Of a stretch of DNA of 64,000 nucleotides, positions 1 to 64,000 are shown piece by piece. The stretch spans positions 1-64,000 of the forward strand of contig JAHKAM010000028.1 of NCBI GenBank assembly GCA_018826515.1, written 5' to 3'. The notes beneath the pieces were generated by a model that searched no databases, was not told the DNA's origin, and saw only the letters and a list, made by a program, of their open reading frames with translations. Positions within the stretch are counted from its first letter, which is position 1. Each line of letters opens with the position of its first letter. Made by a program: the position numbers and the translations under genes. This DNA comes from Alphaproteobacteria bacterium (GTDB lineage Bacteria; Pseudomonadota; Alphaproteobacteria; Caulobacterales; Caulobacteraceae).

Positions 1-637
1 CCGCGGGCGGCTCGGGGGCGCGGACGCCCCGGGCCCAGGCGAGGCCGTCGCCGAGATCAGCGAACCTCAGGCCGACGGCGTAGCCGATCCCCCACAGACC
101 CAGCGGCAGGAACATCAGGCCGGCGATGACCGGCGCGCCGGGCAGGCGAAGGGCGTCGCAGCCCATCCGCACCAGTCCGACGATGGCGTCGCCCCACAGG
201 CCGCCGAGCCCGGCGGCCAGCGGCCAGGCGGCGGGCGCGGCCAGCGCCGACAGCGCCGCCGACAGGGCCAGAACCCCGCCCGTGGCCGACAGGGCTCTCA
301 CCGGCGTGGGCTTCAAACGCTGCTGGATCACGTCGCCGATGGCGGCGGCCAGGCCGAAGGCGACCAGCAGGAGGGTGGCGGGCCAGGCGGCCAGACCGAG
401 GGATTGCATGAACAGGTCGGCGAACAGGGCGCCGTTCAGCCCCAACCAGTTGGTCGGCTCGGCCCCCGAGGCCGCGTTGAGGCTGGGATCGGCCGGATTC
501 CACGAAATCAGGGCCGCCAGCAGCAGGGCCGCGAGCAGCGCCTGCAGCACGCCGCGAAACTTCACCGCGATCGGCGCGCCCCAGAGGACGCGGGCGCTGA
601 CGAGGACGCGCTGGCCGATGGCGAGGGCGGCGGACAT
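1..637 (-). CDS. ftsK: DNA translocase FtsK, N-terminal part (runs off the left edge)
   Basis: This is the first 212 residues of an FtsK/SpoIIIE-family translocase. From an ATG at 637 the frame stays open to base 1. It shows four hydrophobic segments (about residues 26-46, 73-98, 107-135 and 160-185). The loop after the first segment reads SWNPADPSLNAASG and then PTNWLGLNGA, which is characteristic of the FtsK four-helix membrane domain. The linker, ATPase motor and gamma domain would lie outside the window. In the family this domain anchors the protein at the division septum, where the motor pumps the chromosome terminus and activates XerCD. The gene is divergent from the UbiH-type hydroxylase, with 135 bp between the two starts and a possible CtrA box in that gap. 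Confidence 0.9.
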   Translation of the reverse strand, partial: MSAALAIGQRVLVSARVLWGAPIAVKFRGVLQALLAALLLAALISWNPADPSLNAASGAEPTNWLGLNGALFADLFMQSLGLAAWPATLLLVAFGLAAAIGDVIQQRLKPTPVRALSATGGVLALSAALSALAAPAAWPLAAGLGGLWGDAIVGLVRMGCDALRLPGAPVIAGLMFLPLGLWGIGYAVGLRFADLGDGLAWARGVRAPEPPA

Positions 638-690
638 GCGGCGGGAAACTCCGGACGGGCGAGACAGTCGCTGTTGTCGCCCGCGCAGGG

Positions 691-705
691 TTAAGAGGCT
701 GTTTA
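691..705 (-). promoter_or_regulatory. Possible CtrA box between ftsK and the hydroxylase gene
   Basis: On the plus strand the site reads TTAA, seven bases, TTTA. Read towards ftsK it is TAAA-N7-TTAACC, one mismatch from the CtrA consensus TTAA-N7-TTAA seen in Caulobacterales. It lies 54 bp upstream of the ftsK ATG, a sensible promoter distance. Only the sequence match supports it; such AT-rich words are rare in this GC-rich DNA, but chance is possible. Confidence 0.3.
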
Positions 706-772
706 CCCAAGGGCGAAGCCCGCGACCTTCCGGGCGCTGGACGTGCGGCCGGCGAGGCGCGACAACCGGCCC

Positions 773-2026
773 ATGATCAAACCCGACCGCTATGACCTCA
801 TCATCGCCGGCGCCGGCATGGCCGGAGCGACCTTCGCGCTCGCGGCGGCGCAGGGCGGGCTCAGGGTCGTTCTGGTCGATCCGCAGCCGTTCGACGCCCA
901 GCTGGCGCCGACCTTCGACGGGCGGTCGACCGCCATCGCTTTCTCCACCTTCCGCATGATGGATGCGCTCGGCGTCGGCGCTGCCCTGCGGCCTCATGCG
1001 TGCCGGATGGACCGGATTCTGGTCACCGACGGACGGCGGCCCGGCGCGGCCTCGCGGGCCGCGTCTTCGGCCTTCCTGCGCTTCGACGCCGACGAGATCG
1101 GCGACCGCACCGACGGCGAGCCCCTGGGCTATATGGTCGAGAACCGCCGCATTCGCGTGGCCCTGGCCGACGCCGTGACGGCGGCCGGGATCGAGGTGCG
1201 CGCGCCGGCGGCCGTGGCGGGCGTGGAGGCCGGCCCTTCGATGTCGCGGGTGACGCTCGCCGACGGCTCGGTGATCGAGGCGCCGCTGACCGTGGGCGCC
1301 GAGGGTCGGGCCTCGCCGGTCCGCAAGGCGGCCGGGATCGACACGGTCGGCTGGGGTTATGGGCAGAGCGGGGTCGTGGCCACCGTGTCTCTCGGTCGGG
1401 ACCATGGCAATGTGGCCCACGAATATTTCCTGCCGTCCGGCCCGTTCGCCATCCTGCCGTTGACCGGGCGCCGCGCCAGCCTGGTCTGGACGGAATCAAC
1501 GCGCCGCGGCGAGGCCCTGCGCGCGGCGTCGGACGAAGCCTTCCAGTCCCACCTGATGCGGCGGTTCGGCGAGTTTCTCGAAGACGTCACGGTGGTGGGA
1601 CCGCGCTTTGTCTATCCGCTGTCCCTGCAATTGGCGGAACAGCTGACCGCCCCGCGCACCGCCCTGATCGGCGACGCGGCCCATGCCGTCCATCCGGTCG
1701 CGGGACAGGGCCTGAACATGGGGCTGAAGGACGCCGCCGCCCTCGCCGAGGTGCTGGTCGAGGCGCTGCGTCTGGGCGAGGACATCGGCTCGGAGACGGT
1801 GCTGGACCGCTACGCCCGCTGGCGCCGGTTCGACAACGCCGCCCTCGCGGCCGGCTTCGACGGTTTCGTGCGCCTGTTCTCCAACGATATCGCGCCCGTG
1901 CGTCTGGCCCGGACCCTCGGCATCGCCGCCGTCAATCGCGTCGCCCCCCTGCGTCGCGCCTTCATGCACGAGGCCGGCGGCGCGACGGGCGATTTGCCGC
2001 GGTTGCTGACCGGGCAGGCGCTGTGA
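773..2026 (+). CDS. UbiH/UbiF-family FAD-dependent hydroxylase (ubiquinone biosynthesis)
   Basis: A 417-residue class A flavoprotein monooxygenase of the UbiH/UbiF/Coq6 family, which hydroxylates the aromatic ring of ubiquinone precursors using FAD, NAD(P)H and O2. The N-terminal FAD-binding Rossmann motif is GAGMAG at residues 13-18. The second FAD motif, with GD at residues 300-301, is followed by AAHAVHPVAGQGLNMG, the family hallmark. I chose the ATG at 773 because it puts the Rossmann motif at the usual distance from the N-terminus; an in-frame GTG lies at 743. Which ring position it hydroxylates cannot be told from sequence alone. Its stop overlaps the next gene's GTG start by 4 bp, so the two are probably co-translated. 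Confidence 0.88.
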   Translation: MIKPDRYDLIIAGAGMAGATFALAAAQGGLRVVLVDPQPFDAQLAPTFDGRSTAIAFSTFRMMDALGVGAALRPHACRMDRILVTDGRRPGAASRAASSAFLRFDADEIGDRTDGEPLGYMVENRRIRVALADAVTAAGIEVRAPAAVAGVEAGPSMSRVTLADGSVIEAPLTVGAEGRASPVRKAAGIDTVGWGYGQSGVVATVSLGRDHGNVAHEYFLPSGPFAILPLTGRRASLVWTESTRRGEALRAASDEAFQSHLMRRFGEFLEDVTVVGPRFVYPLSLQLAEQLTAPRTALIGDAAHAVHPVAGQGLNMGLKDAAALAEVLVEALRLGEDIGSETVLDRYARWRRFDNAALAAGFDGFVRLFSNDIAPVRLARTLGIAAVNRVAPLRRAFMHEAGGATGDLPRLLTGQAL

Positions 2027-2322
2027 TCCGCCTGGCGGTCCCCGTTCTTGCCCTTCTGGCCGCGTGTGCGCCGACTCCGCCCTCCGGCCCCGGCGCAGCC
2101 GATCTTCAGAGGCTGATTGCAGAGGCCCGTCCGGGCGCCACGCCCGATGTGCGTGATGTCCGCTGCGGCTTCATCGCCGAAGAAGGTTCTGAGTGGCGGT
2201 GTCGCTATCGGGAACGGGCCTTTGATGGTCGCTGGGTTCCGCTCGAAACCTACGTGGCGGCCGATGGCTCCGGCTGGGTGTTGATAGACGGCGTCGCCGA
2301 TCCCAACCGGCCGCCATCCTAA
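2023..2322 (+). CDS. Small predicted lipoprotein, function unknown
   Basis: A 99-residue protein starting at a GTG inside the stop region of the upstream hydroxylase (GTGA overlap). The N-terminus is a short lipoprotein signal: a hydrophobic stretch ending LLAAC, so the cysteine at about residue 15 would be lipidated. The remainder is soluble, with two cysteines ([10 protein letters not shown] and [10 protein letters not shown]) that could form a disulfide in the periplasm, followed by a strand-rich C-terminus ending [13 protein letters not shown] do not recognise a family. Its 3' end overlaps the convergent Trm112-like gene by 4 bp. Confidence 0.7.
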
Positions 2323-2513
2323 GCCAGCGTCCGCGCTTCTTCCGGCAGCATGATCGGCACGCCGTCGCGGATCGGGAAGGCCAGTTTCGCTCCCTTCGAC
2401 ACCAGTTCCTGCCGCTCACGGTCATAGGTCAGCCTGCCGCGCGTGACGGGGCAGACCAGCACCTCCAGCAGGCGGGGATCGACGGACGGCGGGGTGTGGA
2501 AGGCGTCGGACAT
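2319..2513 (-). CDS. Trm112 family protein
   Basis: A 64-residue Trm112/UPF0434-type protein. The core reads [17 protein letters not shown], then a middle strand and [19 protein letters not shown], matching the family from end to end. Eukaryotic Trm112 is a zinc-binding activator of methyltransferases. The short bacterial forms keep the fold but often, as here, retain only one cysteine, so zinc binding is doubtful. No methyltransferase adjoins it, and its partner is unknown. It lies downstream of the LON-domain gene on the same strand, separated by a heptamer-repeat hairpin. Confidence 0.88.
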
Positions 2514-2527
2514 GGGGGAAGGATACA

Positions 2528-2624
2528 GGGCTTAGGGCTCGGGGAGTAGGGCTCAGGAAGGAGAACGGGGCAGTCTCTGAGACCTGGACCTAACCCCTAA
2601 GATCCAAGACCTAAGACCTAAGCT
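2528..2624. repeat. Heptamer-repeat hairpin A
   Basis: The left arm (2528-2557) is four heptamers in register: gggctta, gggctcg, gggagta, gggctca. The right arm (2590-2624) is five heptamers: ctaaccc, ctaagat, ccaagac, ctaagac, ctaagct. The right arm is the approximate reverse complement of the left, so the whole can fold as an imperfect long hairpin with a loop of about 30 bases. It fills the gap between the LON-domain gene and the Trm112-like gene. Hairpins B (8095-8205) and C (11225-11293) have the same architecture with different heptamers. Confidence 0.75.
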
Positions 2625-2630
2625 CTCGCT

Positions 2631-3290
2631 TCACTGCATCGACGGCGGCTCGCCCTCTCCGTCGGTCGCGGCGTCAATGGTCAGCAGGGCGGTCAGGACG
2701 GCGGAGCGGTCGGTCAGGCTGATGGCTTCCAGCAAGGCCTGTTTCTCGGGCGGATCGAACGGCAGGGCCATGGACAGGCTGTTGATCAGGGCCTCGGGCG
2801 GCGCCGTTTCGGCTGTGTCCCAGTCGATGTCGAGGCCGCGGGTTTCCAGATAGGCGCGCAGGGCGTCCAGCAGGCCGTCGCGGTCGAGGCCGACGTCATC
2901 CACCGGCGGGGCGCTCAGATCCGTCTCGAACGGTGCGAAGTCGGCGCGAATCTGGCGATAGGGGGTCTGGGCCGGGATCTCGCCGGACAGGCGGAAGCGG
3001 GCACAGCCTGTCAGGGTGATCAGATAGCGTCCGTCCGACGTCTCGGCGAAACTGGTGATCCGTCCCGCGCAGCCTACCGGCGACAGGCCGGGCAGGCGCT
3101 GTGGCCCGCCCTGGGGCTGGACCATGCCGATAAGCCGGTCTCCGGCCATGGCGTCGTCGATCATGTTCAGATAGCGCGGCTCGAAAATGTTGAGCGGCAG
3201 CTGCCCGCGCGGCAGCAGGATGGCGCCGGGCAGGGGAAAGACCGGAATCACCTGCGGCAGATCGGCGGCCTTCACATATCCCTGCGCCAT
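2631..3290 (-). CDS. LON peptidase substrate-binding domain protein
   Basis: A 219-residue stand-alone version of the N-terminal domain of Lon protease, without ATPase or peptidase domains. The start is typical: PVFPLPGAILLPRGQLPLNIFEPRY in shape, that is, two strands followed by the conserved NIFEPRY element at about residues 35-41. Next come the DRLIGMVQP strand and a helical C-terminal half. I used the ATG at 3290; an upstream extension in the same frame is proline- and arginine-rich and unlikely to be translated. Such proteins are thought to bind unfolded or specific protein substrates, but the role is not settled. It is 8 bp downstream of the CnoX-like gene on the same strand, suggesting a small proteostasis operon. 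Confidence 0.88.
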   Translation of the reverse strand: MAQGYVKAADLPQVIPVFPLPGAILLPRGQLPLNIFEPRYLNMIDDAMAGDRLIGMVQPQGGPQRLPGLSPVGCAGRITSFAETSDGRYLITLTGCARFRLSGEIPAQTPYRQIRADFAPFETDLSAPPVDDVGLDRDGLLDALRAYLETRGLDIDWDTAETAPPEALINSLSMALPFDPPEKQALLEAISLTDRSAVLTALLTIDAATDGEGEPPSMQ

Positions 3291-3298
3291 GCCCGCCC

Positions 3299-4195
3299 CT
3301 ATGCGAACAGGATGGAGGACAGACGGCGGCGACCGTCCCGGGCCACGTCCGACGTGGCGCCGGCGGCCTCGAACACCACCAGCAACTGTTTGCGGGCAGC
3401 CTGGTCGTTCCACTCGCGGTCAGCGGCGACGATGGCCAGCAGGCTGTCGACCGCGCCCTTCAGATCGCCCGAGGCGGCCTGGGCCAGGGACAGGTCATAG
3501 CGGGCCTGATGATCGTCGGGATCGGCGGCGACCTTCGCCTTCAGGTCATCGTCCGCGCCTGTCGGGGCGGAAGACAGGAGGGCCAGTTGGGCCCGGACGG
3601 ACTGGACCGTGGCGTCCTTCGAATCCTGCGGGGCCATGGCGATGGTCTGGCGCGCCTGATCAATGTCGCCATCGGCCAGATAGACCCGCGCCATGCCGGC
3701 GACGGCTCGCTCATGAGCCGGCTCCAGCGTCAGCACCTGGGCGAAGGCCTGGGCCGCGCCGCCCAGATCATTGAGCGTCAGCGACTCCTCGCCGAGCGAC
3801 ATCAGCTGTTCGATGTCGGAGTTGGCGCTCGTTCCGCCGGTCAGCTTGTCGATGAAGGCCTTGAGCTGGCTGTCCGGCACGGCGCCCTGGAAGCCGTCGA
3901 CCGGCTGGCCGTTGACGAAGGCGTAGACCGTCGGGATCGACTGGACCCGCAGCTGGCCTGCATAGGCCGGATTCTTGTCGACATCGATCTTGACCAGCTT
4001 CACCGCCCCGCCGGCGGCGCGGACGGCCTTTTCGATCATCGGCGTCAGCGTCCGGCAGGGTCCGCACCAGGTCGCCCAGAAGTCGACCAGCACCGGCTGG
4101 GACTTTGAGGCCTCGATGACATCGGTCATGAAGCCGGCGTCGGAGCCGTCCTTGATCAGGTCCTCGGGCAGGGTGGTCGGGTCGGCGAAGCTCAT
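3299..4195 (-). CDS. CnoX/YbbN-like thioredoxin-TPR co-chaperone
   Basis: A 298-residue protein with a thioredoxin domain in residues about 10-125 followed by tetratricopeptide-like helices. The active-site motif is WCGPC at residues 43-47, so both redox cysteines are present. The thioredoxin cis-proline follows in the phrase SIPTVYAFVNGQ. The length and domain order match CnoX (YbbN), a holdase in E. coli that protects proteins from oxidative aggregation and works with GroEL or DnaK. The E. coli protein has lost one cysteine, whereas this one keeps a full CxxC pair, as in Caulobacter-type CnoX. The ATG at 4195 is preferred over the adjacent TTG. It is the likely first gene of a pair with the LON-domain protein. 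Confidence 0.88.
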   Translation of the reverse strand: MSFADPTTLPEDLIKDGSDAGFMTDVIEASKSQPVLVDFWATWCGPCRTLTPMIEKAVRAAGGAVKLVKIDVDKNPAYAGQLRVQSIPTVYAFVNGQPVDGFQGAVPDSQLKAFIDKLTGGTSANSDIEQLMSLGEESLTLNDLGGAAQAFAQVLTLEPAHERAVAGMARVYLADGDIDQARQTIAMAPQDSKDATVQSVRAQLALLSSAPTGADDDLKAKVAADPDDHQARYDLSLAQAASGDLKGAVDSLLAIVAADREWNDQAARKQLLVVFEAAGATSDVARDGRRRLSSILFA

Positions 4196-4269
4196 CAATC
4201 GATCCTGTATCGGAAAGGCGTAACGCGGCAGGCTTCAGATGGTCGCGGGCAGGCCTTGTCTCAAGGGGG

Positions 4270-6081
4270 TCAGGACGGGTCCGTCCCGGAACCCGCCGGA
4301 CTCAGTTTCCAGCGGATCTTGGTTTCGGAATCGGTGCGGGCCGAGCCGCGCACGACGATCTGCAGCGAACGCCGGGTCAGGCCCTCGTCGATGTGGACCG
4401 CGGGTTCGATCGCCACATCCGGTCCGTCGGTACGGAACCACCAGCCCCGGCCCGAATGGCCGCGCAGCAGGATGGAGCGGCGATCGCGCGCCAGCGAGGC
4501 CTGCACGCCCGGCTCCAGCTGGAACCGCACGGCATAGGGGGCGGCGATGGCGCGTACGACGTCCTTCTGGCCCGGGGCGGGATGCAGCCGCTCCTCGGCC
4601 CGCAATTCGTCGAGACGCTGGTCCAGATAGAGGCGTCGCTGGTGCAGCAGGCCGTAGTCGTGGACCCAGCCGTCGTGCTCGACCTCCAGCCAGACCGCGC
4701 CTTCGCCATCGCGTTGCTGGACGTCGACGTGCAGGGGTCGACCGATCAGGCGGTGGCCCATCAGCTCGGCCTTCCAGCCGCCCAGCGGTTCGCCGGTCGA
4801 GCCTTCGCCGAGGGTCAGGGTCGAATGGCCGGGCGACAGGCGCAGACCCTGGCGGTCGCCGGCGCGCGGCGTCCAGCCGCAGCCGGTGACGATCCGGTCC
4901 TTGCCGCAGACGATCTCCAGCGCCATCGGCTGGGCGCAGGCCGCGCCGGACCAGGCGCCGCGCGCGGGCCCGGCGACATCGGCGGCGATGGTCAGCAGGG
5001 GGCTGCGGATGCGGGCGATGCCGGCGACAATCCGGGTCGCCAGCTCCGCGGCGGGGGTCTCGTCGTGGGCCCGGGCGGCGGCGATCCGGGCCGCGCTCGA
5101 CGGTCCGCCGCCCTGCATGGTCACCAGCCGCCCGTCCGGCAGGGTCAGCAGGCGCAGGGCGTCGGTCAGCCGCTGGATGGCGGCCCGGACCGCGTCGGGG
5201 CTGGCTTCGGACAACTGCGACAGGGCGTCATCGAGGGTCAGGAGATCGAGCAACAGTTCCAGCCCGGCCTCCGGGCTGCGCGAGGCGTGGCCGCCGTCTG
5301 CGCCGACCGTCCGGTCCAGGGCGCCGGCCAGGCGATGCAGGGCGGCGCGGCGCAGGGAGACCCCCGGAGCCCCCGCCAGCACGCAGCCGGCGACCGCCGC
5401 GGCGGTCAGCCGTTCGGCGCTTCCGGCCAGGCCGCCCGGCGGGCGCAACAGCTGCCGACCCTGCCGGCCCAGAATATCTGCCAGCCTCAGCCGTTCAGCC
5501 TCGGTCGCGACCTGTCCCATCCGCCGGGCGGCGCAGGCGAGGTTCAGCGTGCGCCGCGTCAAAACCTCAGGCCCCCAGGCGAAGGGCGACCAGCGCGCGA
5601 AGGTCGCGCCCCAGGCCAGGGTCAGCCGCACGGCCTCGCGCGCGCCGCGCTCGCCCTGAAGCATCAAGGAGGGCAGCCAGGCGAAGGCGTGCAGTTCGGT
5701 GGCGAACGACCGGCTCGGGCTGGGACGGTTCCACGGATCCTCGGGGGCCGCAGCCTCGAGACTGGCGCCGGCGAGGATGAACCGGCCGTCCAGCGCGGCC
5801 TTGCCGGCGGCGGGCTCGGCGGGGCGGAAATCCCGCGGCGTGGCCGCGAACCCCTGCGCCGGCCGGCCCTTCAGCGTCAGGCTGTAGCCCGGCAGGCCAT
5901 ACAGCTCGATCCAGATCTGGCGGGTCAGCAGCCGACCCAGAACGGCGGGCCACAGGCCGGGGCCCGTGGTCGCGCCCGTGGTCCGCACAGGGGTGCGCAT
6001 GGGCGCGCCGCGCAGGCCGGGTATCTCGCCGGGGGGCGGCGTGTCGGCCTCGGTTCGGGAAAAGCGACCGAGCGGGTTCAC
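4270..6081 (-). CDS. Heparinase II/III family protein
   Basis: A 603-residue cytoplasmic-looking protein (no signal peptide) of the heparinase II/III family. The N-terminal half is rich in alpha helices (toroid-like, for example ELHAFAWLPSLM and WSPFAWGPEVLTRR). The C-terminal half, from about residue 340, has the beta-sandwich pattern, including HSTLTLGEGSTGEPLGGWKA and a run of short beta strands with DGWVHDYGLLHQRRLYLD. Family members are polysaccharide lyases, but these short alphaproteobacterial versions have no proven substrate. It starts at a GTG that overlaps the rpe stop by 4 bp, so it is translationally coupled to rpe. Confidence 0.82.
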   Translation of the reverse strand: MNPLGRFSRTEADTPPPGEIPGLRGAPMRTPVRTTGATTGPGLWPAVLGRLLTRQIWIELYGLPGYSLTLKGRPAQGFAATPRDFRPAEPAAGKAALDGRFILAGASLEAAAPEDPWNRPSPSRSFATELHAFAWLPSLMLQGERGAREAVRLTLAWGATFARWSPFAWGPEVLTRRTLNLACAARRMGQVATEAERLRLADILGRQGRQLLRPPGGLAGSAERLTAAAVAGCVLAGAPGVSLRRAALHRLAGALDRTVGADGGHASRSPEAGLELLLDLLTLDDALSQLSEASPDAVRAAIQRLTDALRLLTLPDGRLVTMQGGGPSSAARIAAARAHDETPAAELATRIVAGIARIRSPLLTIAADVAGPARGAWSGAACAQPMALEIVCGKDRIVTGCGWTPRAGDRQGLRLSPGHSTLTLGEGSTGEPLGGWKAELMGHRLIGRPLHVDVQQRDGEGAVWLEVEHDGWVHDYGLLHQRRLYLDQRLDELRAEERLHPAPGQKDVVRAIAAPYAVRFQLEPGVQASLARDRRSILLRGHSGRGWWFRTDGPDVAIEPAVHIDEGLTRRSLQIVVRGSARTDSETKIRWKLSPAGSGTDPS

Positions 6082-6737
6082 GCGGTTTTCAGCGCCTGGA
6101 TATTGCCGGCGTAGGCGGACGGTCCGCCGCGGAACACGGCTGTTCCGGCGACCAGGGCGTCCGCGCCCGCGGCGACGCAGGCCCCGGCGTTGGCGGCGGT
6201 GACCCCGCCGTCGACCTGCAGGTGCGCCTTCGACCCGACGGCGTCGAGCAGGGCCCGGGTGCGCTCGATCTTGCGCAGGGTTGTGTCGATGAAGGACTGG
6301 CCGCCAAAGCCCGGATTGACTGACATCAGCAGCACCAGGTCGACCAGTTCAACCACCTCCTCAACCACGCTGACCGGTGTGCCCGGGTTCAGCACCACGC
6401 CCGCCTTCGCTCCCAGCTGGCGGATGCGGCCCAGGGTCCGGTGCAGGTGCGGCCCGCTTTCGGGATGGACAGTCAGGATGTCCGCCCCGGCGTCGCGATA
6501 GGCCTCCAGCCACGGATCGACCGGCGCGACCATCAGGTGCACGTCGAACGGCAGGGCGGTGTGGGGACGAAGCGCCTTCACCACATCCGGGCCGAGGGTG
6601 ATGTTGGGCACGAAATGGCCGTCCATCACATCGACGTGAATCCAGTCGGCGCCGGCGGCGTCGAGGGCGCGAACCTCTTCGCCCAGACGGGCGAAGTCGC
6701 TGGCGAGGATCGAGGGGCAGATCAGGGGCGCGGCCAT
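6078..6737 (-). CDS. rpe: Ribulose-phosphate 3-epimerase
   Basis: A 219-residue TIM-barrel enzyme interconverting ribulose 5-phosphate and xylulose 5-phosphate in the pentose phosphate pathway. It starts APLICPSILASDFARLGEE, the canonical first strand and helix. It has the metal- and substrate-binding phrases HVDVMDGHFVPN and DVHLMV, then NPGFGGQSF and a phosphate-binding QVDGGV near the end. The catalytic aspartates lie in DVMDGH and QVDGG. The ATG at 6737 fits the family N-terminus; upstream in-frame codons run into the divergent osmC leader and are not used. The heparinase-family gene follows with a 4-bp overlap. Confidence 0.95.
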   Translation of the reverse strand: MAAPLICPSILASDFARLGEEVRALDAAGADWIHVDVMDGHFVPNITLGPDVVKALRPHTALPFDVHLMVAPVDPWLEAYRDAGADILTVHPESGPHLHRTLGRIRQLGAKAGVVLNPGTPVSVVEEVVELVDLVLLMSVNPGFGGQSFIDTTLRKIERTRALLDAVGSKAHLQVDGGVTAANAGACVAAGADALVAGTAVFRGGPSAYAGNIQALKTA

Positions 6738-6840
6738 GTCAGCGGGGATAAGGCGGGTCGAGGGCGGGAGCAAGGCGCGCGCCGGGTTTCCCGGCCGTGT
6801 CGTGCTACACGGTTCGTTCATCGCCCAATGGAGGACAGTC

Positions 6841-7305
6841 ATGAGCGAACACCTCGCCACCATCGAATGGAGCCGCGGCGACCAGCCGTTCCTGGACAAG
6901 CGCTATGCCCGCGCCCACGACTGGCGCTTTGACGGCGGGGCGGAGGTCCGCGGCTCATCGGCCCCGTCAGACCTCGTGCCGGCGCCGCTGTCGGATCCGG
7001 CCGCGGTCGATCCGGAGGAGGCGCTGGTGGCGGCCCTGTCGAGCTGCCACATGCTGTTTTTCCTCGCCTTTGCGGCCAAGGGCGGCTTCACGGTCGATTC
7101 CTATCGCGATGAGGCCGTCGGCGTTCTGGGCCGGGACGAGCGGGGCAAGACCTCGATCACCTCGGTGGCGCTGAGGCCCGCCGTCGCCTTCTCGGGCGAG
7201 AACCGGCCTGACGCCGCCGCCATCGACGCCCTGCATCACCGCGCCCACGAGGCCTGCTACATCGCCAATTCGATCCGGGCCGAGGTCACGATCGAGCCGC
7301 GCTGA
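6841..7305 (+). CDS. OsmC family peroxidase
   Basis: A 154-residue OsmC/Ohr-superfamily protein, predicted to reduce organic hydroperoxides through a cysteine pair. Cys69 sits in LSSCHMLFFL and Cys139 in HEACYIAN, the usual spacing for the peroxidatic and resolving residues. The N-terminal strand phrase VRGSSAPSDLVP also fits. It is closer to the OsmC-like group often annotated as peroxiredoxin OsmC than to Ohr. The ATG at 6841 begins a clean N-terminus about 100 bp from rpe, which is divergent. Its 3' end overlaps the convergent hydrolase gene by 20 bp. Confidence 0.88.
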   Translation: MSEHLATIEWSRGDQPFLDKRYARAHDWRFDGGAEVRGSSAPSDLVPAPLSDPAAVDPEEALVAALSSCHMLFFLAFAAKGGFTVDSYRDEAVGVLGRDERGKTSITSVALRPAVAFSGENRPDAAAIDALHHRAHEACYIANSIRAEVTIEPR

Positions 7306-8056
7306 CCGGCGGCGCGACAGCCACGTCGTGCAGCAGGGCGACGAAGCGGCGCTCGGCCTCGGCCGCCAGTTCGGGGTGGTAGCGCATCGGCGGCGCCGTC
7401 ATCGGTTCGTCAAAACTGTGGGTCCCGTCGGCGACCCAGGTTTCCACATCCGCCCCGCAATTGCGGACCATGTCGTGCACCCGTTCAGCGTTGCGCACCG
7501 TGGTCAGGTGGTCGGTGCGCGAGATCACCGCCACCGTCTTCGGACAGTGCCGCCACGGACGCATCCGGTTGAAGGCGCCGATGCCGACATAGGGATAGGC
7601 CAGCCAGGTCCCCACCACCCCGTCCAGCGATACCGCGCCGGGGTCGGCGACGCCCAGCTGGCCGGCGGCCCGTTCCGAACTCATCGCCTCCATGATGCCC
7701 CAGCCGCCGTGGCTCCAGCCGGACAGGACGATCTTCGAGGCGTCCACATCGGGCCGCTGAGACACGCCGTGCAGGGCCGCGAGCACGTCGCCGGCCCGCT
7801 GCCAGCCCTGGAGCAGCACCCCGGTGCAGACCATGGCCATGGCGAACTGCCGGCTCCAGCCGCGCGGGGCATAGGAATCGACGATGAAGGCGCGCCAGCC
7901 CGCCGCCTTCGCCGCCGCGGCGTATTTCGGCAGATGGCCGCGCAGGCCGCCGCAGCCGTGGAACAGGATCACCGCCGGGCGCGGCCGGTCGTCGTCCGGA
8001 CCGACGACCGTCACGGCGGGCGCGAGCATGGTCCAGCGCTGGGAGAGAGTTTGCAT
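7286..8056 (-). CDS. Dienelactone-hydrolase-like alpha/beta hydrolase
   Basis: A 256-residue alpha/beta hydrolase. The oxyanion-hole segment is LFHGCGG (residues 31-37), the nucleophile elbow GWSHGG puts Ser115 at its centre, and Asp182 (SRTDHLT) and His213 (DGTHSF) complete a plausible triad. The architecture resembles the dienelactone hydrolase family, but that family uses a cysteine nucleophile in its founding member, so the substrate here is open. No signal peptide is evident. It lies downstream of purH on the same strand, separated by hairpin B, and converges on osmC. Confidence 0.78.
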   Translation of the reverse strand: MQTLSQRWTMLAPAVTVVGPDDDRPRPAVILFHGCGGLRGHLPKYAAAAKAAGWRAFIVDSYAPRGWSRQFAMAMVCTGVLLQGWQRAGDVLAALHGVSQRPDVDASKIVLSGWSHGGWGIMEAMSSERAAGQLGVADPGAVSLDGVVGTWLAYPYVGIGAFNRMRPWRHCPKTVAVISRTDHLTTVRNAERVHDMVRNCGADVETWVADGTHSFDEPMTAPPMRYHPELAAEAERRFVALLHDVAVAPPVSAARS

Positions 8057-8094
8057 GGGTGGAGCCTTAGCCGGAGCGGTCCGCGGGTCGAAGT

Positions 8095-8205
8095 GATTAG
8101 TGGTTAGTGGCTGGTGGCTAGTAGTTCCTCGCCGCGAGCGCCGGTGGGCTAATGCCTGTCACAGAAACGGCCCCAGCGATCACTAGCCACTAGCCACTAA
8201 GCACT
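8095..8205. repeat. Heptamer-repeat hairpin B
   Basis: The left arm (8095-8125) is heptamers gattagt, ggttagt, ggctggt, ggctagt plus agt. The right arm (8179-8205) is atcacta, gccacta, gccacta, agcact. The arms are near-perfect reverse complements in the same 7-base register, separated by about 50 bases. It occupies most of the 156-bp gap between purH and the alpha/beta hydrolase. It is the clearest of the three such elements in the window (see A at 2528 and C at 11225). Confidence 0.85.
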
Positions 8206-8212
8206 CTCCCGC

Positions 8213-9817
8213 TCAGTGCCGGAACACCCGCACCCCGGTGAAGGCCATGGCCACCCCCGCCTCATCCGCCGCCGCGATCACCGCGTCGTCGCGGATCGAG
8301 CCGCCGGGCTGGATCACAGCGGTGGCGCCCGCCGCCACCGCTTCCAGCAGGCCGTCGGGGAAGGGGAAGAAGGCTTCGGAGGCGCAGGCGGACCCCTGGG
8401 CCAGCGAATGGGCCAGTCCCTTGGCCTCGCCGGCCTCGCGGGCGCGAATGGCGGCGATGCGGGCCGAGTCGCGGCGGTTCATCTGGCCGGCGCCGATGCC
8501 GGCGGTCTGGCCGTCCTTGGCATAGACGATGGCGTTCGATTTCACGTGTTTGGCCACGGTGAAGGCGAACAGCATGTCCTCGATCTCCTGCGGCGTCGGC
8601 TGACGGCGGGTCACGATCTTGAGGTCCGACGGGGCGATCCGGCTGCGGTCGCGCGACTGGACCAGGAAGCCGCCGGCCACCGAGCGGAACACCTCGCCGA
8701 CGGCCAGCGGATCGGGCAGGCCATCGGTCAGCAGCAGGCGCAGGTTCTTTTTGGCGGCGAAGATGGCCCGGGCTTCCTCGTCAGCGCCGGGGGCGATGAC
8801 GACTTCGGTGAAGATGTCGGTGATCAGCCGGGCGTCGGCCCCGGTCAGGGCGCGGTTGACGGCGATGACGCCGCCGAAGGCCGAGACGGCGTCGCATTCC
8901 AGCGCCCGGGCATAGGCCGTCGCCAGATCGCCGCCCACGGCGACGCCGCAGGGATTGGCGTGTTTGACGATGACGCAGGCCGGGGCCTCGAACTCGGCGA
9001 CCAGCTCATAGGCGGCGTCGGCGTCGGCGATGTTGTTGTAGCCCAGCTCCTTGCCCTGCAGCTGGCGGGCGTGGGCGACGCCGGGGCGGGCATCCCCGGT
9101 GCGGTAGAAGGCGCCGGTCTGGTGCGGGTTCTCGCCGTAGCGCAGGGTCTGGGCCAGCGCGCCGGCGATGGATTTGCGGGCGGGGGCGGCGTCCTCGACC
9201 TGTCCCGCGAACCAGCCGGAGACGGCGGCGTCATAGGCGGCGGTGTGGGCGAAGGCGCGGGCGGCCAGCCGCTTGCGCAGGGCCAGGGTGGAGGCCCCGT
9301 CGGCCTTCAGCGCCTCCAGCAGCTCGGCGACCGAGGCGGGATCGACGCAGACGGCGACATAGCCGTGGTTCTTGGAGCCCGAGCGGATCATGGCCGGGCC
9401 GCCGATGTCGATGTTCTCGACCACGGCGTCGAAACCGGCGCCGGACTCAACGGTTGATTCGAACGGGTAGAGATCGACCCAGACGATATCGATCGGGCCG
9501 ATGTTGTGGGTCGCCATGGCCTCGGCGTGGTCGGCGGCGTCGCGCACGCCCAGCAGGCCGCCGTGCACCACCGGGTGCAGGGTCTTGACCCGGCCGTCCA
9601 TCATCTCGGGGAAGCCGGTCAGATCGGCCACGTCCTTCACCGGCAGGCCGAACCCGGCGATGGCGGCCCGGGTGCCGCCGGTCGAGACCAGTTCGACGCC
9701 GAGGCCGTGCAGGGTGCGGGCGGCGTCCTCCAGCCCGGTCTTGTCGGACAGGGAAATCAGGGCGCGCTTCGGCGCCACGCGGTCCGGCGCGGGGGGAAAG
9801 TCGGGAGCGGCGGGCAT
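8213..9817 (-). CDS. purH: Bifunctional AICAR formyltransferase / IMP cyclohydrolase
   Basis: A 534-residue enzyme for the last two steps of IMP synthesis. The N-terminal MGS-like cyclohydrolase domain (residues about 15-150) contains [17 protein letters not shown] and [15 protein letters not shown]. The C-terminal formyltransferase domain carries the catalytic KHANPCG element (Lys and His) in [14 protein letters not shown], with LRYGENPHQ at the junction. The length is typical (about 530). The ATG at 9817 gives the expected short leader. Downstream is hairpin B; upstream is the ProX-like gene. Confidence 0.97.
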
Positions 9818-9898
9818 GGCGGCGTCCGTAATCTGGCGTGGGGGTCGGGGAGACGCCCGCCCTCTAGCATCAGAAGCGCCGCGATAGAACCGCCGGGG

Positions 9899-10423
9899 TC
9901 AGATCAGCCGACCAAAATCCACCACCATCGGCTCCCGACCGATCAACGTCAGGAACCGCCGGAAATCCGCCTGCGCCAGCGCCGTCGTCGCCGTATTGGT
10001 CAGGGGGTGGAAATTGACGATGTCCGCGTCCCACAGGGCCTTGTCGAGGACGAATGTCACGCGTTGGTCGGGGTCGTTGATCAGGCCGAGGGCCGTGACC
10101 GAGCCGCCGCGCACGCCGAGGGTCTCGTACAGCAGCGTCTCATTGCCGAAGGACAGCTTGTCCGAACCGATCGTCTTCGGCGCCCGCTTCAGGTCGACCA
10201 CCGTGTCCTGCCGCGCCGAGATCAGCCACAGCCGGCCCTTCTTGTCCTTCAGGAACAGGTTTTTGGTGTGAGCGCCCGGCATGGCGGCCTTGAGCTCCAG
10301 CCCCTCCTCGACGCGGAAAACGGCGGGGTGGTCACGCGTCGTCTGGTTCACGCCGTTCGCCGCCATCCAGTGCAGCAGGCGGTCGCGATCAAACGCGGGA
10401 TCGGTCGGCTTGTCTTCGGTCAT
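9899..10423 (-). CDS. ProX/YbaK-type prolyl-tRNA editing deacylase
   Basis: A 174-residue stand-alone editing protein of the YbaK/ProX family that clears mischarged Ala-tRNA(Pro). The motif order is typical: [13 protein letters not shown], the catalytic-lysine segment [42 protein letters not shown], and [12 protein letters not shown]. The PrdX/ProX subgroup is recognised by the G-G-S-V-T-A-L run. It is divergent from the DUF6065 gene across 53 bp and lies upstream of purH with an 81-bp gap. Confidence 0.88.
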
Positions 10424-10476
10424 GGGGCGAAGCTAGGGAAGAAGTCCTGCCCCGACCAGACGCCGGAGACGCGCCC

Positions 10477-11217
10477 GTGGAACTCGAATGCTATCCGATG
10501 ACGGCGACGCCGCCCGACCTCGTGCCGGGCCGGCAGTCGCGCAACTGGATGGACGCCTTCGCCAGCCGCCACCCCTACCGCTGCCTGCCGCTGAACATGG
10601 CCAACACCACGGGCTGGGAGATCCTGTGCCCGCTGACCTTCACGGCTGAGTGGAACGGCGGACCCAGCCAGGCCGACATCGTCATCACGCCCGAACGGCC
10701 CAACGCCAATCTGACCCATGTGGTGACCTCGCATTTCTCGCGCGGGGTGCTGACGATGCATCCGCAGTATCTGTTCCGGACGCCGCCGGGCTGGGGCCTG
10801 CTGGCGGGCGGCTCGCCCAATCACATGAAGGACGGCATCCAGCCGCTGGTCGGGTTGATCGAGACAGACTGGCTGCCCTTCCCCTTCACCATGAACTGGC
10901 TCTTCACCCGCCCGGGCCGGGTCAAGTTCGAGAAGGGCGAGCCCTTCTGCTTCATCACCCCGATCGAGCACCGCAAGGTCGAGACCATGCAGCCTGTGAT
11001 CCGGACGCTGGAATCCAATCCGGTCATGCACGGTCAGTTCGAAGCGTGGAACCGGGCCCGCACCGACTTCAACAAGCGGCTGGCCTCGGGCGACCCCGAC
11101 GCGGCCAAGGAGGCGTGGCAGCGCTACTATTTCAAAGGCGAGGTGCCGGAGGACCTCGGGGTCGCCCCGGAAACGCATGTGAACAAGCGGCGGCTGAAGT
11201 CGCCGAGGATCGGGTAG
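10477..11217 (+). CDS. DUF6065 family protein
   Basis: A 246-residue protein that I recognise as the DUF6065 type from its ordered phrases: CYPM near the N-terminus, NWMDAF, YRCLPLNMANTTGWEILCP, SHFSRGVLTMHPQYLFRTPPGW, KDGIQPLVGLIETDWLPFPFTMNW and FEKGEPFCFITP. It has no signal peptide or membrane span. The function is unknown; relatives occur near secondary-metabolite genes in other bacteria, but nothing here suggests that. The start is a GTG at 10477; an ATG at 10498 would drop the conserved CYP segment, so GTG is preferred. Confidence 0.75.
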   Translation: MELECYPMTATPPDLVPGRQSRNWMDAFASRHPYRCLPLNMANTTGWEILCPLTFTAEWNGGPSQADIVITPERPNANLTHVVTSHFSRGVLTMHPQYLFRTPPGWGLLAGGSPNHMKDGIQPLVGLIETDWLPFPFTMNWLFTRPGRVKFEKGEPFCFITPIEHRKVETMQPVIRTLESNPVMHGQFEAWNRARTDFNKRLASGDPDAAKEAWQRYYFKGEVPEDLGVAPETHVNKRRLKSPRIG

Positions 11218-11224
11218 GAAGAAA

Positions 11225-11293
11225 GGTCTTGGGGCTTGGGGCTCAGGTTGCTCAGAAGCGGCGGTCGCCCCCAAGCCCCAGGCCCCAAGCCCC
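11225..11293. repeat. Heptamer-repeat hairpin C
   Basis: The left arm (11225-11252) is ggtcttg, gggcttg, gggctca, ggttgct. The right arm (11270-11293) is cccaagc, cccaggc, cccaagc, ccc. The arms are complementary in the same register with a loop of about 17 bases. It lies between the convergent 3' ends of the DUF6065 gene and the lipoprotein gene, where a bidirectional terminator would be expected. It shares its design with hairpins A and B but not its exact sequence. Confidence 0.8.
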
Positions 11294-11299
11294 GACACC

Positions 11300-11848
11300 C
11301 TACATCGGCCGCGTGACGCGCGGTCCGAGGTTCGACATCACCTCGCGGGCGTCGAAGGCGTTGGGATCACCGGCGGGCTTGGGTCCCCGCCCCATGACGA
11401 TCTCGGCCGAAGCCTCGTACCGGTCGATCTCGCGCACATCGAATTCCGGGCCGAACGGGTCGCGCCACGGGCTCCATGCGCCGCGGCGGTAATAGCGCCA
11501 CGACGGACCCCAGAAGGGGCTGTATCGATCACGATAGAAGGGATCCGGGATGCCTTGCAGCCGGACGTCGCGATCGGTGGCCCGGTTGACGGTGGCGAAC
11601 CAGTCATAGCCGGCGTCGGCGGTCACCTCCGCCGCGCGCAGCAGCAGGGCCATCTCGACCTGTTCGCGCGAGGTGACGGAATTGCCGGCGAAACTGACCC
11701 GGTAGCGGTCGGCGTCCACCCGCTGTTCAGCGTAGCCATAGCGGCTGTTGACCCCGGCCGGGCCGTAGGGCGTGGCGGTGGCGCAGGCGGACAGGGCGAG
11801 GGTCGCCGCCGTCGCCAGAAGCACGGGCTTTAGGAAACGAAGTCGCAT
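11300..11848 (-). CDS. CC0125/CC1285-type lipoprotein
   Basis: A 182-residue predicted outer-membrane or periplasmic lipoprotein. The signal ends LALSAC, with the lipidated Cys at about residue 21. The mature part begins ATATPYGPAG and contains a strand-turn core (YRVSFAGNSVTSREQVEMALLLRAAEVT, GYDWFATVNR) typical of the CC0125/CC1285 family, named after Caulobacter proteins. A Trp/Tyr/Arg-rich middle (FWGPSWRYYRRGAWSPW) follows. The function is unknown. The ATG at 11848 has a good AGGAGAG ribosome binding site a few bases upstream. Confidence 0.85.
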   Translation of the reverse strand: MRLRFLKPVLLATAATLALSACATATPYGPAGVNSRYGYAEQRVDADRYRVSFAGNSVTSREQVEMALLLRAAEVTADAGYDWFATVNRATDRDVRLQGIPDPFYRDRYSPFWGPSWRYYRRGAWSPWRDPFGPEFDVREIDRYEASAEIVMGRGPKPAGDPNAFDAREVMSNLGPRVTRPM

Positions 11849-11930
11849 GGGAACTCTCCTTGTCGCCGCAAAGTGCGAGCTGACGGCTGAACGGGACATG
11901 AACGGCGCGGTTCCGGCGTCTTGCAAGTCC

Positions 11931-12563
11931 CTATAAACGCGAAACAATAAGTACGGAGGCGGCCAGCAGAAGGATGCCGGTGAGCAGGGCGAAACCCTTG
12001 CGGAAGCGCGGCTCGCTCATCCGCCGGGCCAGGGCCGCGCCCCCCAGACCGTAGGCGGACATGGTCAGGACGTCCATGCCGATGGTCGCCAGGGCGAACA
12101 GGGCAAGCTGCGGCGCCGCGGGCCGGGTTACATCCATGAACGGGGGCAGGACGGCGGTGAAGAACAGCACCGCCTTGGGGTTGGCGATCTGGACCATGAA
12201 GCCGTCCACGAGGGCGCTGCGGCCCATGCGGATCGTCGCCGTATCGGGATCGGCGGCGGTGCGGAAGCCGCCGCGCAGGGCGTTGATCCCCAGCCAGGCC
12301 ACATAGAGGGCGCCGGCGACCGAGATCAGCCGGAACACGTCGGGGAAGGCGACGACCAGGGCGCCGAGGCCCAGGGCCGCGGCCGCGAACCAGACCAGGG
12401 TCGCGGCGTTCATCCCGACCACCCCGGCCATGGCCGCGGCCTTGCCGCGCTGGACCCCGTTGGCGACCGAGAACAGGTTGGCCGGCCCCGGCGTCACGGC
12501 CATCACCGTCATGACCCCGAGGAAGGTCAGATACAGATGCGGATCGACGGGCAGGCTGGCCAT
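11931..12563 (-). CDS. LysE/RhtB family amino-acid exporter
   Basis: A 210-residue inner-membrane protein with six hydrophobic segments and the LysE/RhtB signature near the N-terminus: VTPGPANLFSVANGVQRGKAAAMAGVVG at residues about 23-50. Family members export amino acids or related metabolites using the proton gradient; the substrate cannot be assigned from sequence. The C-terminal helix ends LLLAASVLIVSRL. It is monocistronic, or the upstream partner of the lipoprotein gene, which lies 82 bp downstream with its own ribosome binding site. Confidence 0.88.
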   Translation of the reverse strand: MASLPVDPHLYLTFLGVMTVMAVTPGPANLFSVANGVQRGKAAAMAGVVGMNAATLVWFAAAALGLGALVVAFPDVFRLISVAGALYVAWLGINALRGGFRTAADPDTATIRMGRSALVDGFMVQIANPKAVLFFTAVLPPFMDVTRPAAPQLALFALATIGMDVLTMSAYGLGGAALARRMSEPRFRKGFALLTGILLLAASVLIVSRL

Positions 12564-12650
12564 GGCCGTCCTGTCGGGCCGGCGGCGGGCCCGGTCAAGC
12601 GTGTGTTTGGCTCAGAGGACGGTCGCGGTATCCGGGTTGCCGGACCTGCC

Positions 12651-13220
12651 TCAGTCGCGGACGGACGACGGCGCCGCTTCGTCCGTCTCCACCGCGGCTG
12701 TATCGGCCTCGGCGACCGCGGCCTCGACTTCGCCCTGGACCTCGTCAATCGCGTCCAGGGCCGTGCCGACGGCGTAGTCCGCCATCAATCCGTAGGTGGC
12801 CATATGCTCCGGATCGTTGGACGCCAAGGCGCCGTTGGCGGCCATGCCTTGGGCGACTTGCAGGGCGCCGGAGGCCTCGACCCCGGACAGCGCCTCGGCG
12901 ACGATCGCCTCGACGTCGATCTCCGCGAGCACTTCGGCGGCGATGGCCGAAGCGTGCTGCGTCACCACCGAGGTGAAGGCGGTCAGGTCGGGCTGATACT
13001 CGGTCCAGAGAGCGGCGATGCGCGTTTCGCGCTGCGCCTCGGTCAGGCTGGCGTCTTCAGCGATGGCCTCGGCGCGGGCGCCGAAGGCTTCCATCCGGGA
13101 CTCGAAGGTCTCGGCGGCGGCCTCGATCGCCCGTTCGGACGCGCCCTTCTGCGGGTCGGCGACGGCGGCTGAGACCGGCAGGACGGCGAGGGCGGCGGCG
13201 AGGGACAGGACCTTGATCAT
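12651..13220 (-). CDS. Secreted Ala/Glu-rich helical protein, function unknown
   Basis: A 189-residue protein with a Sec signal peptide (cleavage after AAVA, about residue 21). The mature part is Ala- and Glu-rich, probably helical, with a central FESRMEAFGARAEAI and then LWTEYQPDLTAF. It ends in an acidic Ala/Glu tail. I know no family for it. The neighbour at 13328 has a similar signal, composition and order of short motifs (FE.R.EAF, then IAA..YQP...AF), so the two may be diverged duplicates. The two genes are on the same strand, with a strong GC hairpin between them. Confidence 0.65.
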   Translation of the reverse strand: MIKVLSLAAALAVLPVSAAVADPQKGASERAIEAAAETFESRMEAFGARAEAIAEDASLTEAQRETRIAALWTEYQPDLTAFTSVVTQHASAIAAEVLAEIDVEAIVAEALSGVEASGALQVAQGMAANGALASNDPEHMATYGLMADYAVGTALDAIDEVQGEVEAAVAEADTAAVETDEAAPSSVRD

Positions 13221-13287
13221 GACGGGGCTCCTTGAAGTCGCCGCCAAGGTCCGCCGAACGCCGTCCGGTCTCAAGTGAAATCGCGGT

Positions 13288-13315
13288 AAGGCGGCGGGCC
13301 TGGCCCGCCGCCCTT
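13288..13315 (-). terminator. Strong GC hairpin between the two secreted-protein genes
   Basis: The sequence has a perfect 10-bp stem, ggcggcgggc (13290-13299) with gcccgccgcc (13303-13312), and a 3-base loop. It starts 12 bp past the stop of the 13328 gene. No clear U-tract follows, which is common in high-GC genomes, so it may be a terminator or an mRNA 3'-end stabiliser. Confidence 0.55.
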
Positions 13316-13327
13316 CCGAACAAGGAC

Positions 13328-13771
13328 TTATTGAGGCGCGGCCGGCGCGGCGGCGGCCTGGATCAGCCCCGCCTTGATGCTGGCCGGCGCGCCGGTGATC
13401 TGTGCCCGCACCATCGGACCCATCTGGGCCATCTGGGCCTGGGCCTCAGGGGGCATGACCGGCATCTGGGAGGTGAGGAAGGCGTCAAGCTCGTTGGCGA
13501 AGGCGTCGGCCCGCGGCTGATAGCGGGCGGCGATGGCGTCCATGTCGGCATTGGCCTTGACCTGGTCGGTCCCGGCGGCGGTCAGGGCCGCCTGCATCTC
13601 GCCCTGCATCTCCCCCATGGCTTGCTGAAAGGCCTCGGCCCGGGCCTCGAAGGCGGCTTCCGCCTGGGCGGCCGCCGCGGCGGCCGGGTCGGCGGCCGGC
13701 GCCTCCTGGGCGAAGGCGGGGGCGGCGAGCGCCAGAACGGCGGCGGCGACGAGAGCGGTGCGAAGAGACAT
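13328..13771 (-). CDS. Secreted Ala/Met/Gln-rich helical protein, function unknown
   Basis: A 147-residue protein with a clear Sec signal (LALAAPAFAQ, cleavage at AFA/Q, about residue 21) and an alanine-rich, helical mature chain. It contains a methionine-rich segment (MPVMPPEAQAQMAQMGPM). Motifs FEARAEAF and IAARYQPRADAF echo those in the neighbour at 12651, which supports a weak paralogue relation. No known domain is visible. It lies 86 bp downstream of argG on the same strand, but there is no reason to link it to arginine synthesis. Confidence 0.65.
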   Translation of the reverse strand: MSLRTALVAAAVLALAAPAFAQEAPAADPAAAAAAQAEAAFEARAEAFQQAMGEMQGEMQAALTAAGTDQVKANADMDAIAARYQPRADAFANELDAFLTSQMPVMPPEAQAQMAQMGPMVRAQITGAPASIKAGLIQAAAAPAAPQ

Positions 13772-13857
13772 GTCAGGTCCTGAAAAGGTCGGGGTAGCCC
13801 ATGCTCCCGCGGACAGATTGGCGCCGATCCGACGACGGGGCGAGAGGATTTGCGGGG

Positions 13858-15090
13858 TCAGCCCCGGTCGCGCGCGTCGCGCTTGCCCAGCACGCGCAGG
13901 CGCAGGGCGTTCAGCTTGATGAAGCCGGCGGCATCCTTCTGGTCATAGGCCACGGCGCCGTCCTCGAAGGTGACCAGTTCCTGGTCGTACAGGCTCTCGT
14001 CGCTCTCGCGGCCGATGACGGTGCAGTTGCCCTTGTACAGCTTGACCCGCACCGTGCCCGAGACCTTCTTCTGTGAATGGTCGATGGCCGCCTGCAGCAT
14101 CTCGCGCTCGGGCGAGAACCAGAAGCCGTTGTAGACCAGGTGGGCGTATTTGACGGCCAGCTCGTCCTTCAGATGCATGGCGCCGCCGTCGAGGGTGATC
14201 GACTCGATCCCCCGGTGCGCCGCCAGCAGGATGGTCCCGCCGGGGGTCTCATAGACGCCGCGCGACTTCATGCCGACGAAGCGGTTCTCGACCAGATCCA
14301 GACGGCCGATGCCGTTGTCGTGGCCGTACTGGTTCAGGGCTGTCAGCAGGGTCGCCGGCGACATGGCCTCGCCATTGATCGAGACCGGGTCGCCCTTTTC
14401 GAAGCCGATGGTGATGACCGTGGCGACATCCGGCGCGTCTTCCGGCGACAGGGTGCGCTGGTGGACGAATTCGGGAGCCTCGACGGCGGGGTCCTCCAGC
14501 ACCTTGCCCTCGCTGGAGCTGTGCAGAAGGTTGGCGTCGACGCTGAACGGGGCCTCGCCGCGCTTGTCCTTGGCGATCGGAATCTGGTGCTTCTCGGCGA
14601 AGTCCAGCAGGTGTTCGCGCGACTTGAACTCCCACTCGCGCCACGGCGCGATGACGCGGATGTCGGGCTCCAGCGCATAGTAGCCCAGCTCGAACCGGAC
14701 CTGGTCGTTGCCCTTGCCGGTCGCCCCGTGACAGACGGCGTCGGCGCCGACCATGCGGGCGATCTCGATCTGGCGTTTGGCGATCAGCGGACGGGCGATC
14801 GAGGTGCCGAGCAGATACTGGCCCTCGTACAGGGCGTTGGCCCGGAACATCGGGAAGACGTAGTCGCGGACGAACTCCTCGCGCAGGTCATCGATGAAGA
14901 TGTTCTCTTCCTTGATGCCCAGTTTCAGCGCCTTTTCGCGCGCCGGCGCCAGCTCTTCGCCCTGACCGAGATCGGCGGTGAAGGTCACGACCTCCGCGCC
15001 GTATTCGGTCTGCAGCCATTTCAGGATGATCGAGGTGTCGAGGCCGCCGGAATAGGCGAGAACGACCTTCTTGGGCGCGGACTGGGTCAT
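13858..15090 (-). CDS. argG: Argininosuccinate synthase
   Basis: A 410-residue enzyme condensing citrulline and aspartate with ATP, the seventh step of arginine synthesis. The N-terminal PP-loop is [16 protein letters not shown]. The citrulline/aspartate site phrases [19 protein letters not shown] and [11 protein letters not shown] are intact. The length is normal for bacteria. The ATG at 15090 is the only sensible start. The gene is separated from htpX by about 95 bp on the same strand. Confidence 0.97.
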
Positions 15091-15186
15091 GGCGGGTCTT
15101 TCGGCGAACGCGGGGAGGCGTTGGGGCGTATGCGCGCGCTTAAAGGACCAGACGCCCCGCGATGCAAGGGCGGGAATGCGGCAGGG

Positions 15187-16155
15187 TCAGCCCCACGGGC
15201 CTCGCGACGGTGACGGCGTCGGAGCCGCTGTCGACGGCACGCTGGTCGAGACCGGTCCGCGCGGCGCATCGGCGAAGGCGGCGCGGCGCGGAGCCAGACC
15301 CATCTTCGTCCCCAGCTCCATCAGCGCCTTGACCCGGTTGCCGGTCGCCGGATGGGTCGAGAACAGGTTGTCAGCCCCCCGCCCGGCCAGCGGATTGATG
15401 ATGAACAGCTGGCCCGAGGCCGGATTGCGCTCGGCGGTGACATTGACGATCTTGCGGGCGTGGCCGTCGATCTTCTGCAGGGCGGAGGCGAGGGAATGGG
15501 GGTCGCCGGCGATATCTGCGCCGACGCGGTCGGCCTCGTATTCGCGCGACCGGCTGATGGCCATCTGCACCAGACCCGCGGCCATGGGCGCCAGGATCAT
15601 CAGGGCCAGGGCGCCGATGATGCCGCCGGGACGTTCCTCGTCGTCGCCGCCGCCGAAGAACAGGGCGAAATTGGCCAGGGCGGCGATGGCGCCGGCGACG
15701 GTGGCGGTCACCGTCATGGTCAGGGTGTCGCGGTTCTTCACATGGGCCAGCTCATGCGCCATCACCCCGCGGATCTCGTCGCGGGTCAGCATGTCCAGCA
15801 GGCCGGTGGTGGCGCAGACGGCGGCGTTCTCGGGATTGCGGCCGGTGGCGAAGGCGTTGGGCTGGTCGTTGGGAATGATGGCGATGACCGGACGCGGCAG
15901 GCCGGCGTCCTTCGCCATCTGCACCACGTCGGCGACATAGACGCGGACCACGGCGTTCGGGTGCTGTTCGTCGACCGGCTGGGCCCGGTACATCTTCATC
16001 ACGATCTTGTCGGCGTTCCAGTAGCTGAACAGGTTCATCCCGCCGGCGAAGACCAGGGCGATCAGCATGCCGGTCGCCCCGCCGATCAGATAGCCGAGAC
16101 CGACGAACAGGGCGGTCAGCGCCGCCAGGAGGGTGAAGGTCTTGACGTGGTTCAT
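15187..16155 (-). CDS. htpX: Membrane-bound zinc metalloprotease HtpX
   Basis: A 322-residue M48-family protease that helps to clear misfolded inner-membrane proteins. Two hydrophobic segments form the N-terminus (residues about 7-40). The zinc motif HELAH (HExxH) lies in [13 protein letters not shown], followed by a membrane hairpin and the third zinc ligand in [13 protein letters not shown]. The C-terminal 25 residues are a Pro/Ser/Thr-rich tail (TAAPTPSPS) not needed for the fold. It is divergent from the DUF1674 gene. Confidence 0.95.
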
Positions 16156-16242
16156 GGTCCGAAATGTTCAATCGCAACTGGCGCCGGACGCGCGGGAGTC
16201 TCATGTGTGCGGTTCAACGCCCGGGCTCAAGACGAGGCTGCT

Positions 16243-16476
16243 GTGACCGATCATCCCACCCCTGACGACCAGACCCCGTCCTTCAACGCCGGGGTGCCCC
16301 ACGCCGCCTCCGATCGCCCCCTGACCGAGGCCGCGCGCCGCGCCCTGCTGGAGGCGGCCGAACGTCGCGCCAACGAGGGGGAAGGCGGCCTGCCGACCGA
16401 ACACGGCGGCCCGCGCGGACCTGAGCCGACCCGCTATGGGGACTGGGAGAAAAAGGGCCTGGCCGTCGATTTCTGA
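16243..16476 (+). CDS. DUF1674 / SdhAF4-like succinate dehydrogenase assembly factor
   Basis: A 77-residue protein ending GGPRGPEPTRYGDWEKKGLAVDF, the hallmark C-terminus of DUF1674. The eukaryotic member of this family, SDHAF4/Sdh8, binds flavinylated SdhA and promotes assembly of complex II; the bacterial protein is assumed to do the same. The N-terminal half is disordered and polar, with a short helix (LTEAARRALLEAAERRA). The start is uncertain: GTG at 16243 is preferred for length, and an in-frame GTG at 16207 would add 12 residues. No sdh genes are nearby. Confidence 0.82.
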   Translation: MTDHPTPDDQTPSFNAGVPHAASDRPLTEAARRALLEAAERRANEGEGGLPTEHGGPRGPEPTRYGDWEKKGLAVDF

Positions 16477-16533
16477 CGTCGTCGAACGAAGCCGGCCGAA
16501 CGGCGTTAACCCTTCTGTTCAGGAGACGCCCCG

Positions 16534-16995
16534 ATGATTCGCCCCCTCGCCGCCGCGGCGGCCCTTGTGACCCTCGCCTTCGCCGGCGCCGTCTCGGCGC
16601 AGACCTGGGGCCAGCCCGTCTATCTCAACGCCTATGGAAGACCGGTCGGCGGCAGCACGCTGTCCGAGGTGGAGACGCGTTCCTATGTCGGAACCGGCCG
16701 CTGGGCGGACGGCTATTCCGACCGTCCGCAAGTCCATGTGCCCGCACCCGGATACGGTCAGGGCTATGGCTACAGCCAAGGTCGGGATCGCTACGGCCAC
16801 GGCGACGACCGGGGGCACGGCCGGTATGATCGGGGGCACAGCCGTTATGATCCGCCGTCGCGGTCCGGCTATCGCGACGCGTGGGGCTACAATGACGACC
16901 GTCCGCCTTCTGCACGGCGGTGGTCCGACGATCACCGGTCCCGACGTTACGAGCGCGATTGCGGTTGCGGCGACGTCTACCTCTACGATCGCTGA
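16534..16995 (+). CDS. Secreted Gly/Tyr/Arg/His-rich protein, function unknown
   Basis: A 153-residue protein with a Sec signal (cleavage after VSA, about residue 22). A short ordered start (WGQPVYLNAYGRPVGG) is followed by a low-complexity region with repeated YG, RYD and GHG pairs, and the chain ends YERDCGCGDVYLYDR with a C-G-C pair. A ribosome binding site AGGAGA lies 9 bp before the ATG. Composition suggests an extended surface or envelope protein, possibly metal-binding through His and Cys, but no family is recognised. The next gene encodes a similar but longer Gly-rich protein ending in a related C-D-C element. Confidence 0.65.
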   Translation: MIRPLAAAAALVTLAFAGAVSAQTWGQPVYLNAYGRPVGGSTLSEVETRSYVGTGRWADGYSDRPQVHVPAPGYGQGYGYSQGRDRYGHGDDRGHGRYDRGHSRYDPPSRSGYRDAWGYNDDRPPSARRWSDDHRSRRYERDCGCGDVYLYDR

Positions 16996-17131
16996 CCCCC
17001 ATTCTTGCGAGCCAAAGGGTTAATTTGACCGCCTGCCGGGGAATGTCGGCCCCGCGCTTTCGCTTGCTCGGTGCAATCTGAACCCATTGTATTCCAGTGG
17101 CTTAGAATGGCTCCATACGGGAGTCCGCGTC

Positions 17132-17989
17132 ATGCGAATGGTTAACCTTGCGGCCGTTGCCGCCCTTGCAGTCCTGGTGGCCGGACCGGCCCTGGCCGGT
17201 GATCCGAGGGGCGGCGGCCATCCGGGCGGCGGCTATTCCGGCGGGGGCGGCCACCCCGGTGGCGGCTGCGGCGGCGGCTGCGGCGGGGGCGGTCATCGTC
17301 CCCCTCCTTCGCCCCCCCACGGCGGCGGCTTCAACAGCAACATCAATGTGAACGTCAACGCCAACGCCAATGCGAACGCCTTCGCCGGCGGCGGGGCGGG
17401 CGGCTATTTCAACGCCCGCGCCTATGACGTCGGCGGCATCCGGGGCCGCGGCTACGGCGGCGGCACGGTCTATGTCGGCGGCGGATACGGCGGGGACGGC
17501 GGCTATTACGGCGGCGGCGCCATCTACAACGAAGAGATCTATGAGGGCCGCGCCTGCGCCAGCGCGCCGTTCGGCTATGTCGTCTACGGCTTCGGCCGCA
17601 GTGAACGCAGGCCTCCGGCCTGTGTGGCGACCACCGTCTGCCGCGACGGCGGCGATCGCGGCGGGCGCTACGGCTACAGCGAGCGCCGGGGCTGCGACGG
17701 CGGACGTCGCGAAGACTACGGCGCCCATGTGGAATCGGGCTCCTACGGCTACTCGTCCTACGAGGCCCGCGAGGAATATTACGAGGAGTCGTCCTGGAGG
17801 GGCGGCGGCTATGGCGGCCGTGACTGCGACTGTGATCATGGCCGGGACCGCGACGCACCCTATCCGCCGGCCTATCTGCCGGAGCCGCCCCGCCATGAGC
17901 CGCCGGCCCGCCCCTACCGGCCGGAGCGGCCCCGTCCGTCCCATCCGCCCCGGCAGTACTACAGCCAGGAGCCCGGCGAGCGCGGCTGA
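17132..17989 (+). CDS. Secreted glycine-rich protein with Asn-alternating repeat
   Basis: A 285-residue protein with a Sec signal (ends GPALAG, about residue 23). Three low-complexity zones follow: a Gly/His/Pro/Cys zone (GGHPGGGCGGGCGGGGH), a strictly alternating zone (NINVNVNANANANA, about residues 85-98), and a Gly/Tyr zone with GGTVYVGGGYGG. A Cys-containing middle (GRACASAPFGYVVYGFGR, then PACVATTVC) looks folded. The tail is Pro/Arg-rich. The alternating X-N pattern resembles beta-strand surface repeats and is shared by other Caulobacterales secreted proteins as I know them; the function is unknown. I used the ATG at 17132, next to the signal peptide. Confidence 0.7.
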   Translation: MRMVNLAAVAALAVLVAGPALAGDPRGGGHPGGGYSGGGGHPGGGCGGGCGGGGHRPPPSPPHGGGFNSNINVNVNANANANAFAGGGAGGYFNARAYDVGGIRGRGYGGGTVYVGGGYGGDGGYYGGGAIYNEEIYEGRACASAPFGYVVYGFGRSERRPPACVATTVCRDGGDRGGRYGYSERRGCDGGRREDYGAHVESGSYGYSSYEAREEYYEESSWRGGGYGGRDCDCDHGRDRDAPYPPAYLPEPPRHEPPARPYRPERPRPSHPPRQYYSQEPGERG

Positions 17990-17996
17990 CGACCGG

Positions 17997-18722
17997 CTAG
18001 CGGCCGAGTCCGTCGATCGATTCGATGATGGCCGAGGCCGCGCGTAGCGGGTTGTCCGCCCCCACCACGGGTCGGGCCACGACCAGATGGGTGGCGCCCG
18101 CCTCCAGCGCCGCGCGCGGCGTGGCGACCCGTTGCTGGTCGCCCTGGTCCGCCCCCTCGGGACGGACGCCGGGCGTGACGATCAGGAAGTCGGGCCGCCC
18201 CGCGGCATGGGCGATCTCGCGCACCCGCGCCGCCTCAAGCGGGCTTGAAACCACGCCGTCGACGCCGCAGTCCAGGGCCTGTCGCACGCGCCGCTCGACG
18301 AGGTCGCGGGCCGCGAAACCGTAGCCGATGTCGGTCAGGTCGGCGTCGGACAGGCTGGTCAGGACGGTGACGGCCAGCAGTTTCGTTCCGGGTCCCGCCG
18401 CGTCGCGCCCCTTGACCGCGCCGCGCATCACCTGCGGCTCGGCGTGGACGGTCAGCAGATCGCAGCCGCCCTCGGCCACGGCGCGCGCCGCGCCCTCCAC
18501 CTGGGCCCCGATGTCGTGCAGCTTCCAGTCCTGGAACACCATCTTCCCGGTCGCCCGCAGTTCGTGGGCGAAGGCGACCCCGCCCGGCCGGGCCAGCAGG
18601 GTCAGGCCGATCTTGTAGGCGCTGACGGTGGCGCCGAGGCGGTCCACCATGGCCCGGGCGGCGTCCAGCGACGACAGGTCGAGGCCGACGATCAGGCGCG
18701 GGTCGGTCAGCACGGGGGTCAT
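17997..18722 (-). CDS. pyrF: Orotidine 5'-phosphate decarboxylase
   Basis: A 241-residue TIM-barrel enzyme making UMP, the last step of de novo pyrimidine synthesis. The catalytic array DWKLHDIGAQVEGA (Lys and Asp of the D-x-K-x-x-D motif) is at about residues 62-75. Strand 1 is LIVGLDLSSLDAARA, and the phosphate-binding end has TPGVRPEGADQGDQQRV. Convergent with the Gly-rich gene (7 bp apart) and divergent from marC. Confidence 0.96.
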   Translation of the reverse strand: MTPVLTDPRLIVGLDLSSLDAARAMVDRLGATVSAYKIGLTLLARPGGVAFAHELRATGKMVFQDWKLHDIGAQVEGAARAVAEGGCDLLTVHAEPQVMRGAVKGRDAAGPGTKLLAVTVLTSLSDADLTDIGYGFAARDLVERRVRQALDCGVDGVVSSPLEAARVREIAHAAGRPDFLIVTPGVRPEGADQGDQQRVATPRAALEAGATHLVVARPVVGADNPLRAASAIIESIDGLGR

Positions 18723-18817
18723 GGCGTCGCTCCTTGGATGCGGCTAAGGGCTGGACGCAGGGATGCGTCTCGGCCTTGATGGCCGCCGGACGATGAATTG
18801 CGGGGCGAGGTCAGCAC

Positions 18818-19516
18818 ATGGACGCGGTCGATCTGGGCGTCAACCTGTTCGTGGCCCTGTTCGCCTTGATGGACCCGATCGGCAACCTGCCGATCTTCGC
18901 CGCGGCCACGGCCGGCGCGTCGCTGCGCCAGCGCATCTCGGTCTCGGCCCTGATCTGTCTCTTCGCCGTGGTCTTCCTGGCCTTCTTCCTGTTCACCGGC
19001 CTGGGCCTGCTGCAGTTCTTCGGCATCTCCATGGCCGCCTTCCGTATCGCCGGCGGCATCCTGCTGCTGCTGCTCGGCCTCGACATGGTGCGCGAGGACT
19101 TCCTCAAGATGTTCGCCGACGCCGACGCCACCAGTGATGCGCTCGATGTGCGCGGTTACGCCCGGCGGCGGTTCAAGCGTCTGATCGTGCCCTTCGCCAT
19201 CCCGCTGGTGATCGGCCCGGGGGCCATTTCGACCGTCATCATCGTTGCCGGCGAGGGCCAGCAGATCGGCCCGGCCGGGACTTTCGCCGCCCTGGCCGCC
19301 CTCGTCGCCGTCGGCTTCGTCAGCTTCGTCTGCTTCGCCCTGACCGGTCCGCTCAGCCGACTGCTCGGCGACGTCGGCATGGCGGTCATCGTCCGGGTGC
19401 TGGGCCTGATCCTCTGCGCCCTCGCTATCCAGTTCATGCTCTCGGGCCTGTCCGAGGCCATCCCCGGCATGTTCAGCTCGATCGCGACGACGCCCTATCC
19501 GGACGGCGGGCACTAG
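18818..19516 (+). CDS. MarC family integral membrane protein
   Basis: A 232-residue inner-membrane protein with six predicted helices. The family start is clear: LFVALFALMDPIGNLPIFAA near the N-terminus, and the matching second half contains VPFAIPLVIGPGAISTVI. MarC-family proteins were first linked to multiple antibiotic resistance, but that link did not hold up and their transport role is unknown. The gene's stop overlaps the convergent SDR gene by 4 bp. Confidence 0.9.
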   Translation: MDAVDLGVNLFVALFALMDPIGNLPIFAAATAGASLRQRISVSALICLFAVVFLAFFLFTGLGLLQFFGISMAAFRIAGGILLLLLGLDMVREDFLKMFADADATSDALDVRGYARRRFKRLIVPFAIPLVIGPGAISTVIIVAGEGQQIGPAGTFAALAALVAVGFVSFVCFALTGPLSRLLGDVGMAVIVRVLGLILCALAIQFMLSGLSEAIPGMFSSIATTPYPDGGH

Positions 19517-20325
19517 ATCCGCTTCAGCCGTTTCGCATGGCCGCCGACCATGTTCAGCGCGACCCGGTCGGGCAGGTGTTTGGCCAGCGACGCCAGCAGA
19601 TTGTTCATCGCCCCCGGCGTGACCTTCGGCCGGTTGGCCTCGCAGGCCTCATACCCCACCCGCGCCACATGGTCGGCGGTCTGCCACATCCAGGCGGGAT
19701 AGGCCGATGACACCTCCGCGCGGGTGCCGTTGACGTCGTGGAACTCGGTCAGGGTGTAGCCGGGACATAACGCCGTGACGTGCACCCCGGTCCCGCGCAG
19801 CTCCAGGTGCAGCCCCTGCGACGCCTTGATCAGGAAGGATTTGATCGGGCCGTACAGGGTGTCGCCGCCGGTCGCGGGCATCTGGCCGGCCAGGGAGGCG
19901 ACGTTGAGGATACGGCCGTGGCCCCGCTCGACCATGGCCGGGGCGAACAACCGGGCCAGCTCGATCTGCGCAGCCAGCATGACCTGGACCATGGCGCGAT
20001 GGTCGGCGGGATCGGTGTTGAGAAAGCCGGCGGTGCGGCTGTAACCGGCATTGTTGATCAGACCGTCAACCGCCAACCCCCGGTGCGCGACCGCGTCGAA
20101 CAGCCGGCGCGGCGCGGCGGGATCGGCGAGGTCGTCGGTCAGAAGGGTCGAGACGGCGCCGGTGAGCGCCAGTTCGTCGGCCAGGGCCTGCAGAGGGGCT
20201 TCCCGTCGCGCGGTCAGGACCAGGTCCCAGCCGTTTTCCGCATAGACCCGGGCGAGCGCCGCCCCGATCCCGGCCGAGGCGCCGGTGATCAGAATCACAG
20301 GACGCGGCCGCGACGGCAGGCTCAT
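19513..20325 (-). CDS. Short-chain dehydrogenase/reductase
   Basis: A 270-residue classical SDR. The cofactor motif is TGASAGIG at residues about 15-22, NNAG follows at strand 4, and the active site has Ser in the LNVASLAG strand and the YxxxK motif as YGPIK. Its substrate is unknown. It lies 1 bp downstream of the Rrf2 regulator on the same strand, so the two are almost certainly one transcript, and the regulator may control it. Confidence 0.87.
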   Translation of the reverse strand: MSLPSRPRPVILITGASAGIGAALARVYAENGWDLVLTARREAPLQALADELALTGAVSTLLTDDLADPAAPRRLFDAVAHRGLAVDGLINNAGYSRTAGFLNTDPADHRAMVQVMLAAQIELARLFAPAMVERGHGRILNVASLAGQMPATGGDTLYGPIKSFLIKASQGLHLELRGTGVHVTALCPGYTLTEFHDVNGTRAEVSSAYPAWMWQTADHVARVGYEACEANRPKVTPGAMNNLLASLAKHLPDRVALNMVGGHAKRLKRI

Positions 20326-20326
20326 C

Positions 20327-20797
20327 TCAGGCGGCGACCGGGCAGGAAGCGTGGGGCGTGAAGGCTGCCAGCGAGGCGGGGTCGTGATCCAGCAGGTCGG
20401 CGATGGTGATCTTCGACAGGGCCGCGCCCGCGGCCTGGTCGGCGGCGGTCAGGGCCTTGGCCACCTGACGCGGAATGTGTTCGCTGACCGGACAGCCCTT
20501 GGCCCCGGCGGGCGGCGAGCCGAGGTGGGCGCAGCCGTTGACGGCGCGCAGAACGGTCTCCAGCGAGATGTCCTGCGGCTCATGCAGCAACCAGGCGCCG
20601 CCCGAGGCGCCGGGTCGGGTGGCGATCAGCCCGGCCTTGGCCAGCAGGGCCGTCACCCGACGCACCACGACGGGATTGGTCGGGATCGAGGCGGCCAGAA
20701 TCGCGCTCGGCACGGCCTGGGCCGGCGAGTTCGCGCCCTTGTGGGCCAGATAGGCCAAGGCGTGGGCGGCGACGGGAAAACGTTGACTGTCTGACAT
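20327..20797 (-). CDS. Rrf2 family transcriptional regulator
   Basis: A 156-residue winged-helix regulator. The Rrf2 N-terminus is recognisable (FPVAAHALAYLAHKG, then the recognition region NPVVVRRVTALLAKAGLIATRPGASGGAWL). Three cysteines are present: Cys89 (VNGCAHL), Cys102 (AKGCPV) and Cys152 near the end. Iron-sulfur members such as IscR and NsrR use three cysteines in the 90-110 region; here only two are there, so cluster binding is possible but not certain, and a YwnA-like redox or ligand sensor is an alternative. It is divergent from kup across 174 bp and precedes the SDR gene. Confidence 0.87.
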   Translation of the reverse strand: MSDSQRFPVAAHALAYLAHKGANSPAQAVPSAILAASIPTNPVVVRRVTALLAKAGLIATRPGASGGAWLLHEPQDISLETVLRAVNGCAHLGSPPAGAKGCPVSEHIPRQVAKALTAADQAAGAALSKITIADLLDHDPASLAAFTPHASCPVAA

Positions 20798-20801
20798 GGC
20801 G

Positions 20802-20811
20802 TTGACGTCAA
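20802..20811. promoter_or_regulatory. Palindrome just upstream of the Rrf2 gene
   Basis: A perfect 10-bp palindrome, ttgacgtcaa, 4 bp before the Rrf2 ATG. It could be an autoregulatory operator, which many Rrf2 genes have, or part of a promoter. No second copy was found in the kup leader, so this rests on position and symmetry alone. Confidence 0.25.
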
Positions 20812-20971
20812 GATAGTGCGTGCGGCCGCCTTTCACAAACAGGCCCCCCGGCGCGGCCCCGGCGATGCAACCTTCGCACCTGCAGCACGATTGAACGATC
20901 CGGCGAAAGGGCCTAAAGGCTCGCCGCTCTCTAGATGGGAACCGCGGTGTGCGGGGTCCCGGAGGAACTTC

Positions 20972-22954
20972 ATGGCCGGGGCCTCTCCCCAAGGTGAAGA
21001 CGGCCAGAGCGCCGCACCCCCACAGAATCCGCAGGACAAATCCGTCTCCCCGGCGCATCCGCATCCCGCGGCGGCCGGCGAGGGCGGTCACGTCAAGGCG
21101 GGCAAATGGGGGCTGATCATCGGCGCCATCGGCGTGGTGTTCGGCGACATCGGCACCAGCCCGCTCTACGCCATGCGCGAGGCGCTGCATCATTCGAAGA
21201 GCGGCGGGACCGCCGAACTGGCCGTGCTGGGCGTGGTCTCGCTGGTGTTCTGGGCCCTGATCCTGGTCGTGACGTTGAAATACGTCGTCTTCCTGATGAA
21301 GGCCGACAACAAGGGCGAGGGCGGCACCCTGGCCCTGATGGCGCTGGCGCAGCGGGCCATGGGCCGCCGCTCCGGCCTGGTGTTCCTGTTGGGAGTCTGC
21401 GGCGCGGCGCTGTTCTATGGCGACGGGGTCATCACCCCGGCCATTTCGGTGGTCTCGGCCGTCGAGGGTCTGCGCGACGCGCCGGGCATGGGCGACGCCC
21501 TCGTGCCCTTCGTCCTGCCGATCGCCGCCGGCATCCTGATCGCCCTGTTCATGATCCAGTCGCGCGGCACGGCCAGCGTGGCGCGGTTCTTCGGGCCCTT
21601 GACGGCGGTCTGGTTCCTGATCCTCGCCGGTCTGGGGATCTGGCACATCTTCGACGACGTCTCGATCCTGCGCGCCCTGTCGCCGCACTACGGCATCCTG
21701 TTCCTGCTGGACAACGGCTTCATCGGCTTCGTCATCCTCGGCAGCGTCTTCCTCGCCGTCACCGGGGCCGAGGCCCTGTATGCGGACATGGGCCATTTCG
21801 GCAAGGCGCCGATCCGCCAGGGCTGGCTGGTCTTCGTCCTGCCCTGCCTGACGCTGAATTACCTCGGCCAGGGCGCGCTCGTGCTGGCCAACCCGCTCGC
21901 CGCCGAAAACCCGTTCTGGATGATGGTCCCGGAAGTCGCCTACTGGCCGGTCCTCGTCATGGCCACCATCGCCACCGTCATCGCCAGCCAGGCGGTGATC
22001 ACCGGCGCCTTCTCGGTCACCCAGCAGGCGGTGCAACTCGGCCTGCTGCCGCGCATCAAGATCATGCAGACGAGCGAGAGCCAGGCGGGCCAGATCTATG
22101 TGCCGGCGGTCAATCTGCTGCTGATGGTCGGCGTCCTGGCCCTGCTCGTCACCTTCCAGACCTCGACCGCCCTGGCGGCCGCCTATGGCATCGCCGTCAC
22201 CGGCTCGATGTTCGTCGATACCCTGCTGGCCTGGTTCATCGTCCGGCGGCTGTGGAAATGGAGCCTGCCGCTCAGCCTCGCCGCGATCACGCCCTTCCTG
22301 GTCATCGACCTGGTCTTCCTGACCTCGAACCTGCTGAAAATCCCGCAGGGGGCCTGGTTCCCGCTGGTGCTCGGCGGCCTCCTGGTCCTGCTGATGTGGA
22401 CCTGGGTGCGGGGCACGCAGCTGCTGACGACCAAGACGCGCAAGGACAGCCTGCCGTTGGCCGATCTGATCGAGATGCTGCGCGCCCGGCCGCCCCATCG
22501 CGCCCCGGGGACGGCTATTTTCCTGACTTCGGACGCCGACATCGCCCCCGTGGCCCTGATGCACAATCTCAAGCACAACAAGGTGCTGCATGAGAAGAAC
22601 GTCATCCTGACGGTGCGCACGACCGACCGGCCGCGCGTCTCGGAAGCCGACCGGATCACGCTGGAGCCGATCAGCGACGACTTCAAGAAACTGACCATCA
22701 GCTATGGCTTCATGGAACAGCCCAATGTGCCCAAGGCGCTGGGCCTGTGCCGCAAACAGGGGCTGAAGTTCGACATCATGTCGACCAGCTTCTTCCTCGG
22801 CCGCCGCTCGGTCATCCCTTCGGCCAACAAGGGCATGCCGCTCTGGCAGGATCGTCTGTATATCTTCCTGATGAGAAACGCCGCCAACCCCACCGACTTC
22901 TTCCACATCCCGCCCGGCCGGGTGGTCGAGCTGGGCACCCAGGTGTCGGTGTGA
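20972..22954 (+). CDS. kup: Low-affinity potassium transporter Kup
   Basis: A 660-residue KUP/HAK/KT-family K+ uptake protein. The first helix and signature VVFGDIGTSPLYAMREAL follow a 40-residue polar N-terminus, about twelve helices are visible, and the C-terminal cytoplasmic domain begins near PGTAIFLTSDADIAPVAL. The ATG at 20972 has a strong GGAGGA ribosome binding site. The stop codon overlaps the possible GTG start of rsmB. Divergent from the Rrf2 gene. Confidence 0.96.
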   Translation: MAGASPQGEDGQSAAPPQNPQDKSVSPAHPHPAAAGEGGHVKAGKWGLIIGAIGVVFGDIGTSPLYAMREALHHSKSGGTAELAVLGVVSLVFWALILVVTLKYVVFLMKADNKGEGGTLALMALAQRAMGRRSGLVFLLGVCGAALFYGDGVITPAISVVSAVEGLRDAPGMGDALVPFVLPIAAGILIALFMIQSRGTASVARFFGPLTAVWFLILAGLGIWHIFDDVSILRALSPHYGILFLLDNGFIGFVILGSVFLAVTGAEALYADMGHFGKAPIRQGWLVFVLPCLTLNYLGQGALVLANPLAAENPFWMMVPEVAYWPVLVMATIATVIASQAVITGAFSVTQQAVQLGLLPRIKIMQTSESQAGQIYVPAVNLLLMVGVLALLVTFQTSTALAAAYGIAVTGSMFVDTLLAWFIVRRLWKWSLPLSLAAITPFLVIDLVFLTSNLLKIPQGAWFPLVLGGLLVLLMWTWVRGTQLLTTKTRKDSLPLADLIEMLRARPPHRAPGTAIFLTSDADIAPVALMHNLKHNKVLHEKNVILTVRTTDRPRVSEADRITLEPISDDFKKLTISYGFMEQPNVPKALGLCRKQGLKFDIMSTSFFLGRRSVIPSANKGMPLWQDRLYIFLMRNAANPTDFFHIPPGRVVELGTQVSV

Positions 22955-24354
22955 GCCGCGAACCCGCCGGCGGCCGCAGCTCGGCCGCGCGCGGTCGCCG
23001 GATGGCGGACAAGGCCCGCGCCGGAACCCGGCCTCCGAAGCCCCGGGTTCAGGTCGCGGATCCCCGTGACGACGGCCCCGACATCGGCGTCGAAGCCCGT
23101 CTGGCCGCCGGGGTCCTGCTGAACGCGGCGCTGGAAGGCCGTGGCGGCCTGGATGCGGCCCTGACGTTCCGCGAGGTCGCCGACCTGCCCGGGCCCGACC
23201 GCGCCTTCGCCCGCGCCGTGGCCATGGCCGCCCTGCGCCGGCTCGGCGAGATCGACCAGATTCTCGATCGCAAGCTGCAGAAGGCCCCGCCGCTGGCGGT
23301 GCGCACCATCCTGCGCGTGGCCCTCGCCCAGACCCTGGTGCTCGAGACCCCGGCCTTTGCGGCGGTGTCGACGGCGGTGAAACTGGCCGAGCGCGAGGTC
23401 AAGACGCGGCCGTACAAGAATCTGGTCAATGCCGTGCTGCGCGGCATCGAGCGCGAGGGGCCGGGCCTGACGACCGCCGAGTCCAACCTGCCCGAATGGC
23501 TGGCGGCGCGCTGGCGCGCGACATACGGCGAGGCGACCTTGCTGGGTCTGGCGCTGGCCGCCCGCGAGGAGCCGGCGACGGACCTGAGCCTCAAGCCCGA
23601 GGTCGACGCAACGGCCGTGGCCGAGGCGCTGGACGGGGAGGTGATGGCGGGCGACACCGTCCGCACCGGCCGCCGCGGCGACCTGGCGACCTGGCCGGGG
23701 TTCGAGGACGGCGTCTGGTGGGTGCAGGACGCGGCCGCCGCCGTGCCGGTCCGCCTGCTGGCGCCGAAGGCCAGAGAATCCATCGTTGATTTCTGCGCTG
23801 CGCCCGGCGGCAAGACGCTGCAGATCGCCGCTTCGGGCGCATCGGTGGTGGCGCTGGACCGGTCGGACAAGCGGCTGGACCGGTTGCGCGCCAACCTCGC
23901 CCGCACCGGCCTGTCGGCCGAGGTCGTGGCCGTTCCCGCCGAGGACTGGGAGGACCCGCGCGCCTTTGACGCCGTCCTGCTGGACGCGCCCTGTACCGCC
24001 ACCGGCACCTTCCGCCGCAACCCCGAAGTCCTGCGCGCCACCAAGCCCGCCGACGTGGCGAAACTGGCCGACGTCCAGCACCGCCTGCTCGACGCCGCGG
24101 CCGGGCGGGTGAAGCCGGGCGGACGGCTGGTCTATTGCGTCTGCTCGCTGGAGCGCGAGGAGGGCGAGACCCAGATCATCGCCTTCCTGCGCCGCAACCC
24201 GGCCTTCAGGACGGCGCCGGCCGACCCCGCCGCCGTCGGCGCCCCGGAACAGGCCCTCACGCCCGAGGGCTGGCTGCGCATCCTGCCCTCGATGTGGGCG
24301 GAAAAGGGCGGACTGGACGGCTTCTTCATCGCCCGGCTGGACCGGGCGGGCTGA
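22951..24354 (+). CDS. rsmB: 16S rRNA (cytosine-967-C5) methyltransferase
   Basis: A 467-residue enzyme of the RsmB/NOL1 family that methylates C967 of 16S rRNA. The N-terminal NusB-like domain lies at about residues 45-165 (EARLAAGVLLNAALEG to LVNAVLRGIERE). The methyltransferase domain holds the SAM motif DFCAAPGGKTLQIAA, motif IV DAPCTATGTFRRNPE and motif VI VYCVCSLEREEGE; the cysteines of the last two are the release and nucleophile residues in this family. The GTG at 22951 overlaps the kup stop (GTGA); an ATG at 23002 is an alternative. Its stop abuts the convergent trpS stop with no gap. Confidence 0.94.
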   Translation: MSREPAGGRSSAARGRRMADKARAGTRPPKPRVQVADPRDDGPDIGVEARLAAGVLLNAALEGRGGLDAALTFREVADLPGPDRAFARAVAMAALRRLGEIDQILDRKLQKAPPLAVRTILRVALAQTLVLETPAFAAVSTAVKLAEREVKTRPYKNLVNAVLRGIEREGPGLTTAESNLPEWLAARWRATYGEATLLGLALAAREEPATDLSLKPEVDATAVAEALDGEVMAGDTVRTGRRGDLATWPGFEDGVWWVQDAAAAVPVRLLAPKARESIVDFCAAPGGKTLQIAASGASVVALDRSDKRLDRLRANLARTGLSAEVVAVPAEDWEDPRAFDAVLLDAPCTATGTFRRNPEVLRATKPADVAKLADVQHRLLDAAAGRVKPGGRLVYCVCSLEREEGETQIIAFLRRNPAFRTAPADPAAVGAPEQALTPEGWLRILPSMWAEKGGLDGFFIARLDRAG

Positions 24355-25404
24355 TCAGACGCGCCAGAAGCCCACGATCTTCTTCACCTCATCGACCACC
24401 GGATCGGCGATCGCCGCCGCCCGTTCGGCGCCGTCCTTGAGCACCCGGTCGATTTCCGTCGGATCGGCCATCAGCCGGCGCATCTCCGCCGTCACCGGCG
24501 CCATGGAGGCCACGGCGAGGTCGGCCAGCTTCGGCTTGAAGGCGCCGAAGCCCTGGCCGGCGAACTCGGCCAGCACCGCCTCGCGGCTCATGTCGGCGAG
24601 GGCGGCGTAGATGGTGACCAGATTCTTCGCTTCCGCGCGGCCGTCGAGCCCTTCCAGCGTTTCGGGCAGGGCGTCCGGGTCGGTGCGGGCCTTGCGAATC
24701 TTCGCCACGATCGTGTCGGCGTCGTCGGTCAGATTGATGCGTGACTGGTCCGACGGATCGGACTTGGACATCTTGGCCGCCCCGTCGCGCAGGCTCATCA
24801 CCCGCGGCGCCGGCCCCTGGGTCAGGGGCTCGGGCAGCGGGAAGAAGCCCGGCGCATTGAAGTCCGTGTTGAACTTCTGGGCGATGTCGCGGGTCAGCTC
24901 CAGATGCTGCTTCTGGTCCTCGCCGGTCGGCACCTCGGTGGCCTTGTACAGCAGGATGTCGGCCGCCTGGAGCACCGGATAGGTGTAGAGGCCGACGCTG
25001 GAGCGTTCCTTGTGCTTGCCCGATTTCTCCTTGAACTGGGTCATCCGGTCCAGCCAGCCGAGCCGGGCGACGCAGTTGAGGATCCAGGCCAGCTCCGAAT
25101 GGGCCCGTACCGCCGACTGCGGCCAGATGATCGACTTCGACGGATCGAGACCGGAGGCCAGGTAGGCGGCGGCGATCTCGCGCGTCTGGGCGGTCAGCAG
25201 GGCGGGGTCCTGCCACACCGTGATGGCGTGCAGGTCCGCCACGAACAGGAAACAGGGCGCGCCCGTGTCCTGCAGCTGGGTGAACCGTTTCAGCGCCCCC
25301 AGATAGTTGCCCAGATGCAGGGCGCCGGACGCCTGGATGCCGCTGAGGACGCGGCGGGGACCCTGGTAGGCGGGGGCGGCGGCGGGGAGAGCGTCGTCAG
25401 TCAT
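24355..25404 (-). CDS. trpS: Tryptophanyl-tRNA synthetase
   Basis: A 349-residue class I aminoacyl-tRNA synthetase. The HIGH-like motif appears in [18 protein letters not shown] and the KMSKS motif in [18 protein letters not shown]. The length is typical of bacterial TrpRS. The ATG at 25404 overlaps the murJ stop by one base (TGATG), so it is the last gene of a mutS-glnD-murJ-trpS run; a TTG one codon upstream is less likely. Confidence 0.96.
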
Positions 25405-26999
25405 CAATCCAGTCCGGTCGGCGCGACTGCGCCCGGTTCACGCTTCAGCGCCGCCTTCAGTTCGGCCACGCTGACGGCGCGGAAAAGCACGATGCAGGCG
25501 CCATAGACAAGGGCGCCCGCGCCACAGACGACCAGGACAGCGATTTCCTTGGCCAGCAGAACCTTGCTGAGGGTCTCGTAGCCGAAGCCGGCGATGACCA
25601 GCAGACCCGCCATCACGGCGCTGGCGGCCAGGATCCGGGCCAGCCGCGACAGGAACCGCGGCGAGGGCCGCCAGACCTTCTCGCGCATCAGGGTTCCGGC
25701 CAGCAGGGCGACGTTGATCCAGGCCGAGAGGCTGGTGGCGATGGCCAGACCCAGCACGCCGTCGACGCCGAGACGGCTCAGGCCGAAGAACAGGATGGTG
25801 CCGACCACCACGGTGAAGATCACGGCGGTGATGGCGTAGAGCATCGGCCTGCGGGTGTCCTCGCGGGCGAAGAAGGGCGGCGTCAGGACCTTGGCCAGCA
25901 CGAAGGCCGGCACGCCCCAGGCGAACTGGCGCAGCACATCGGCGGTGCGGGCCGCGTCCTCGCTGGTGAAGGCGCCGCGCGTCACCGTGGCGTCGATGAC
26001 GAAGAAGGGAATGACGAGCAGGGCCACGGCGGCCGGCAGGGTGAAGGCCATGGCGAGGCTGATGCCGTCGTCCAGCGTCTTGCGCCCGCCTTCGTGATCT
26101 TCGGTGACGAAGGCCCGGGTCAGGCGCGGCACCAGGGCCAGACCGATGGCGACCCCGATGAGGCCCAGCGGCAGCTGATACAAACGGTCGGCGTTGTAGA
26201 GCACCGACCGGGCGCCCTCGTCGGACCCGGCCAGCATCTGGCTGACCACCGAATTGACCTGCATGGCCCCGCCGGCCATGGCGCCGGGCACGGCGAGGGC
26301 GAGGGCCCGTTTCACATTGGGCGTCAGCCGCGGCCACGACAGCCGGATCGTGATCCCCAGACGCCGCACGCCCCACCACAACAGACCGGCCTGCAGAAAG
26401 CCGGACACGGTCACGGCGCCGGTGACCCAGAGCAGGACCTCCGGTTGGCTCGCGGGCAGCCACCAGGCCGCCAGCAGCGGCGCCAGGGTGCAGATGTTCA
26501 GCAGAACCGGCACGCCCGCCGACAGGGCGAACCGGCCGCCGGTGTTCAGCACGCCGGACAGCAGGGAAGCCACGGTCATACAGGCCAGATAGGGCATGGC
26601 CAGCTGGGTCGCGGTCACCGCCACCGACATGATCCCGGCCTGGTCGCGATAGGCCGACAGCAGCCACGGCATGATCCACGGCATCAGCACCTGCAGCACG
26701 ATGCAGAAGGCGGCGACCACCGCCAGCATGAAGGACATGGCCTCGGACGCCGTCACCGCCGCCGCCTCGTCGCCCTCGCGGGCGCGCACACCGCCATAGA
26801 CCGGCACGAAGGCCTGGGCGAAGGCGCCCTCGGCGAACAGCCTCCGGAACATGTTGGGCAGCATCAACGCCGTGGTGAAGGCGTCCATCATCGGCCCCTG
26901 GCCGAACCGGGCGGCCAGGGCCATGTCGCGCGCGAAACCGAGCACCCGGCTGCCCAGGGTCAGGGAGGCTTGCACCAGGGTGTTGCGGGCGAGGCTCAT
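25404..26999 (-). CDS. murJ: Lipid II flippase MurJ
   Basis: A 531-residue MATE-like polytopic membrane protein with about fourteen helices that exports lipid II for peptidoglycan synthesis. The family start is present: [23 protein letters not shown], followed by [20 protein letters not shown], which carries the conserved arginines and [13 protein letters not shown] phrase of MurJ/MviN. It lies 32 bp downstream of glnD and overlaps trpS by one base. Confidence 0.96.
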
Positions 27000-27031
27000 C
27001 GGCGGCTCATAACGGAGGTTCGGATCAGCGC

Positions 27032-29722
27032 TTATCGTGCTTCCGTCGTGCGCGATACGGGGCCCGGCGCGGAACGGCGTCGCCCCACTTCGGAGACGTC
27101 CCGCAAACTGGCCCGGACCGGGGCCGACAGGCGGGTGGCGGTCCGGTCGGGGCGGTCGAGCACGGCCTCAAGTTCGACCCGAAGCCGTTCCAGCCTGCGC
27201 CCCGGCCTGGGCTTCCGGCCCCCCGCGTCGGTGACGTAGAAACTGTCCACCGCCCGCTCGCCGAAACCGGCGATGTGGGCCGAGCGGATCGACAGGCCGT
27301 GGACCGCCAGAACGCGGGCCAGGTCGGCCAGCAGGCCGGGCCGGTCGGCCCCGGACACCTCGACCACGGCGGCGTCGGGGTTTTCCTCGAAATCGACAAT
27401 GATGGTGGGCCGAACATCGAAGGCGGCGCGGCGCGGGCTGTGCGTCACGGTCGGCGCCGGGGCGATCCGGGCTCCGCCGCGCGCGGCGGTCTCCAGGGTG
27501 GCGATCAGCCGGGTCAGGCGGCGCGGTTCGGCCTGGCCATACGGAGCGCCGCCGCCGTCCTGGAGCTCGAACACATCCAGCGCGGTGCCGTCCCCGGCGG
27601 TCGCGACCCGGGCGCCGACGACATCCGCGCCGGCGGCGGCCAGCGCCGCGGCCAGATCCGCGAACAGCCCCGGCCGGTCCGGAGCGGCGACGGCGACGCG
27701 GGTGGCGGCGTAATCCTCGGCCTCGTCATCGCGCACCGTCAGGGCCTCGGCCGCCGCGCCCCTGCGGCGGGCGCGGGCCACCAGTTCGGGATAGTCGTCC
27801 AGCGGGTCGGCGTGGGTCACGACCTCGCCGCGGAACACGCCCTCTGTGCGCTGGTAGAGGTCGCGGATGAGATTGCCCTTCCAGGCGTTCCAGACGCCGG
27901 GTCCGACCGCGCGGATGTCGGCCACGGTCAGGATCAGCAGGGTTCGCAGCCGCTCGGGATCGCCCATCAGCCGGGTGAAGGCCTTGACCGTCGCCGGGTC
28001 CGAGACGTCGCGCTTCTGGGCATAGTCCGACAGGGCCAGGTGATTCCGCACCAGCCAGACCACGAACTCCGTCCGGCGCGGATCGAGACCCAGCCGGTCG
28101 CAGGCGCGGCGCGCGGCTATGGCCCCGTCCTCCAGTTGCCCCCGGTCGCCGCCCTTGCCGACGTCATGCAGCAGCATGGCCAGCATCAGGGCCTCGAAAT
28201 CATCGATGCGATGGACGATCTCGCTTGAGGACGGATGGTCGCCCTTCAGCTTTCCGCGCCAGATGTCGTTGATGATGCCGATGGCCTGGAGCGTGTGCTC
28301 GTCGACGGTATAGGCATGGTACATGTTGAACTGCGTCTGGCCGACGATCCGTCCCCATTCGGGCAGGAACCGGCCCAGCAGGCCGGTCTCGTTCATCAGC
28401 GTCAGGACTCGGTAAGGCCGCTGGCCGTGGGCGAGGATGTCGAGGAAGGCGCGCGCCGCCTCGGGGTCACGGCGCAGCGACGGGGTCACCAGCGACAGCG
28501 ACCGGCTGACGGCCGAGAAGGCGTCGGGATGCAGGTCCAGGTCGTGTTCGTCCGCCGTGCGGAACAGCATCAACAGCTTCTCGGGCGCGGCGGCGAAGAC
28601 CTCGGGGCCGGTGACCGACAGGCGGCCGGCGTCTTCAATGAAGCCCTCGACGCCGAGCTTGCGTTTTCGGCCGGGGATCAGGCGCGACAGGCTCATCGTC
28701 GGCTTCTGCTGACGCGCCTCCAGCTTGGCGGACATGGCGCGGGTCAGGGCGCCGACGTCGCGGGCGACGAGGAAATAGCGGCGCATGAACCGTTCGACCG
28801 CCGGCTCGTCGCCGCGCCCGCGCCACCCCATGCGCCGCGCCACCTCGGGCTGCAGGTCGAAGGTCAGTTTCTCCTCAGGCCGCCCGGCCGTCAGATGCAG
28901 ATGGGCCCGGACCCGCCACAGGAAGTCGAACGATTCCTCGAAGGTGCGTCGCTCACGGGACGTCAGCAGGTCGTCCATCACCCGCGCGCCCAGGGGGCTG
29001 TCCGGCGCCAGCGACCGGGCGATCCAGAACAGGGTGTTGAGGTCGCGCAGGCCGCCCTTGCCGTCCTTGACGTTGGGCTCGACCCGGTAACGGACCGCGC
29101 CCGACTTCTGGTGGCGGAGGTCGCGCTCCTCCAGCTTGGCGGCGATGAAGGGGCGGGGGTCGGCCTTGACCACCAGGGCGCGGAACCGGGTGATGAAATC
29201 GGCGGCCAGCGCCGCGTCCCCCGCCAGCGGCCGCGCTTCCAGCAGGGTGGTCCGGATCACCATGTCCGACTTCGCCAGGGCGAGACAATCATCCACGGAC
29301 CGAGCCGCCTGGCCGACCTTCACCCCCAGGTCCCACAGGACATAGAGCATGAATTCGATGACCTGTTCGGTGCGCGGGATCGACTTCCAGGGACGCAGGA
29401 ACAGCAGGTCAAGGTCCGAGAAGGGGGCCAGCACACCCCGTCCGTAGCCGCCGACGGCGATCAGGCTGAGCCGCTCGGCCTCGCTCGGGTTGGCGGCCGG
29501 ATAGAGGGTTTCGGTGGTGAAGCGCCACAGGGCCGTCAGCAGGTCGTCGGCGGCGGCGGAATAGAGCCGGGCCACCTCGACGCCCTCGCCGCCCGCGTCG
29601 AGGCGGCGGGCGATACGGACCCGGGCGGCGTCCCAGCCCTCGCCGAGCATCGTCGCCACCGCCTTGCGCACGTCGGGCGCGGACGCGGCGCTCGCCAGCG
29701 GGTCGTCCGGGGCGTCGGTCAC
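27032..29722 (-). CDS. glnD: PII uridylyltransferase / uridylyl-removing enzyme
   Basis: An 896-residue bifunctional nitrogen sensor that uridylylates PII proteins when glutamine is low and removes UMP when it is high. The nucleotidyltransferase motif GGYGRGVLAPFSDLDLL is at about residues 93-110, the HD hydrolase motif HDVGKG lies near residue 515, and two C-terminal ACT domains start near APDRPGLFADLAAAL and GADRPGLLADLARVL. The start is a GTG that overlaps the mutS stop by 4 bp. The domain set is complete. Confidence 0.96.
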   Translation of the reverse strand: MTDAPDDPLASAASAPDVRKAVATMLGEGWDAARVRIARRLDAGGEGVEVARLYSAAADDLLTALWRFTTETLYPAANPSEAERLSLIAVGGYGRGVLAPFSDLDLLFLRPWKSIPRTEQVIEFMLYVLWDLGVKVGQAARSVDDCLALAKSDMVIRTTLLEARPLAGDAALAADFITRFRALVVKADPRPFIAAKLEERDLRHQKSGAVRYRVEPNVKDGKGGLRDLNTLFWIARSLAPDSPLGARVMDDLLTSRERRTFEESFDFLWRVRAHLHLTAGRPEEKLTFDLQPEVARRMGWRGRGDEPAVERFMRRYFLVARDVGALTRAMSAKLEARQQKPTMSLSRLIPGRKRKLGVEGFIEDAGRLSVTGPEVFAAAPEKLLMLFRTADEHDLDLHPDAFSAVSRSLSLVTPSLRRDPEAARAFLDILAHGQRPYRVLTLMNETGLLGRFLPEWGRIVGQTQFNMYHAYTVDEHTLQAIGIINDIWRGKLKGDHPSSSEIVHRIDDFEALMLAMLLHDVGKGGDRGQLEDGAIAARRACDRLGLDPRRTEFVVWLVRNHLALSDYAQKRDVSDPATVKAFTRLMGDPERLRTLLILTVADIRAVGPGVWNAWKGNLIRDLYQRTEGVFRGEVVTHADPLDDYPELVARARRRGAAAEALTVRDDEAEDYAATRVAVAAPDRPGLFADLAAALAAAGADVVGARVATAGDGTALDVFELQDGGGAPYGQAEPRRLTRLIATLETAARGGARIAPAPTVTHSPRRAAFDVRPTIIVDFEENPDAAVVEVSGADRPGLLADLARVLAVHGLSIRSAHIAGFGERAVDSFYVTDAGGRKPRPGRRLERLRVELEAVLDRPDRTATRLSAPVRASLRDVSEVGRRRSAPGPVSRTTEAR

Positions 29723-32412
29723 CGGCGGCCCAGACCCTTGAGCCGATAGAGGGTTTCCAGCGCCTCGCGCGGCGACAGCTCGTCGGGCTCGATCGCCTGC
29801 AGGGCGTCCTCGACGGCCGAGGAGGGCGGGGGCGTCGCCGGCTCGCTCACGGCGAACAGAGGCAGGTCGTCGAGACTGATGGCGGCGGCCTTCTCGCCCT
29901 CGAGCCGGTCGAGCACCTCGCGGGCGCGGCTGACGACGGCGGCGGGCACGCCGGCCAGTTTCGCCACCTGGACGCCGTAGCTGCGGTCGGCCGCCCCCGG
30001 TCGCGCCTCATGCAGGAAGACCAGATCGCCGTTCCACTCCCGCGCCGCCATCGACAGGTTGCAGACATGGGCCAGCCGGGTCTCCAGCCCCGCCAGCTCG
30101 TGATAGTGGGTGGCGAACAGGGTGCGGGCGCGGTTGCGGTCATGCAGGGCCTCGGCCACGGCCCAGGCGATGGCCAGGCCGTCATAGGTGGCGGTGCCGC
30201 GCCCGATCTCGTCCAGCACCACGAAGCTGCGGTCCGTGGCCTGGGTCAGGATGGCGGCGGTCTCGACCATTTCGGTCATGAAGGTCGAGCGGCCGCGGGC
30301 GAGGTCGTCGCCGGCGCCGACCCGGCTGAACAGCCGGTCGACCACGCCCAGACGCATGGCCCTGGCGGGCACGAAGGCCCCCGCCTGGGCCAGCACCACC
30401 AGCAGGGCGTTCTGGCGCAGGAAGGTCGACTTGCCGGCCATGTTCGGCCCGGTGACGATCGACAGCCGCGCGCAGCCGGCCCCGGCACCGTCCAGCCTGC
30501 AGTCGTTGGGCGTATAGGGGTCTCCCTGCGCCTTCACCGCCGCCTCGACCACCGGGTGCCGGCCGGCCGTGATCTCGAAACAGGTGGTGTCGTCGATCGC
30601 GGGGCGGACTCCGCCGACCTCCTCGGCCCATTCCGCCAGCGCCGCATGGGCGTCCAGCTCGGCGAGGGCCTCGGCCACGGCCTGCAGCGGCCGGGCCAGC
30701 GACTGCACCGCGATCCGCCACGTCTCGAAGGTCTCGCCCTCGATCGCGAGGGCGCGGTGGCCGGCCTGGCTGATCTTCGCGTCCAGCTCGGACAGTTCGA
30801 CGGTGGTGAAGCGGACCTGGTTGGCGAGGGTCTGGCGGTGGATGAAGGGGCTGTCGCCCGAGGGGCGCAGCAGGGGCTCGGCGGACTTGGCCGATGTCTC
30901 GAGGAAATAGCCGAGCACAGCGTTGTGGCGCACCTTGAACGGCACCCCGGCCTCGGCTACGGCGCGCGCCTCAAGGTCGGCGACGACGCGGCGACTGTCG
31001 TCGCGCAGACGGCGGGCTTCCTCCAGTTCGGGGCGGTAACCGGCCGCGACGAAGCCGCCGTCTCGCGCCAGATGCGGCGGCTCGGCGACCAGTCCCTCAG
31101 CCAGATCGACCAGCAACCGCCCCAGCTCGGGCGACAGGGTCATCCGGTCGAGGCAGGCGACGATCCGCGCCGGCGGCCCGGCCAGCGGGTCGCGCTCCGG
31201 CGGGAACCGTCCGGCGATGCCCTCGGCGATCGACAGGCCAGTGCGGATGGCGGCCAGATCGCGCGGTCCGCCGCGACCCAGCACCAGCCGCGACACGGCG
31301 CGGGCGACATCCGATGAGGCGCGCAGGCCGTCGCGCAGGTCCCGGCGCAGGTCGCGGCGCTCCAGCAGCCATTCGACGGCGTCGAGTCCATGATTGATGG
31401 CGGCGGGATCGCGCAGCGGCCGGGCGATCCGTTCGGCCAGGGCCCTTGCGCCGCCCGAGGTCACGGTGCGGTCGATACAGGCCAGCAAAGACCCCTCACG
31501 CTCGCCGCGCTGGGTACGGTCGATTTCCAGGCTGAGCCGGGTGGCCGGATCGATGGCGAGAAAGCCGCTGTCGCCCGAACGGCGGGGCGGGGACAGGGCC
31601 GGGATCTTTCCGGCCTGGGTGGTCTCGAGATAGGCCGCGACCAGACCGAGCGCCGAAACCTCGGCCTCCTCAAACGCGCCGAACCCGTCCAGCGAGGCGA
31701 CACCGTAGAGCCGCTCGACCCGCGCCCTCGCTCCGACCGGCTCGGCCAGCGCCTGCGGCAGGGCCTGGACCACGCCGCCCGAGCCGTCGAGCGCGGCCTT
31801 CGTGCCCTCGTCGGAGAACAGCCGGTCCGGGACCAGCACTTCGGACGGCCGGAACGAGGCCAGGGTGGCGCCGAGGTCTTCCAGCGAACAGGCGACGGCG
31901 TCGACCGACCCGGCGGACAGCTCGACCACGGCCACGGCGGCCCGGCCCTTGCGCACCGAGACAGCGGCCAGCCGGTTGGCGCCGCGGGCGTCCAGCAGAC
32001 TGTCCTCGGTCAGGGTGCCGGGGGTGACGACGCGGACGATGTCGCGATGGACCACGGCCTTGGAGCCGCGCTTGCGCGCCTCGGCCGGCGCCTCCAGCTG
32101 TTCGCAGATGGCGGCCTTGAACCCCTGCCGGATCAGCCGCGCCAGATAGCCGTCGAGCGCATGCACCGGCACCCCGGCCATGGGGATGTCCTGCCCCTGG
32201 TGCTTGCCGCGTTTGGTCAGGGTGATGCCGAGGGCGGCCGAGGCGATCTCGGCGTCCTTGAAGAACAGCTCGTAGAAATCGCCCATGCGGAAGAAGACGA
32301 TGGCGTCCGGCTGGCTGGCCTTGGCCGCCAGAAACTGCGCCATGACCGGCGTCACGCCCTCGCTGGACGGGACGGCGTCGGCTGTCGGAGGGTGGACGAG
32401 GGGGGCGTTCAT
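29719..32412 (-). CDS. mutS: DNA mismatch repair protein MutS
   Basis: An 897-residue mismatch-recognition ATPase. The mismatch-reading Phe-x-Glu motif lies in FFRMGDFYELFF near residue 45. The ATPase has the Walker A ITGPNMAGKSTFLRQN, the signature RVGAGDDLARGRSTFMTEM, Walker B SFVVLDEIGRGTATYDG and the H-loop FATHYHEL. The ATG at 32412 gives a normal N-terminus. It is the first gene of the mutS-glnD-murJ-trpS run and is divergent from the B12-riboswitch/btuB transcript. Confidence 0.97.
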   Translation of the reverse strand: MNAPLVHPPTADAVPSSEGVTPVMAQFLAAKASQPDAIVFFRMGDFYELFFKDAEIASAALGITLTKRGKHQGQDIPMAGVPVHALDGYLARLIRQGFKAAICEQLEAPAEARKRGSKAVVHRDIVRVVTPGTLTEDSLLDARGANRLAAVSVRKGRAAVAVVELSAGSVDAVACSLEDLGATLASFRPSEVLVPDRLFSDEGTKAALDGSGGVVQALPQALAEPVGARARVERLYGVASLDGFGAFEEAEVSALGLVAAYLETTQAGKIPALSPPRRSGDSGFLAIDPATRLSLEIDRTQRGEREGSLLACIDRTVTSGGARALAERIARPLRDPAAINHGLDAVEWLLERRDLRRDLRDGLRASSDVARAVSRLVLGRGGPRDLAAIRTGLSIAEGIAGRFPPERDPLAGPPARIVACLDRMTLSPELGRLLVDLAEGLVAEPPHLARDGGFVAAGYRPELEEARRLRDDSRRVVADLEARAVAEAGVPFKVRHNAVLGYFLETSAKSAEPLLRPSGDSPFIHRQTLANQVRFTTVELSELDAKISQAGHRALAIEGETFETWRIAVQSLARPLQAVAEALAELDAHAALAEWAEEVGGVRPAIDDTTCFEITAGRHPVVEAAVKAQGDPYTPNDCRLDGAGAGCARLSIVTGPNMAGKSTFLRQNALLVVLAQAGAFVPARAMRLGVVDRLFSRVGAGDDLARGRSTFMTEMVETAAILTQATDRSFVVLDEIGRGTATYDGLAIAWAVAEALHDRNRARTLFATHYHELAGLETRLAHVCNLSMAAREWNGDLVFLHEARPGAADRSYGVQVAKLAGVPAAVVSRAREVLDRLEGEKAAAISLDDLPLFAVSEPATPPPSSAVEDALQAIEPDELSPREALETLYRLKGLGRR

Positions 32413-32494
32413 GGAGCGCCGCAGGGTGAAGGATTGCGGGCTGAGCCTCAAGCGCCGTTTCCAGCCTTGCGCCGCCTCTGTTGCACTGCGACAA

Positions 32495-32660
32495 TCTCGA
32501 CAGGCGGTTAAGGGAACGCGGTCGAACACCGCGGCTGTGCCCGCAACTGTAGGCGGCGAGACGGTCGATCATTCCGGGGCTTCGGCCTCGGCGTCACTGG
32601 GCAACCGGGAAGGCGCGATCCTCCGTTTTTGACCCGCAAGCCAGGAGACCTGGCCGCCGA
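32495..32660 (+). ncRNA. Cobalamin (B12) riboswitch
   Basis: All core elements are readable in order on the plus strand: ggttaagggaacgcggt with its hairpin partner accgcgg, then gtgcccgcaactgtagg, the gtcactgggcaaccgggaaggcg stem in two parts, and finally the B12 box gcaagccaggagacctg at 32636-32652. This matches the adenosylcobalamin riboswitch consensus closely. cagg at 32501 can pair with cctg at the 3' end to close the structure. It lies in the leader of the BtuB-like receptor, so B12 should reduce receptor expression. The exact ends are approximate. Confidence 0.95.
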
Positions 32661-32708
32661 CGTCGCTCGTCCGCTGTCCGGGACCAGACAGAGGCGTGGG
32701 GCCAACCC

Positions 32709-32724
32709 TTCCCCGAACGGGGAA
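32709..32724 (+). promoter_or_regulatory. Small hairpin in the btuB leader
   Basis: The sequence ttccccgaacggggaa is a perfect 6-bp stem with a 4-base loop, 50 bases past the riboswitch. It may be part of the expression platform together with the larger hairpin that follows. Confidence 0.4.
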
Positions 32725-32736
32725 GCTGTTCCGTCG

Positions 32737-32788
32737 AAGCGACCCGACCCCAGCGCCGCGCCCCGTCCGGGGCCGGGTCGGTCGCTTT
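32737..32788 (+). terminator. Large hairpin in the btuB leader, probable expression platform
   Basis: aagcgacccgacccc (32737-32751) can pair with ggggccgggtcggtcgctt (32769-32787), giving a long GC stem followed by a short T-containing stretch (tttca). Lying between the riboswitch and the btuB ATG at 32836, it is a good candidate for a B12-dependent intrinsic terminator. The 3' T-run is weak, so a structural or Rho-linked role is also possible. Besides the riboswitch and these two hairpins I see nothing else in the 424-bp gap 32413-32835 except the unmapped mutS promoter. Confidence 0.5.
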
Positions 32789-32835
32789 CACATGCCGCCG
32801 CGCAGCGCCAGCGCGGGGCCGACGGAGATCCGCGC

Positions 32836-34674
32836 ATGACGCGATCCATCCTCTACGCCACGGCCGCGGCCGTGCTGTTTCCCCTGTCCGCTCACGCCCG
32901 GATCGCCGACGATCCCGACGCCGTCCTGCCCGAGGTGGTGGTGACGGCGACCCGACTGCCGGCCATCGTCGCCGACACGCCGGGGGCGCGGGTCATCAGC
33001 CGCGCCGACATCGAGCAGCGCGGCGCGGTGTTCGCCGCCGATATCCTCAGTGACGTGCCCGGCCTGTCGGTGGTGCGGTCCGGCGCCTTCGGCGGCGTGG
33101 CCCAGGTGCGGATGCGCGGGGCGACGCCCGGCAAGACCCTCGTGCTGATCGACGGTGTGCCGGTCAATGATCCGGCCGAGATCAACGGCGCCTTCGACTT
33201 CTCCGGTCTGGAGCTGTCCGACATCGAGCGGATCGAGGTGCTGTCGGGCCCGCAGTCGTCGCTGTGGGGTTCCGACGCCATCGGCGGCGTCATCGCCTTC
33301 ACGACCCGCGACCTGGACGGCTTCGGGGCCGATCTCGAGACGGGCTCCTACGGGACCGCGCGGGGCCGTCTGGCCGGCGGCGTCTCGAGCGATCGATACG
33401 GATTCGGCGTCTGGGTCTCGCATTTCGAAACCGACGGAATTTCGGCCGCCGACGAGGCCGACGGCAACCCCGAGGCCGACGGTTTTGCGTCGACGACCTT
33501 CGGCGCCCGCGGCCGCTACGCCTTCTCGCCCGATGTGGCCGTGGACGGCTCCGTCCGCCGGACCGACAGCGAGGCGGACATCGATGGCTTCCCGGCGCCC
33601 GTCTATGCGCTGGCGGACACCTTCGACACCCAGTCGAGCGCGCAATGGTCCGGCTTCGGGCGGCTGCGGGTGAACGCCCCGGGTCTGTCGCATCAGTTCA
33701 GCGTTTCGGCGTCGGACATCTCCCGCGAGACCGTGTCGTCCTTCCCTTCGGTGTTCGAGGCCGACCGGCAGGTGTTCCGCTGGCAGGCGGACGGGTCCGC
33801 GGCGGGCGTGGACTTCGTCATCGGCGCCGAGCGCGAGGATACGCAGGGCAGCCTGTCCAGCGGTCTGGCCGAGGACCTGGGCGTGAGCTCCGCCTTCGCC
33901 ACGGCGCGGATCGATCCGACGGATCGGCTGAGCCTGACCGGCGCCCTGCGGTTCGATGACACCGACGACTTCGGGTCCCAGACGACGGGGCGGGTCTCCG
34001 GCGCCTTCGACGCCGGTGCGGGCTTCACCCTGTCGGCGGCGTACGGGACCGGGTTCAAGACGCCCTCGATCAGCCAGGCGGTGTGCGACTTCTGTTTCTC
34101 GTCACAGCCGTTCCCCGTGCTGCGACCCGAGACGGCCGAGGGCTATGAGGGGGCCATCGGCTGGAGCTCCGCGGACCGCGGCCTTGAACTCCGGTTGACC
34201 GTCTACCGGCTGAAGGTCGAGGACCAGATCACCTACGTCTTCGACCCGGCTTCCTTCGACAGCGTCTACGTCAATGTGGCCGAGACGGCGACAGACGGGG
34301 TCGAATTGGAGGGCCGGGCGCGGCTGGGCGGGGGGTTCGATCTTGGCCTCGCCTGGGCATGGGCCGATGCCCGGGACGAGACGACCGGCGCGCGGTTGCT
34401 GCGCGTGCCGGAGCAGTCGGGTTCGGTTACGCTCGGGTGGAGCGGCGAGCGGCTATCCGGCGCCCTGACGGTGCGGGGCGAGAGCGATCAGGACGATGCG
34501 GGCGGCGTCCGCGAGGCCTTCGTCACGGCGGGTCTCAACGGAGCGTACGCCCTGACCGATGCCGTGACCCTGACGGCCCGGATCGAGAATCTGGGCGACG
34601 AGCGCTATCAGCAGGTGCTGGGCTACGGCGAGCCGGGACGGTCCGGTTACGTCGGGGTCAGGCTGCGCTACTGA
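32836..34674 (+). CDS. btuB: BtuB-like TonB-dependent vitamin B12 receptor
   Basis: A 612-residue outer-membrane receptor, close to the 614 residues of E. coli BtuB. A signal peptide ends near AHARI (about residue 20), then the TonB box region LPEVVVTATRLP. The plug domain follows (RADIEQRGAVFAADILSDVPGLSVVRSG in the family pattern, then IERIEVLSGPQSSLWGSDAIGGVI), and the barrel ends RSGYVGVRLRY with a terminal aromatic residue. The B12 riboswitch in the leader is the main reason to call the substrate cobalamin. The 3' end overlaps the convergent AKR-like gene by 17 bp. Confidence 0.92.
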   Translation: MTRSILYATAAAVLFPLSAHARIADDPDAVLPEVVVTATRLPAIVADTPGARVISRADIEQRGAVFAADILSDVPGLSVVRSGAFGGVAQVRMRGATPGKTLVLIDGVPVNDPAEINGAFDFSGLELSDIERIEVLSGPQSSLWGSDAIGGVIAFTTRDLDGFGADLETGSYGTARGRLAGGVSSDRYGFGVWVSHFETDGISAADEADGNPEADGFASTTFGARGRYAFSPDVAVDGSVRRTDSEADIDGFPAPVYALADTFDTQSSAQWSGFGRLRVNAPGLSHQFSVSASDISRETVSSFPSVFEADRQVFRWQADGSAAGVDFVIGAEREDTQGSLSSGLAEDLGVSSAFATARIDPTDRLSLTGALRFDDTDDFGSQTTGRVSGAFDAGAGFTLSAAYGTGFKTPSISQAVCDFCFSSQPFPVLRPETAEGYEGAIGWSSADRGLELRLTVYRLKVEDQITYVFDPASFDSVYVNVAETATDGVELEGRARLGGGFDLGLAWAWADARDETTGARLLRVPEQSGSVTLGWSGERLSGALTVRGESDQDDAGGVREAFVTAGLNGAYALTDAVTLTARIENLGDERYQQVLGYGEPGRSGYVGVRLRY

Positions 34675-35551
34675 TCCTGCGGGGGCCGGCGGCGGCGATC
34701 GTCGCCGGCTCCAGCTGCAGGGACGCCCAGTCCAGCGCCGGCGTCGGGGCATGGGCGGCGGCGATGACGGCGCGCAGCTCGGCGGCCGAGGCGATGCTGG
34801 CGACCACGGCCGAGACCTCGGGCAGGCCGATGGCATAGGCCAGGGTGGCCTGCATCGGATCGACGCGGGCCTCGGCCAGCCGGCGACGGATGCGCGACAG
34901 GGTCGGGGCGTGGCGATGCATTTCCAGCGGCAGGGCCTCGCCGCTCATGAACAGCAGGCCGTCGGCGAAGACCGAGGCGGCGTGGACGGCCACGTCCAGC
35001 GCCGCGAGTTCGGACAGGACGCCGGAGTGCTGGGCCCGCTGGTCCAGCAGGTTGCAGCGCAGCTGGACCACGTCCGGCTGGAAGCGGCGGGCCAGCAGGG
35101 CCGGGCCGTCCTCGATCGTGGCGCAGAAGCCGAGGCGGCGATACAGGCCGCGATCCTTCAGGGCCAGCAGCCGGTCCCAAAGGGCGCGGCCTTCGGCGCC
35201 GGCCAGGTCTGAAGCGCTGGAGACCAGCAGCAGGTCGCCGCGCGGCAGGCCGAGCCGTTCCAGCGAGCGGCGGGCGCGGGCCTCGACCCGGTCGACGCCG
35301 TCGCTGACGGGCACGGTGCTGACCGAGACCTGGAAGGGGGAGGGGAAGGGCCAGGCCTGGCCGAGCCAGCGTTCGCCGTCGCCGTCGGGCCGGGTCGCGA
35401 CCCGGGGCACGCCGGAATCGGCGGCGGTCTGGAGCAGAAGGCGCAAGGATTCCTCGCGCGCGCCGGCCGGCGCCGGTATGGCGCGTTCGGGCTGATGCAC
35501 GACGGCCAGAGCCAGTTTGTCGACCGGGGACGGGGGGCGGCTGGGGATCAC
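34658..35551 (-). CDS. Aldo/keto reductase-fold protein lacking the catalytic tetrad
   Basis: About 297 residues with the AKR barrel pattern in the second half: RLGFCATIEDGPALLARRF, VVQLRCNLLDQR and HAASVFADGLLFMSGEALP align well with AKR strands 6-7 and loops. In the first half all four catalytic residues seem to be replaced: the usual D-T-A-x-x-Y-G region reads VATRPDG, the S-T-K strand reads SVSTVPVS, and the L-H region reads LLLVSSASD. It therefore looks like a pseudoenzyme or a reductase with altered chemistry. The GTG at 35551 is the likely start; the frame is open to 35638. It converges on btuB with a 17-bp overlap. Confidence 0.7.
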   Translation of the reverse strand: MIPSRPPSPVDKLALAVVHQPERAIPAPAGAREESLRLLLQTAADSGVPRVATRPDGDGERWLGQAWPFPSPFQVSVSTVPVSDGVDRVEARARRSLERLGLPRGDLLLVSSASDLAGAEGRALWDRLLALKDRGLYRRLGFCATIEDGPALLARRFQPDVVQLRCNLLDQRAQHSGVLSELAALDVAVHAASVFADGLLFMSGEALPLEMHRHAPTLSRIRRRLAEARVDPMQATLAYAIGLPEVSAVVASIASAAELRAVIAAAHAPTPALDWASLQLEPATIAAAGPRRISSAA

Positions 35552-35640
35552 CGCCGGACTGTGACGGCGAAAGTTTAAGGCCCCCCTTCCGAGACCTTGC
35601 GCGAAGCTTAACCGGAGAACGGCGGTTTCAATCCACAACC

Positions 35641-37533
35641 TCAGCCGGAGGCCGCTTGCAGGGCCTCCAGCACGCCCTTGCCGTAGCGATCCAGCTTGGT
35701 CTGGCCGACGCCGGAGATGTGCCCGAGGGTCTCGAGGTCGCCGGGCTCGGCGAGGGCGATCTCCAGCAAGGTCTTGTCCTGGAAGATGACATAGGGCGGC
35801 ACGCGCTGTTCGGCGGCGCGGTCGCGGCGCCAGGCGCGCAGGGTCTCGAAGCGGGCGCGGACGTCGGCGTCCAGGGACTCGAGCGCGGCGTTGCGACCGG
35901 TGCGGGTGCGCTCGCGGGGGGCGGAAGCGGCGCGGGCGGCGGCGGCGCGGACCTCGATCAGGCGCTCCCCGCGATAGACGGCGCGCACGGTCTCGGGGTC
36001 GCCGAGCCGGACCAGCGGCTTGCCGTCATTCGGGTCCTCGACCAGCAGGCCCTCGAACATCAGATGGTCGACCACGTCGCGCCAGACATGCTGACCCGTG
36101 TCGGCGCCGATGGCCCAGGTCGACAGGGCCGTCTCCCACGGCTGGACGTCCTTCGTCTTGCCGAGCAGGTGGTCGATCACACGGGTCTTGCCGAAGCGTT
36201 CGCCCAGACGCTGCACCGCGGCCAGGGCCTTCTGGGCCGGGACAGTGGCGTCGAAGACGGCGGGGGGATCGAGACACAGGTCGCAGACGCCGCAGGGTTG
36301 CGCGGCCGTCTCTCCGAAATAGCGGCGCACCGACTGCGGGCGGCAGGTCGCGCCGTCCAGCATGGCGAACAGCTGGCGGGCCTTCTTCACCTGCACCGCC
36401 TTGACCTCCTCGGCCATGGGGCGGCCGTCCAGCCGCTTCAGGGTCCAGGCGATGTCGGACGGGCCGTACAGGGTGATGCCGTCGGCCGGTTCGCCGTCGC
36501 GTCCGGCGCGGCCGATCTCCTGCCAGTAGGCCTCCAACGAACCGGGCGGGTCGGCGTGGATGACGAAGCGGACGTCGGCCTTGTCGACCCCCATGCCGAA
36601 GGCGATGGTCGCCACCATGACGGCCCCGTCCTCGGCCAGGAACCGCTCCAGCCGGCGGTCGCGGTCGCGGGCCTCCATGCCGGCGTGATAGGCGATGGCG
36701 TTGGTCCCGGCCTCTCGCAGGGCCTGGGCCACCCGCTCGCAGCCGTCGCGGCTGCCGCAATAGACCACGCCCGACTTGCCGCGCCGCTGCCGCACCAGAT
36801 CGATCACGGCGGCGTCCGTGCGGGCGCGCGAGGCGCTTTCCTTGCGGATGGCCGAGAGCTGCAGATTGGGCCGGGCGAAGCTGTCGACCACCACCTTGGC
36901 GTCTTCGAGCCGCAGCGAGCGGACGATGTCGTCGCGGGTGCGGGCGTCGGCCGTGGCGGTGACGGCGATCCGCGGCACGCCGGGAAACAGCTCGGCCAGC
37001 CGGCCCAACGTCCTGTAATCTGGACGGAAATCATGTCCCCACTGCGAGACACAGTGGGCTTCATCGATGGCGATCAGGCTCAGCGGCAGGTCATGCAGGC
37101 GATCGATCAGATGCGGCTGCGCCAGTCCCTCGGGTGAGACATAGAGCAGGTCCAGCTCCCCCGCCCGGGCCTGACGCCAGATGGCCGAGCGGTCGTCCAT
37201 GGAGACGCCCGAGTCGAGGCGCGCCGCCGCCACCCCCTGCTGTTTCAGCGCCTCGACCTGGTCGGTCATCAGGGCGATCAGGGGCGAGACCACCAGGCCG
37301 AGGCCGGGCCGCAGCATGGCGGGGATCTGATAGCAGACGCTCTTGCCGCCGCCGGTCGGCAGGACGGCGACGACGTCGCGACCGGCGAGGATCTCGTCGA
37401 CCACCTCCGCCTGGAGGCCGCGGAAATCGCCGTGACCCCAGACCCGCTCCAGCGTCGCCCGGGCGTCGGCCAACGTCGGCGCGGGCGGGTCGGTCAGGGT
37501 CGAGTCGGCGAACATGGCGGCCTTGTGCCTCAT
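35641..37533 (-). CDS. recQ: ATP-dependent DNA helicase RecQ
   Basis: A 630-residue RecQ helicase. Motif 0/I: FRGLQ and LPTGGGKSVCYQIPA; motif II: AIDEAHCVSQWGHDFRPDY (DEAH plus the aromatic-rich loop); motif VI: QEIGRAGRDGE. The zinc-binding cysteines are in DGATCRPQ and PCGVCDLC, followed by the winged-helix RQC domain and a C-terminal HRDC domain (LRAWRRDRAAEQRVPPYVIF to HISGVGQTKLDRYG). The start is either the ATG at 37533 or the one at 37515. It is divergent from rsmC. Confidence 0.96.
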   Translation of the reverse strand: MRHKAAMFADSTLTDPPAPTLADARATLERVWGHGDFRGLQAEVVDEILAGRDVVAVLPTGGGKSVCYQIPAMLRPGLGLVVSPLIALMTDQVEALKQQGVAAARLDSGVSMDDRSAIWRQARAGELDLLYVSPEGLAQPHLIDRLHDLPLSLIAIDEAHCVSQWGHDFRPDYRTLGRLAELFPGVPRIAVTATADARTRDDIVRSLRLEDAKVVVDSFARPNLQLSAIRKESASRARTDAAVIDLVRQRRGKSGVVYCGSRDGCERVAQALREAGTNAIAYHAGMEARDRDRRLERFLAEDGAVMVATIAFGMGVDKADVRFVIHADPPGSLEAYWQEIGRAGRDGEPADGITLYGPSDIAWTLKRLDGRPMAEEVKAVQVKKARQLFAMLDGATCRPQSVRRYFGETAAQPCGVCDLCLDPPAVFDATVPAQKALAAVQRLGERFGKTRVIDHLLGKTKDVQPWETALSTWAIGADTGQHVWRDVVDHLMFEGLLVEDPNDGKPLVRLGDPETVRAVYRGERLIEVRAAAARAASAPRERTRTGRNAALESLDADVRARFETLRAWRRDRAAEQRVPPYVIFQDKTLLEIALAEPGDLETLGHISGVGQTKLDRYGKGVLEALQAASG

Positions 37534-37606
37534 TTGTTCCGCCCTGTCAGTCCGGAAGTCGGCGACCGTTTCGCGTTCTGCGCTCAATCCGGCTATAGGC
37601 GCCGCC

Positions 37607-38506
37607 ATGACCACGCTTCTCTACGGCCGCCCGCCGGCCGTCTTCGATCCGCCCGGCGCGGCGACGCAGCTTTCGCCGCTGATCCCCGGCTCGACGCCGC
37701 TGGAGGACGTGGCCGAGGGCTCGGCCGACGAGATCATGATCTACGCCCCGCCCGGCGTGCTGGAGCGGCGCCATACGCTGGCGCTGGCGCTGCGGGCGCT
37801 GAAGGTCGGCGGGCGGCTGGATGTGATGGCGGCCAAGGACAAGGGCGGATCGCGGCTGAAAAAGGAGCTGGAAGGCTTCGGCGTCGCGGTCGGAGAGAGC
37901 GCCAAGGCCCACCACCGGCGCTGTGTCGTTATCCGGCCGGAGACGCTGACGGGGATCGACGCGGCCGTCGCCGCGGGGGCGCCGCGTCTGGTCGAGGGGC
38001 TGGACGCCTGGTCGCAGCCGGGGGTCTTCGCCTGGGACCGGATCGACGCGGGGTCGCTGCTGCTGGCGCAGGCGATGCCGCCGCTGAAGGGCGCGGGCGT
38101 CGATCTGGGCTGCGGCTACGGGGCCCTGGCGACGGTGGTGCTGAAGTCGCCGGCCGTGACCGCGCTGCGGCTGGTCGATCTGGACCGGCGGGCGATCGCG
38201 GCGGCGCGGAAGAATGTCACCGATCCGCGCGCCACCTTCGAATGGGCCGACGCCCGGACGCTGGAGGATGTCGGCGAGTTGAATTTCGTCGTCAGCAATC
38301 CGCCCTTCCACGACGGCGGGGCCGAGGACAAGCGGCTGGGCCAGGCCTTCATCCGCAAGGCCGCGGGCCTGCTGAAGAAGGGCGGCGTCCTTTGGGTCGT
38401 GGCCAACCGCCACCTGCCCTATGAGGCCGAGCTGAAGGACGCCTTCAAGCGGGTCGACATGATCGCCGACGCGGGCGGCTACAAGGTGTTCGAGGCGGTG
38501 AAGTGA
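37607..38506 (+). CDS. rsmC: 16S rRNA (guanine-1207-N2) methyltransferase-like protein
   Basis: A 299-residue protein with the RsmC two-domain plan: an N-terminal, degenerate methyltransferase-like half and a C-terminal active half. The SAM-binding motif is DLGCGYGALATVVL and the catalytic NPPF motif appears in FVVSNPPFHDGG, typical of N2-guanine methyltransferases. The length is a little below E. coli RsmC (343). The stop overlaps the rsuA-like GTG by 4 bp, so two ribosomal RNA modification enzymes are co-translated. Confidence 0.9.
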   Translation: MTTLLYGRPPAVFDPPGAATQLSPLIPGSTPLEDVAEGSADEIMIYAPPGVLERRHTLALALRALKVGGRLDVMAAKDKGGSRLKKELEGFGVAVGESAKAHHRRCVVIRPETLTGIDAAVAAGAPRLVEGLDAWSQPGVFAWDRIDAGSLLLAQAMPPLKGAGVDLGCGYGALATVVLKSPAVTALRLVDLDRRAIAAARKNVTDPRATFEWADARTLEDVGELNFVVSNPPFHDGGAEDKRLGQAFIRKAAGLLKKGGVLWVVANRHLPYEAELKDAFKRVDMIADAGGYKVFEAVK

Positions 38507-39234
38507 AGACCCCCACCTCCCGCGTCGACAAGCTGCTGGGCTCCATGGGTTACGGCTCGCGGACCGAGATGGCGCGGCTGGGCAAGGCCGGCGGGATCGT
38601 GCTGGACGGCGCCGATCTGACCGATGTGTCGAAGCGGATCGCGGTGACGCCGGACCTGCCGGCGCGGATGGAGGTCGACGGCCAGCCGCTGGATCCGCCG
38701 CCGGGCCTGGTGATGATGTTGCACAAGCCGCTGGGCATGACCTGTTCGCGCAAGGAGGACGGGGCCCTGGTCTATGACGTCCTGCCGCCGCGCTGGCGGC
38801 GGCGCGATCCGGCCATCTCGACCATCGGCCGGCTGGACAAGCAGACGACGGGCCTGCTGTTGCTGACCGACGACGGCGACCTGCTGCACCGGGTGATCTC
38901 GCCCAAACGGCATGTGGCCAAGGTCTATCGCGCAACGCTGGCGCGGCCGCTGGACGGGTCCGAGGGCGACGTCTTCGCCGCCGGGGGGCTGGTGCTGGAG
39001 GGCGAGGACAAGCCGCTGTCGCCGGCCGTGCTCGAGGCGCTGTCGCCGACCGAGGCGCGGCTGACGGTGACCGAGGGGCGCTATCACATGGTGCGGCGGA
39101 TGTTCGCGGCGGTGGGCAATCACGTCGAGGGCCTGCACCGCGAGCGGGTCGGGGGGCTGGCCCTGCCGGATGATCTGGCCCCGGGGGATTGGCGGCTGCT
39201 GGATCCGGCGCAGGTCGATCTGATCTTCGCCTGA
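38503..39234 (+). CDS. rsuA: 16S rRNA pseudouridine-516 synthase family protein
   Basis: A 243-residue RsuA/RluB/E/F-family pseudouridine synthase. An N-terminal S4-like RNA-binding segment (RVDKLLGSMGYGSRTEMARLGKAGGI in pattern) precedes the catalytic domain, which contains LHKPLGMTCSRKEDG, the catalytic-Asp motif GRLDKQTTGLLLLTDDG and the EGRYHMVRRMFAAVGNHV element. These make RsuA the most likely specificity. It starts at a GTG overlapping the rsmC stop. Confidence 0.92.
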   Translation: MKTPTSRVDKLLGSMGYGSRTEMARLGKAGGIVLDGADLTDVSKRIAVTPDLPARMEVDGQPLDPPPGLVMMLHKPLGMTCSRKEDGALVYDVLPPRWRRRDPAISTIGRLDKQTTGLLLLTDDGDLLHRVISPKRHVAKVYRATLARPLDGSEGDVFAAGGLVLEGEDKPLSPAVLEALSPTEARLTVTEGRYHMVRRMFAAVGNHVEGLHRERVGGLALPDDLAPGDWRLLDPAQVDLIFA

Positions 39235-39286
39235 CGGAACCTCGTTCCCGCACCGGTCTTATTGCTCCGCTTCCAGCGGAGACGAG

Positions 39287-40501
39287 ATGACCGGCGCGAC
39301 CCTCAAGAAGAACCTGCGCACCGGTCGGTCGCTGTGGGCGGACAGCGCGGGACTGGGCGTGCCCGTGCGGCCCCTGACCGAAGCGATTTCGGTCGATGTG
39401 GCCATCGTCGGGGCCGGGATCAGCGGGGCTTTCATGGCCCATGCGCTCAGCCGGGATCATTCGGTTGCGGTGCTGGACCGGCGGCCGCCGCTGACCGGTT
39501 CGACCGTGGCCTCGACCGCCCTGCTGCAGTGGGAGATCGACCTGCCGCTGACGGCGCTGGCCGACAGGATCGGCATGGCGAAGGCGAGGCGCGCGTATCT
39601 GCGGTCGCGGTCGGCCGTCGACGCGCTGAAGCGGATCGTGGCCAGGGAGCGGATCATCTGCGGGCTCAAGGACAAGGCGACGCTGTATCTGGCCGGGGAC
39701 GAATACGGCCATCGCGCGCTGGAGACCGAGGCGGCGGCGCGGGCGGCGATCGGACTGGAGAGCGACTACATCGGGCCGGAGGCCCTGCGGGAGCGATTCG
39801 GCGTCGAGCGGACGGGCGCCATCGTCAGCCAGGGCTCGGCCAGCGCCGATCCCGCGCGGTTGGCGGCGGGACTGCTGCGGCGGGCGCAGGCCAACGGGAC
39901 GAAGGTCTATTCGCGGGTCGAGGTGATGGAGGCGGCCAGCGATCCGGACGGGGTGACCCTGCTGACCGACGCCGGCCATGCAGTGCGGGCGAAGCGGGTG
40001 GTGTTCTGCTGCGGCTATGAGTTTCCGAAAGGCGTGCCGACGCCGGGGGCCAAGGTGATCTCGACCTGGGCGCTGGCGTCCAGGCCGCGTCAGCGCTGCC
40101 CCGCCTGGCTCCGCGAGACTCTCGTCTGGGAGGCGTCGGACCCGTACCTGTATTTCCGCATGGGCGGAGACGGACGGATCATCGTCGGCGGCGAGGACGA
40201 GGCTGATCCGGACGCCCATGCCGACGCGGCCAGGCTGACGCGGAAATGCGAGACCATCGTGAAAAAGCTCCACGCCCTGCTGCCGGGGCTGGAATTCGAG
40301 GTCGACTACAGCTGGGCCGGAGCCTTCGGCGAGAGCGCGACCGGCCTGCCCTCGATCGCGCCCGTGCCGGACATGGACCACGCCTGGGCGGTTATGGGGT
40401 TCGGCGGCAACGGCATCACCTATTCGGTGATCGCCTCGCAGGTGATCTCAACGGCGATCCGGGGCGGGAGCGACCCGGATGCGGACCTGTACCAGCCTTG
40501 A
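39287..40501 (+). CDS. FAD-dependent oxidoreductase (DAO family)
   Basis: A 404-residue flavoprotein of the D-amino-acid oxidase/glycine oxidase family. The FAD-binding motif GAGISGAFMAHALS is at residues about 42-55, and the C-terminal FAD contact is GFGGNGITYS at residues about 375-384. The DAO-type phrase WAGAFGESATGLPSIAPVP lies in between. The substrate is unknown; similar stand-alone proteins are common in alphaproteobacteria. A 6-bp hairpin (39265-39281) overlaps the region where the ribosome binding site would lie. The toxin-antitoxin pair follows 36 bp downstream on the same strand. Confidence 0.85.
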   Translation: MTGATLKKNLRTGRSLWADSAGLGVPVRPLTEAISVDVAIVGAGISGAFMAHALSRDHSVAVLDRRPPLTGSTVASTALLQWEIDLPLTALADRIGMAKARRAYLRSRSAVDALKRIVARERIICGLKDKATLYLAGDEYGHRALETEAAARAAIGLESDYIGPEALRERFGVERTGAIVSQGSASADPARLAAGLLRRAQANGTKVYSRVEVMEAASDPDGVTLLTDAGHAVRAKRVVFCCGYEFPKGVPTPGAKVISTWALASRPRQRCPAWLRETLVWEASDPYLYFRMGGDGRIIVGGEDEADPDAHADAARLTRKCETIVKKLHALLPGLEFEVDYSWAGAFGESATGLPSIAPVPDMDHAWAVMGFGGNGITYSVIASQVISTAIRGGSDPDADLYQP

Positions 40502-40531
40502 CTCGACGATAGCTATCCAGATGGCTATATT
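40498..40531 (+). promoter_or_regulatory. Candidate promoter and operator of the toxin-antitoxin pair
   Basis: An imperfect 20-bp palindrome (40509-40528) reads atagctatcc then agatggctat; 8 of 10 positions are complementary. It lies 9 bp upstream of the antitoxin ATG and overlaps a possible -10 element (ggctat or tatatt). A ttgact at 40498-40503 could be the -35, although the spacing is longer than ideal. Phd-family antitoxins bind palindromes of this kind to repress their own operon. Confidence 0.4.
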
Positions 40532-40537
40532 CACGGA

Positions 40538-40786
40538 ATGAGCCACTATTCCGTCGCCGAGGCCAAGAACAACCTGCCCAAGCTCCTTGATCGGATGCTG
40601 GCGGGAGAAGAGGTCGTCATCACGCGGCGCGGCAAGCCGATCGCGCGACTGGCGCCCGAGACGGCGCCCGAGCCGGGTTTCCCGCTGGACCTGGAGTGGC
40701 TGGACGCGAACCGTGTCACGCCGGCGAAGGGGCCGATCGACACTGCGGCGGTGGTCGCCGAGATGCGGCGCGGTTACCGCTATTGA
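40538..40786 (+). CDS. Phd/YefM-type antitoxin
   Basis: An 82-residue antitoxin. The DNA-binding half is a clear Phd/YefM fold: YSVAEAKNNLPKLLDRMLAGEEVVITRRGKP in pattern, ending IARLAPE. The C-terminal half (from about residue 45) is the flexible toxin-binding part, with LDLEWLDANRV. It should autorepress its promoter and bind and inhibit the PIN toxin encoded next. The antitoxin stop TGA overlaps the toxin TTG start by 3 bases within TTGA. Confidence 0.88.
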   Translation: MSHYSVAEAKNNLPKLLDRMLAGEEVVITRRGKPIARLAPETAPEPGFPLDLEWLDANRVTPAKGPIDTAAVVAEMRRGYRY

Positions 40787-41196
40787 GTATTTACACCGAT
40801 ACCAGCGTGATCGTGTCCTTCTTCGTCCGGGACGATCATGCGCAGGCGGCGCGGCGCTGGGCCCGGACCAGTCCGAGGGTTGCGATCAGCGACTGGACGG
40901 CGACGGAGTTCTCATCGGCCCTGTCCCACAAGGTGCGGCTTGAACTTCTGACCGACGCCGAGCGCATGGTTGCGGAACGGGCGTTTGACCGTTGGGCTTC
41001 GCGCGGTCTTGTGCTTGAGGTGGCGAAAGAACGGTTCCACGACGCCCGCGCTCTGATGCAGGCGCACGCGCGTCTGCGCGCGCCGGATGCCCTGCATCTC
41101 GCCATCGCCCTGCATGAGGGACTGCCGCTGGCGACGCTGGACGGTGATATGCGCGACGCCGCCGGCGCCGAAGGCATCGAGGTCATCGACCTGTGA
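40783..41196 (+). CDS. PIN-domain toxin (VapC-type RNase)
   Basis: A 137-residue PIN ribonuclease. The acidic metal-binding residues are present: Asp6 (IYTDTSV), Glu42 (TATEFSSAL), Asp102 (APDALHLA) and Asp120 (TLDGDM). The start is a TTG at 40783 in a TTGA overlap with the antitoxin stop. No ATG or GTG fits. A weak TTG start would keep toxin synthesis below antitoxin synthesis. VapC-type toxins cut tRNA or rRNA; the target cannot be predicted. Its TGA stop overlaps the trpF GTG by 3 bases within GTGA. Confidence 0.88.
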   Translation: MSIYTDTSVIVSFFVRDDHAQAARRWARTSPRVAISDWTATEFSSALSHKVRLELLTDAERMVAERAFDRWASRGLVLEVAKERFHDARALMQAHARLRAPDALHLAIALHEGLPLATLDGDMRDAAGAEGIEVIDL

Positions 41197-41831
41197 CCCA
41201 AGCCAAGATCTGCGGCCTGACCACACCCGAAACCCTCGACGCCGCCCTCGCCGGCGGCGCGGCCTTTGTCGGGGCGGTGGTGTTCCCGAGGAGCCCGCGC
41301 CACATCGATCCGCTGCACGCCGCGACCCTGTTCGAGCGGGCGCGGGGGAAGGCCAGGATCGTGGCGGTGACGGTGGACGCCGACGACGCCCTGCTGACCG
41401 AGATCGCCCTGATCCTGAAGCCGGACCTGATCCAGTTGCACGGCCATGAGACGCCGGAACGGGCTGAACGGGCGCGGATGCTGACCGGGGCGGGGATCAT
41501 CAAGGTGCTGCCGATCCGCGCGGCCACGGATTTCGCCGGGGCCGAGGCCTGGGAGCCGTTGGTCGATCACCTGATGTTCGATGCCAAGCCGCCCGAGGGG
41601 TCGCACCTGCCGGGCGGCGTCGGGGCGCGGTTCGACTGGACCCTGCTGGCCGACCGGACCTTCCGCCGGCCCTGGTTCGTGGCCGGGGGGCTGACCCCGG
41701 ACAATGTGGCGCAGGCGATCCGGGTCTCGGGCGCGCCCCTGGTGGATGTGTCCTCTGGCGTCGAAACCGCGCCGGGTGTTAAGGACCCCGCCCTGATCGC
41801 GGCGTTCCTCGAGGCGGTGCGTTCGGCCTGA
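41193..41831 (+). CDS. trpF: Phosphoribosylanthranilate isomerase
   Basis: A 212-residue TIM-barrel enzyme, the third step of tryptophan synthesis from chorismate. The family start [16 protein letters not shown] contains the catalytic Cys; [10 protein letters not shown] follows, then the phosphate-binding region [15 protein letters not shown] and VDVSSGVE with the catalytic Asp. It begins with GTG overlapping the toxin stop (GTGA). The absence of an independent gap means that trpF translation probably depends on the toxin-antitoxin message. Confidence 0.95.
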
Positions 41832-41863
41832 TTTCCGCCGCTCCCCAAAAAGCCCAGATCTGC

Positions 41864-43093
41864 GTGAAAGCTTCCCCCGTGAACGCCATCATTCCCAACC
41901 AGTACGCCATGCCCGACGACGAGGGCCGTTTCGGCCCCTATGGCGGGCGGTTCGTGGCCGAGACCCTGATGCCGCTCGTGCTCGAACTGGGCGAGGCCTA
42001 TGAGGCCGCCAAGGCCGATCCGGGCTTCCAGGCCGAGCTGGACGGCTTCCTGACCGACTATGTCGGCCGGCCCAGCCCGCTGTATCTGGCCGAGCGGCTG
42101 ACGGCGCACTACGAGGCCGCCGACATCTGGTTCAAGCGCGACGAGCTGAATCACACGGGCGCGCACAAGATCAACAACTGCATGGGCCAGATCCTGCTGG
42201 CCATGCGGATGGGCAAGACGCGGATCATCGCCGAGACCGGGGCCGGCCAGCACGGCGTGGCCACGGCGACCGTCTGCGCCCGTTTCGGTCTGCAGTGCGT
42301 CGTCTACATGGGCGCGACCGATGTGGAGCGGCAGTCGCCGAACGTCTTCCGCATGAAGCTGCTGGGGGCCGAGGTCGTGCCGGTGACCTCGGGGCGCGGC
42401 ACGCTCAAGGACGCCATGAACGAGGCGATGCGCGACTGGGTCACCAATGTCGGGGACACCTATTATCTGATCGGCACCGCCGCCGGGCCGCACCCCTATC
42501 CGGCCATGGTGCGCGACTTCCAGTCGGTGATCGGCAAGGAGACCCGGGCCTCCATGCTGGCGCGGCGCGGCAAACTGCCCGATGCGGTGGTGGCGGCGAT
42601 CGGCGGCGGGTCCAACGCCATCGGCCTGTTCCACCCCTTTATCGAGGACGCCGGCGTGCGCCTGATCGGGATCGAGGCGGCGGGGCGCGGCCTCGACGGC
42701 CCGGACCACGCGGCCAGCCTCCAGGGCGGCCGCCCCGGCGTGCTGCACGGCAACCGGACCTATCTGCTTCAGGACGACGACGGCCAGATCCTCGAGGGCC
42801 ATTCGATTTCGGCCGGGCTCGACTATCCCGGCATCGGTCCCGAACACGCCTGGCTGAAGGACATCGGCCGCGCCGAATACCGGGCCGCCACCGATATGGA
42901 AGCCCTTGAGGCCTTCCAGCTGTGTTCGAAGCTTGAAGGCATCATCCCCGCCCTGGAGCCCAGCCACGCCCTCGCCCGCATCGGCGAGATCGCGAAGGAA
43001 GTGGGCAAGGGGGGCGATGTCGTGCTGAATATGTGCGGGCGGGGCGACAAGGATATTTTCGCCGTGGCGAAACACCTGGGCGTGGAGTTGTAG
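41864..43093 (+). CDS. trpB: Tryptophan synthase beta chain
   Basis: A 409-residue PLP enzyme joining indole and serine. The PLP lysine is Lys102 in HTGAHKINN, the glutamate-containing ETGAGQHG loop follows, and the phosphate-binding [13 protein letters not shown] is intact. The length is typical of long TrpB1. The GTG at 41864 is the assumed start; a GTG at 41879 is possible. TrpB normally pairs with TrpA, whose gene is here displaced by one inserted gene. Confidence 0.97.
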
Positions 43094-43096
43094 ACC

Positions 43097-43528
43097 ATGA
43101 AGATCGTGATGATGGCCGCCGCGGCGGCGCTTCTGGGCGCGCCGGCGATCGCGCAGGAGTCGGCGACGCCGGACGCCCTGGTGCTGCCGGGTGCGACCGC
43201 GGCCCCGGATTGCGGCAATCTGTACGGGCTCGCCAGGCGCGCCTTCTGCGTCAGCGCGCCGCTCGCCAGCATCGGCACGCTGGCCGAGGCCTATATCGCG
43301 GACCTCGGGAGCAAGGGCTGGATTCCGGCCGGCGGCGACGACAATCGCGTGGTCTTCGTGCGCCGCCGCGACGCCGGCGGCTGCGACGGTCTGCAGATGC
43401 AGGCCTTCTACGACACCTCGCGGCCCGCCGGTCCCGAGGCGATCGGCTATCTCGGCTTCGGCCCGATCCCGGGCAATGTCTGTTCCGACCAGCCGGCCCC
43501 CGCGGCCACGCCCGCGCCGGCGCAATGA
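43097..43528 (+). CDS. Secreted protein encoded between trpB and trpA, function unknown
   Basis: A 143-residue protein with a Sec signal (ends PAIAQ, about residue 20). The mature part has four cysteines (PDCGNLY, RAFCVSAP, GGCDGLQ, GNVCSDQ) that could form two disulfides. It ends in a Pro/Ala-rich tail. It starts 3 bp after trpB, and its stop overlaps the trpA ATG (ATGA). No known domain is visible and nothing links it to tryptophan synthesis. A periplasmic protein inside a trp operon is unusual. Confidence 0.72.
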   Translation: MKIVMMAAAAALLGAPAIAQESATPDALVLPGATAAPDCGNLYGLARRAFCVSAPLASIGTLAEAYIADLGSKGWIPAGGDDNRVVFVRRRDAGGCDGLQMQAFYDTSRPAGPEAIGYLGFGPIPGNVCSDQPAPAATPAPAQ

Positions 43529-44355
43529 CCACAGCGCGTATCGACGCCCGCTTCGCCGCGCTGAAGGCCGAGGGCCGCGCGGGGTTCGTGGCCTATGTGA
43601 TGGCCGGGGATCCGACGCGCGACGAGGCGCTGCAGATCCTGCGCGGCCTGCCCGCCGCCGGGGCCGACCTGATCGAGCTGGGCTTTCCCTTCTCCGATCC
43701 CATGGCCGAGGGGCCGCCGATCCAGCGCGCCGCGCTGCGGGGGCTGAAGGCCGGGCTGACGCTCAAGGGGACGCTGGCGCTGGCCGCCGACTTCCGCGCC
43801 GGGGACGCCGACACGCCGGTGATCCTGATGGGCTATCTCAATCCGATCGAGTCCTATGGATACGACGCCTTCGCCCACGATGCGGCGGCGGCGGGCGTGG
43901 ACGGTCTGATCGTGGTCGACTGCCCGCCGGAAGAGGCCCGGCCGCTGTCGGACGCGCTGGACGCGGCGAGCGTGTCGCTGATCCGGCTGGCCACCCCGAC
44001 CTCGGACGACGCCCGGCTGAAGATCATCGCCGAGCGGACCTCGGGCTTCGTCTATTATGTCTCGGTCGCGGGCGTGACCGGGGTCAAGGAGGCCCAGACC
44101 CTGTCGGTGGCCCCGGCCGTCGCGCGGGTGCGCAAGGCCTCGGGCCTGCCGGTCGCGGTCGGCTTCGGCGTCAAGACGCCGGAACGGGCCGCCGAGATCG
44201 CCCGGGTCGCCGATGCGGTGGTGGCCGGCTCGGTTCTGGTCGATGAGGTGGCGGCGGCGCTGGCGGCGAACGCACCGGTCGTTCCGCGCGTTCTGGCCAG
44301 GGTGAAGGCCCTCGCGGACGCGGTCCGGGGTGCGCGGGTCGCGGAAACGGTCTAA
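43525..44355 (+). CDS. trpA: Tryptophan synthase alpha chain
   Basis: A 276-residue TIM-barrel subunit that cleaves indole-glycerol phosphate and feeds indole to TrpB. The first catalytic glutamate is Glu51 (LIELGFPFSD). The second catalytic acid, Asp60 in E. coli, corresponds to Glu62 here (DPMAEGPPIQ). YYVSVAGVTG and VGFGVKTPE form the phosphate site. Starts ATG in an ATGA overlap with the inserted secreted-protein gene. Nine bases separate it from accD. Confidence 0.95.
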   Translation: MTTARIDARFAALKAEGRAGFVAYVMAGDPTRDEALQILRGLPAAGADLIELGFPFSDPMAEGPPIQRAALRGLKAGLTLKGTLALAADFRAGDADTPVILMGYLNPIESYGYDAFAHDAAAAGVDGLIVVDCPPEEARPLSDALDAASVSLIRLATPTSDDARLKIIAERTSGFVYYVSVAGVTGVKEAQTLSVAPAVARVRKASGLPVAVGFGVKTPERAAEIARVADAVVAGSVLVDEVAAALAANAPVVPRVLARVKALADAVRGARVAETV

Positions 44356-44364
44356 AGCGCGCCC

Positions 44365-45261
44365 ATGGCTGACAAGAACCCACCCAAACCCCAGGAAAAA
44401 CGCGGCGGCTGGCTGTCGCGCTTCGCGCCCGGCGTTCGCAAGATCGTCAGCCGGCGCGACACGCCCGACAATCTGTGGGTCAAGGACCCCGATTCCGGCG
44501 AGATGCTGTACCGCCCGGATCTCGAGGCCAGTCTGTGGGTGACGCCGACGGGCCGGCATATGCGGATCGACGCCCCGACCCGGCTGGCCGCCACCTTCGA
44601 CGACGGCGACTATGAGTCCATCGACACGCCCTCCGTGCCCGAGGACCCGCTGAAATTCTCGGACGGCAAGCCCTACAAGGACCGGCTGGCCGCCGCCCGC
44701 AAGGCCGCCGGCCGCAAGGACACCATGGCCATCGGCTTCGGCACGCTGGACGGGACCGAAGCGGTCGTCATCGTCCAGGACTTCACCTTCATGGGCGGAT
44801 CGCTGGGCATGGCGGCGGGGGAAGCCTTCATCGCCGCCGCGCGCGCGGCCATCGAGCGTGGCGTGCCGCTGGTCTGTTTCACCGCCGCCGGCGGGGCGCG
44901 GATGCAGGAAGGCGCCCTCAGCCTGATGCAGATGGCCCGCACGACCCTGGCCATCCAGGAGATGAAGGCGGTTCAACTGCCCTTCGTCGTGGTCCTGACC
45001 GATCCGACCACGGGCGGGGTCACCGCCAGCTACGCCATGCTCGGCGATGTCCACCTGGCCGAACCGGGCGCCCTGATCGGCTTCGCCGGCCCGCGGGTCA
45101 TCGAGGCGACCATCCGCGAGAAACTGCCCCCCGGCTTCCAGCGCGCGGAATATCTTCAGGAAAAAGGCATGGTCGACCGTGTCGTCGCCCGCGCCGACCT
45201 GCCGGTCGTGCTGGGCCAGATCCTGTCGATGCTGATGGGCGGGAAGCGCCGGGCGGCCTAG
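44365..45261 (+). CDS. accD: Acetyl-CoA carboxylase carboxyltransferase beta subunit
   Basis: A 298-residue subunit of the carboxyltransferase that makes malonyl-CoA for fatty-acid synthesis. The carboxyltransferase core is clear: FTAAGGARMQEGALSLMQM and LTDPTTGGVTASYAMLGD. The N-terminal domain, which in E. coli is a four-cysteine zinc ribbon, has none of the four cysteines: the positions read VKDPDSGEM and VTPTGRHM. The zinc ribbon fold may persist without metal. Part of the conserved trp-accD-folC cluster, 11 bp before folC. Confidence 0.95.
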   Translation: MADKNPPKPQEKRGGWLSRFAPGVRKIVSRRDTPDNLWVKDPDSGEMLYRPDLEASLWVTPTGRHMRIDAPTRLAATFDDGDYESIDTPSVPEDPLKFSDGKPYKDRLAAARKAAGRKDTMAIGFGTLDGTEAVVIVQDFTFMGGSLGMAAGEAFIAAARAAIERGVPLVCFTAAGGARMQEGALSLMQMARTTLAIQEMKAVQLPFVVVLTDPTTGGVTASYAMLGDVHLAEPGALIGFAGPRVIEATIREKLPPGFQRAEYLQEKGMVDRVVARADLPVVLGQILSMLMGGKRRAA

Positions 45262-45271
45262 ATTCCGCCCG

Positions 45272-46558
45272 ATGGATCCGATTTCTGAACGCCTCCGCGC
45301 CCGGCATCCGCAGCGCATCGACCTGTCGCTGGAGCGGATGCGCGTCCTCTGCGCCGCCCTGGGGGATCCGCAGCACCGCCTGCCGCCGGTGATCCACGTC
45401 GCCGGCACCAACGGCAAGGGCTCGACCGTCGCCTTCATCCGCGCCATCGCCGAGGCGGCGGGCCTGACCGTCCATACCTACACCTCGCCCCATCTGGTGC
45501 GGTTCAATGAGCGCATCCGGCTGGCCGGCCGTCTGATCGAGGACGGGCCGCTGAACGCCATCCTCGATCGCATTGAAGCCGCCATGGATCTTGGGGCGAT
45601 CGAGGCGACGGTGTTCGAGAGCACGACCGCCGCCGCCTTCGTCGCCATGAGCGAGACGCCCGCCGATCTGGCCATTGTCGAGGTCGGGCTGGGCGGCGTT
45701 CTGGACGCCACCAATGTGATCGAACGGCCGCTGCTCAGCGTCATCACCCCGGTCGACCTCGACCACGCCGAGTTCCTGGGCTCCGATCTCCACGGGATCG
45801 CGGTGGAGAAGGCCGGAATCCTCAAGCCCGGCGCGCGCGGCCTGATCGCCCGTCAGGCCGAGCCGGCCATGGCGGCGATCGAGGCGGCGGCCCGGGCGGT
45901 GCAGGCGCCCCTCACCGTCATGGGCGTGGATTTCGACGCCTGGGCCGACCGCGGCGGGCTTTCGTTCCAGGATCAGGAGCGGTTCCTCGACCTGCCGGCC
46001 CCGGCCCTGACCGGTCCGCACCAGATCGACAACGCCGGACTGGCGGTCGCGGTCGCGCTTGAACTGGACCTGCCCGAGGCGGCCATCGCCGAGGGACTGC
46101 GCGGCGTCCGCTGGCCGGCGCGGATGCAACGTCTGACGGCGGGCCCCTTCGCGGAGACGGCGCGGGCGGCGGATGCCGAACTGTGGCTGGACGGCGGGCA
46201 CAATCCTCATGCGGGGGCGGCCCTCGCCCTGTCCCTGGCGGAACGTCAGGCGAAGGCGCCGCGGCCGCTGGCCCTGATCGTCGGCATGCTGGCCAACAAG
46301 GACGCGGGTGGCTTCTTCGCGGCGCTGGGCCAGTCAGGCGCGGCGGTCTTCACCGTGCCCTTCGAGGGCGCGGCGGCCGAACCGGAGGCGCTGGCCGCCG
46401 TGGCGCGTGGTCACGGACTGGGGGCCACGGCCTGCGCCTCGGTCGGCGACGCCCTGTCCCGCGCCCTGCGTCTGGGCGCCGGCCGGGTCACAATCTGCGG
46501 ATCGCTGTATCTGGCGGGCGAAGTCCTGGGCGCCTCGCGCGAGACCTGGCCGGACTGA
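45272..46558 (+). CDS. folC: Bifunctional folylpolyglutamate / dihydrofolate synthase
   Basis: A 428-residue Mur-ligase-family enzyme that adds glutamate to folates (and, in many bacteria, makes dihydrofolate). The P-loop VAGTNGKGSTVAF is at about residues 45-57, TYTSPHLVRFNERI follows as the folate loop, and EVGLGGVLDATNV is the metal-binding segment. The C-terminal domain ends with CGSLYLAGEVL. Last gene of the trp-accD-folC run. Confidence 0.95.
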   Translation: MDPISERLRARHPQRIDLSLERMRVLCAALGDPQHRLPPVIHVAGTNGKGSTVAFIRAIAEAAGLTVHTYTSPHLVRFNERIRLAGRLIEDGPLNAILDRIEAAMDLGAIEATVFESTTAAAFVAMSETPADLAIVEVGLGGVLDATNVIERPLLSVITPVDLDHAEFLGSDLHGIAVEKAGILKPGARGLIARQAEPAMAAIEAAARAVQAPLTVMGVDFDAWADRGGLSFQDQERFLDLPAPALTGPHQIDNAGLAVAVALELDLPEAAIAEGLRGVRWPARMQRLTAGPFAETARAADAELWLDGGHNPHAGAALALSLAERQAKAPRPLALIVGMLANKDAGGFFAALGQSGAAVFTVPFEGAAAEPEALAAVARGHGLGATACASVGDALSRALRLGAGRVTICGSLYLAGEVLGASRETWPD

Positions 46559-46576
46559 GCCGGCCGGCCTTCGCGG

Positions 46577-46882
46577 TCAGCCGTTCGGGCCGGCCGGGGT
46601 CGCGGCGACGCCTTCATCGGGCAGGCGCATCCGCTGGGTGGCGCGCATGAACTCGCGGGTCTGCTGATCCTGGAAGCCCGCGCGCGGGACGTTGCGACAG
46701 ACCCGCTGCTGCATGTTCGAGCCGGTGGCGCGCTCGAGGCGGCAGACGCGGCGGGTGTCGCCCTCGGGTCCGGGCGGTGCGTCGGAAGGACGGGCTTCGG
46801 CCGGGGGCGGGGTTCCGGCGATGACGGCGACCTGCCCTCCATCGAGAAGCAGGGCGGCGGCGAACAGGGCGGCGGTCAACAT
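46577..46882 (-). CDS. Small secreted protein with a paired-Cys motif, function unknown
   Basis: A 101-residue protein with an N-terminal hydrophobic segment (LTAALFAAALLL), then Pro-rich polar sequence. The core is RRVCRLERATGSNMQQRVCRNVPRAG: two C-R pairs 16 residues apart around a T-G-S. The pattern C-R...T-G-S-x...x-x-C-R recurs in small secreted proteins of Caulobacterales and Sphingomonadales as I know them, and a disulfide is likely; no function has been shown. The ATG at 46882 is chosen because the hydrophobic segment follows it at once. It is downstream of trxA on the same strand, past a GC hairpin. Confidence 0.65.
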   Translation of the reverse strand: MLTAALFAAALLLDGGQVAVIAGTPPPAEARPSDAPPGPEGDTRRVCRLERATGSNMQQRVCRNVPRAGFQDQQTREFMRATQRMRLPDEGVAATPAGPNG

Positions 46883-46965
46883 GGCAACGCTCCGGCATCC
46901 ATTGGGGTGGGCGGGGAGGAGAACACCGATCCGCCGCCGGAGCAAGTTTCAGTCGCGCGCCGGAA

Positions 46966-46993
46966 CCGGGCCGGGCCGGCGAGCCCGGCCCGG
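46966..46993 (-). terminator. GC-rich hairpin after trxA
   Basis: ccgggccgggc (46966-46976) pairs perfectly with gcccggcccgg (46983-46993) around a 6-base loop. It starts 9 bp past the trxA stop. No U-run follows. Probably terminates or stabilises the trxA transcript. Confidence 0.55.
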
Positions 46994-47001
46994 AAGACGG
47001 T

Positions 47002-47340
47002 TCAGCCGGCCGCCTGGCCGATGCCGGCTTCGGCCAGCCATTCGACGATCTTGCCCTTGGGCATGGCGCCGACCTTCATCGAGACCATCTGGCCGTCCCT
47101 GAACAGCATCAGGGTGGGAATGCCCTTCACGCCCAGTTTCGAGGGGATCATCGGGCTGTCGTCGATATTGACCTTGGCGATCACCACCTGACCGGCCAGT
47201 TCGTCAGCGATCTGCTCCAGGGCCGGGCCGATCTGTTTGCAGGGGCCGCACCACTCCGCCCAGAAATCGACCAGCACGGGGGTCGAGGCTTTCAGGACGT
47301 CGGCGTCGAAACTGTTGTCGGTGACCTTGACGGTGGCCAT
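47002..47340 (-). CDS. trxA: Thioredoxin
   Basis: A 112-residue classical thioredoxin. The active site is WCGPC (residues 30-34) in [15 protein letters not shown], with the cis-proline in [14 protein letters not shown]. It reduces protein disulfides in the cytoplasm using thioredoxin reductase. It follows addA on the same strand with a 98-bp gap, an order I associate with Caulobacter-type genomes. Confidence 0.97.
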
Positions 47341-47438
47341 GGGGCATTTCTCCGGATTCGGCCGTCATCAGGAGGTGATTCCGGCGCTTCGACAGCCGAT
47401 GTGGGGCGTGCGGCCGTTCAAATCAACGCAGGACCGGC

Positions 47439-50400
47439 TCAATCCGCCAGGGCCGCGTCCATCATCGCCTGCGGCACCGCCATCAGCCGGGGTCCGTCGG
47501 TCCACACCAGGGCCGCCTCGACCGTCCGGTCCGGGTAGAGCCGCGCCAGGACCGAGGCATAGACCGCCATCTGCAGGACATAGGCCGGGTCGGCGTCCTC
47601 GATCCGGTCGGGGGCGGGGCGATTGGTCTTGTAGTCGATCACCAGAACCCGGTCGGGCGTCACCACCAGACGATCCATTCGTCCCGATACCGGGACATTC
47701 GCCACCGATCCCGTCAGGGCGACCTCCGGCCGGGATCCTGGGCCGAACACCGGGGCGAACCGTGCGTCGTCCAGCACCGCGAAGGCCGCCGCCGCCATCT
47801 CGGCGCTCTGGTCCTCATCGAGGTCGCGCTCACGGGACAGAATGCGCCGCGCGGCCGCGTCCCGGTCTCCGGGTGCGATGTCGGGCAGGCGCTCCAGCAG
47901 GCGGTGGATCAGGTCGCCGCGCCGGAACCGGCCGAGCGGCGCGCCGGGGCCGGCGGTGGTCGCCAGCGGCGAAGGCGCCGGAATGCGCGTCGTTTCCTCC
48001 ATCTTCGAGGGCGAGGCGAAGCGGGCGGCGGTGTCGGCCGTCGGCGCGGTCCGCGCCCAGTCCGGAACCGTCGCGGGCCGGGCCCGCCCGATGGTCCCGG
48101 CGAGCAGGCGCTCCGGATCGACGCCGAAACGCAGCACGCCCTCGCCGATGTCGCGGATGTTCAGGGGGTCGTCCTCATCCAGCCGCTGGAAGGTTTCGGC
48201 GATGACGCTCCACCAGCTGCCGGCTTCGAACCCCTCCTCGGGCCGCTTCAGCGCCCGGCCCATGATCACCAGGCGGTCGCGGGCGCGGGTCAGGGCGACA
48301 TAGAGCAGCCGCAGGGACTCCGCGTCGGTGCGCGCGACCCGGGCCTCGCGGGCGGCCTTCGAGGCGGGGCAATCGTCCTTCGCCGAGCCGGGGCACATCA
48401 GCCAGCCCTCGCCCTCCGCGCCATCCTCGCCGGCGGCGGGCATCAGGGTCGGACCCTGCGGCTTGGCCCGCGAGGTGGTGTCCGGCAGGATGACGATGGG
48501 CGCCTCCAGACCTTTCGCGCCGTGGACGGTCATGACCCGGACCTCGTTACGGGCCCCTTCCATCTCGCGCTTGACCTCGACGTCGGCGGCTTCCAGCAGC
48601 GACACGCAGGTTTCGAGGTCGACGCCGCCCCGGCCCTCGGCGGCCAGGACCTGGGCCAGGGTTTCGTCGATCGCCTCCTCGGCCTCGCGGCCCAGCCGGG
48701 CGAGGATGCGGGCGCGGCCGGACAGGCCTGTGTCGTCGACCCGGTTCAGCAGGCTGGAGAAGAAGGCGAAGGGGTCGCGGTCGCGGGCGTCCAGCGCAGC
48801 CTGGACGAAGTCGCGGGCCCGGCGCCACGCCGGCTGTTCCCCGGCGCGGTGTTGCAGTTCGCGCCACAGGGTGCGGCCCGCGCGGCCCTCCTTGTCGGCC
48901 AGCGGATACAGACTGTGCGGATCGCCGAAATCGGACACGTCGCAGAACGGGCTGCGCAGCACCTCGGCGAGGCTCAGGTCGTCGTCGGGATAGAGGACGA
49001 AACGGGCGACGGCGATCAGGTCGTCGAAGACGATATGGCTGCTCAGCTTCAGCCGGTCGGCGCCGGCCACCGGCACGGCCTCGGCCTTGAGAGCGCGGAT
49101 GATCTCCTCGAACAGGGCGTCACGGCGGCGGACGAGGATCAGGAAGTCGCCCCAGCGGGCGGGGCGCACGCCCTCGTCGGTCTTGTGATCGTGGACGGCG
49201 GTTCCGGCCTCGACCTGCTTGCGGATGTCGCGGGCGAGGGCCTGGGCCAGCTGCTTGCGGCCGCTGCGGGCGTCTTCCTTGTCGACCGGGGCGTTCCACG
49301 CCTCGCGGTCGGGCGCGGCCGGGTCGTGGAACAGGGGCCAGAGGTCGATCGCGCCGTGCTGATCGACGCGGGCGGGGTGGTGGGTCGGAATGTCGCCCGA
49401 GACGCCGACGAGGGCGCGGGTGCGCTCGGGCCCCACGAAGGCGGCGTCGACGAAGGCCAGCACCTCCTCGGTCGAGCGGAAAGAGGTGTCGAGCGGCACG
49501 GCCTCGAAGGCCCGTCCGGCGCCCCGAACCAGGGCCTCATAGGCCTGGGCCTCCTGCCGCAGCCGTTCGGGCCGGGCGCCCTGGAAGGAGTAGATCGACT
49601 GTTTCTCGTCGCCGACCGCGAAGACGGTGCGGGGGATGCGGGGGCCGTCGCCGCGCCGTTCAGCGCCCTCGCCCGAGAAGAACTCCTCGGTCAGGGCCTT
49701 GAAGATGGCCCACTGGTCGGGGGCGGTGTCCTGGGCCTCGTCGATCAGGACGTGCTCGATGCCGCCGTCCAGCTTGAACAGCACCCAGGCGGCGGTGGAC
49801 CGTCGGGTCAGCAGGTCGACGGTGCGGACCACGAGGTCGGAGAAGTCGAGCGCGCCCTGCCGGAGCTTGGCGCTCTCGTAGAAGGCGGCGTGGGCCTGGG
49901 CGAGGGTCAGGGCCTTGACGGTGTCGTCGGCGACCCGGGCGGCGCGCAACACGTCGCGGATGGCCAGGTATTTGAGCTGCAGCTCCGCCAGCCAGGCGAC
50001 GGCGGCCGGAGGAGCGGACTTGGTGCCCATGGTGGTGCGCGGGTCGCCATCCTTCTTGAGGAAGACATCCGCCATGCCGGCGACGCTGCTTCCGGGCGGC
50101 GCGGCGGCGCGCATGCAGGCTGCCAGCTTCTGGTCGTTGGTCGAACCGGTCTGCATGGCCTCGGCCATGCGCATCCATTCCGCGCCGTCAATCCAGTCGA
50201 GAAAGTCCCTTTCGACGGCGGCAGGCGAGACGTCGGGGTCGGCGCCGACCAGAACATGCGGGCCCGGCGCGGCGCCGCTGTCGACGCGCTCGACATAGGC
50301 GACCAGCTTGCCGCGCTCGGCCTCGATCATGGCCAGAAGGGCGTGGAAGGCCTTCCAGTCCAGTTCGACCGCGAAATGGGCGTAGGCCTCGCCCAGACGG

Positions 50401-50933
50401 CCGTCGGGATCGGCCAGGGCGGCGCGGGCCAGGTCCTCGCGAGCGGCATGCGACAGGGCGACGGCGGCCTCGTTCTCCAGCACCTTGAAGGCGGGCGAGA
50501 CGCCGGCCTCGATCGGGAAGCGGCGCAGCAGTTTTTCGCAGAAGGCGTGGATGGTCTGGATCTTCAGCCCGCCCGGCGTCTCCAGGGCGCGGGCGAACAG
50601 GCGGCGGGCCTCCCTGAGGTCGGCGGGTTTCAGGCCGGCGGGATCGCGGCCGTCCAGCCGGACCAGATCGCCGGACAGTTCGGCGTCGTCCATCACCGCC
50701 CAGCGACCCAGCTTCTCGAACAGCCGGGCCTGCATCTCGGCGGCGGCGGCCTTGGTGTAGGTGACGCACAGGATCTCGCCGGGCGGCGCCTTGCGCAGCA
50801 GCAGCCGGGCCACGCGGTCGACCAGGGTGGTGGTTTTCCCCGAGCCGGCGTTGGCGGTGACGAAGACCGAGCGGCCGGGATCGGCGGCGGCGGTCTGGTG
50901 GGCGCGAGCCTGGTCGAGGGGAGACAGGGTCAT
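47439..50933 (-). CDS. addA: AddAB helicase-nuclease, AddA subunit
   Basis: A 1164-residue UvrD-type helicase fused to a C-terminal RecB-like nuclease, which with AddB resects double-strand breaks for RecA loading. Walker A is TANAGSGKTTTLVDRVARL near the N-terminus, the Q-like start is DQARAHQTAAADP, Walker B lies in HVLIDEAQDTAPDQW, and TVHGAKGLEAPIVILPDTT and LLYVALTRARDRLVIMG form motifs V-VI. The nuclease active site is VLVIDYKTNRPAP. The ATG at 50933 overlaps the addB stop by 4 bp (ATGA). Confidence 0.95.
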   Translation of the reverse strand: MTLSPLDQARAHQTAAADPGRSVFVTANAGSGKTTTLVDRVARLLLRKAPPGEILCVTYTKAAAAEMQARLFEKLGRWAVMDDAELSGDLVRLDGRDPAGLKPADLREARRLFARALETPGGLKIQTIHAFCEKLLRRFPIEAGVSPAFKVLENEAAVALSHAAREDLARAALADPDGRLGEAYAHFAVELDWKAFHALLAMIEAERGKLVAYVERVDSGAAPGPHVLVGADPDVSPAAVERDFLDWIDGAEWMRMAEAMQTGSTNDQKLAACMRAAAPPGSSVAGMADVFLKKDGDPRTTMGTKSAPPAAVAWLAELQLKYLAIRDVLRAARVADDTVKALTLAQAHAAFYESAKLRQGALDFSDLVVRTVDLLTRRSTAAWVLFKLDGGIEHVLIDEAQDTAPDQWAIFKALTEEFFSGEGAERRGDGPRIPRTVFAVGDEKQSIYSFQGARPERLRQEAQAYEALVRGAGRAFEAVPLDTSFRSTEEVLAFVDAAFVGPERTRALVGVSGDIPTHHPARVDQHGAIDLWPLFHDPAAPDREAWNAPVDKEDARSGRKQLAQALARDIRKQVEAGTAVHDHKTDEGVRPARWGDFLILVRRRDALFEEIIRALKAEAVPVAGADRLKLSSHIVFDDLIAVARFVLYPDDDLSLAEVLRSPFCDVSDFGDPHSLYPLADKEGRAGRTLWRELQHRAGEQPAWRRARDFVQAALDARDRDPFAFFSSLLNRVDDTGLSGRARILARLGREAEEAIDETLAQVLAAEGRGGVDLETCVSLLEAADVEVKREMEGARNEVRVMTVHGAKGLEAPIVILPDTTSRAKPQGPTLMPAAGEDGAEGEGWLMCPGSAKDDCPASKAAREARVARTDAESLRLLYVALTRARDRLVIMGRALKRPEEGFEAGSWWSVIAETFQRLDEDDPLNIRDIGEGVLRFGVDPERLLAGTIGRARPATVPDWARTAPTADTAARFASPSKMEETTRIPAPSPLATTAGPGAPLGRFRRGDLIHRLLERLPDIAPGDRDAAARRILSRERDLDEDQSAEMAAAAFAVLDDARFAPVFGPGSRPEVALTGSVANVPVSGRMDRLVVTPDRVLVIDYKTNRPAPDRIEDADPAYVLQMAVYASVLARLYPDRTVEAALVWTDGPRLMAVPQAMMDAALAD

Positions 50934-53900
50934 TCGGGGGCCTCGTCCTCGCCGCCGACGACGTGCCACTCCCAGACCCGGGCGAGGTGGTCGTAGTTGC
51001 CGCCGAAATTGCCCATGAACTGGGGCGCGGCCCAGGAGACATAGGGCCGGGCCTCGTCGTCGAAGGCGGCGACGCCGTCGACCAGCCGGGCCAGTTCGCG
51101 CTCGGCCAGTTCGGCGGCGGTCAGGGGCTGGTTGCGGCCGGGCTTGCCGACGTCGACGGCCTCGCCCGGCGTCTTGCGGCCGGTGACCTTGACGTAGAGC
51201 AGTTCGGACGCCGGCGTCGGCGGGGCGTCGGCGAAACCGCCGTCGGCGAGGATGGCGGCGGTCAGGGTCAGCTGGGGCGCGAACCCTTGTGCGACCTGTT
51301 TGGCGCTCGGGGTCGAGCCGGTCTTGAAGTCGATCACAGCGGCGCCGTCGGCGTCCAGCTCGATGCGGTCGGCCTTGGCGGTCAGGATGAAGGGGCCGAA
51401 GGGGGCGCCGAAGGTCATCCGGCCGGTCTGTTCGATCAGCAGGGTCGCGCCGCGCGCCCGGCGCTCGCGCTCCCAGCCGGCCAGCCAGACGGCGCAGTTG
51501 CGGGCCAGCGGCGTCTCGCGGGCCATGGCGTGGTCCTCGAAGCCGGCGGCGTCCAGCTCCTCGCGCAAAAAGCCCTCGATCTGGTCGGCGCAGTCGTCGG
51601 GCAGGGCGCCGGGCCAGCTGACGACGACGCGCTCGATGGCGCGGTGGACGGCGTTGCCGCGGGCCATGGCCTCGGCCGAGGCGCCGGGCCGCTCCAGCTT
51701 CTGCAGGCCGAGGATACGCTGGGCGTAGACGGCGTAGGGATCGCGGACCCAGCGTTCGACGCCGGTGACGGGCAGTTGGCGCGGGCGGCGATGGACGGGC
51801 GGGGTCGGGGCCGGGCGGCGGGCGTAGCGCGGCGGTCCCGGCGGTGGGACATCCAGCGCCCGGGCGGCCTCCAGGGCGGTCGAGGCGCGTGCGAGCTTGA
51901 TCGGCGTCGCCGGGGCGTCGGCGCCGCGGGTCAGCATCTCCAGCCGCCACAGCCAACGCGAACGGACCGCGGGCTGGCCGCCGCGGCGTTCGGAATGAAC
52001 GAGGATCGCCTCGTCGGCGCAGGCGGCCTGGACGAAGTCCTGGGCGGTCTGGCCGAGGCGGCGCTCGGGGGGCGGCAGGCCGAGGGTCTGGCGCATCGGC
52101 CGCGACAGGAAGGGATCGGTCGGGGCGGCGTTGGGCCAGACGCCCTCCTCCAGTCCAGCCAGGATCATGCGGTCGGCGCGCACGAGCCGGGCCTCGATGG
52201 CCCCGAGAATGCGCAGCCGCGGCTGGTTGGCCCCGCCGGTGCGGACCGTCGTCTCGGCCAGCAGGGCGCGGACCAGGTCGGCGAACTCGGCGCGCGACAC
52301 GGCGCCGAGAGACGCGCCGCCCTCGATCAGGCCGGACAGGAGGCCGGCGGATGTCTCGCCGTCGGGACCGGCCCAGGCGTCCTGACCGGCGAGGGCCTCG
52401 ACCAGTCCGGTCAGGGCGCGGGCGGCGGCGTCCAGCGGGGCGTCGGGCGCGAAGGGGGCGAGGGCGGCGGCGGACAGGGCTTCGAGACGATCGACCAGGG
52501 TTGTGGCGGCCGTCAGCCGGGCGCGGGTCCCTTCGGAGGGGGCCTTGCCGTCGTCGCGCGGTTCGCCGGCCTTGAGCAGGGCGCGGCGCAGGCGGCTCCA
52601 GTCGCGATGACGGGGGCCGCGCAGGGCGTGGTGTTCGAGGGCGCGCAGGGCGGCGGCGACGTCGGTCTCGCCGAGGTCCAGCCGGGTCAGGGGGTGTTTG
52701 AGCAGGCCGAGCAGGGCGTGGGGATCGAGCGGCTTGTCGATGAAGCGGACGGCGAGGTCGATCAGCCGGCCGGCGTCCATGCGCGACAGCGGCTGGCCGG
52801 ACGAGACGTCGGCGACGACGCCCCAGCGCTCCAGCCGGGCGGCGACGCGCCGGCCCAGCGCCAGATCGGGGGTCACGAGGGCGCAGGTCTTGCCCGGGGT
52901 CTCCAGGGTCTCGCGCATCATCAGGGCGAGGGCGGCGGCGGCGTCCTCCTCGGCCCGCACGGTGACGACCGACAGGCCTTCCAGCCCCTGGGCGATCGGA
53001 TCGGCGGACTGGTCGCGGAAGGCGTCATTGCGCAGGTCGGCGATGACCGTGCGCCAGTCGTCGGTGGCGTCGGCCGGGCGCAGGGCCTCGTTGATCAGCC
53101 GTTGGCGGGCGCGGCCGCGCGCTTCCGCGACGGGGGTTTCGGCCGGCTGGAACCATGGACGGACGGCGTCGCGTCCGGCGCGGCCGTCCAGCAGCCGCCA
53201 CAGGGCGTTCTGCGGATGCTGTTCGTTCTCGCCCAGCGTCGCCCAGACGGTCGGGTCCAGCGCCCGGTCGAGACCGGGCAGGACGACGCAGCCACGCGGG
53301 GCGGCGGCGACGGCGGCCAGCACATCGGCGGCGGCCGGAGCGGTGCCGGTCGAGCCGGCGGCGATGACGGTCTGGGTCGGCGGCCGCTCGGTCCAGGCGT
53401 CGGCCAGCAGGCGCAGCAGCCGGGCGCGGCGCCAGGCGGGATCGACCAGGCCCAGGGCCTCCAGCCGCTTCGGCCAGGCCTCGACGGCGAGGGCGAGGAA
53501 TTCGGCGGATTCGCGCCAGTGTTCGGCCAGGTCGCCCTCGACCAGGGTCGCGACCCGGTGCAGGTCCCCGATCTCCTCGAGCTGGCAGGAATCCAGAAAG
53601 CCGCCCAGCGCGTCCGCCATCTCCAGCGCCCGCGGAGGCGACAGGCCGGGGCGGAAGTCCTCGACGATCATCCGCGCCATTTCGAAACGGCGGGTCAGGG
53701 GGGCGATGGCGGGCGGCAGGTCGAGGCCCAGTTCGCCGGGGGCGAAGGGCGGCTCGTCCTCTTCCAGATCGCCCAGCGGCCGGACCTGGGGGAGCAGCAA
53801 CGGCCGCCCGCCGGCCTGTTTCGACAGGGCGGCGGTGAAGGCGCGGGCGGCGCGGCGGTTGGGCAGCAGGATGACGGCGTCGGACAGGGCCTCGGGCGGA

Positions 53901-54016
53901 TGGTCGCCCAGCCAGTCCAGCACCCCGGCGGCGAGATCCTCGAGGAAGGGCCGCCGTGCCTCGATGGCGTACCAGCGCGGGCCGGCGGGCAGGAAGGGAT
54001 CGAAGCGAATGCTCAT
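50930..54016 (-). CDS. addB: AddAB helicase-nuclease, AddB subunit
   Basis: A 1028-residue alphaproteobacterial AddB. The N-terminal half resembles a helicase scaffold (AVILLPNRRAARAFTAALSK) without a clear Walker A, so it is presumably an inactive, Chi-recognising helicase-like part. The C-terminal nuclease motif is AAVIDFKTGSTPSAKQV followed by PQLTLTAAIL. The cysteine cluster that binds iron-sulfur in Bacillus AddB is absent from the C-terminus. The ATG at 54016 begins SIRFDPFLPAGPRWYAI. It is colinear with murU upstream, 52 bp away. Confidence 0.94.
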   Translation of the reverse strand: MSIRFDPFLPAGPRWYAIEARRPFLEDLAAGVLDWLGDHPPEALSDAVILLPNRRAARAFTAALSKQAGGRPLLLPQVRPLGDLEEDEPPFAPGELGLDLPPAIAPLTRRFEMARMIVEDFRPGLSPPRALEMADALGGFLDSCQLEEIGDLHRVATLVEGDLAEHWRESAEFLALAVEAWPKRLEALGLVDPAWRRARLLRLLADAWTERPPTQTVIAAGSTGTAPAAADVLAAVAAAPRGCVVLPGLDRALDPTVWATLGENEQHPQNALWRLLDGRAGRDAVRPWFQPAETPVAEARGRARQRLINEALRPADATDDWRTVIADLRNDAFRDQSADPIAQGLEGLSVVTVRAEEDAAAALALMMRETLETPGKTCALVTPDLALGRRVAARLERWGVVADVSSGQPLSRMDAGRLIDLAVRFIDKPLDPHALLGLLKHPLTRLDLGETDVAAALRALEHHALRGPRHRDWSRLRRALLKAGEPRDDGKAPSEGTRARLTAATTLVDRLEALSAAALAPFAPDAPLDAAARALTGLVEALAGQDAWAGPDGETSAGLLSGLIEGGASLGAVSRAEFADLVRALLAETTVRTGGANQPRLRILGAIEARLVRADRMILAGLEEGVWPNAAPTDPFLSRPMRQTLGLPPPERRLGQTAQDFVQAACADEAILVHSERRGGQPAVRSRWLWRLEMLTRGADAPATPIKLARASTALEAARALDVPPPGPPRYARRPAPTPPVHRRPRQLPVTGVERWVRDPYAVYAQRILGLQKLERPGASAEAMARGNAVHRAIERVVVSWPGALPDDCADQIEGFLREELDAAGFEDHAMARETPLARNCAVWLAGWERERRARGATLLIEQTGRMTFGAPFGPFILTAKADRIELDADGAAVIDFKTGSTPSAKQVAQGFAPQLTLTAAILADGGFADAPPTPASELLYVKVTGRKTPGEAVDVGKPGRNQPLTAAELAERELARLVDGVAAFDDEARPYVSWAAPQFMGNFGGNYDHLARVWEWHVVGGEDEAPE

Positions 54017-54068
54017 GTGGCGCCTGACGCTCGACGCGCGGCGTCTCGCTGCTTGAGGCGCGACGCGA

Positions 54069-54800
54069 TCATCCGCCGCCCGCCAGTTTCGCCTCGGCCT
54101 CATCCCGCGCCTGCGGGTCGCCGACGTGCATCCAGTCGCCGTCCAGCACGCAGCCATACAGCCGTCCGGCCGCCGCCGACCGGCGCCAGAATCCGCTCAG
54201 GGAGAAGGGGCCCTCGGGGCCGCCGGCGACATAGTCGGGGCGACAGATGTGGACGCCCATATAGGCGAAGGGCGCCGCGGCGGCGTCGCCCCGGAACGTC
54301 AGCCTGCCGTCGTCGGCGAGGAAGAAATCGCCGCCGCCCTCGAAGCCGATCGAACCTTCGCGTCGCGCGAGAAGAAGCGCCGCATCCATGATTGACGGAT
54401 TCCACAGCCGCGCGAGTTGATTCAGGGCGCTGTCGCCCGGAGCGCCATTGTCGGTCCAGACGCTGTCGATATTGGCCACGAACACCGGGTCTGACCCGAG
54501 TAGGGCCGCGGCCTTTTTCAGGCCACCACCGGTTTCCAGCAGTTCGGCGCGCTCGTCCGAGATGAGGATTTCGGGCCCGTGCGGGCGCGCCGCGAGGTGC
54601 GATTCCAGCCGCTCCGCGAACCAGTGGACATTGACGACGGCGCGCTCGACGCCCGACTCGCCCAGACGGCGAAGCACATGGTCGATCAAGGCCTGTCCGC
54701 CCACCTCGACCAGGGCCTTGGGCCGGTCGTCGGTCAGGGGCCGCATCCGGGTGCCGAGGCCGGCGGCGAGGACCATGGCGGTTTTCGGGGCGGCGCTCAT
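54069..54800 (-). CDS. murU: MurU-like sugar-phosphate nucleotidyltransferase
   Basis: A 243-residue nucleotidyltransferase. The signature VLAAGLGTRMRPLTDDRPKALVEVGG is at residues about 10-35, and NIDSVW and the C-terminal DGDWMHVGDP fit the family. Next to the AmgK-like kinase, it is best read as MurU, which converts MurNAc-1-phosphate to UDP-MurNAc in the peptidoglycan recycling shunt known from Pseudomonas putida and found in Caulobacter. By sequence alone a mannose-1-phosphate guanylyltransferase is possible. Starts in an ATGA overlap with amgK. Confidence 0.87.
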   Translation of the reverse strand: MSAAPKTAMVLAAGLGTRMRPLTDDRPKALVEVGGQALIDHVLRRLGESGVERAVVNVHWFAERLESHLAARPHGPEILISDERAELLETGGGLKKAAALLGSDPVFVANIDSVWTDNGAPGDSALNQLARLWNPSIMDAALLLARREGSIGFEGGGDFFLADDGRLTFRGDAAAAPFAYMGVHICRPDYVAGGPEGPFSLSGFWRRSAAAGRLYGCVLDGDWMHVGDPQARDEAEAKLAGGG

Positions 54801-55885
54801 CCGCGCAGCCCCGCCGGCACGTGACGGTCGAACCAGGCGGCGACCGTCTCCAGCCCCGGCTTGTTCAGATTGGCGTTCAGATGGGTCCACATGCGCGGCA
54901 TGAAGGCGCGATAGCGCGGCTTGCCGTCGCGGGCGATCAACCGGGCGAAGACGCCGAGGATGCGCGCCTCGTTGAGGGCGGCGAGGGCGGCGTAGTCGCG
55001 GCGGTATTCGTCGCGATCGACCTGCATGACGTCGAAATAGTGCTCCAGCGCCACCGCCTCCAGTTCGGGCGGCACATCGCGGCGGGCGTCCTGCAGCAGG
55101 GAGTGCAGGTCCCAGACCGGGTGGGCCAGAACCGCGTCCTGGAAATCGATCAGCCCGACCCGCCGAAAGTCGTCGCGGTCCGGCAGCCAGATCAGGTTTT
55201 CGGCGTGATAGTCGCGATGGGCCATGACCGAGGCCTTCCGCTCGCCCATGGCGACGATCGGGGCCCAGGCGGCCTGCCATTCCTCGCGTGCGGCCGGGCC
55301 GAAATCGAGCTCGGGGTGCAGCCTCGGCATCCACTGCACGAACAGGTCGGCGCCGCCCTGCAGGGCGACGGCGTCATAGGTCAGCAGCGGCCATTCGCCG
55401 CCGAGGCCGGGCATGACCTCGGGCAGAAGGCCCGTCAGATGCAGCCGGGCGATGGCGTCGATGGCGGCGAGGTAGAGCGGGGCCTGGGGTTCGCCGCCGG
55501 CGATGACCTGGGCGAACAGGTCGTCGCCGAAATCCTCGATCACGGCCAGGCCGGCGGGCGCGTCAACGGCGACGATGTCCGGGGCCGACAGGCCGGCGTG
55601 GCGCAGATGTTCGGCCACGGCGGCGAAGGCCTCGATCCGGCCCGCCGACAGCCGGGCCACCGCGTTCCAGCCCGACGCATGGCGCTGGGCCGGGGTCCAG
55701 CCCGGGTCACAGGGCTGGGACTCCGTCGCCGGCGGCTGGTCCATCAGCATCAGGGTCGCGCCCGACGGCGTGGTCAGCCGCTCATAGCGGCGCGTCGAGG
55801 CGTCGCCGGGCAGCGGCGTGCGCACGGCGTCGGCGAGGCCGGCCGTCTTCAGGAAGTCGAGGCGTTGAAGCTCACGGTCAGACAT
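54797..55885 (-). CDS. amgK: AmgK-like N-acetylmuramate/N-acetylglucosamine kinase
   Basis: A 362-residue kinase of the aminoglycoside phosphotransferase fold. The catalytic loop is MAHRDYHAENLIWLP and the metal-binding segment GLIDFQDAVLAHPVWDL. In the recycling shunt, AmgK phosphorylates MurNAc at the anomeric position, and MurU then makes UDP-MurNAc, bypassing the fosfomycin-sensitive MurA step. The assignment rests on the fold plus direct linkage to murU. It overlaps tsaE by 8 bp. Confidence 0.88.
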   Translation of the reverse strand: MSDRELQRLDFLKTAGLADAVRTPLPGDASTRRYERLTTPSGATLMLMDQPPATESQPCDPGWTPAQRHASGWNAVARLSAGRIEAFAAVAEHLRHAGLSAPDIVAVDAPAGLAVIEDFGDDLFAQVIAGGEPQAPLYLAAIDAIARLHLTGLLPEVMPGLGGEWPLLTYDAVALQGGADLFVQWMPRLHPELDFGPAAREEWQAAWAPIVAMGERKASVMAHRDYHAENLIWLPDRDDFRRVGLIDFQDAVLAHPVWDLHSLLQDARRDVPPELEAVALEHYFDVMQVDRDEYRRDYAALAALNEARILGVFARLIARDGKPRYRAFMPRMWTHLNANLNKPGLETVAAWFDRHVPAGLRG

Positions 55886-56348
55886 GCAGATCCTTCAGCT
55901 TGGCGTCCCACGCCCCTGCGCCAGAAACGGTCGCACGTCGGCCATCGCCCTGTTCGGACAGGGTCACGGTCAGCCGGTCCGGACCCAGCCAGGCCGCGGG
56001 GTCGTCGCCCAGCCGCTCGGGCCATTCGATCACGGCGCAGCCCTCGTCCAGCGCCTCGTCCAGTCCGATCTCGGCCGCTTCGTCGGGGCGGGTCAGGCGG
56101 TAGAGGTCGAAATGGGCCACCGGCGGGTCGCTGTCATAGAACTGCACCAGGGTGAAGGTCGGCGACGGCACGTCCTCGTCGGGGCGGGTCATGGCGCGGA
56201 TCAACCCGCGCGCCAGTGTCGACTTGCCCATGCCCAGCGGGCCGTACAGCAGCACCGTCTCGCCCGGCGACAGGCGTGGCGCGATGGCCGCGCCCAGCCG
56301 GGTCGTGGCGTCGGCGTCCGGCAGCACCCAGTCGCGTGTCCCGGTCAT
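55878..56348 (-). CDS. tsaE: tRNA threonylcarbamoyladenosine biosynthesis protein TsaE
   Basis: A 156-residue P-loop ATPase that works with TsaB and TsaD to make t6A37 in ANN-decoding tRNAs. Walker A is LLYGPLGMGKSTLARGL at residues about 33-49, VPSPTFTLVQFYD is the conserved switch-like element and AHFDLYRL the Walker B region; CAVIEWPERLGDD follows. It overlaps amgK by 8 bp and the acyltransferase by 4 bp. Confidence 0.95.
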   Translation of the reverse strand: MTGTRDWVLPDADATTRLGAAIAPRLSPGETVLLYGPLGMGKSTLARGLIRAMTRPDEDVPSPTFTLVQFYDSDPPVAHFDLYRLTRPDEAAEIGLDEALDEGCAVIEWPERLGDDPAAWLGPDRLTVTLSEQGDGRRATVSGAGAWDAKLKDLHV

Positions 56349-57208
56349 GCGAATTCGGCGTCCGGCTGGCTGGGCAGGACCCGTTCGGTGAAGGCCTTCA
56401 GCCCGTAGGTCGCCTTGACCGCGTCGATATCGAGCCGCGAGGGCGGGATCGGCTTGCCGACCTTCAACTGGAAGGCCTTGCGCCGCTTGTTCAGCAGTTC
56501 GTGAAACAGGGTGATGTCGCGCAATTCCGGCGAGATCCGGTCGAACAGATGGAACAGGGTCGAGGTCGGTCCGGCGACATGGATGGGCACGATCGGGGCG
56601 GCGTATTTGCGCGCCAGCGATGCGGCGGTGGCGGCCCATTCCGGATCGGTCACCGAGCCGTCCGGGGCGACGCGCGACAGGCGTCCGGCCGGGAACATCA
56701 CCACGCACCGGTCCGCCTCGAACGCCTCCTTCGCCGCCTGAAGGGTGGCGCGGGTCTTTTCGCGGGTGCGTTTCGCCACCACCCATTCGACCGGAATGAC
56801 CGCCTCGCCGAGTCGGGGCGAGACGCGCAGGGCGTCGGCGTTGGCGAAGAAGACGGCGTCGGCCCGGCGCGCCCGGATGGCGTCGAATACGGCGATCCCG
56901 TCGGCGATGCCGGTCGGATGGTTGGCCACGACGACACACCGCCCGCTGGCCGGGATCCGTTCGGGGTTCATCACCGAGACCCGCAGGTCCATCAGGTCGC
57001 TCATATAGTCCAGCGCCTCGGCCCCGGTCAGCGGGTGGACGGCGTCGGCCATGCGCACGGCGGCGCGATAGTTGAGCAGTTTGTAGAAGGCCGGCCGAAG
57101 CACCGGCCAGAACAGGGACCGGGTCAGGCGCGGCGCGCGCTCGGCGATCAGCACGTCGCAGACATGCGGTTCGCGGCGGGTCCGTGTGAGGGCGGCGGTT
57201 TCGGTCAT
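56345..57208 (-). CDS. PlsC-like lysophospholipid acyltransferase
   Basis: A 287-residue acyltransferase. The acyltransferase motif reads NHPTGIADGIAVFDAI, where His and Asp are separated by five residues rather than the usual four. FPAGRLSRV is the phosphate/acceptor motif and VPIHVAGPTS the third block. It probably acylates lysophosphatidic acid or a related lipid; some similar alphaproteobacterial proteins work on ornithine lipids, so the acceptor is open. The ATG at 57208 precedes TETAALTRTRREPHV. It is the first gene of the block leading to tsaE and amgK. Confidence 0.83.
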   Translation of the reverse strand: MTETAALTRTRREPHVCDVLIAERAPRLTRSLFWPVLRPAFYKLLNYRAAVRMADAVHPLTGAEALDYMSDLMDLRVSVMNPERIPASGRCVVVANHPTGIADGIAVFDAIRARRADAVFFANADALRVSPRLGEAVIPVEWVVAKRTREKTRATLQAAKEAFEADRCVVMFPAGRLSRVAPDGSVTDPEWAATAASLARKYAAPIVPIHVAGPTSTLFHLFDRISPELRDITLFHELLNKRRKAFQLKVGKPIPPSRLDIDAVKATYGLKAFTERVLPSQPDAEFA

Positions 57209-57335
57209 TCGAGGCCGGTTGTCGCCCCTCCCGCGAGCCGCCGCAAGCGGCAAGCTGGCCCCTCGCCTTTGCCCCGCGCCGCGCCGGTGCTACCCCTTCG
57301 CCCCACCGTTCCGTCCATCGTCCGAGGAAGTCCGC

Positions 57336-59468
57336 ATGCGCCCGTTGACCCGCCTTCTCACCGGCCTGAGCGCCGCCGCCCTGCTGGGCGCCGCGGCTCT
57401 TCCGGCCCTGGCCCTGACGCCCGAAGGCGCCCCCGGGGCGGCCCCCGTCGCGGTCCCCGTCGCGGCGTCCGCCGCCCAGGACGTCAACACCTTCACCTGG
57501 CGGGACATGATCGCCCTGAACCGGCTCGGCGACCCGCAGGTCTCGCCGGACGGGCGCCGGGTCGTCTATTCGGTGACCGCCACGGACGTCGACGCCAACC
57601 GCCGCTCGGGCGCCCTGTTCATGATGGACCTCGAGGCGCCCGGCGAGCCGCGCCGGCTGGCCATCAACGAGGGCGGCGCCAACACCGCCCGCTGGGGCTC
57701 GGACGGTCAGCTGTATTTCCTCTCGGGCCGCTCGGGCTCCAGCCAGGTCTGGCGCGCGGCCGCCGACGGGACCGGTCCGGTGCAGGTCACCAGCCTGCCG
57801 GTCGACGTCAACGCCTACCGGCTGAGCCCGCAGGCCGACAAGGTCGTGGTGTCCCTGGCCGTCTTCCCGGACTGCGCCGACCTGGCCTGCACCGTCGACC
57901 GGACCAGGGCTGTGGCCGACGATCCCGCCACCGGTCAGGTCTATGACCGGATGTTCGTCCGCCACTGGGACACCTGGGCTGACGGGACGCAGAACCATCT
58001 GTTCGTGGTCAACGCTGACGGCTCGGGCGAGCCGGTGATGGTGACGCGCGGCTTCGACGGCGACACCCCGTCAAAACCGTTCGGCGACGAGAGCGAATTC
58101 ACCTTCGCCCCGGACGGCCAGTCGGTGGTCTTCGCCTCGCGTCTCGCCGGCCGGTCGGAGCCGTGGAGCACCAATTTCGACATCTGGCGCACCAATGGCC
58201 TGAGCGGCGACGGGACCTTCGAGAACCTGACCGACGACAATGACGCCTGGGACACCGGCCCGGTCTTCTCGCCCGACGGCCGAACGATGGCCTATCGCGC
58301 CATGGCCCGCCCGGGCTTCGAGGCCGACAAATACGGCGTCTTCCTGCGCGACATGGAGACCGGCCAGGTCCGCCAGATCGCCGCCAACTGGGATCGTTCG
58401 GCCGACACCCTGCAATGGTCGCGCGACGGCCGGACCCTCTACACCACGGCCGGCGACGTCGGTCAGACCCGCATCTTCTCCATCGATGTGACCAACGGCT
58501 CGGTCGTGCCGATCACCGGCGAGGGCCATGTCTCGGCCTTCCAGCAGACGCCCTCGGGCTTCGTCTTCGCCCAGGACACGCTGACGCGGCCCAGCGAACT
58601 GTTCGTCAAGACCTTCCGCGGCCGCGAGATGCCGCGCCGGATCACCGATGTGAACCCGTCGCTGGACAATGAGGTGTTCGGCGAGCCGGAGCAGTTCAGC
58701 TTCCCCGGCTGGAACGGCGAGACGGTGCATGGCTATGTCATCAAGCCCGCCGGCTATGTCGAGGGCCGCCAGTATCCGGTCGCCTTCCTGATCCACGGCG
58801 GGCCGCAGGGGTCGTTCGGCAACAGCTGGTCCTGGCGCTGGAACCCCTCGACCTACGCCGGGGCCGGCTATGCGGTGGTGATGATCGATTTCCACGGCTC
58901 GACCGGCTACGGCCAGGCCTTCACCGACTCGATCAGCCAGCACTGGGGCGACCGGCCGCTGGAGGACCTGCAGAAGGGCTGGGCCTTCGCCCAGGAGCGC
59001 TATCCCTTCCTCGACGGCGACAACGCCTGCGCCCTCGGCGCCTCCTACGGCGGCTATATGGTCAACTGGATCGCCGGCAACTGGCCCGGCGAGTTCAAAT
59101 GCCTGGTCAACCACGACGGCGTCTTCGACACCTTCGGCATGGGCTATTCGACCGAGGAGCTGTGGTTCACCGAATGGGAAAACGGCGGCACGCCCTATGA
59201 GAACCCGCGCGGCTACCAGGAATTCAATCCGGCCAACCATGTGCGCAACTGGCGCGACCCGATGCTGGTGATCCAGGGCGACCGCGATTTCCGCATCCCG
59301 ACCGCCCAGAGCCTGTCGACCTTCACCGCCCTGCAGCGCCGCGGCATCGAGAGCCGGCTGGTGGTCTTCCCGGACGAGAACCACTGGGTGCTCCGGCCCG
59401 CCAACAGCCGCCAGTGGCACACCGAGGTGTTCGGCTGGCTGGACAAATATCTGACCCCGACGGAGTAG
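57336..59468 (+). CDS. S9 family serine peptidase (dipeptidyl/acylaminoacyl peptidase type)
   Basis: A 710-residue secreted peptidase. A signal peptide ends near ALALTPEG (about residue 27). A beta-propeller of DPP-like repeats (PQVSPDGRRVVYSVTATD, PVFSPDGRTMAYRA) fills residues about 55-430. The catalytic alpha/beta hydrolase domain carries Ser570 in GASYGGYM, Asp in GDRDFRIP and His in DENHWVLRP. It should cleave short peptides in the periplasm. The ATG at 57336 has a GAGGAAG ribosome binding site. Confidence 0.94.
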   Translation: MRPLTRLLTGLSAAALLGAAALPALALTPEGAPGAAPVAVPVAASAAQDVNTFTWRDMIALNRLGDPQVSPDGRRVVYSVTATDVDANRRSGALFMMDLEAPGEPRRLAINEGGANTARWGSDGQLYFLSGRSGSSQVWRAAADGTGPVQVTSLPVDVNAYRLSPQADKVVVSLAVFPDCADLACTVDRTRAVADDPATGQVYDRMFVRHWDTWADGTQNHLFVVNADGSGEPVMVTRGFDGDTPSKPFGDESEFTFAPDGQSVVFASRLAGRSEPWSTNFDIWRTNGLSGDGTFENLTDDNDAWDTGPVFSPDGRTMAYRAMARPGFEADKYGVFLRDMETGQVRQIAANWDRSADTLQWSRDGRTLYTTAGDVGQTRIFSIDVTNGSVVPITGEGHVSAFQQTPSGFVFAQDTLTRPSELFVKTFRGREMPRRITDVNPSLDNEVFGEPEQFSFPGWNGETVHGYVIKPAGYVEGRQYPVAFLIHGGPQGSFGNSWSWRWNPSTYAGAGYAVVMIDFHGSTGYGQAFTDSISQHWGDRPLEDLQKGWAFAQERYPFLDGDNACALGASYGGYMVNWIAGNWPGEFKCLVNHDGVFDTFGMGYSTEELWFTEWENGGTPYENPRGYQEFNPANHVRNWRDPMLVIQGDRDFRIPTAQSLSTFTALQRRGIESRLVVFPDENHWVLRPANSRQWHTEVFGWLDKYLTPTE

Positions 59469-59483
59469 CGCCGGGCGGGCAGG

Positions 59484-59510
59484 GGGCGCGTCCGGCGCGG
59501 GCGCGCCCTT
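59484..59510 (+). terminator. Hairpin after the S9 peptidase gene
   Basis: gggcgcg (59484-59490) pairs with cgcgccc (59502-59508), followed by ttctcc. It lies 16 bp past the stop codon and before the AsmA gene. Confidence 0.5.
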
Positions 59511-59546
59511 CTCCGTTGCGCGACCGATGGCGCCAACGTCACAGTT

Positions 59547-61625
59547 GTGCGTTGTGTGGGGTTCGGACGGAGTCCCGGCTTGCGCAACCCCTTGAAAGAC
59601 AATCCGAAGTGGCTGGTTGTGCGCGACCGGGCCCTGGTCCCCGCCGGCGCCTGGACGCGGGCGCGCCGGGACTGGGTCGTGGCCAACGATCCCGTCTATG
59701 GCGGTCTGCGCCATCCGGGCCGGACCGAAGCCATCGCCGGCGGCGCGACCCTGGCGTTGCTCGCCCTGCTCATGATCCTGCTGATGCTGTTCCAGTGGAA
59801 CTGGCTGCGCGGTCCGATCGGCGACTGGGCCTCGGCCCGTTATGACCGCGAGATCGCGCTGAACGGCGATCTCGACGTCAACCTGTTCAGCTGGACCCCG
59901 TCGGCGCAGATCCGCGACCTGCGGATCGGCGGGCCAGACTGGGCGCTGGAACGGGACACGCTGCGGATCGCCGATGGCCAGGCCTCGGTTCGCCTCGGCG
60001 CCCTGCTGACCGGCCGGCTCGAGATGCCGGTGGTGCAGATCACCCGGCCGGAGGTGGTGCTGATCTCGACCGCCGACGGCCGCAAGAGCTGGCTGCTGGA
60101 CCCCGACAGGCCGGAGTCCGACGACGGCATGAAGTTGCCGCCGATCAACCGGTTGATCATCCGCGACGGCCGGCTGTCCCTGACCAACCAGGCGCGCGAC
60201 ATCCAGCTGCAGGCCACGGTCAACGCCCGCGAGGGCTCGGACGGCGACGCCGGCTTCCATCTCGACGGCCGGGGCACGATGAACGGCACGCCCCTGACGC
60301 TGGAGGTGCGCGGCGGGCCCTTCATCAACATCCGCCGCGACCGGCCCTACGGCTTCACCGCGGCGCTGTCGGGCGTGGGATCGACGCTCAAGGCCGACGG
60401 CTCGATCACCCGGCCCTTCGATCTGGGCCAGTTCACCGCCGCGCTCAGCCTTCAGGGCCGGGATCTGGCGGACCTGTATCTGATCACCGGGATCACGACG
60501 CCCAATACGCCGCCCTACCGGCTCAGCGGGACGCTGACGCGCGACGATGCCGTGTTCACCTTCAACGACTTCTCGGGGCGGGTGGGCTCTTCGGACCTGT
60601 CCGGCGATCTGACGGTCGACAGGGTCGGCGATCGCCGCCGCGTCGACGCCGATCTGCGGTCGCGTCTGCTGGACATCGACGACCTGTCCGCCGTGCTCGG
60701 CGGCACGCCGAGGGTGACGGCGTCCGGCGACACGGTCACCACCTCGGGCGCCGGGGCCAAACTGCTGCCGACCGCGCCGCTGAACGTCGAGCGGCTGCGG
60801 GTCATGGACGGCACGCTGCGTTACCGGGCCGCCCGGGTGAAGCGCAACGAGCTGGACATCCGGCAGGTCGACCTCGGGGCCGATCTGAAGGACGGCGTCC
60901 TCAAGCTCGACCCGGTGTCCTTCGACTTCAACCGCGGCTCGCTGAACGGAACGGCGCGGATCGACGCCAACAGGGACGTCCCTCACACCACGGCGGACTT
61001 CCGGCTGAGAGGCTATCCGCTCGAGTCGATCATCCCGGCGCGGGGCGGCGCCCCGACCGTCACCGGCAGCGCCCTGGGGCGCGCGCAGCTCGAAGGATCG
61101 GGCGCCTCGGTCCATGATTTCGCCGCCAACGCCAACGGCACGATCAGCCTGGTCGTGCCGCAGGGCCGGATGCGATCGGCCTTCGCCGAACTGCTGGGCA
61201 TCAATGTCACCGCCGGCCTCGGCCGGCTGCTGTCGGGCGACCAGGGCGCGTCGGAGATCCGCTGCGCCGTCGCCGACTTCACCGTGCGCCGGGGCGTGGG
61301 GACCGCGAAAACCTTCGTCATAGATACGACGCCCGTGCTGGCCCGGGGAACCGGAACGATCGATCTCGGCGCCGAGACGATGAACCTGCGCATCGACGGC
61401 GAGACCAAACAGCCGCGCCTCGTTCGGCTCTGGTCGCCGATCACGGTGACCGGTCCCCTGACGGCTCCGAAGGTCGGCGTCGAGGGCGGGGCGGTGGCGG
61501 GGCAGGTCGGCGTCGGCGCGGCCCTGGCCGCCCTCGTCAATCCGCTGGCCGCCCTGCTGACCTTCGTCGATCCGGGCCTGGCCGAGGACGCCAACTGCGG
61601 CGCCCTGATCTCCTCGGCGCGATAG
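59547..61625 (+). CDS. AsmA family protein
   Basis: A protein of up to 692 residues with a polar N-terminus, one transmembrane segment (LALLALLMILLMLF, about residues 70-84) and a long beta-rich periplasmic part of AsmA/TamB-like repeats (DLDVNLFSWTPSAQIRDLRIGGPDW, then repeated short strands), ending with an AsmA_2-like region (GTIDLGAETMNLRIDGETKQP). Family members span the periplasm and are implicated in lipid or outer-membrane assembly. The start is uncertain: GTG at 59547 or 59556, or TTG at 59580. Confidence 0.85.
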   Translation: MRCVGFGRSPGLRNPLKDNPKWLVVRDRALVPAGAWTRARRDWVVANDPVYGGLRHPGRTEAIAGGATLALLALLMILLMLFQWNWLRGPIGDWASARYDREIALNGDLDVNLFSWTPSAQIRDLRIGGPDWALERDTLRIADGQASVRLGALLTGRLEMPVVQITRPEVVLISTADGRKSWLLDPDRPESDDGMKLPPINRLIIRDGRLSLTNQARDIQLQATVNAREGSDGDAGFHLDGRGTMNGTPLTLEVRGGPFINIRRDRPYGFTAALSGVGSTLKADGSITRPFDLGQFTAALSLQGRDLADLYLITGITTPNTPPYRLSGTLTRDDAVFTFNDFSGRVGSSDLSGDLTVDRVGDRRRVDADLRSRLLDIDDLSAVLGGTPRVTASGDTVTTSGAGAKLLPTAPLNVERLRVMDGTLRYRAARVKRNELDIRQVDLGADLKDGVLKLDPVSFDFNRGSLNGTARIDANRDVPHTTADFRLRGYPLESIIPARGGAPTVTGSALGRAQLEGSGASVHDFAANANGTISLVVPQGRMRSAFAELLGINVTAGLGRLLSGDQGASEIRCAVADFTVRRGVGTAKTFVIDTTPVLARGTGTIDLGAETMNLRIDGETKQPRLVRLWSPITVTGPLTAPKVGVEGGAVAGQVGVGAALAALVNPLAALLTFVDPGLAEDANCGALISSAR

Positions 61626-61692
61626 ATTGAGCCGAACCGGGCTTCCATGCGTATCTTGGGGACGCCGCCGCTTTTCGCTCCCAAAGGACCGC

Positions 61693-62550
61693 ATGACCCG
61701 AAGAGGCCTCCTCGCCCCCGCGCTCGGACTGATCGCCGCCGCCTGTTCGCCGCTGGGCCTGCTGAACACGTTCGGGCCGCGCGACGGCGGGGTGCGCCGG
61801 GCGGCCCGCGACATCGCCTATGGCGACGACCCGCGCCAGAGGCTGGACATCTACGTCCCGACCGGGGACCGCCCGCAGTCCTGGCCGGTTCTGGTGCTGT
61901 TCTACGGCGGCGGCTGGGACAGCGGCGACAAGACCCACTACGCCTGGGCCGCCGAGGCGCTGGCCGCCCGCGGCTTCGTCGTCGCCGTGCCGGACTACCG
62001 GCTGGTGCCCGAGGTGCATTTCCCGGCCTTCATCGAGGACGCGGCCCTGGCCACGGCCCGCGTCGGCGAGATCGCGGGCGAATACGGCGGCGATCCCGCG
62101 CGGCTCGGCGTCATCGGCCAGTCGGCCGGCGCCCATCTGGCCCTGATGATCACCCTCGACCGGCGCTACATGGCCGCCGCCGGCGCGCCCGGCCTGATCC
62201 GGGCCGCCGTCGGCCTGGCCGGGCCCTATGACTTCCTGCCCTTCGATGTCCCGGCCTCGGTCAACGCCTTCGGCCGCGTCGCCGACCCGACCCTGACCCA
62301 GCCCGTCACCTTCGCCCGCGCCGACGCGCCCCCCCTGTGGCTGGGCCATGGCACGGCGGACGTCATCGTCCATGCCGAGGACACCACCATTCTGTGCGAG
62401 CGGATGCAGGCGGTCGGCGGCCGCTGCGAGAGCAAACTGTATCCTGGCCTCAACCACGCCGACCTGATCTCCACCTTCTCGCCCCTGTTCCGCAAGAAGG
62501 CCCCGGTGCTCGAGGACGCCACCGCCTTCCTGCGCCGCGAACTGGGCTGA
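61693..62550 (+). CDS. Lipoprotein alpha/beta-hydrolase (esterase/lipase type)
   Basis: A 285-residue hydrolase with a lipoprotein signal (LGLIAAAC, Cys at about residue 18). The oxyanion loop reads FYGGGWDSGDK, a Tyr in place of the usual His of HGGGW. The nucleophile elbow is GQSAGAH, the Asp lies in GTADVIVHAED and the His in GLNHADLI. The fold is that of the hormone-sensitive-lipase/carboxylesterase group. Substrate unknown; lipid anchoring suggests action at the outer membrane or periplasm. Confidence 0.85.
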   Translation: MTRRGLLAPALGLIAAACSPLGLLNTFGPRDGGVRRAARDIAYGDDPRQRLDIYVPTGDRPQSWPVLVLFYGGGWDSGDKTHYAWAAEALAARGFVVAVPDYRLVPEVHFPAFIEDAALATARVGEIAGEYGGDPARLGVIGQSAGAHLALMITLDRRYMAAAGAPGLIRAAVGLAGPYDFLPFDVPASVNAFGRVADPTLTQPVTFARADAPPLWLGHGTADVIVHAEDTTILCERMQAVGGRCESKLYPGLNHADLISTFSPLFRKKAPVLEDATAFLRRELG

Positions 62551-62572
62551 CGTCAGACCGCGTCAGTAGGGC

Positions 62573-62590
62573 GCGCCCGCACGCGGGCGC
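62573..62590 (+). terminator. Hairpin after the esterase gene
   Basis: gcgcccgc (62573-62580) is the exact reverse complement of gcgggcgc (62583-62590), with a minimal loop. It lies about 22 bp after the stop codon. It may terminate the esterase message ahead of the next gene. Confidence 0.4.
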
Positions 62591-62616
62591 AGGGTGGCGG
62601 CATGGGGAGATCACAC

Positions 62617-63708
62617 ATGCGCACTCTGGCCGTTCTCGTATTGGCGACCCTGACGCTGGCGGGCGCCGGCCCGGTGGTCAGCCAGACGCCGACCCTGGAA
62701 CAGGCCCTGCGCCGGGCCCGCGAGGCCACGCCCCTGCCGCTGTCGCTGGCCCGTGACCAGGCCGAATGGCGCGCCGATCACGCCGACCTGCCGCAAGGCA
62801 TGGACGCCGACGCCGACATCCAGTCCCGCATCGAGGACCTGACCCTTCAGGCCGGGCGGGACGAGCGCCTTGGCGCGATGGTCTTCACGACGCCGCCGGC
62901 CCTGGGCCGCGAGTGCGTGGCGACGGGTCTGAAGGGCTGCAGTTCTCCCATGGGCGGTTACCTGGCGCTCCGGGACGGCGGCCTGCAATGGCAGTTGCAG
63001 GAGGGGTTCACGGAAGAGACCGGCGTCTCAGGGGGCATCGTCTTCTTCGGCGACGCCGGCGCGGCGCGGATGGGGCCGACGGCGCCGATCGCCTGGAGTT
63101 TCGACGGGGCCCGCTTCGACGCCCCGGTCCTGCTGAGCGGTCCGGAGTTCAACGCCGCCGCCTATATCGCCGTGCCCGGCATCCACGCGGGCTCGGGCGG
63201 CGGCAATGCCGATGTGCTGTTCCGCTGGGACTTTCCCGACAGCCGCCGCCTGACCCAGATCGACACCTGGAGCTGGCGCGACGACCTGTCTGATCGCCTG
63301 CCCGAGGGCCTCGAGGTCTGGCAGGGCGTCCGCTTCGACTGGCCCAATATGATGGCCGTCACCCCCCTGTGGCAGGACGGCGACGGCAATTGCTGCGGCA
63401 CGGCCGGCTCGGCCATCCTGTCGTTCTCGATCGAGGGCGACCGGCTGGTGCTGGGCCATGTCACGGTCCGCGATGCGACGCTCGAGGCGGCGGCGCGGAC
63501 CCCGACGGCGGTGTTCGACTACGCCCGCCGCCGCAACGGCTGCGCGCGGTGGGAGGGGCAGGCGCCGGTCGAGGCCGCGGCGAGAGCCCGCGTCGCCGAA
63601 CTGCGCTGCGCGACCCTCGCGGCCGACGGCGCGGCCCTGAAGCGGGCGTACGCCGCCGACGATCGCACGCTCGCCCTGATCGCTCGCGCGGAGGCGCCGC
63701 GCGACTAA
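62617..63708 (+). CDS. Secreted protein, function unknown
   Basis: A 363-residue protein with a Sec signal peptide (LTLAGAGPVVSQ, cleavage near residue 22). The mature part is beta-rich and contains seven cysteines in fairly conserved-looking spots, such as GRECVATGLKGCSS and NCCGTAGSAI. Aromatic phrases WQGVRFDWPN and WRDDLSDRLPEGLEVW suggest a compact periplasmic domain. The C-terminal 60 residues are helical and Arg-rich. No family is recognised. The ATG at 62617 is preferred; a GTG/ATG 15 bp upstream is in frame. Confidence 0.75.
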   Translation: MRTLAVLVLATLTLAGAGPVVSQTPTLEQALRRAREATPLPLSLARDQAEWRADHADLPQGMDADADIQSRIEDLTLQAGRDERLGAMVFTTPPALGRECVATGLKGCSSPMGGYLALRDGGLQWQLQEGFTEETGVSGGIVFFGDAGAARMGPTAPIAWSFDGARFDAPVLLSGPEFNAAAYIAVPGIHAGSGGGNADVLFRWDFPDSRRLTQIDTWSWRDDLSDRLPEGLEVWQGVRFDWPNMMAVTPLWQDGDGNCCGTAGSAILSFSIEGDRLVLGHVTVRDATLEAAARTPTAVFDYARRRNGCARWEGQAPVEAAARARVAELRCATLAADGAALKRAYAADDRTLALIARAEAPRD

Positions 63709-63753
63709 GCTCCACCGTCTCGCCAAGGTCATGATCTTCCGCTAGACGAGGCC

Positions 63754-64000
63754 ATGACAGAAACGATGACAGCACAGGCGGCCCTGGACCGCCTCGAAAC
63801 CCTCTACAATCAATCCGTCTCCAACCTGCGCAGCGCGGTGGGGGCCTTCCTGCGGACCGGCGAACGGGCCGATCCGGACGCGCGGGCGAAAGGCCTGTTC
63901 GCCTATCCCGAACTGCGCGTCAGCTGGTTCGGCGACCGGCCGCAGAATCTGGAGACCCGGGCCTACGCCCGCCTGTCCCGGCCCGGCGTCTATTCGACCA
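63754..64000 (+). CDS. amn: AMP nucleosidase, N-terminal part (runs off the right edge)
   Basis: The first 82 residues of AMP nucleosidase, which splits AMP into adenine and ribose 5-phosphate. The segment ALDRLETLYNQSVSNLRSAVG followed by KGLFAYPELRVSWFG and TRAYARLSRPGVYSTT in pattern matches the N-terminal domain of Amn. The catalytic domain lies beyond the window. Its ATG at 63754 follows a 45-bp gap after the unknown secreted gene. Confidence 0.87.
   Translation, partial: MTETMTAQAALDRLETLYNQSVSNLRSAVGAFLRTGERADPDARAKGLFAYPELRVSWFGDRPQNLETRAYARLSRPGVYST

Follow-up and report, generated by a model that had tools for sequence, protein, structure and literature searches.

A tandem-heptamer hairpin beside purH in a Caulobacteraceae genome, probably a gene-less relative of S23p elements

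Tandem heptamers make up the cyanobacterial STRR repeats, and the P6b stem of the tRNA-Leu intron is built from heptamers. S23p proteins, for which we know of no enzymatic activity, are encoded by intervening sequences (IVS) of 23S rRNA genes (e.g. the helix-45 IVS, Coxiella, Leptospira), where the S23p gene lies inside complementary borders, as it does in the elements described here. In the part available, PMC4990558 describes tandem GACAGAT heptamers immediately ahead of the S23p start in the Coxiella IVS, which RNase III excises; other 23S insertions are listed in the accessible text of PMC2672173. Heptamers in intergenic DNA were described as GGGNATC repeats in Xanthomonas and Nostoc by Rehm et al. 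2015 (PMC4692102, available in part), with 70 (Xcc) and 75 (Xac) inverted pairs and a frequent position beside stop codons. The TAACTGA repeats of Beggiatoaceae are, in the portion of PMC4679880 at hand, intergenic direct arrays mostly upstream of genes, with one inverted case; the same text cites Mrazek 2007 for a heptamer excess. These arrays and this excess resemble our case in placing tandem heptamers in intergenic DNA.

The elements reported here differ from the 23S IVS in that they lie between protein genes, in many copies, most of them gene-less. They differ from the GGGNATC repeats in interpretation, since PMC4692102 reads those as quadruplexes and its main text is without the terms 'S23', 'four helix' or 'intervening'. 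MITEs and REPINs are also short, lack coding content, are built on inverted repeats and have relatives that carry a gene, but here no transposase of a known class is tied to the elements, no target duplication was seen, and the arms are tandem arrays of variable length. Searches of an open-licence library listed no paper linking S23p genes to heptamer arms outside rRNA, which does not prove that print has none; heptamer hairpins are known in outline, and their tie to S23p elements appears to be new.

The window analysed is a stretch of 64,000 nt (positions 1 to 64,000 of contig JAHKAM010000028.1, assembly GCA_018826515.1) from an alphaproteobacterium of the Caulobacteraceae. Hairpin B occupies 8094-8203, with tandem-heptamer arms (TGRYTAG)4 and (CTARYCA)3 around a 61-nt loop. 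The features discussed below are as follows, by window position.

2527..2623, no strand assigned: second-word hairpin, CTTAGGG / CCTAAGA, 7 bp from the stop of a minus-strand LON-substrate-binding-domain gene (2631-3413)
7286..8056, minus strand: dienelactone-hydrolase-family gene (PF01738), its ORF start 37 bp from the hairpin B left arm
8094..8121, plus strand: hairpin B left arm, TGATTAG TGGTTAG TGGCTGG TGGCTAG (from sequence and run finder)
8122..8182, no strand assigned: hairpin B loop, 61 nt, the commonest loop length, without the common core motif GCGGAAGGGCGGCGC
8183..8203, plus strand: hairpin B right arm, CTAGCCA CTAGCCA CTAAGCA, pairing with the left arm in register (from sequence, run finder and fold)
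8213..9817, minus strand: purH (AICARFT/IMPCHase, PF01808), its stop (8213-8215) 9 bp from the hairpin B right arm
11225..11292, no strand assigned: second-word hairpin, CTTGGGG / CCCCAAG, loop 22 nt, 7 bp from ORF stops on both sides (11217 plus, 11300 minus)

Hairpin B had been described, in a sequence-only reading, as a hairpin whose complementary heptamer arms pair in register, and both the sequence and the fold agree: the RNA of 8080-8220 has a folding energy of -66.6 kcal/mol, where shuffles give -49.1 +/- 3.95 (z -4.4), and none of 200 shuffles does as well. It carries no gene and lies between purH and the hydrolase gene, not in an rRNA gene. No Rfam family matched it at the gathering score, and the plasmid collection held no DNA match to it. 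An intrinsic terminator was considered and rejected, as no T run follows either arm by eye. Two more window elements of the same plan with other words had also been reported, and a scan of periods 2-15 recovered them: it gave four period-7 runs (2599, 8097, 8181 and 11269), all in the three hairpins, each with an ORF stop codon at a distance of 7-9 bp. The window also contains a cobalamin riboswitch (RF00174, 71 bits) at 32490-32672.

Orthologous gaps were compared, as had been suggested. Four congeners (L152-L155) have a hairpin at the purH site, its arm units differing between species, and this copy is therefore old; such heptamer runs were absent at the other 25 purH loci (of 101 genomes matched), the gap not being delimitable in 6. 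In further same-genus genomes (L166, L171, L173, L175) the gap between purH and the hydrolase gene contains different long hairpins, of the CTCCTCCCYGTCGCG type, which suggests that inserts are readily accepted there.

Further copies were sought across the genome under study (3.25 Mb, 94 contigs) and found. The query CTAGYCACTAGYCAC at up to two mismatches gave 226 matches, against 37 for its reversed control, and 41 left/right arm pairs were delimited in the examined stretches, with 2-7 units per arm and a loop of exactly 61 nt in 20. The 41 include a pair whose left arm is borrowed from a neighbour (C60:9056-9226) and a compound copy (C58:23656-23852), with six unpaired runs besides; without the borrowed-arm pair and one gene-bearing pair, 39 independent pairs lacking a gene remain. 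A gap-free alignment of 23 copies shows a common oriented core with a nearly invariant GCGGAAGGGCGGCGC, and one oriented 61-nt core recurs at many unrelated sites. The copies are clustered, none occurring in 20 other 20-kb stretches, chosen after the match list had been seen, where about 5 were expected. The proposed excess of 7-base periodicity holds for particular families and not for intergenic DNA at large: of 84 inverted repeats in the 20 stretches and the window, by a scan that missed the 2527-2623 hairpin, 2 had clearly period-7 arms (identity at least 0.6), both of them in the window, against 0 of 32 in simulated sequence. Contigs C30 and C35 (L053, L056) both end within the same hairpin core sequence, so that the assembly may break at these repeats.

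Hairpin B shares with MITEs terminal inverted repeats, dispersal and the absence of coding content. Paired inverted repeats dispersed in gene gaps would also fit a REPIN-like element that owed its mobility to a RAYT (Y1 transposase), possibly lost later, but the genome gave 0 PF01797 matches in a search whose control was positive in Caulobacter vibrioides and four other genomes, and the arms are tandem arrays rather than single REP palindromes. We regard such an origin as very improbable. Copying between arms by slippage had been offered as one of three origins, and the gene-less copies give it no support: left and right unit numbers are uncorrelated across pairs (r 0.11), and the arms within one copy are barely more complementary than arms between copies (p 0.03, pairing register). 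Covariation between the arms of gene-less copies is weak: on the measures used, 14 to 64 in 500 shuffles do as well. Other repeat types were seen in the same genome. Two hairpins (L293:18150-18387 and L301:12164-12356) have arms that look like 9-base units (types CACGAAGGA and CACAACGGR, with period-9 identity near 0.5) and may form a second family with periodic arms, and CTCATCCCGGCGAAAGCCGGGACCC hairpins are dispersed as another repeat family (L300:5756-5894, L291:19045-19184, L301:9740-9872).

The gene-bearing pair, C62:44986-45612, lies outside the window, so that the sequence-only reading had no view of the S23p link; it encloses between its arms a gene matching PF05635 (23S_rRNA_IVP, S23p), TIGR02436 (four helix bundle protein) and PDB 2gsc (XCC0516). 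It has the word TGRYTAG/CTARYCA in common with hairpin B, and the RNA of the entire element reaches a folding z of -4.1 (20 shuffles). The genome has three PF05635 genes (L094, L095, L096), each of them flanked by inverted heptamer arms, with the words TTAGTGG, GCAGGCA and CTTGGGG; the inverted-repeat score of L096 is only just above shuffles (19.0 against 17.5). Each of the three words is also found in gene-less hairpins, including those at 2527-2623 and 11225-11292 of the window. The CTTGGGG/CTTAGGG word occurs by eye in nine gene-less hairpins, the two window ones among them, and GCAGGCA in two (C58:61681-61772 and C70:36849-36927, from paired pattern positions only), with no genome-wide excess of GCAGGCA over its reversed control (17/23 against 25/26). 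The 61-nt core is not visibly matched at the ends of S23p elements with the same word, and an origin of the gene-less copies by internal deletion is therefore not supported.

The second window word, CTTGGGG, has G-tracts, and a role of the repeats as G-quadruplex elements has been published for the GGGNATC heptamers of Xanthomonas and Nostoc (PMC4692102, in the part available). Neither TTAGTGG nor the frequent AGTAGTG and AATAGCG contains a GGG tract, and we give this explanation very little credence. Among protein families, S23p weakly resembles Avd of diversity-generating retroelements (NF033474, E 3.5e-4 and 6.2e-5; phrog_3206, E 5e-9 and 4.8e-6), but with 20.8 and 23.3 bits it stays far under the NCBIfam cut-off of 80. 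Avd proteins act together with a reverse transcriptase. The single PF00078 reverse transcriptase match of the genome (L284, C68:70481-70927) is about 11 kb from the nearest hairpin found, and C68 carries none of the three S23p genes. Phage records gave no match to the single S23p query used.

S23p genes elsewhere were examined by a joint test on the top-scoring inverted repeat no more than 400 bp from the gene (inverted-repeat score at least 16 and period-7 identity at least 0.55). Among the matches listed, 57 PF05635 loci had top period 7 in 50 cases and 8 in 3, and 45 passed; random window spots passed in 0 of 400. The best 80 of 427 confirmed named S23p loci, which span Rhizobiales, Nostoc, Rivularia, Planctomycetes and Acidobacteria and of which the closest to the genome under study is from Brevundimonas (90% identity), on which ground that genome is assigned to this genus, had period 7 in 74 and 8 in 5, with 66 passing. 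Combined, these 137 loci had period 7 in 124 and 8 in 8, and 111 passed. At 254 control spots from the same loci, period 7 was found in 15 and 8 in 21, mostly with multiples of three as the period, and none passed. Twenty more S23p places had period 7 in 14 and 8 in 3. The plasmid loci examined (12 of 20 records, all cyanobacterial) had period 7 in 9 and 8 in 2; on cyanobacterial plasmids (L325-L333, L281-L283) the S23p genes lie within operon-like gene rows, including CRISPR rows. Twenty lower-ranked PF05635 matches had top period 7 in 15, and only 7 passed. The counts in all these samples are of places, a few of them entered twice (L150 and L264 are one; L099 and L187 apparently so; L261 and L262 are identical rRNA copies). 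Some S23p loci are without convincing arms (e.g. L141, L227, L263, L279, L340, L341, L344, L347). The sequence-only reading had held that the periodicity and self-complementarity matter and not the sequence itself, and this is well supported, since from locus to locus the arms differ in word but retain period 7, or in some cases 8. One genome (G414) has two S23p copies, identical over 2883 bp, inside a 23S rRNA gene (RF02541, 2173 bits on L261), with TCAGGGA heptamers in the arms; given also the Coxiella heptamers, the rRNA insertion and the intergenic element have the same plan.

The word of the arms follows the protein. Loci were excluded if their arms scored below 15, if their period was neither 7 nor 8, or if their protein was at least 95% like one kept (L240, with a stop in its translation, was also left out). 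Over the 102 of 135 loci kept, protein identity and arm similarity were correlated (Mantel r 0.53, p at most 0.001, largest permuted value 0.17). Left arms scored 0.913 against their own right arm and 0.618 against those of other loci, the first value being high partly by construction, as arms were defined by the best inverted repeat. If replication slippage produced heptamer arrays at whatever palindrome it met (the 7 nt being a polymerase footprint) and S23p genes merely tolerated them, this would account for unit numbers that vary between 2 and 7 and are uncorrelated between arms, and slippage is the published guess for the heptamer-repeat excess (PMC4679880, PMC4692102, both available in part). 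It leaves the word-protein correlation and the common core unexplained, and it does not explain why arms occur at S23p loci and not at the 254 control spots, so that we think it decidedly improbable.

Word and protein also coincide among genomes of the family. The TTAGTGG pattern occurs at least 10 times per strand in 5 of 199 family genomes: the genome under study (G000, 97/97), G186 (69/65), G117 (64/51), G058 (24/26) and G189 (14/14). Of the 22 family genomes bearing PF05635 (39 matches, all of them examined), four have S23p genes with TTAGTGG arms, namely G000, G058, G117 and G189, all among those five; the chance of four out of four falling in five of 40 same-genus genomes is 5 in 91,390 by hand calculation, with relatedness ignored. 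G186 is the exception, its 69/65 hairpin matches being accompanied by a sole S23p with another word, and G037 has S23p arms of a near variant (TGGCTGG) with one pattern match. G168 has many CYRATCA-type arrays (40/31 matches to the reversed control against 2/3 to the pattern) without an S23p of that word, and hairpins can therefore persist alone. The reversed control over the 199 genomes is not independent, as it can match arrays of CTAATCA, a true word variant (18/10 against 14/14 in G189).

Sites differ in state between relatives. A Nostoc plasmid site after a TraM-domain gene holds an S23p element in L325 and L326. In L335 the same site, with flanks 97% identical, holds a 260-bp gene-less stretch (no frame over 52 codons) with an inverted repeat that scores 24, where none of 200 shuffles exceeds 14, its right arm a perfect TTCCCTA heptamer array and its left arm only partly periodic. 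L336 and L338 have 52 bp there without such a repeat, by eye; the site exists in gene-bearing, gene-less and empty form. Picosynechococcus PCC 7003 has an S23p element between cas10 and cmr3 where PCC 7002 has 12 bp, and Anabaena 90 has one between cas6 and cas4, a place taken by a different insert in a Dolichospermum relative. By eye, these comparisons of filled and empty sites, whose junctions are ambiguous, revealed no target-site duplication. We infer mobility from these states. Of the three origins proposed earlier, a mobile hairpin is the best supported, by the dispersed oriented core, the site polymorphism and the gene-bearing form.

Positions relative to genes were counted with genes called by ORF length only, so that starts are imprecise. 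Among 98 S23p loci with enough flank (of the 102), a long upstream ORF was co-oriented in 54 and opposite in 35 (p 0.056). Its stop lay within 30 nt of the left arm start in 47 of the 54 co-oriented cases, and a flanking ORF had its stop within 30 nt of gene-less copies in 30 of 36 and its start in 5 of 36, counts that are partly circular because the arms contain stops and end any open frame that enters (the 36 are the 41 pairs minus the window copy, the gene-bearing C62 copy, C31:28193, C58:24534 and C60:9056). Stops outside the arm lay within 30 nt in 25 of the 36 gene-less copies and, counted by hand from the distances, in 29 of the 54 S23p loci. Arm units contained a stop triplet at 78 of 102 loci, against 49.7 +/- 4.4 (maximum 64) for within-unit shuffles, and stops in all three frames at 63 of 102, against 31.9 +/- 4.6 (maximum 46), a statistic weakened by the relatedness of loci. 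As neither 7 nor 8 is divisible by 3, a stop in the repeated unit can come up in every frame, and the arms would end translation entering from either side.

The abundance of copies abutting stops (25 of 36 outside the arm; the window copies at 7-9 bp) would be expected of resident 3'-end hairpins that serve RNA stability or as RNase III sites, with S23p as a regulator that binds RNA and shares the hairpin it targets, nothing being mobile. The strong folding of hairpin B fits such a role, as do the similar Xanthomonas repeats, which are transcribed and at conserved sites according to the available text of PMC4692102. RNA stabilisation, as the earlier reading had suggested, keeps this much in its favour, but resident hairpins do not account for one oriented 61-nt core at many unrelated sites, for sites filled or empty in relatives, or for the weak covariation of the arms. 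A mobile hairpin is better supported, and we judge the resident explanation unlikely.

The best interpretation of hairpin B is that of a non-coding relative of S23p elements which was probably mobilised in trans. We consider it likely that it is a gene-less member of a small family of selfish S23p elements and was spread in trans by an S23p with the matching word. A full element consists of a heptamer arm, an S23p gene (PF05635, about 120 codons) and a complementary heptamer arm, about 430-630 bp in all, and S23p of the same word would spread the gene-less copies, presumably by recognising the hairpin that the arms form when paired, be it in RNA or in single-stranded DNA. Such an element may be tolerated because it tends to sit just after a stop codon, because its arms would offer all-frame stops to ribosomes arriving from either side, and because the hairpin in a transcript could be cut, as RNase III cuts 23S rRNA insertions. 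More tentatively, and with less confidence than we place in the reading of hairpin B, S23p proteins might be the mobility factors of widespread minimal elements (430-630 bp cassettes and hairpins of about 100 bp) that insert after stops without target duplication, are recognised through the pairing of 7- or 8-base arms and carry all-frame stops; the 23S insertions and much of the heptamer excess would then be their outposts.

The elements join three puzzles, namely the S23p genes of 23S rRNA insertions, which are not known to have a function, the heptamer-repeat excess of bacteria and the dispersed intergenic hairpins. They give S23p a testable role and substrate, and they offer a possible reason for the number 7, which is not a multiple of 3 and so places stops in all frames.
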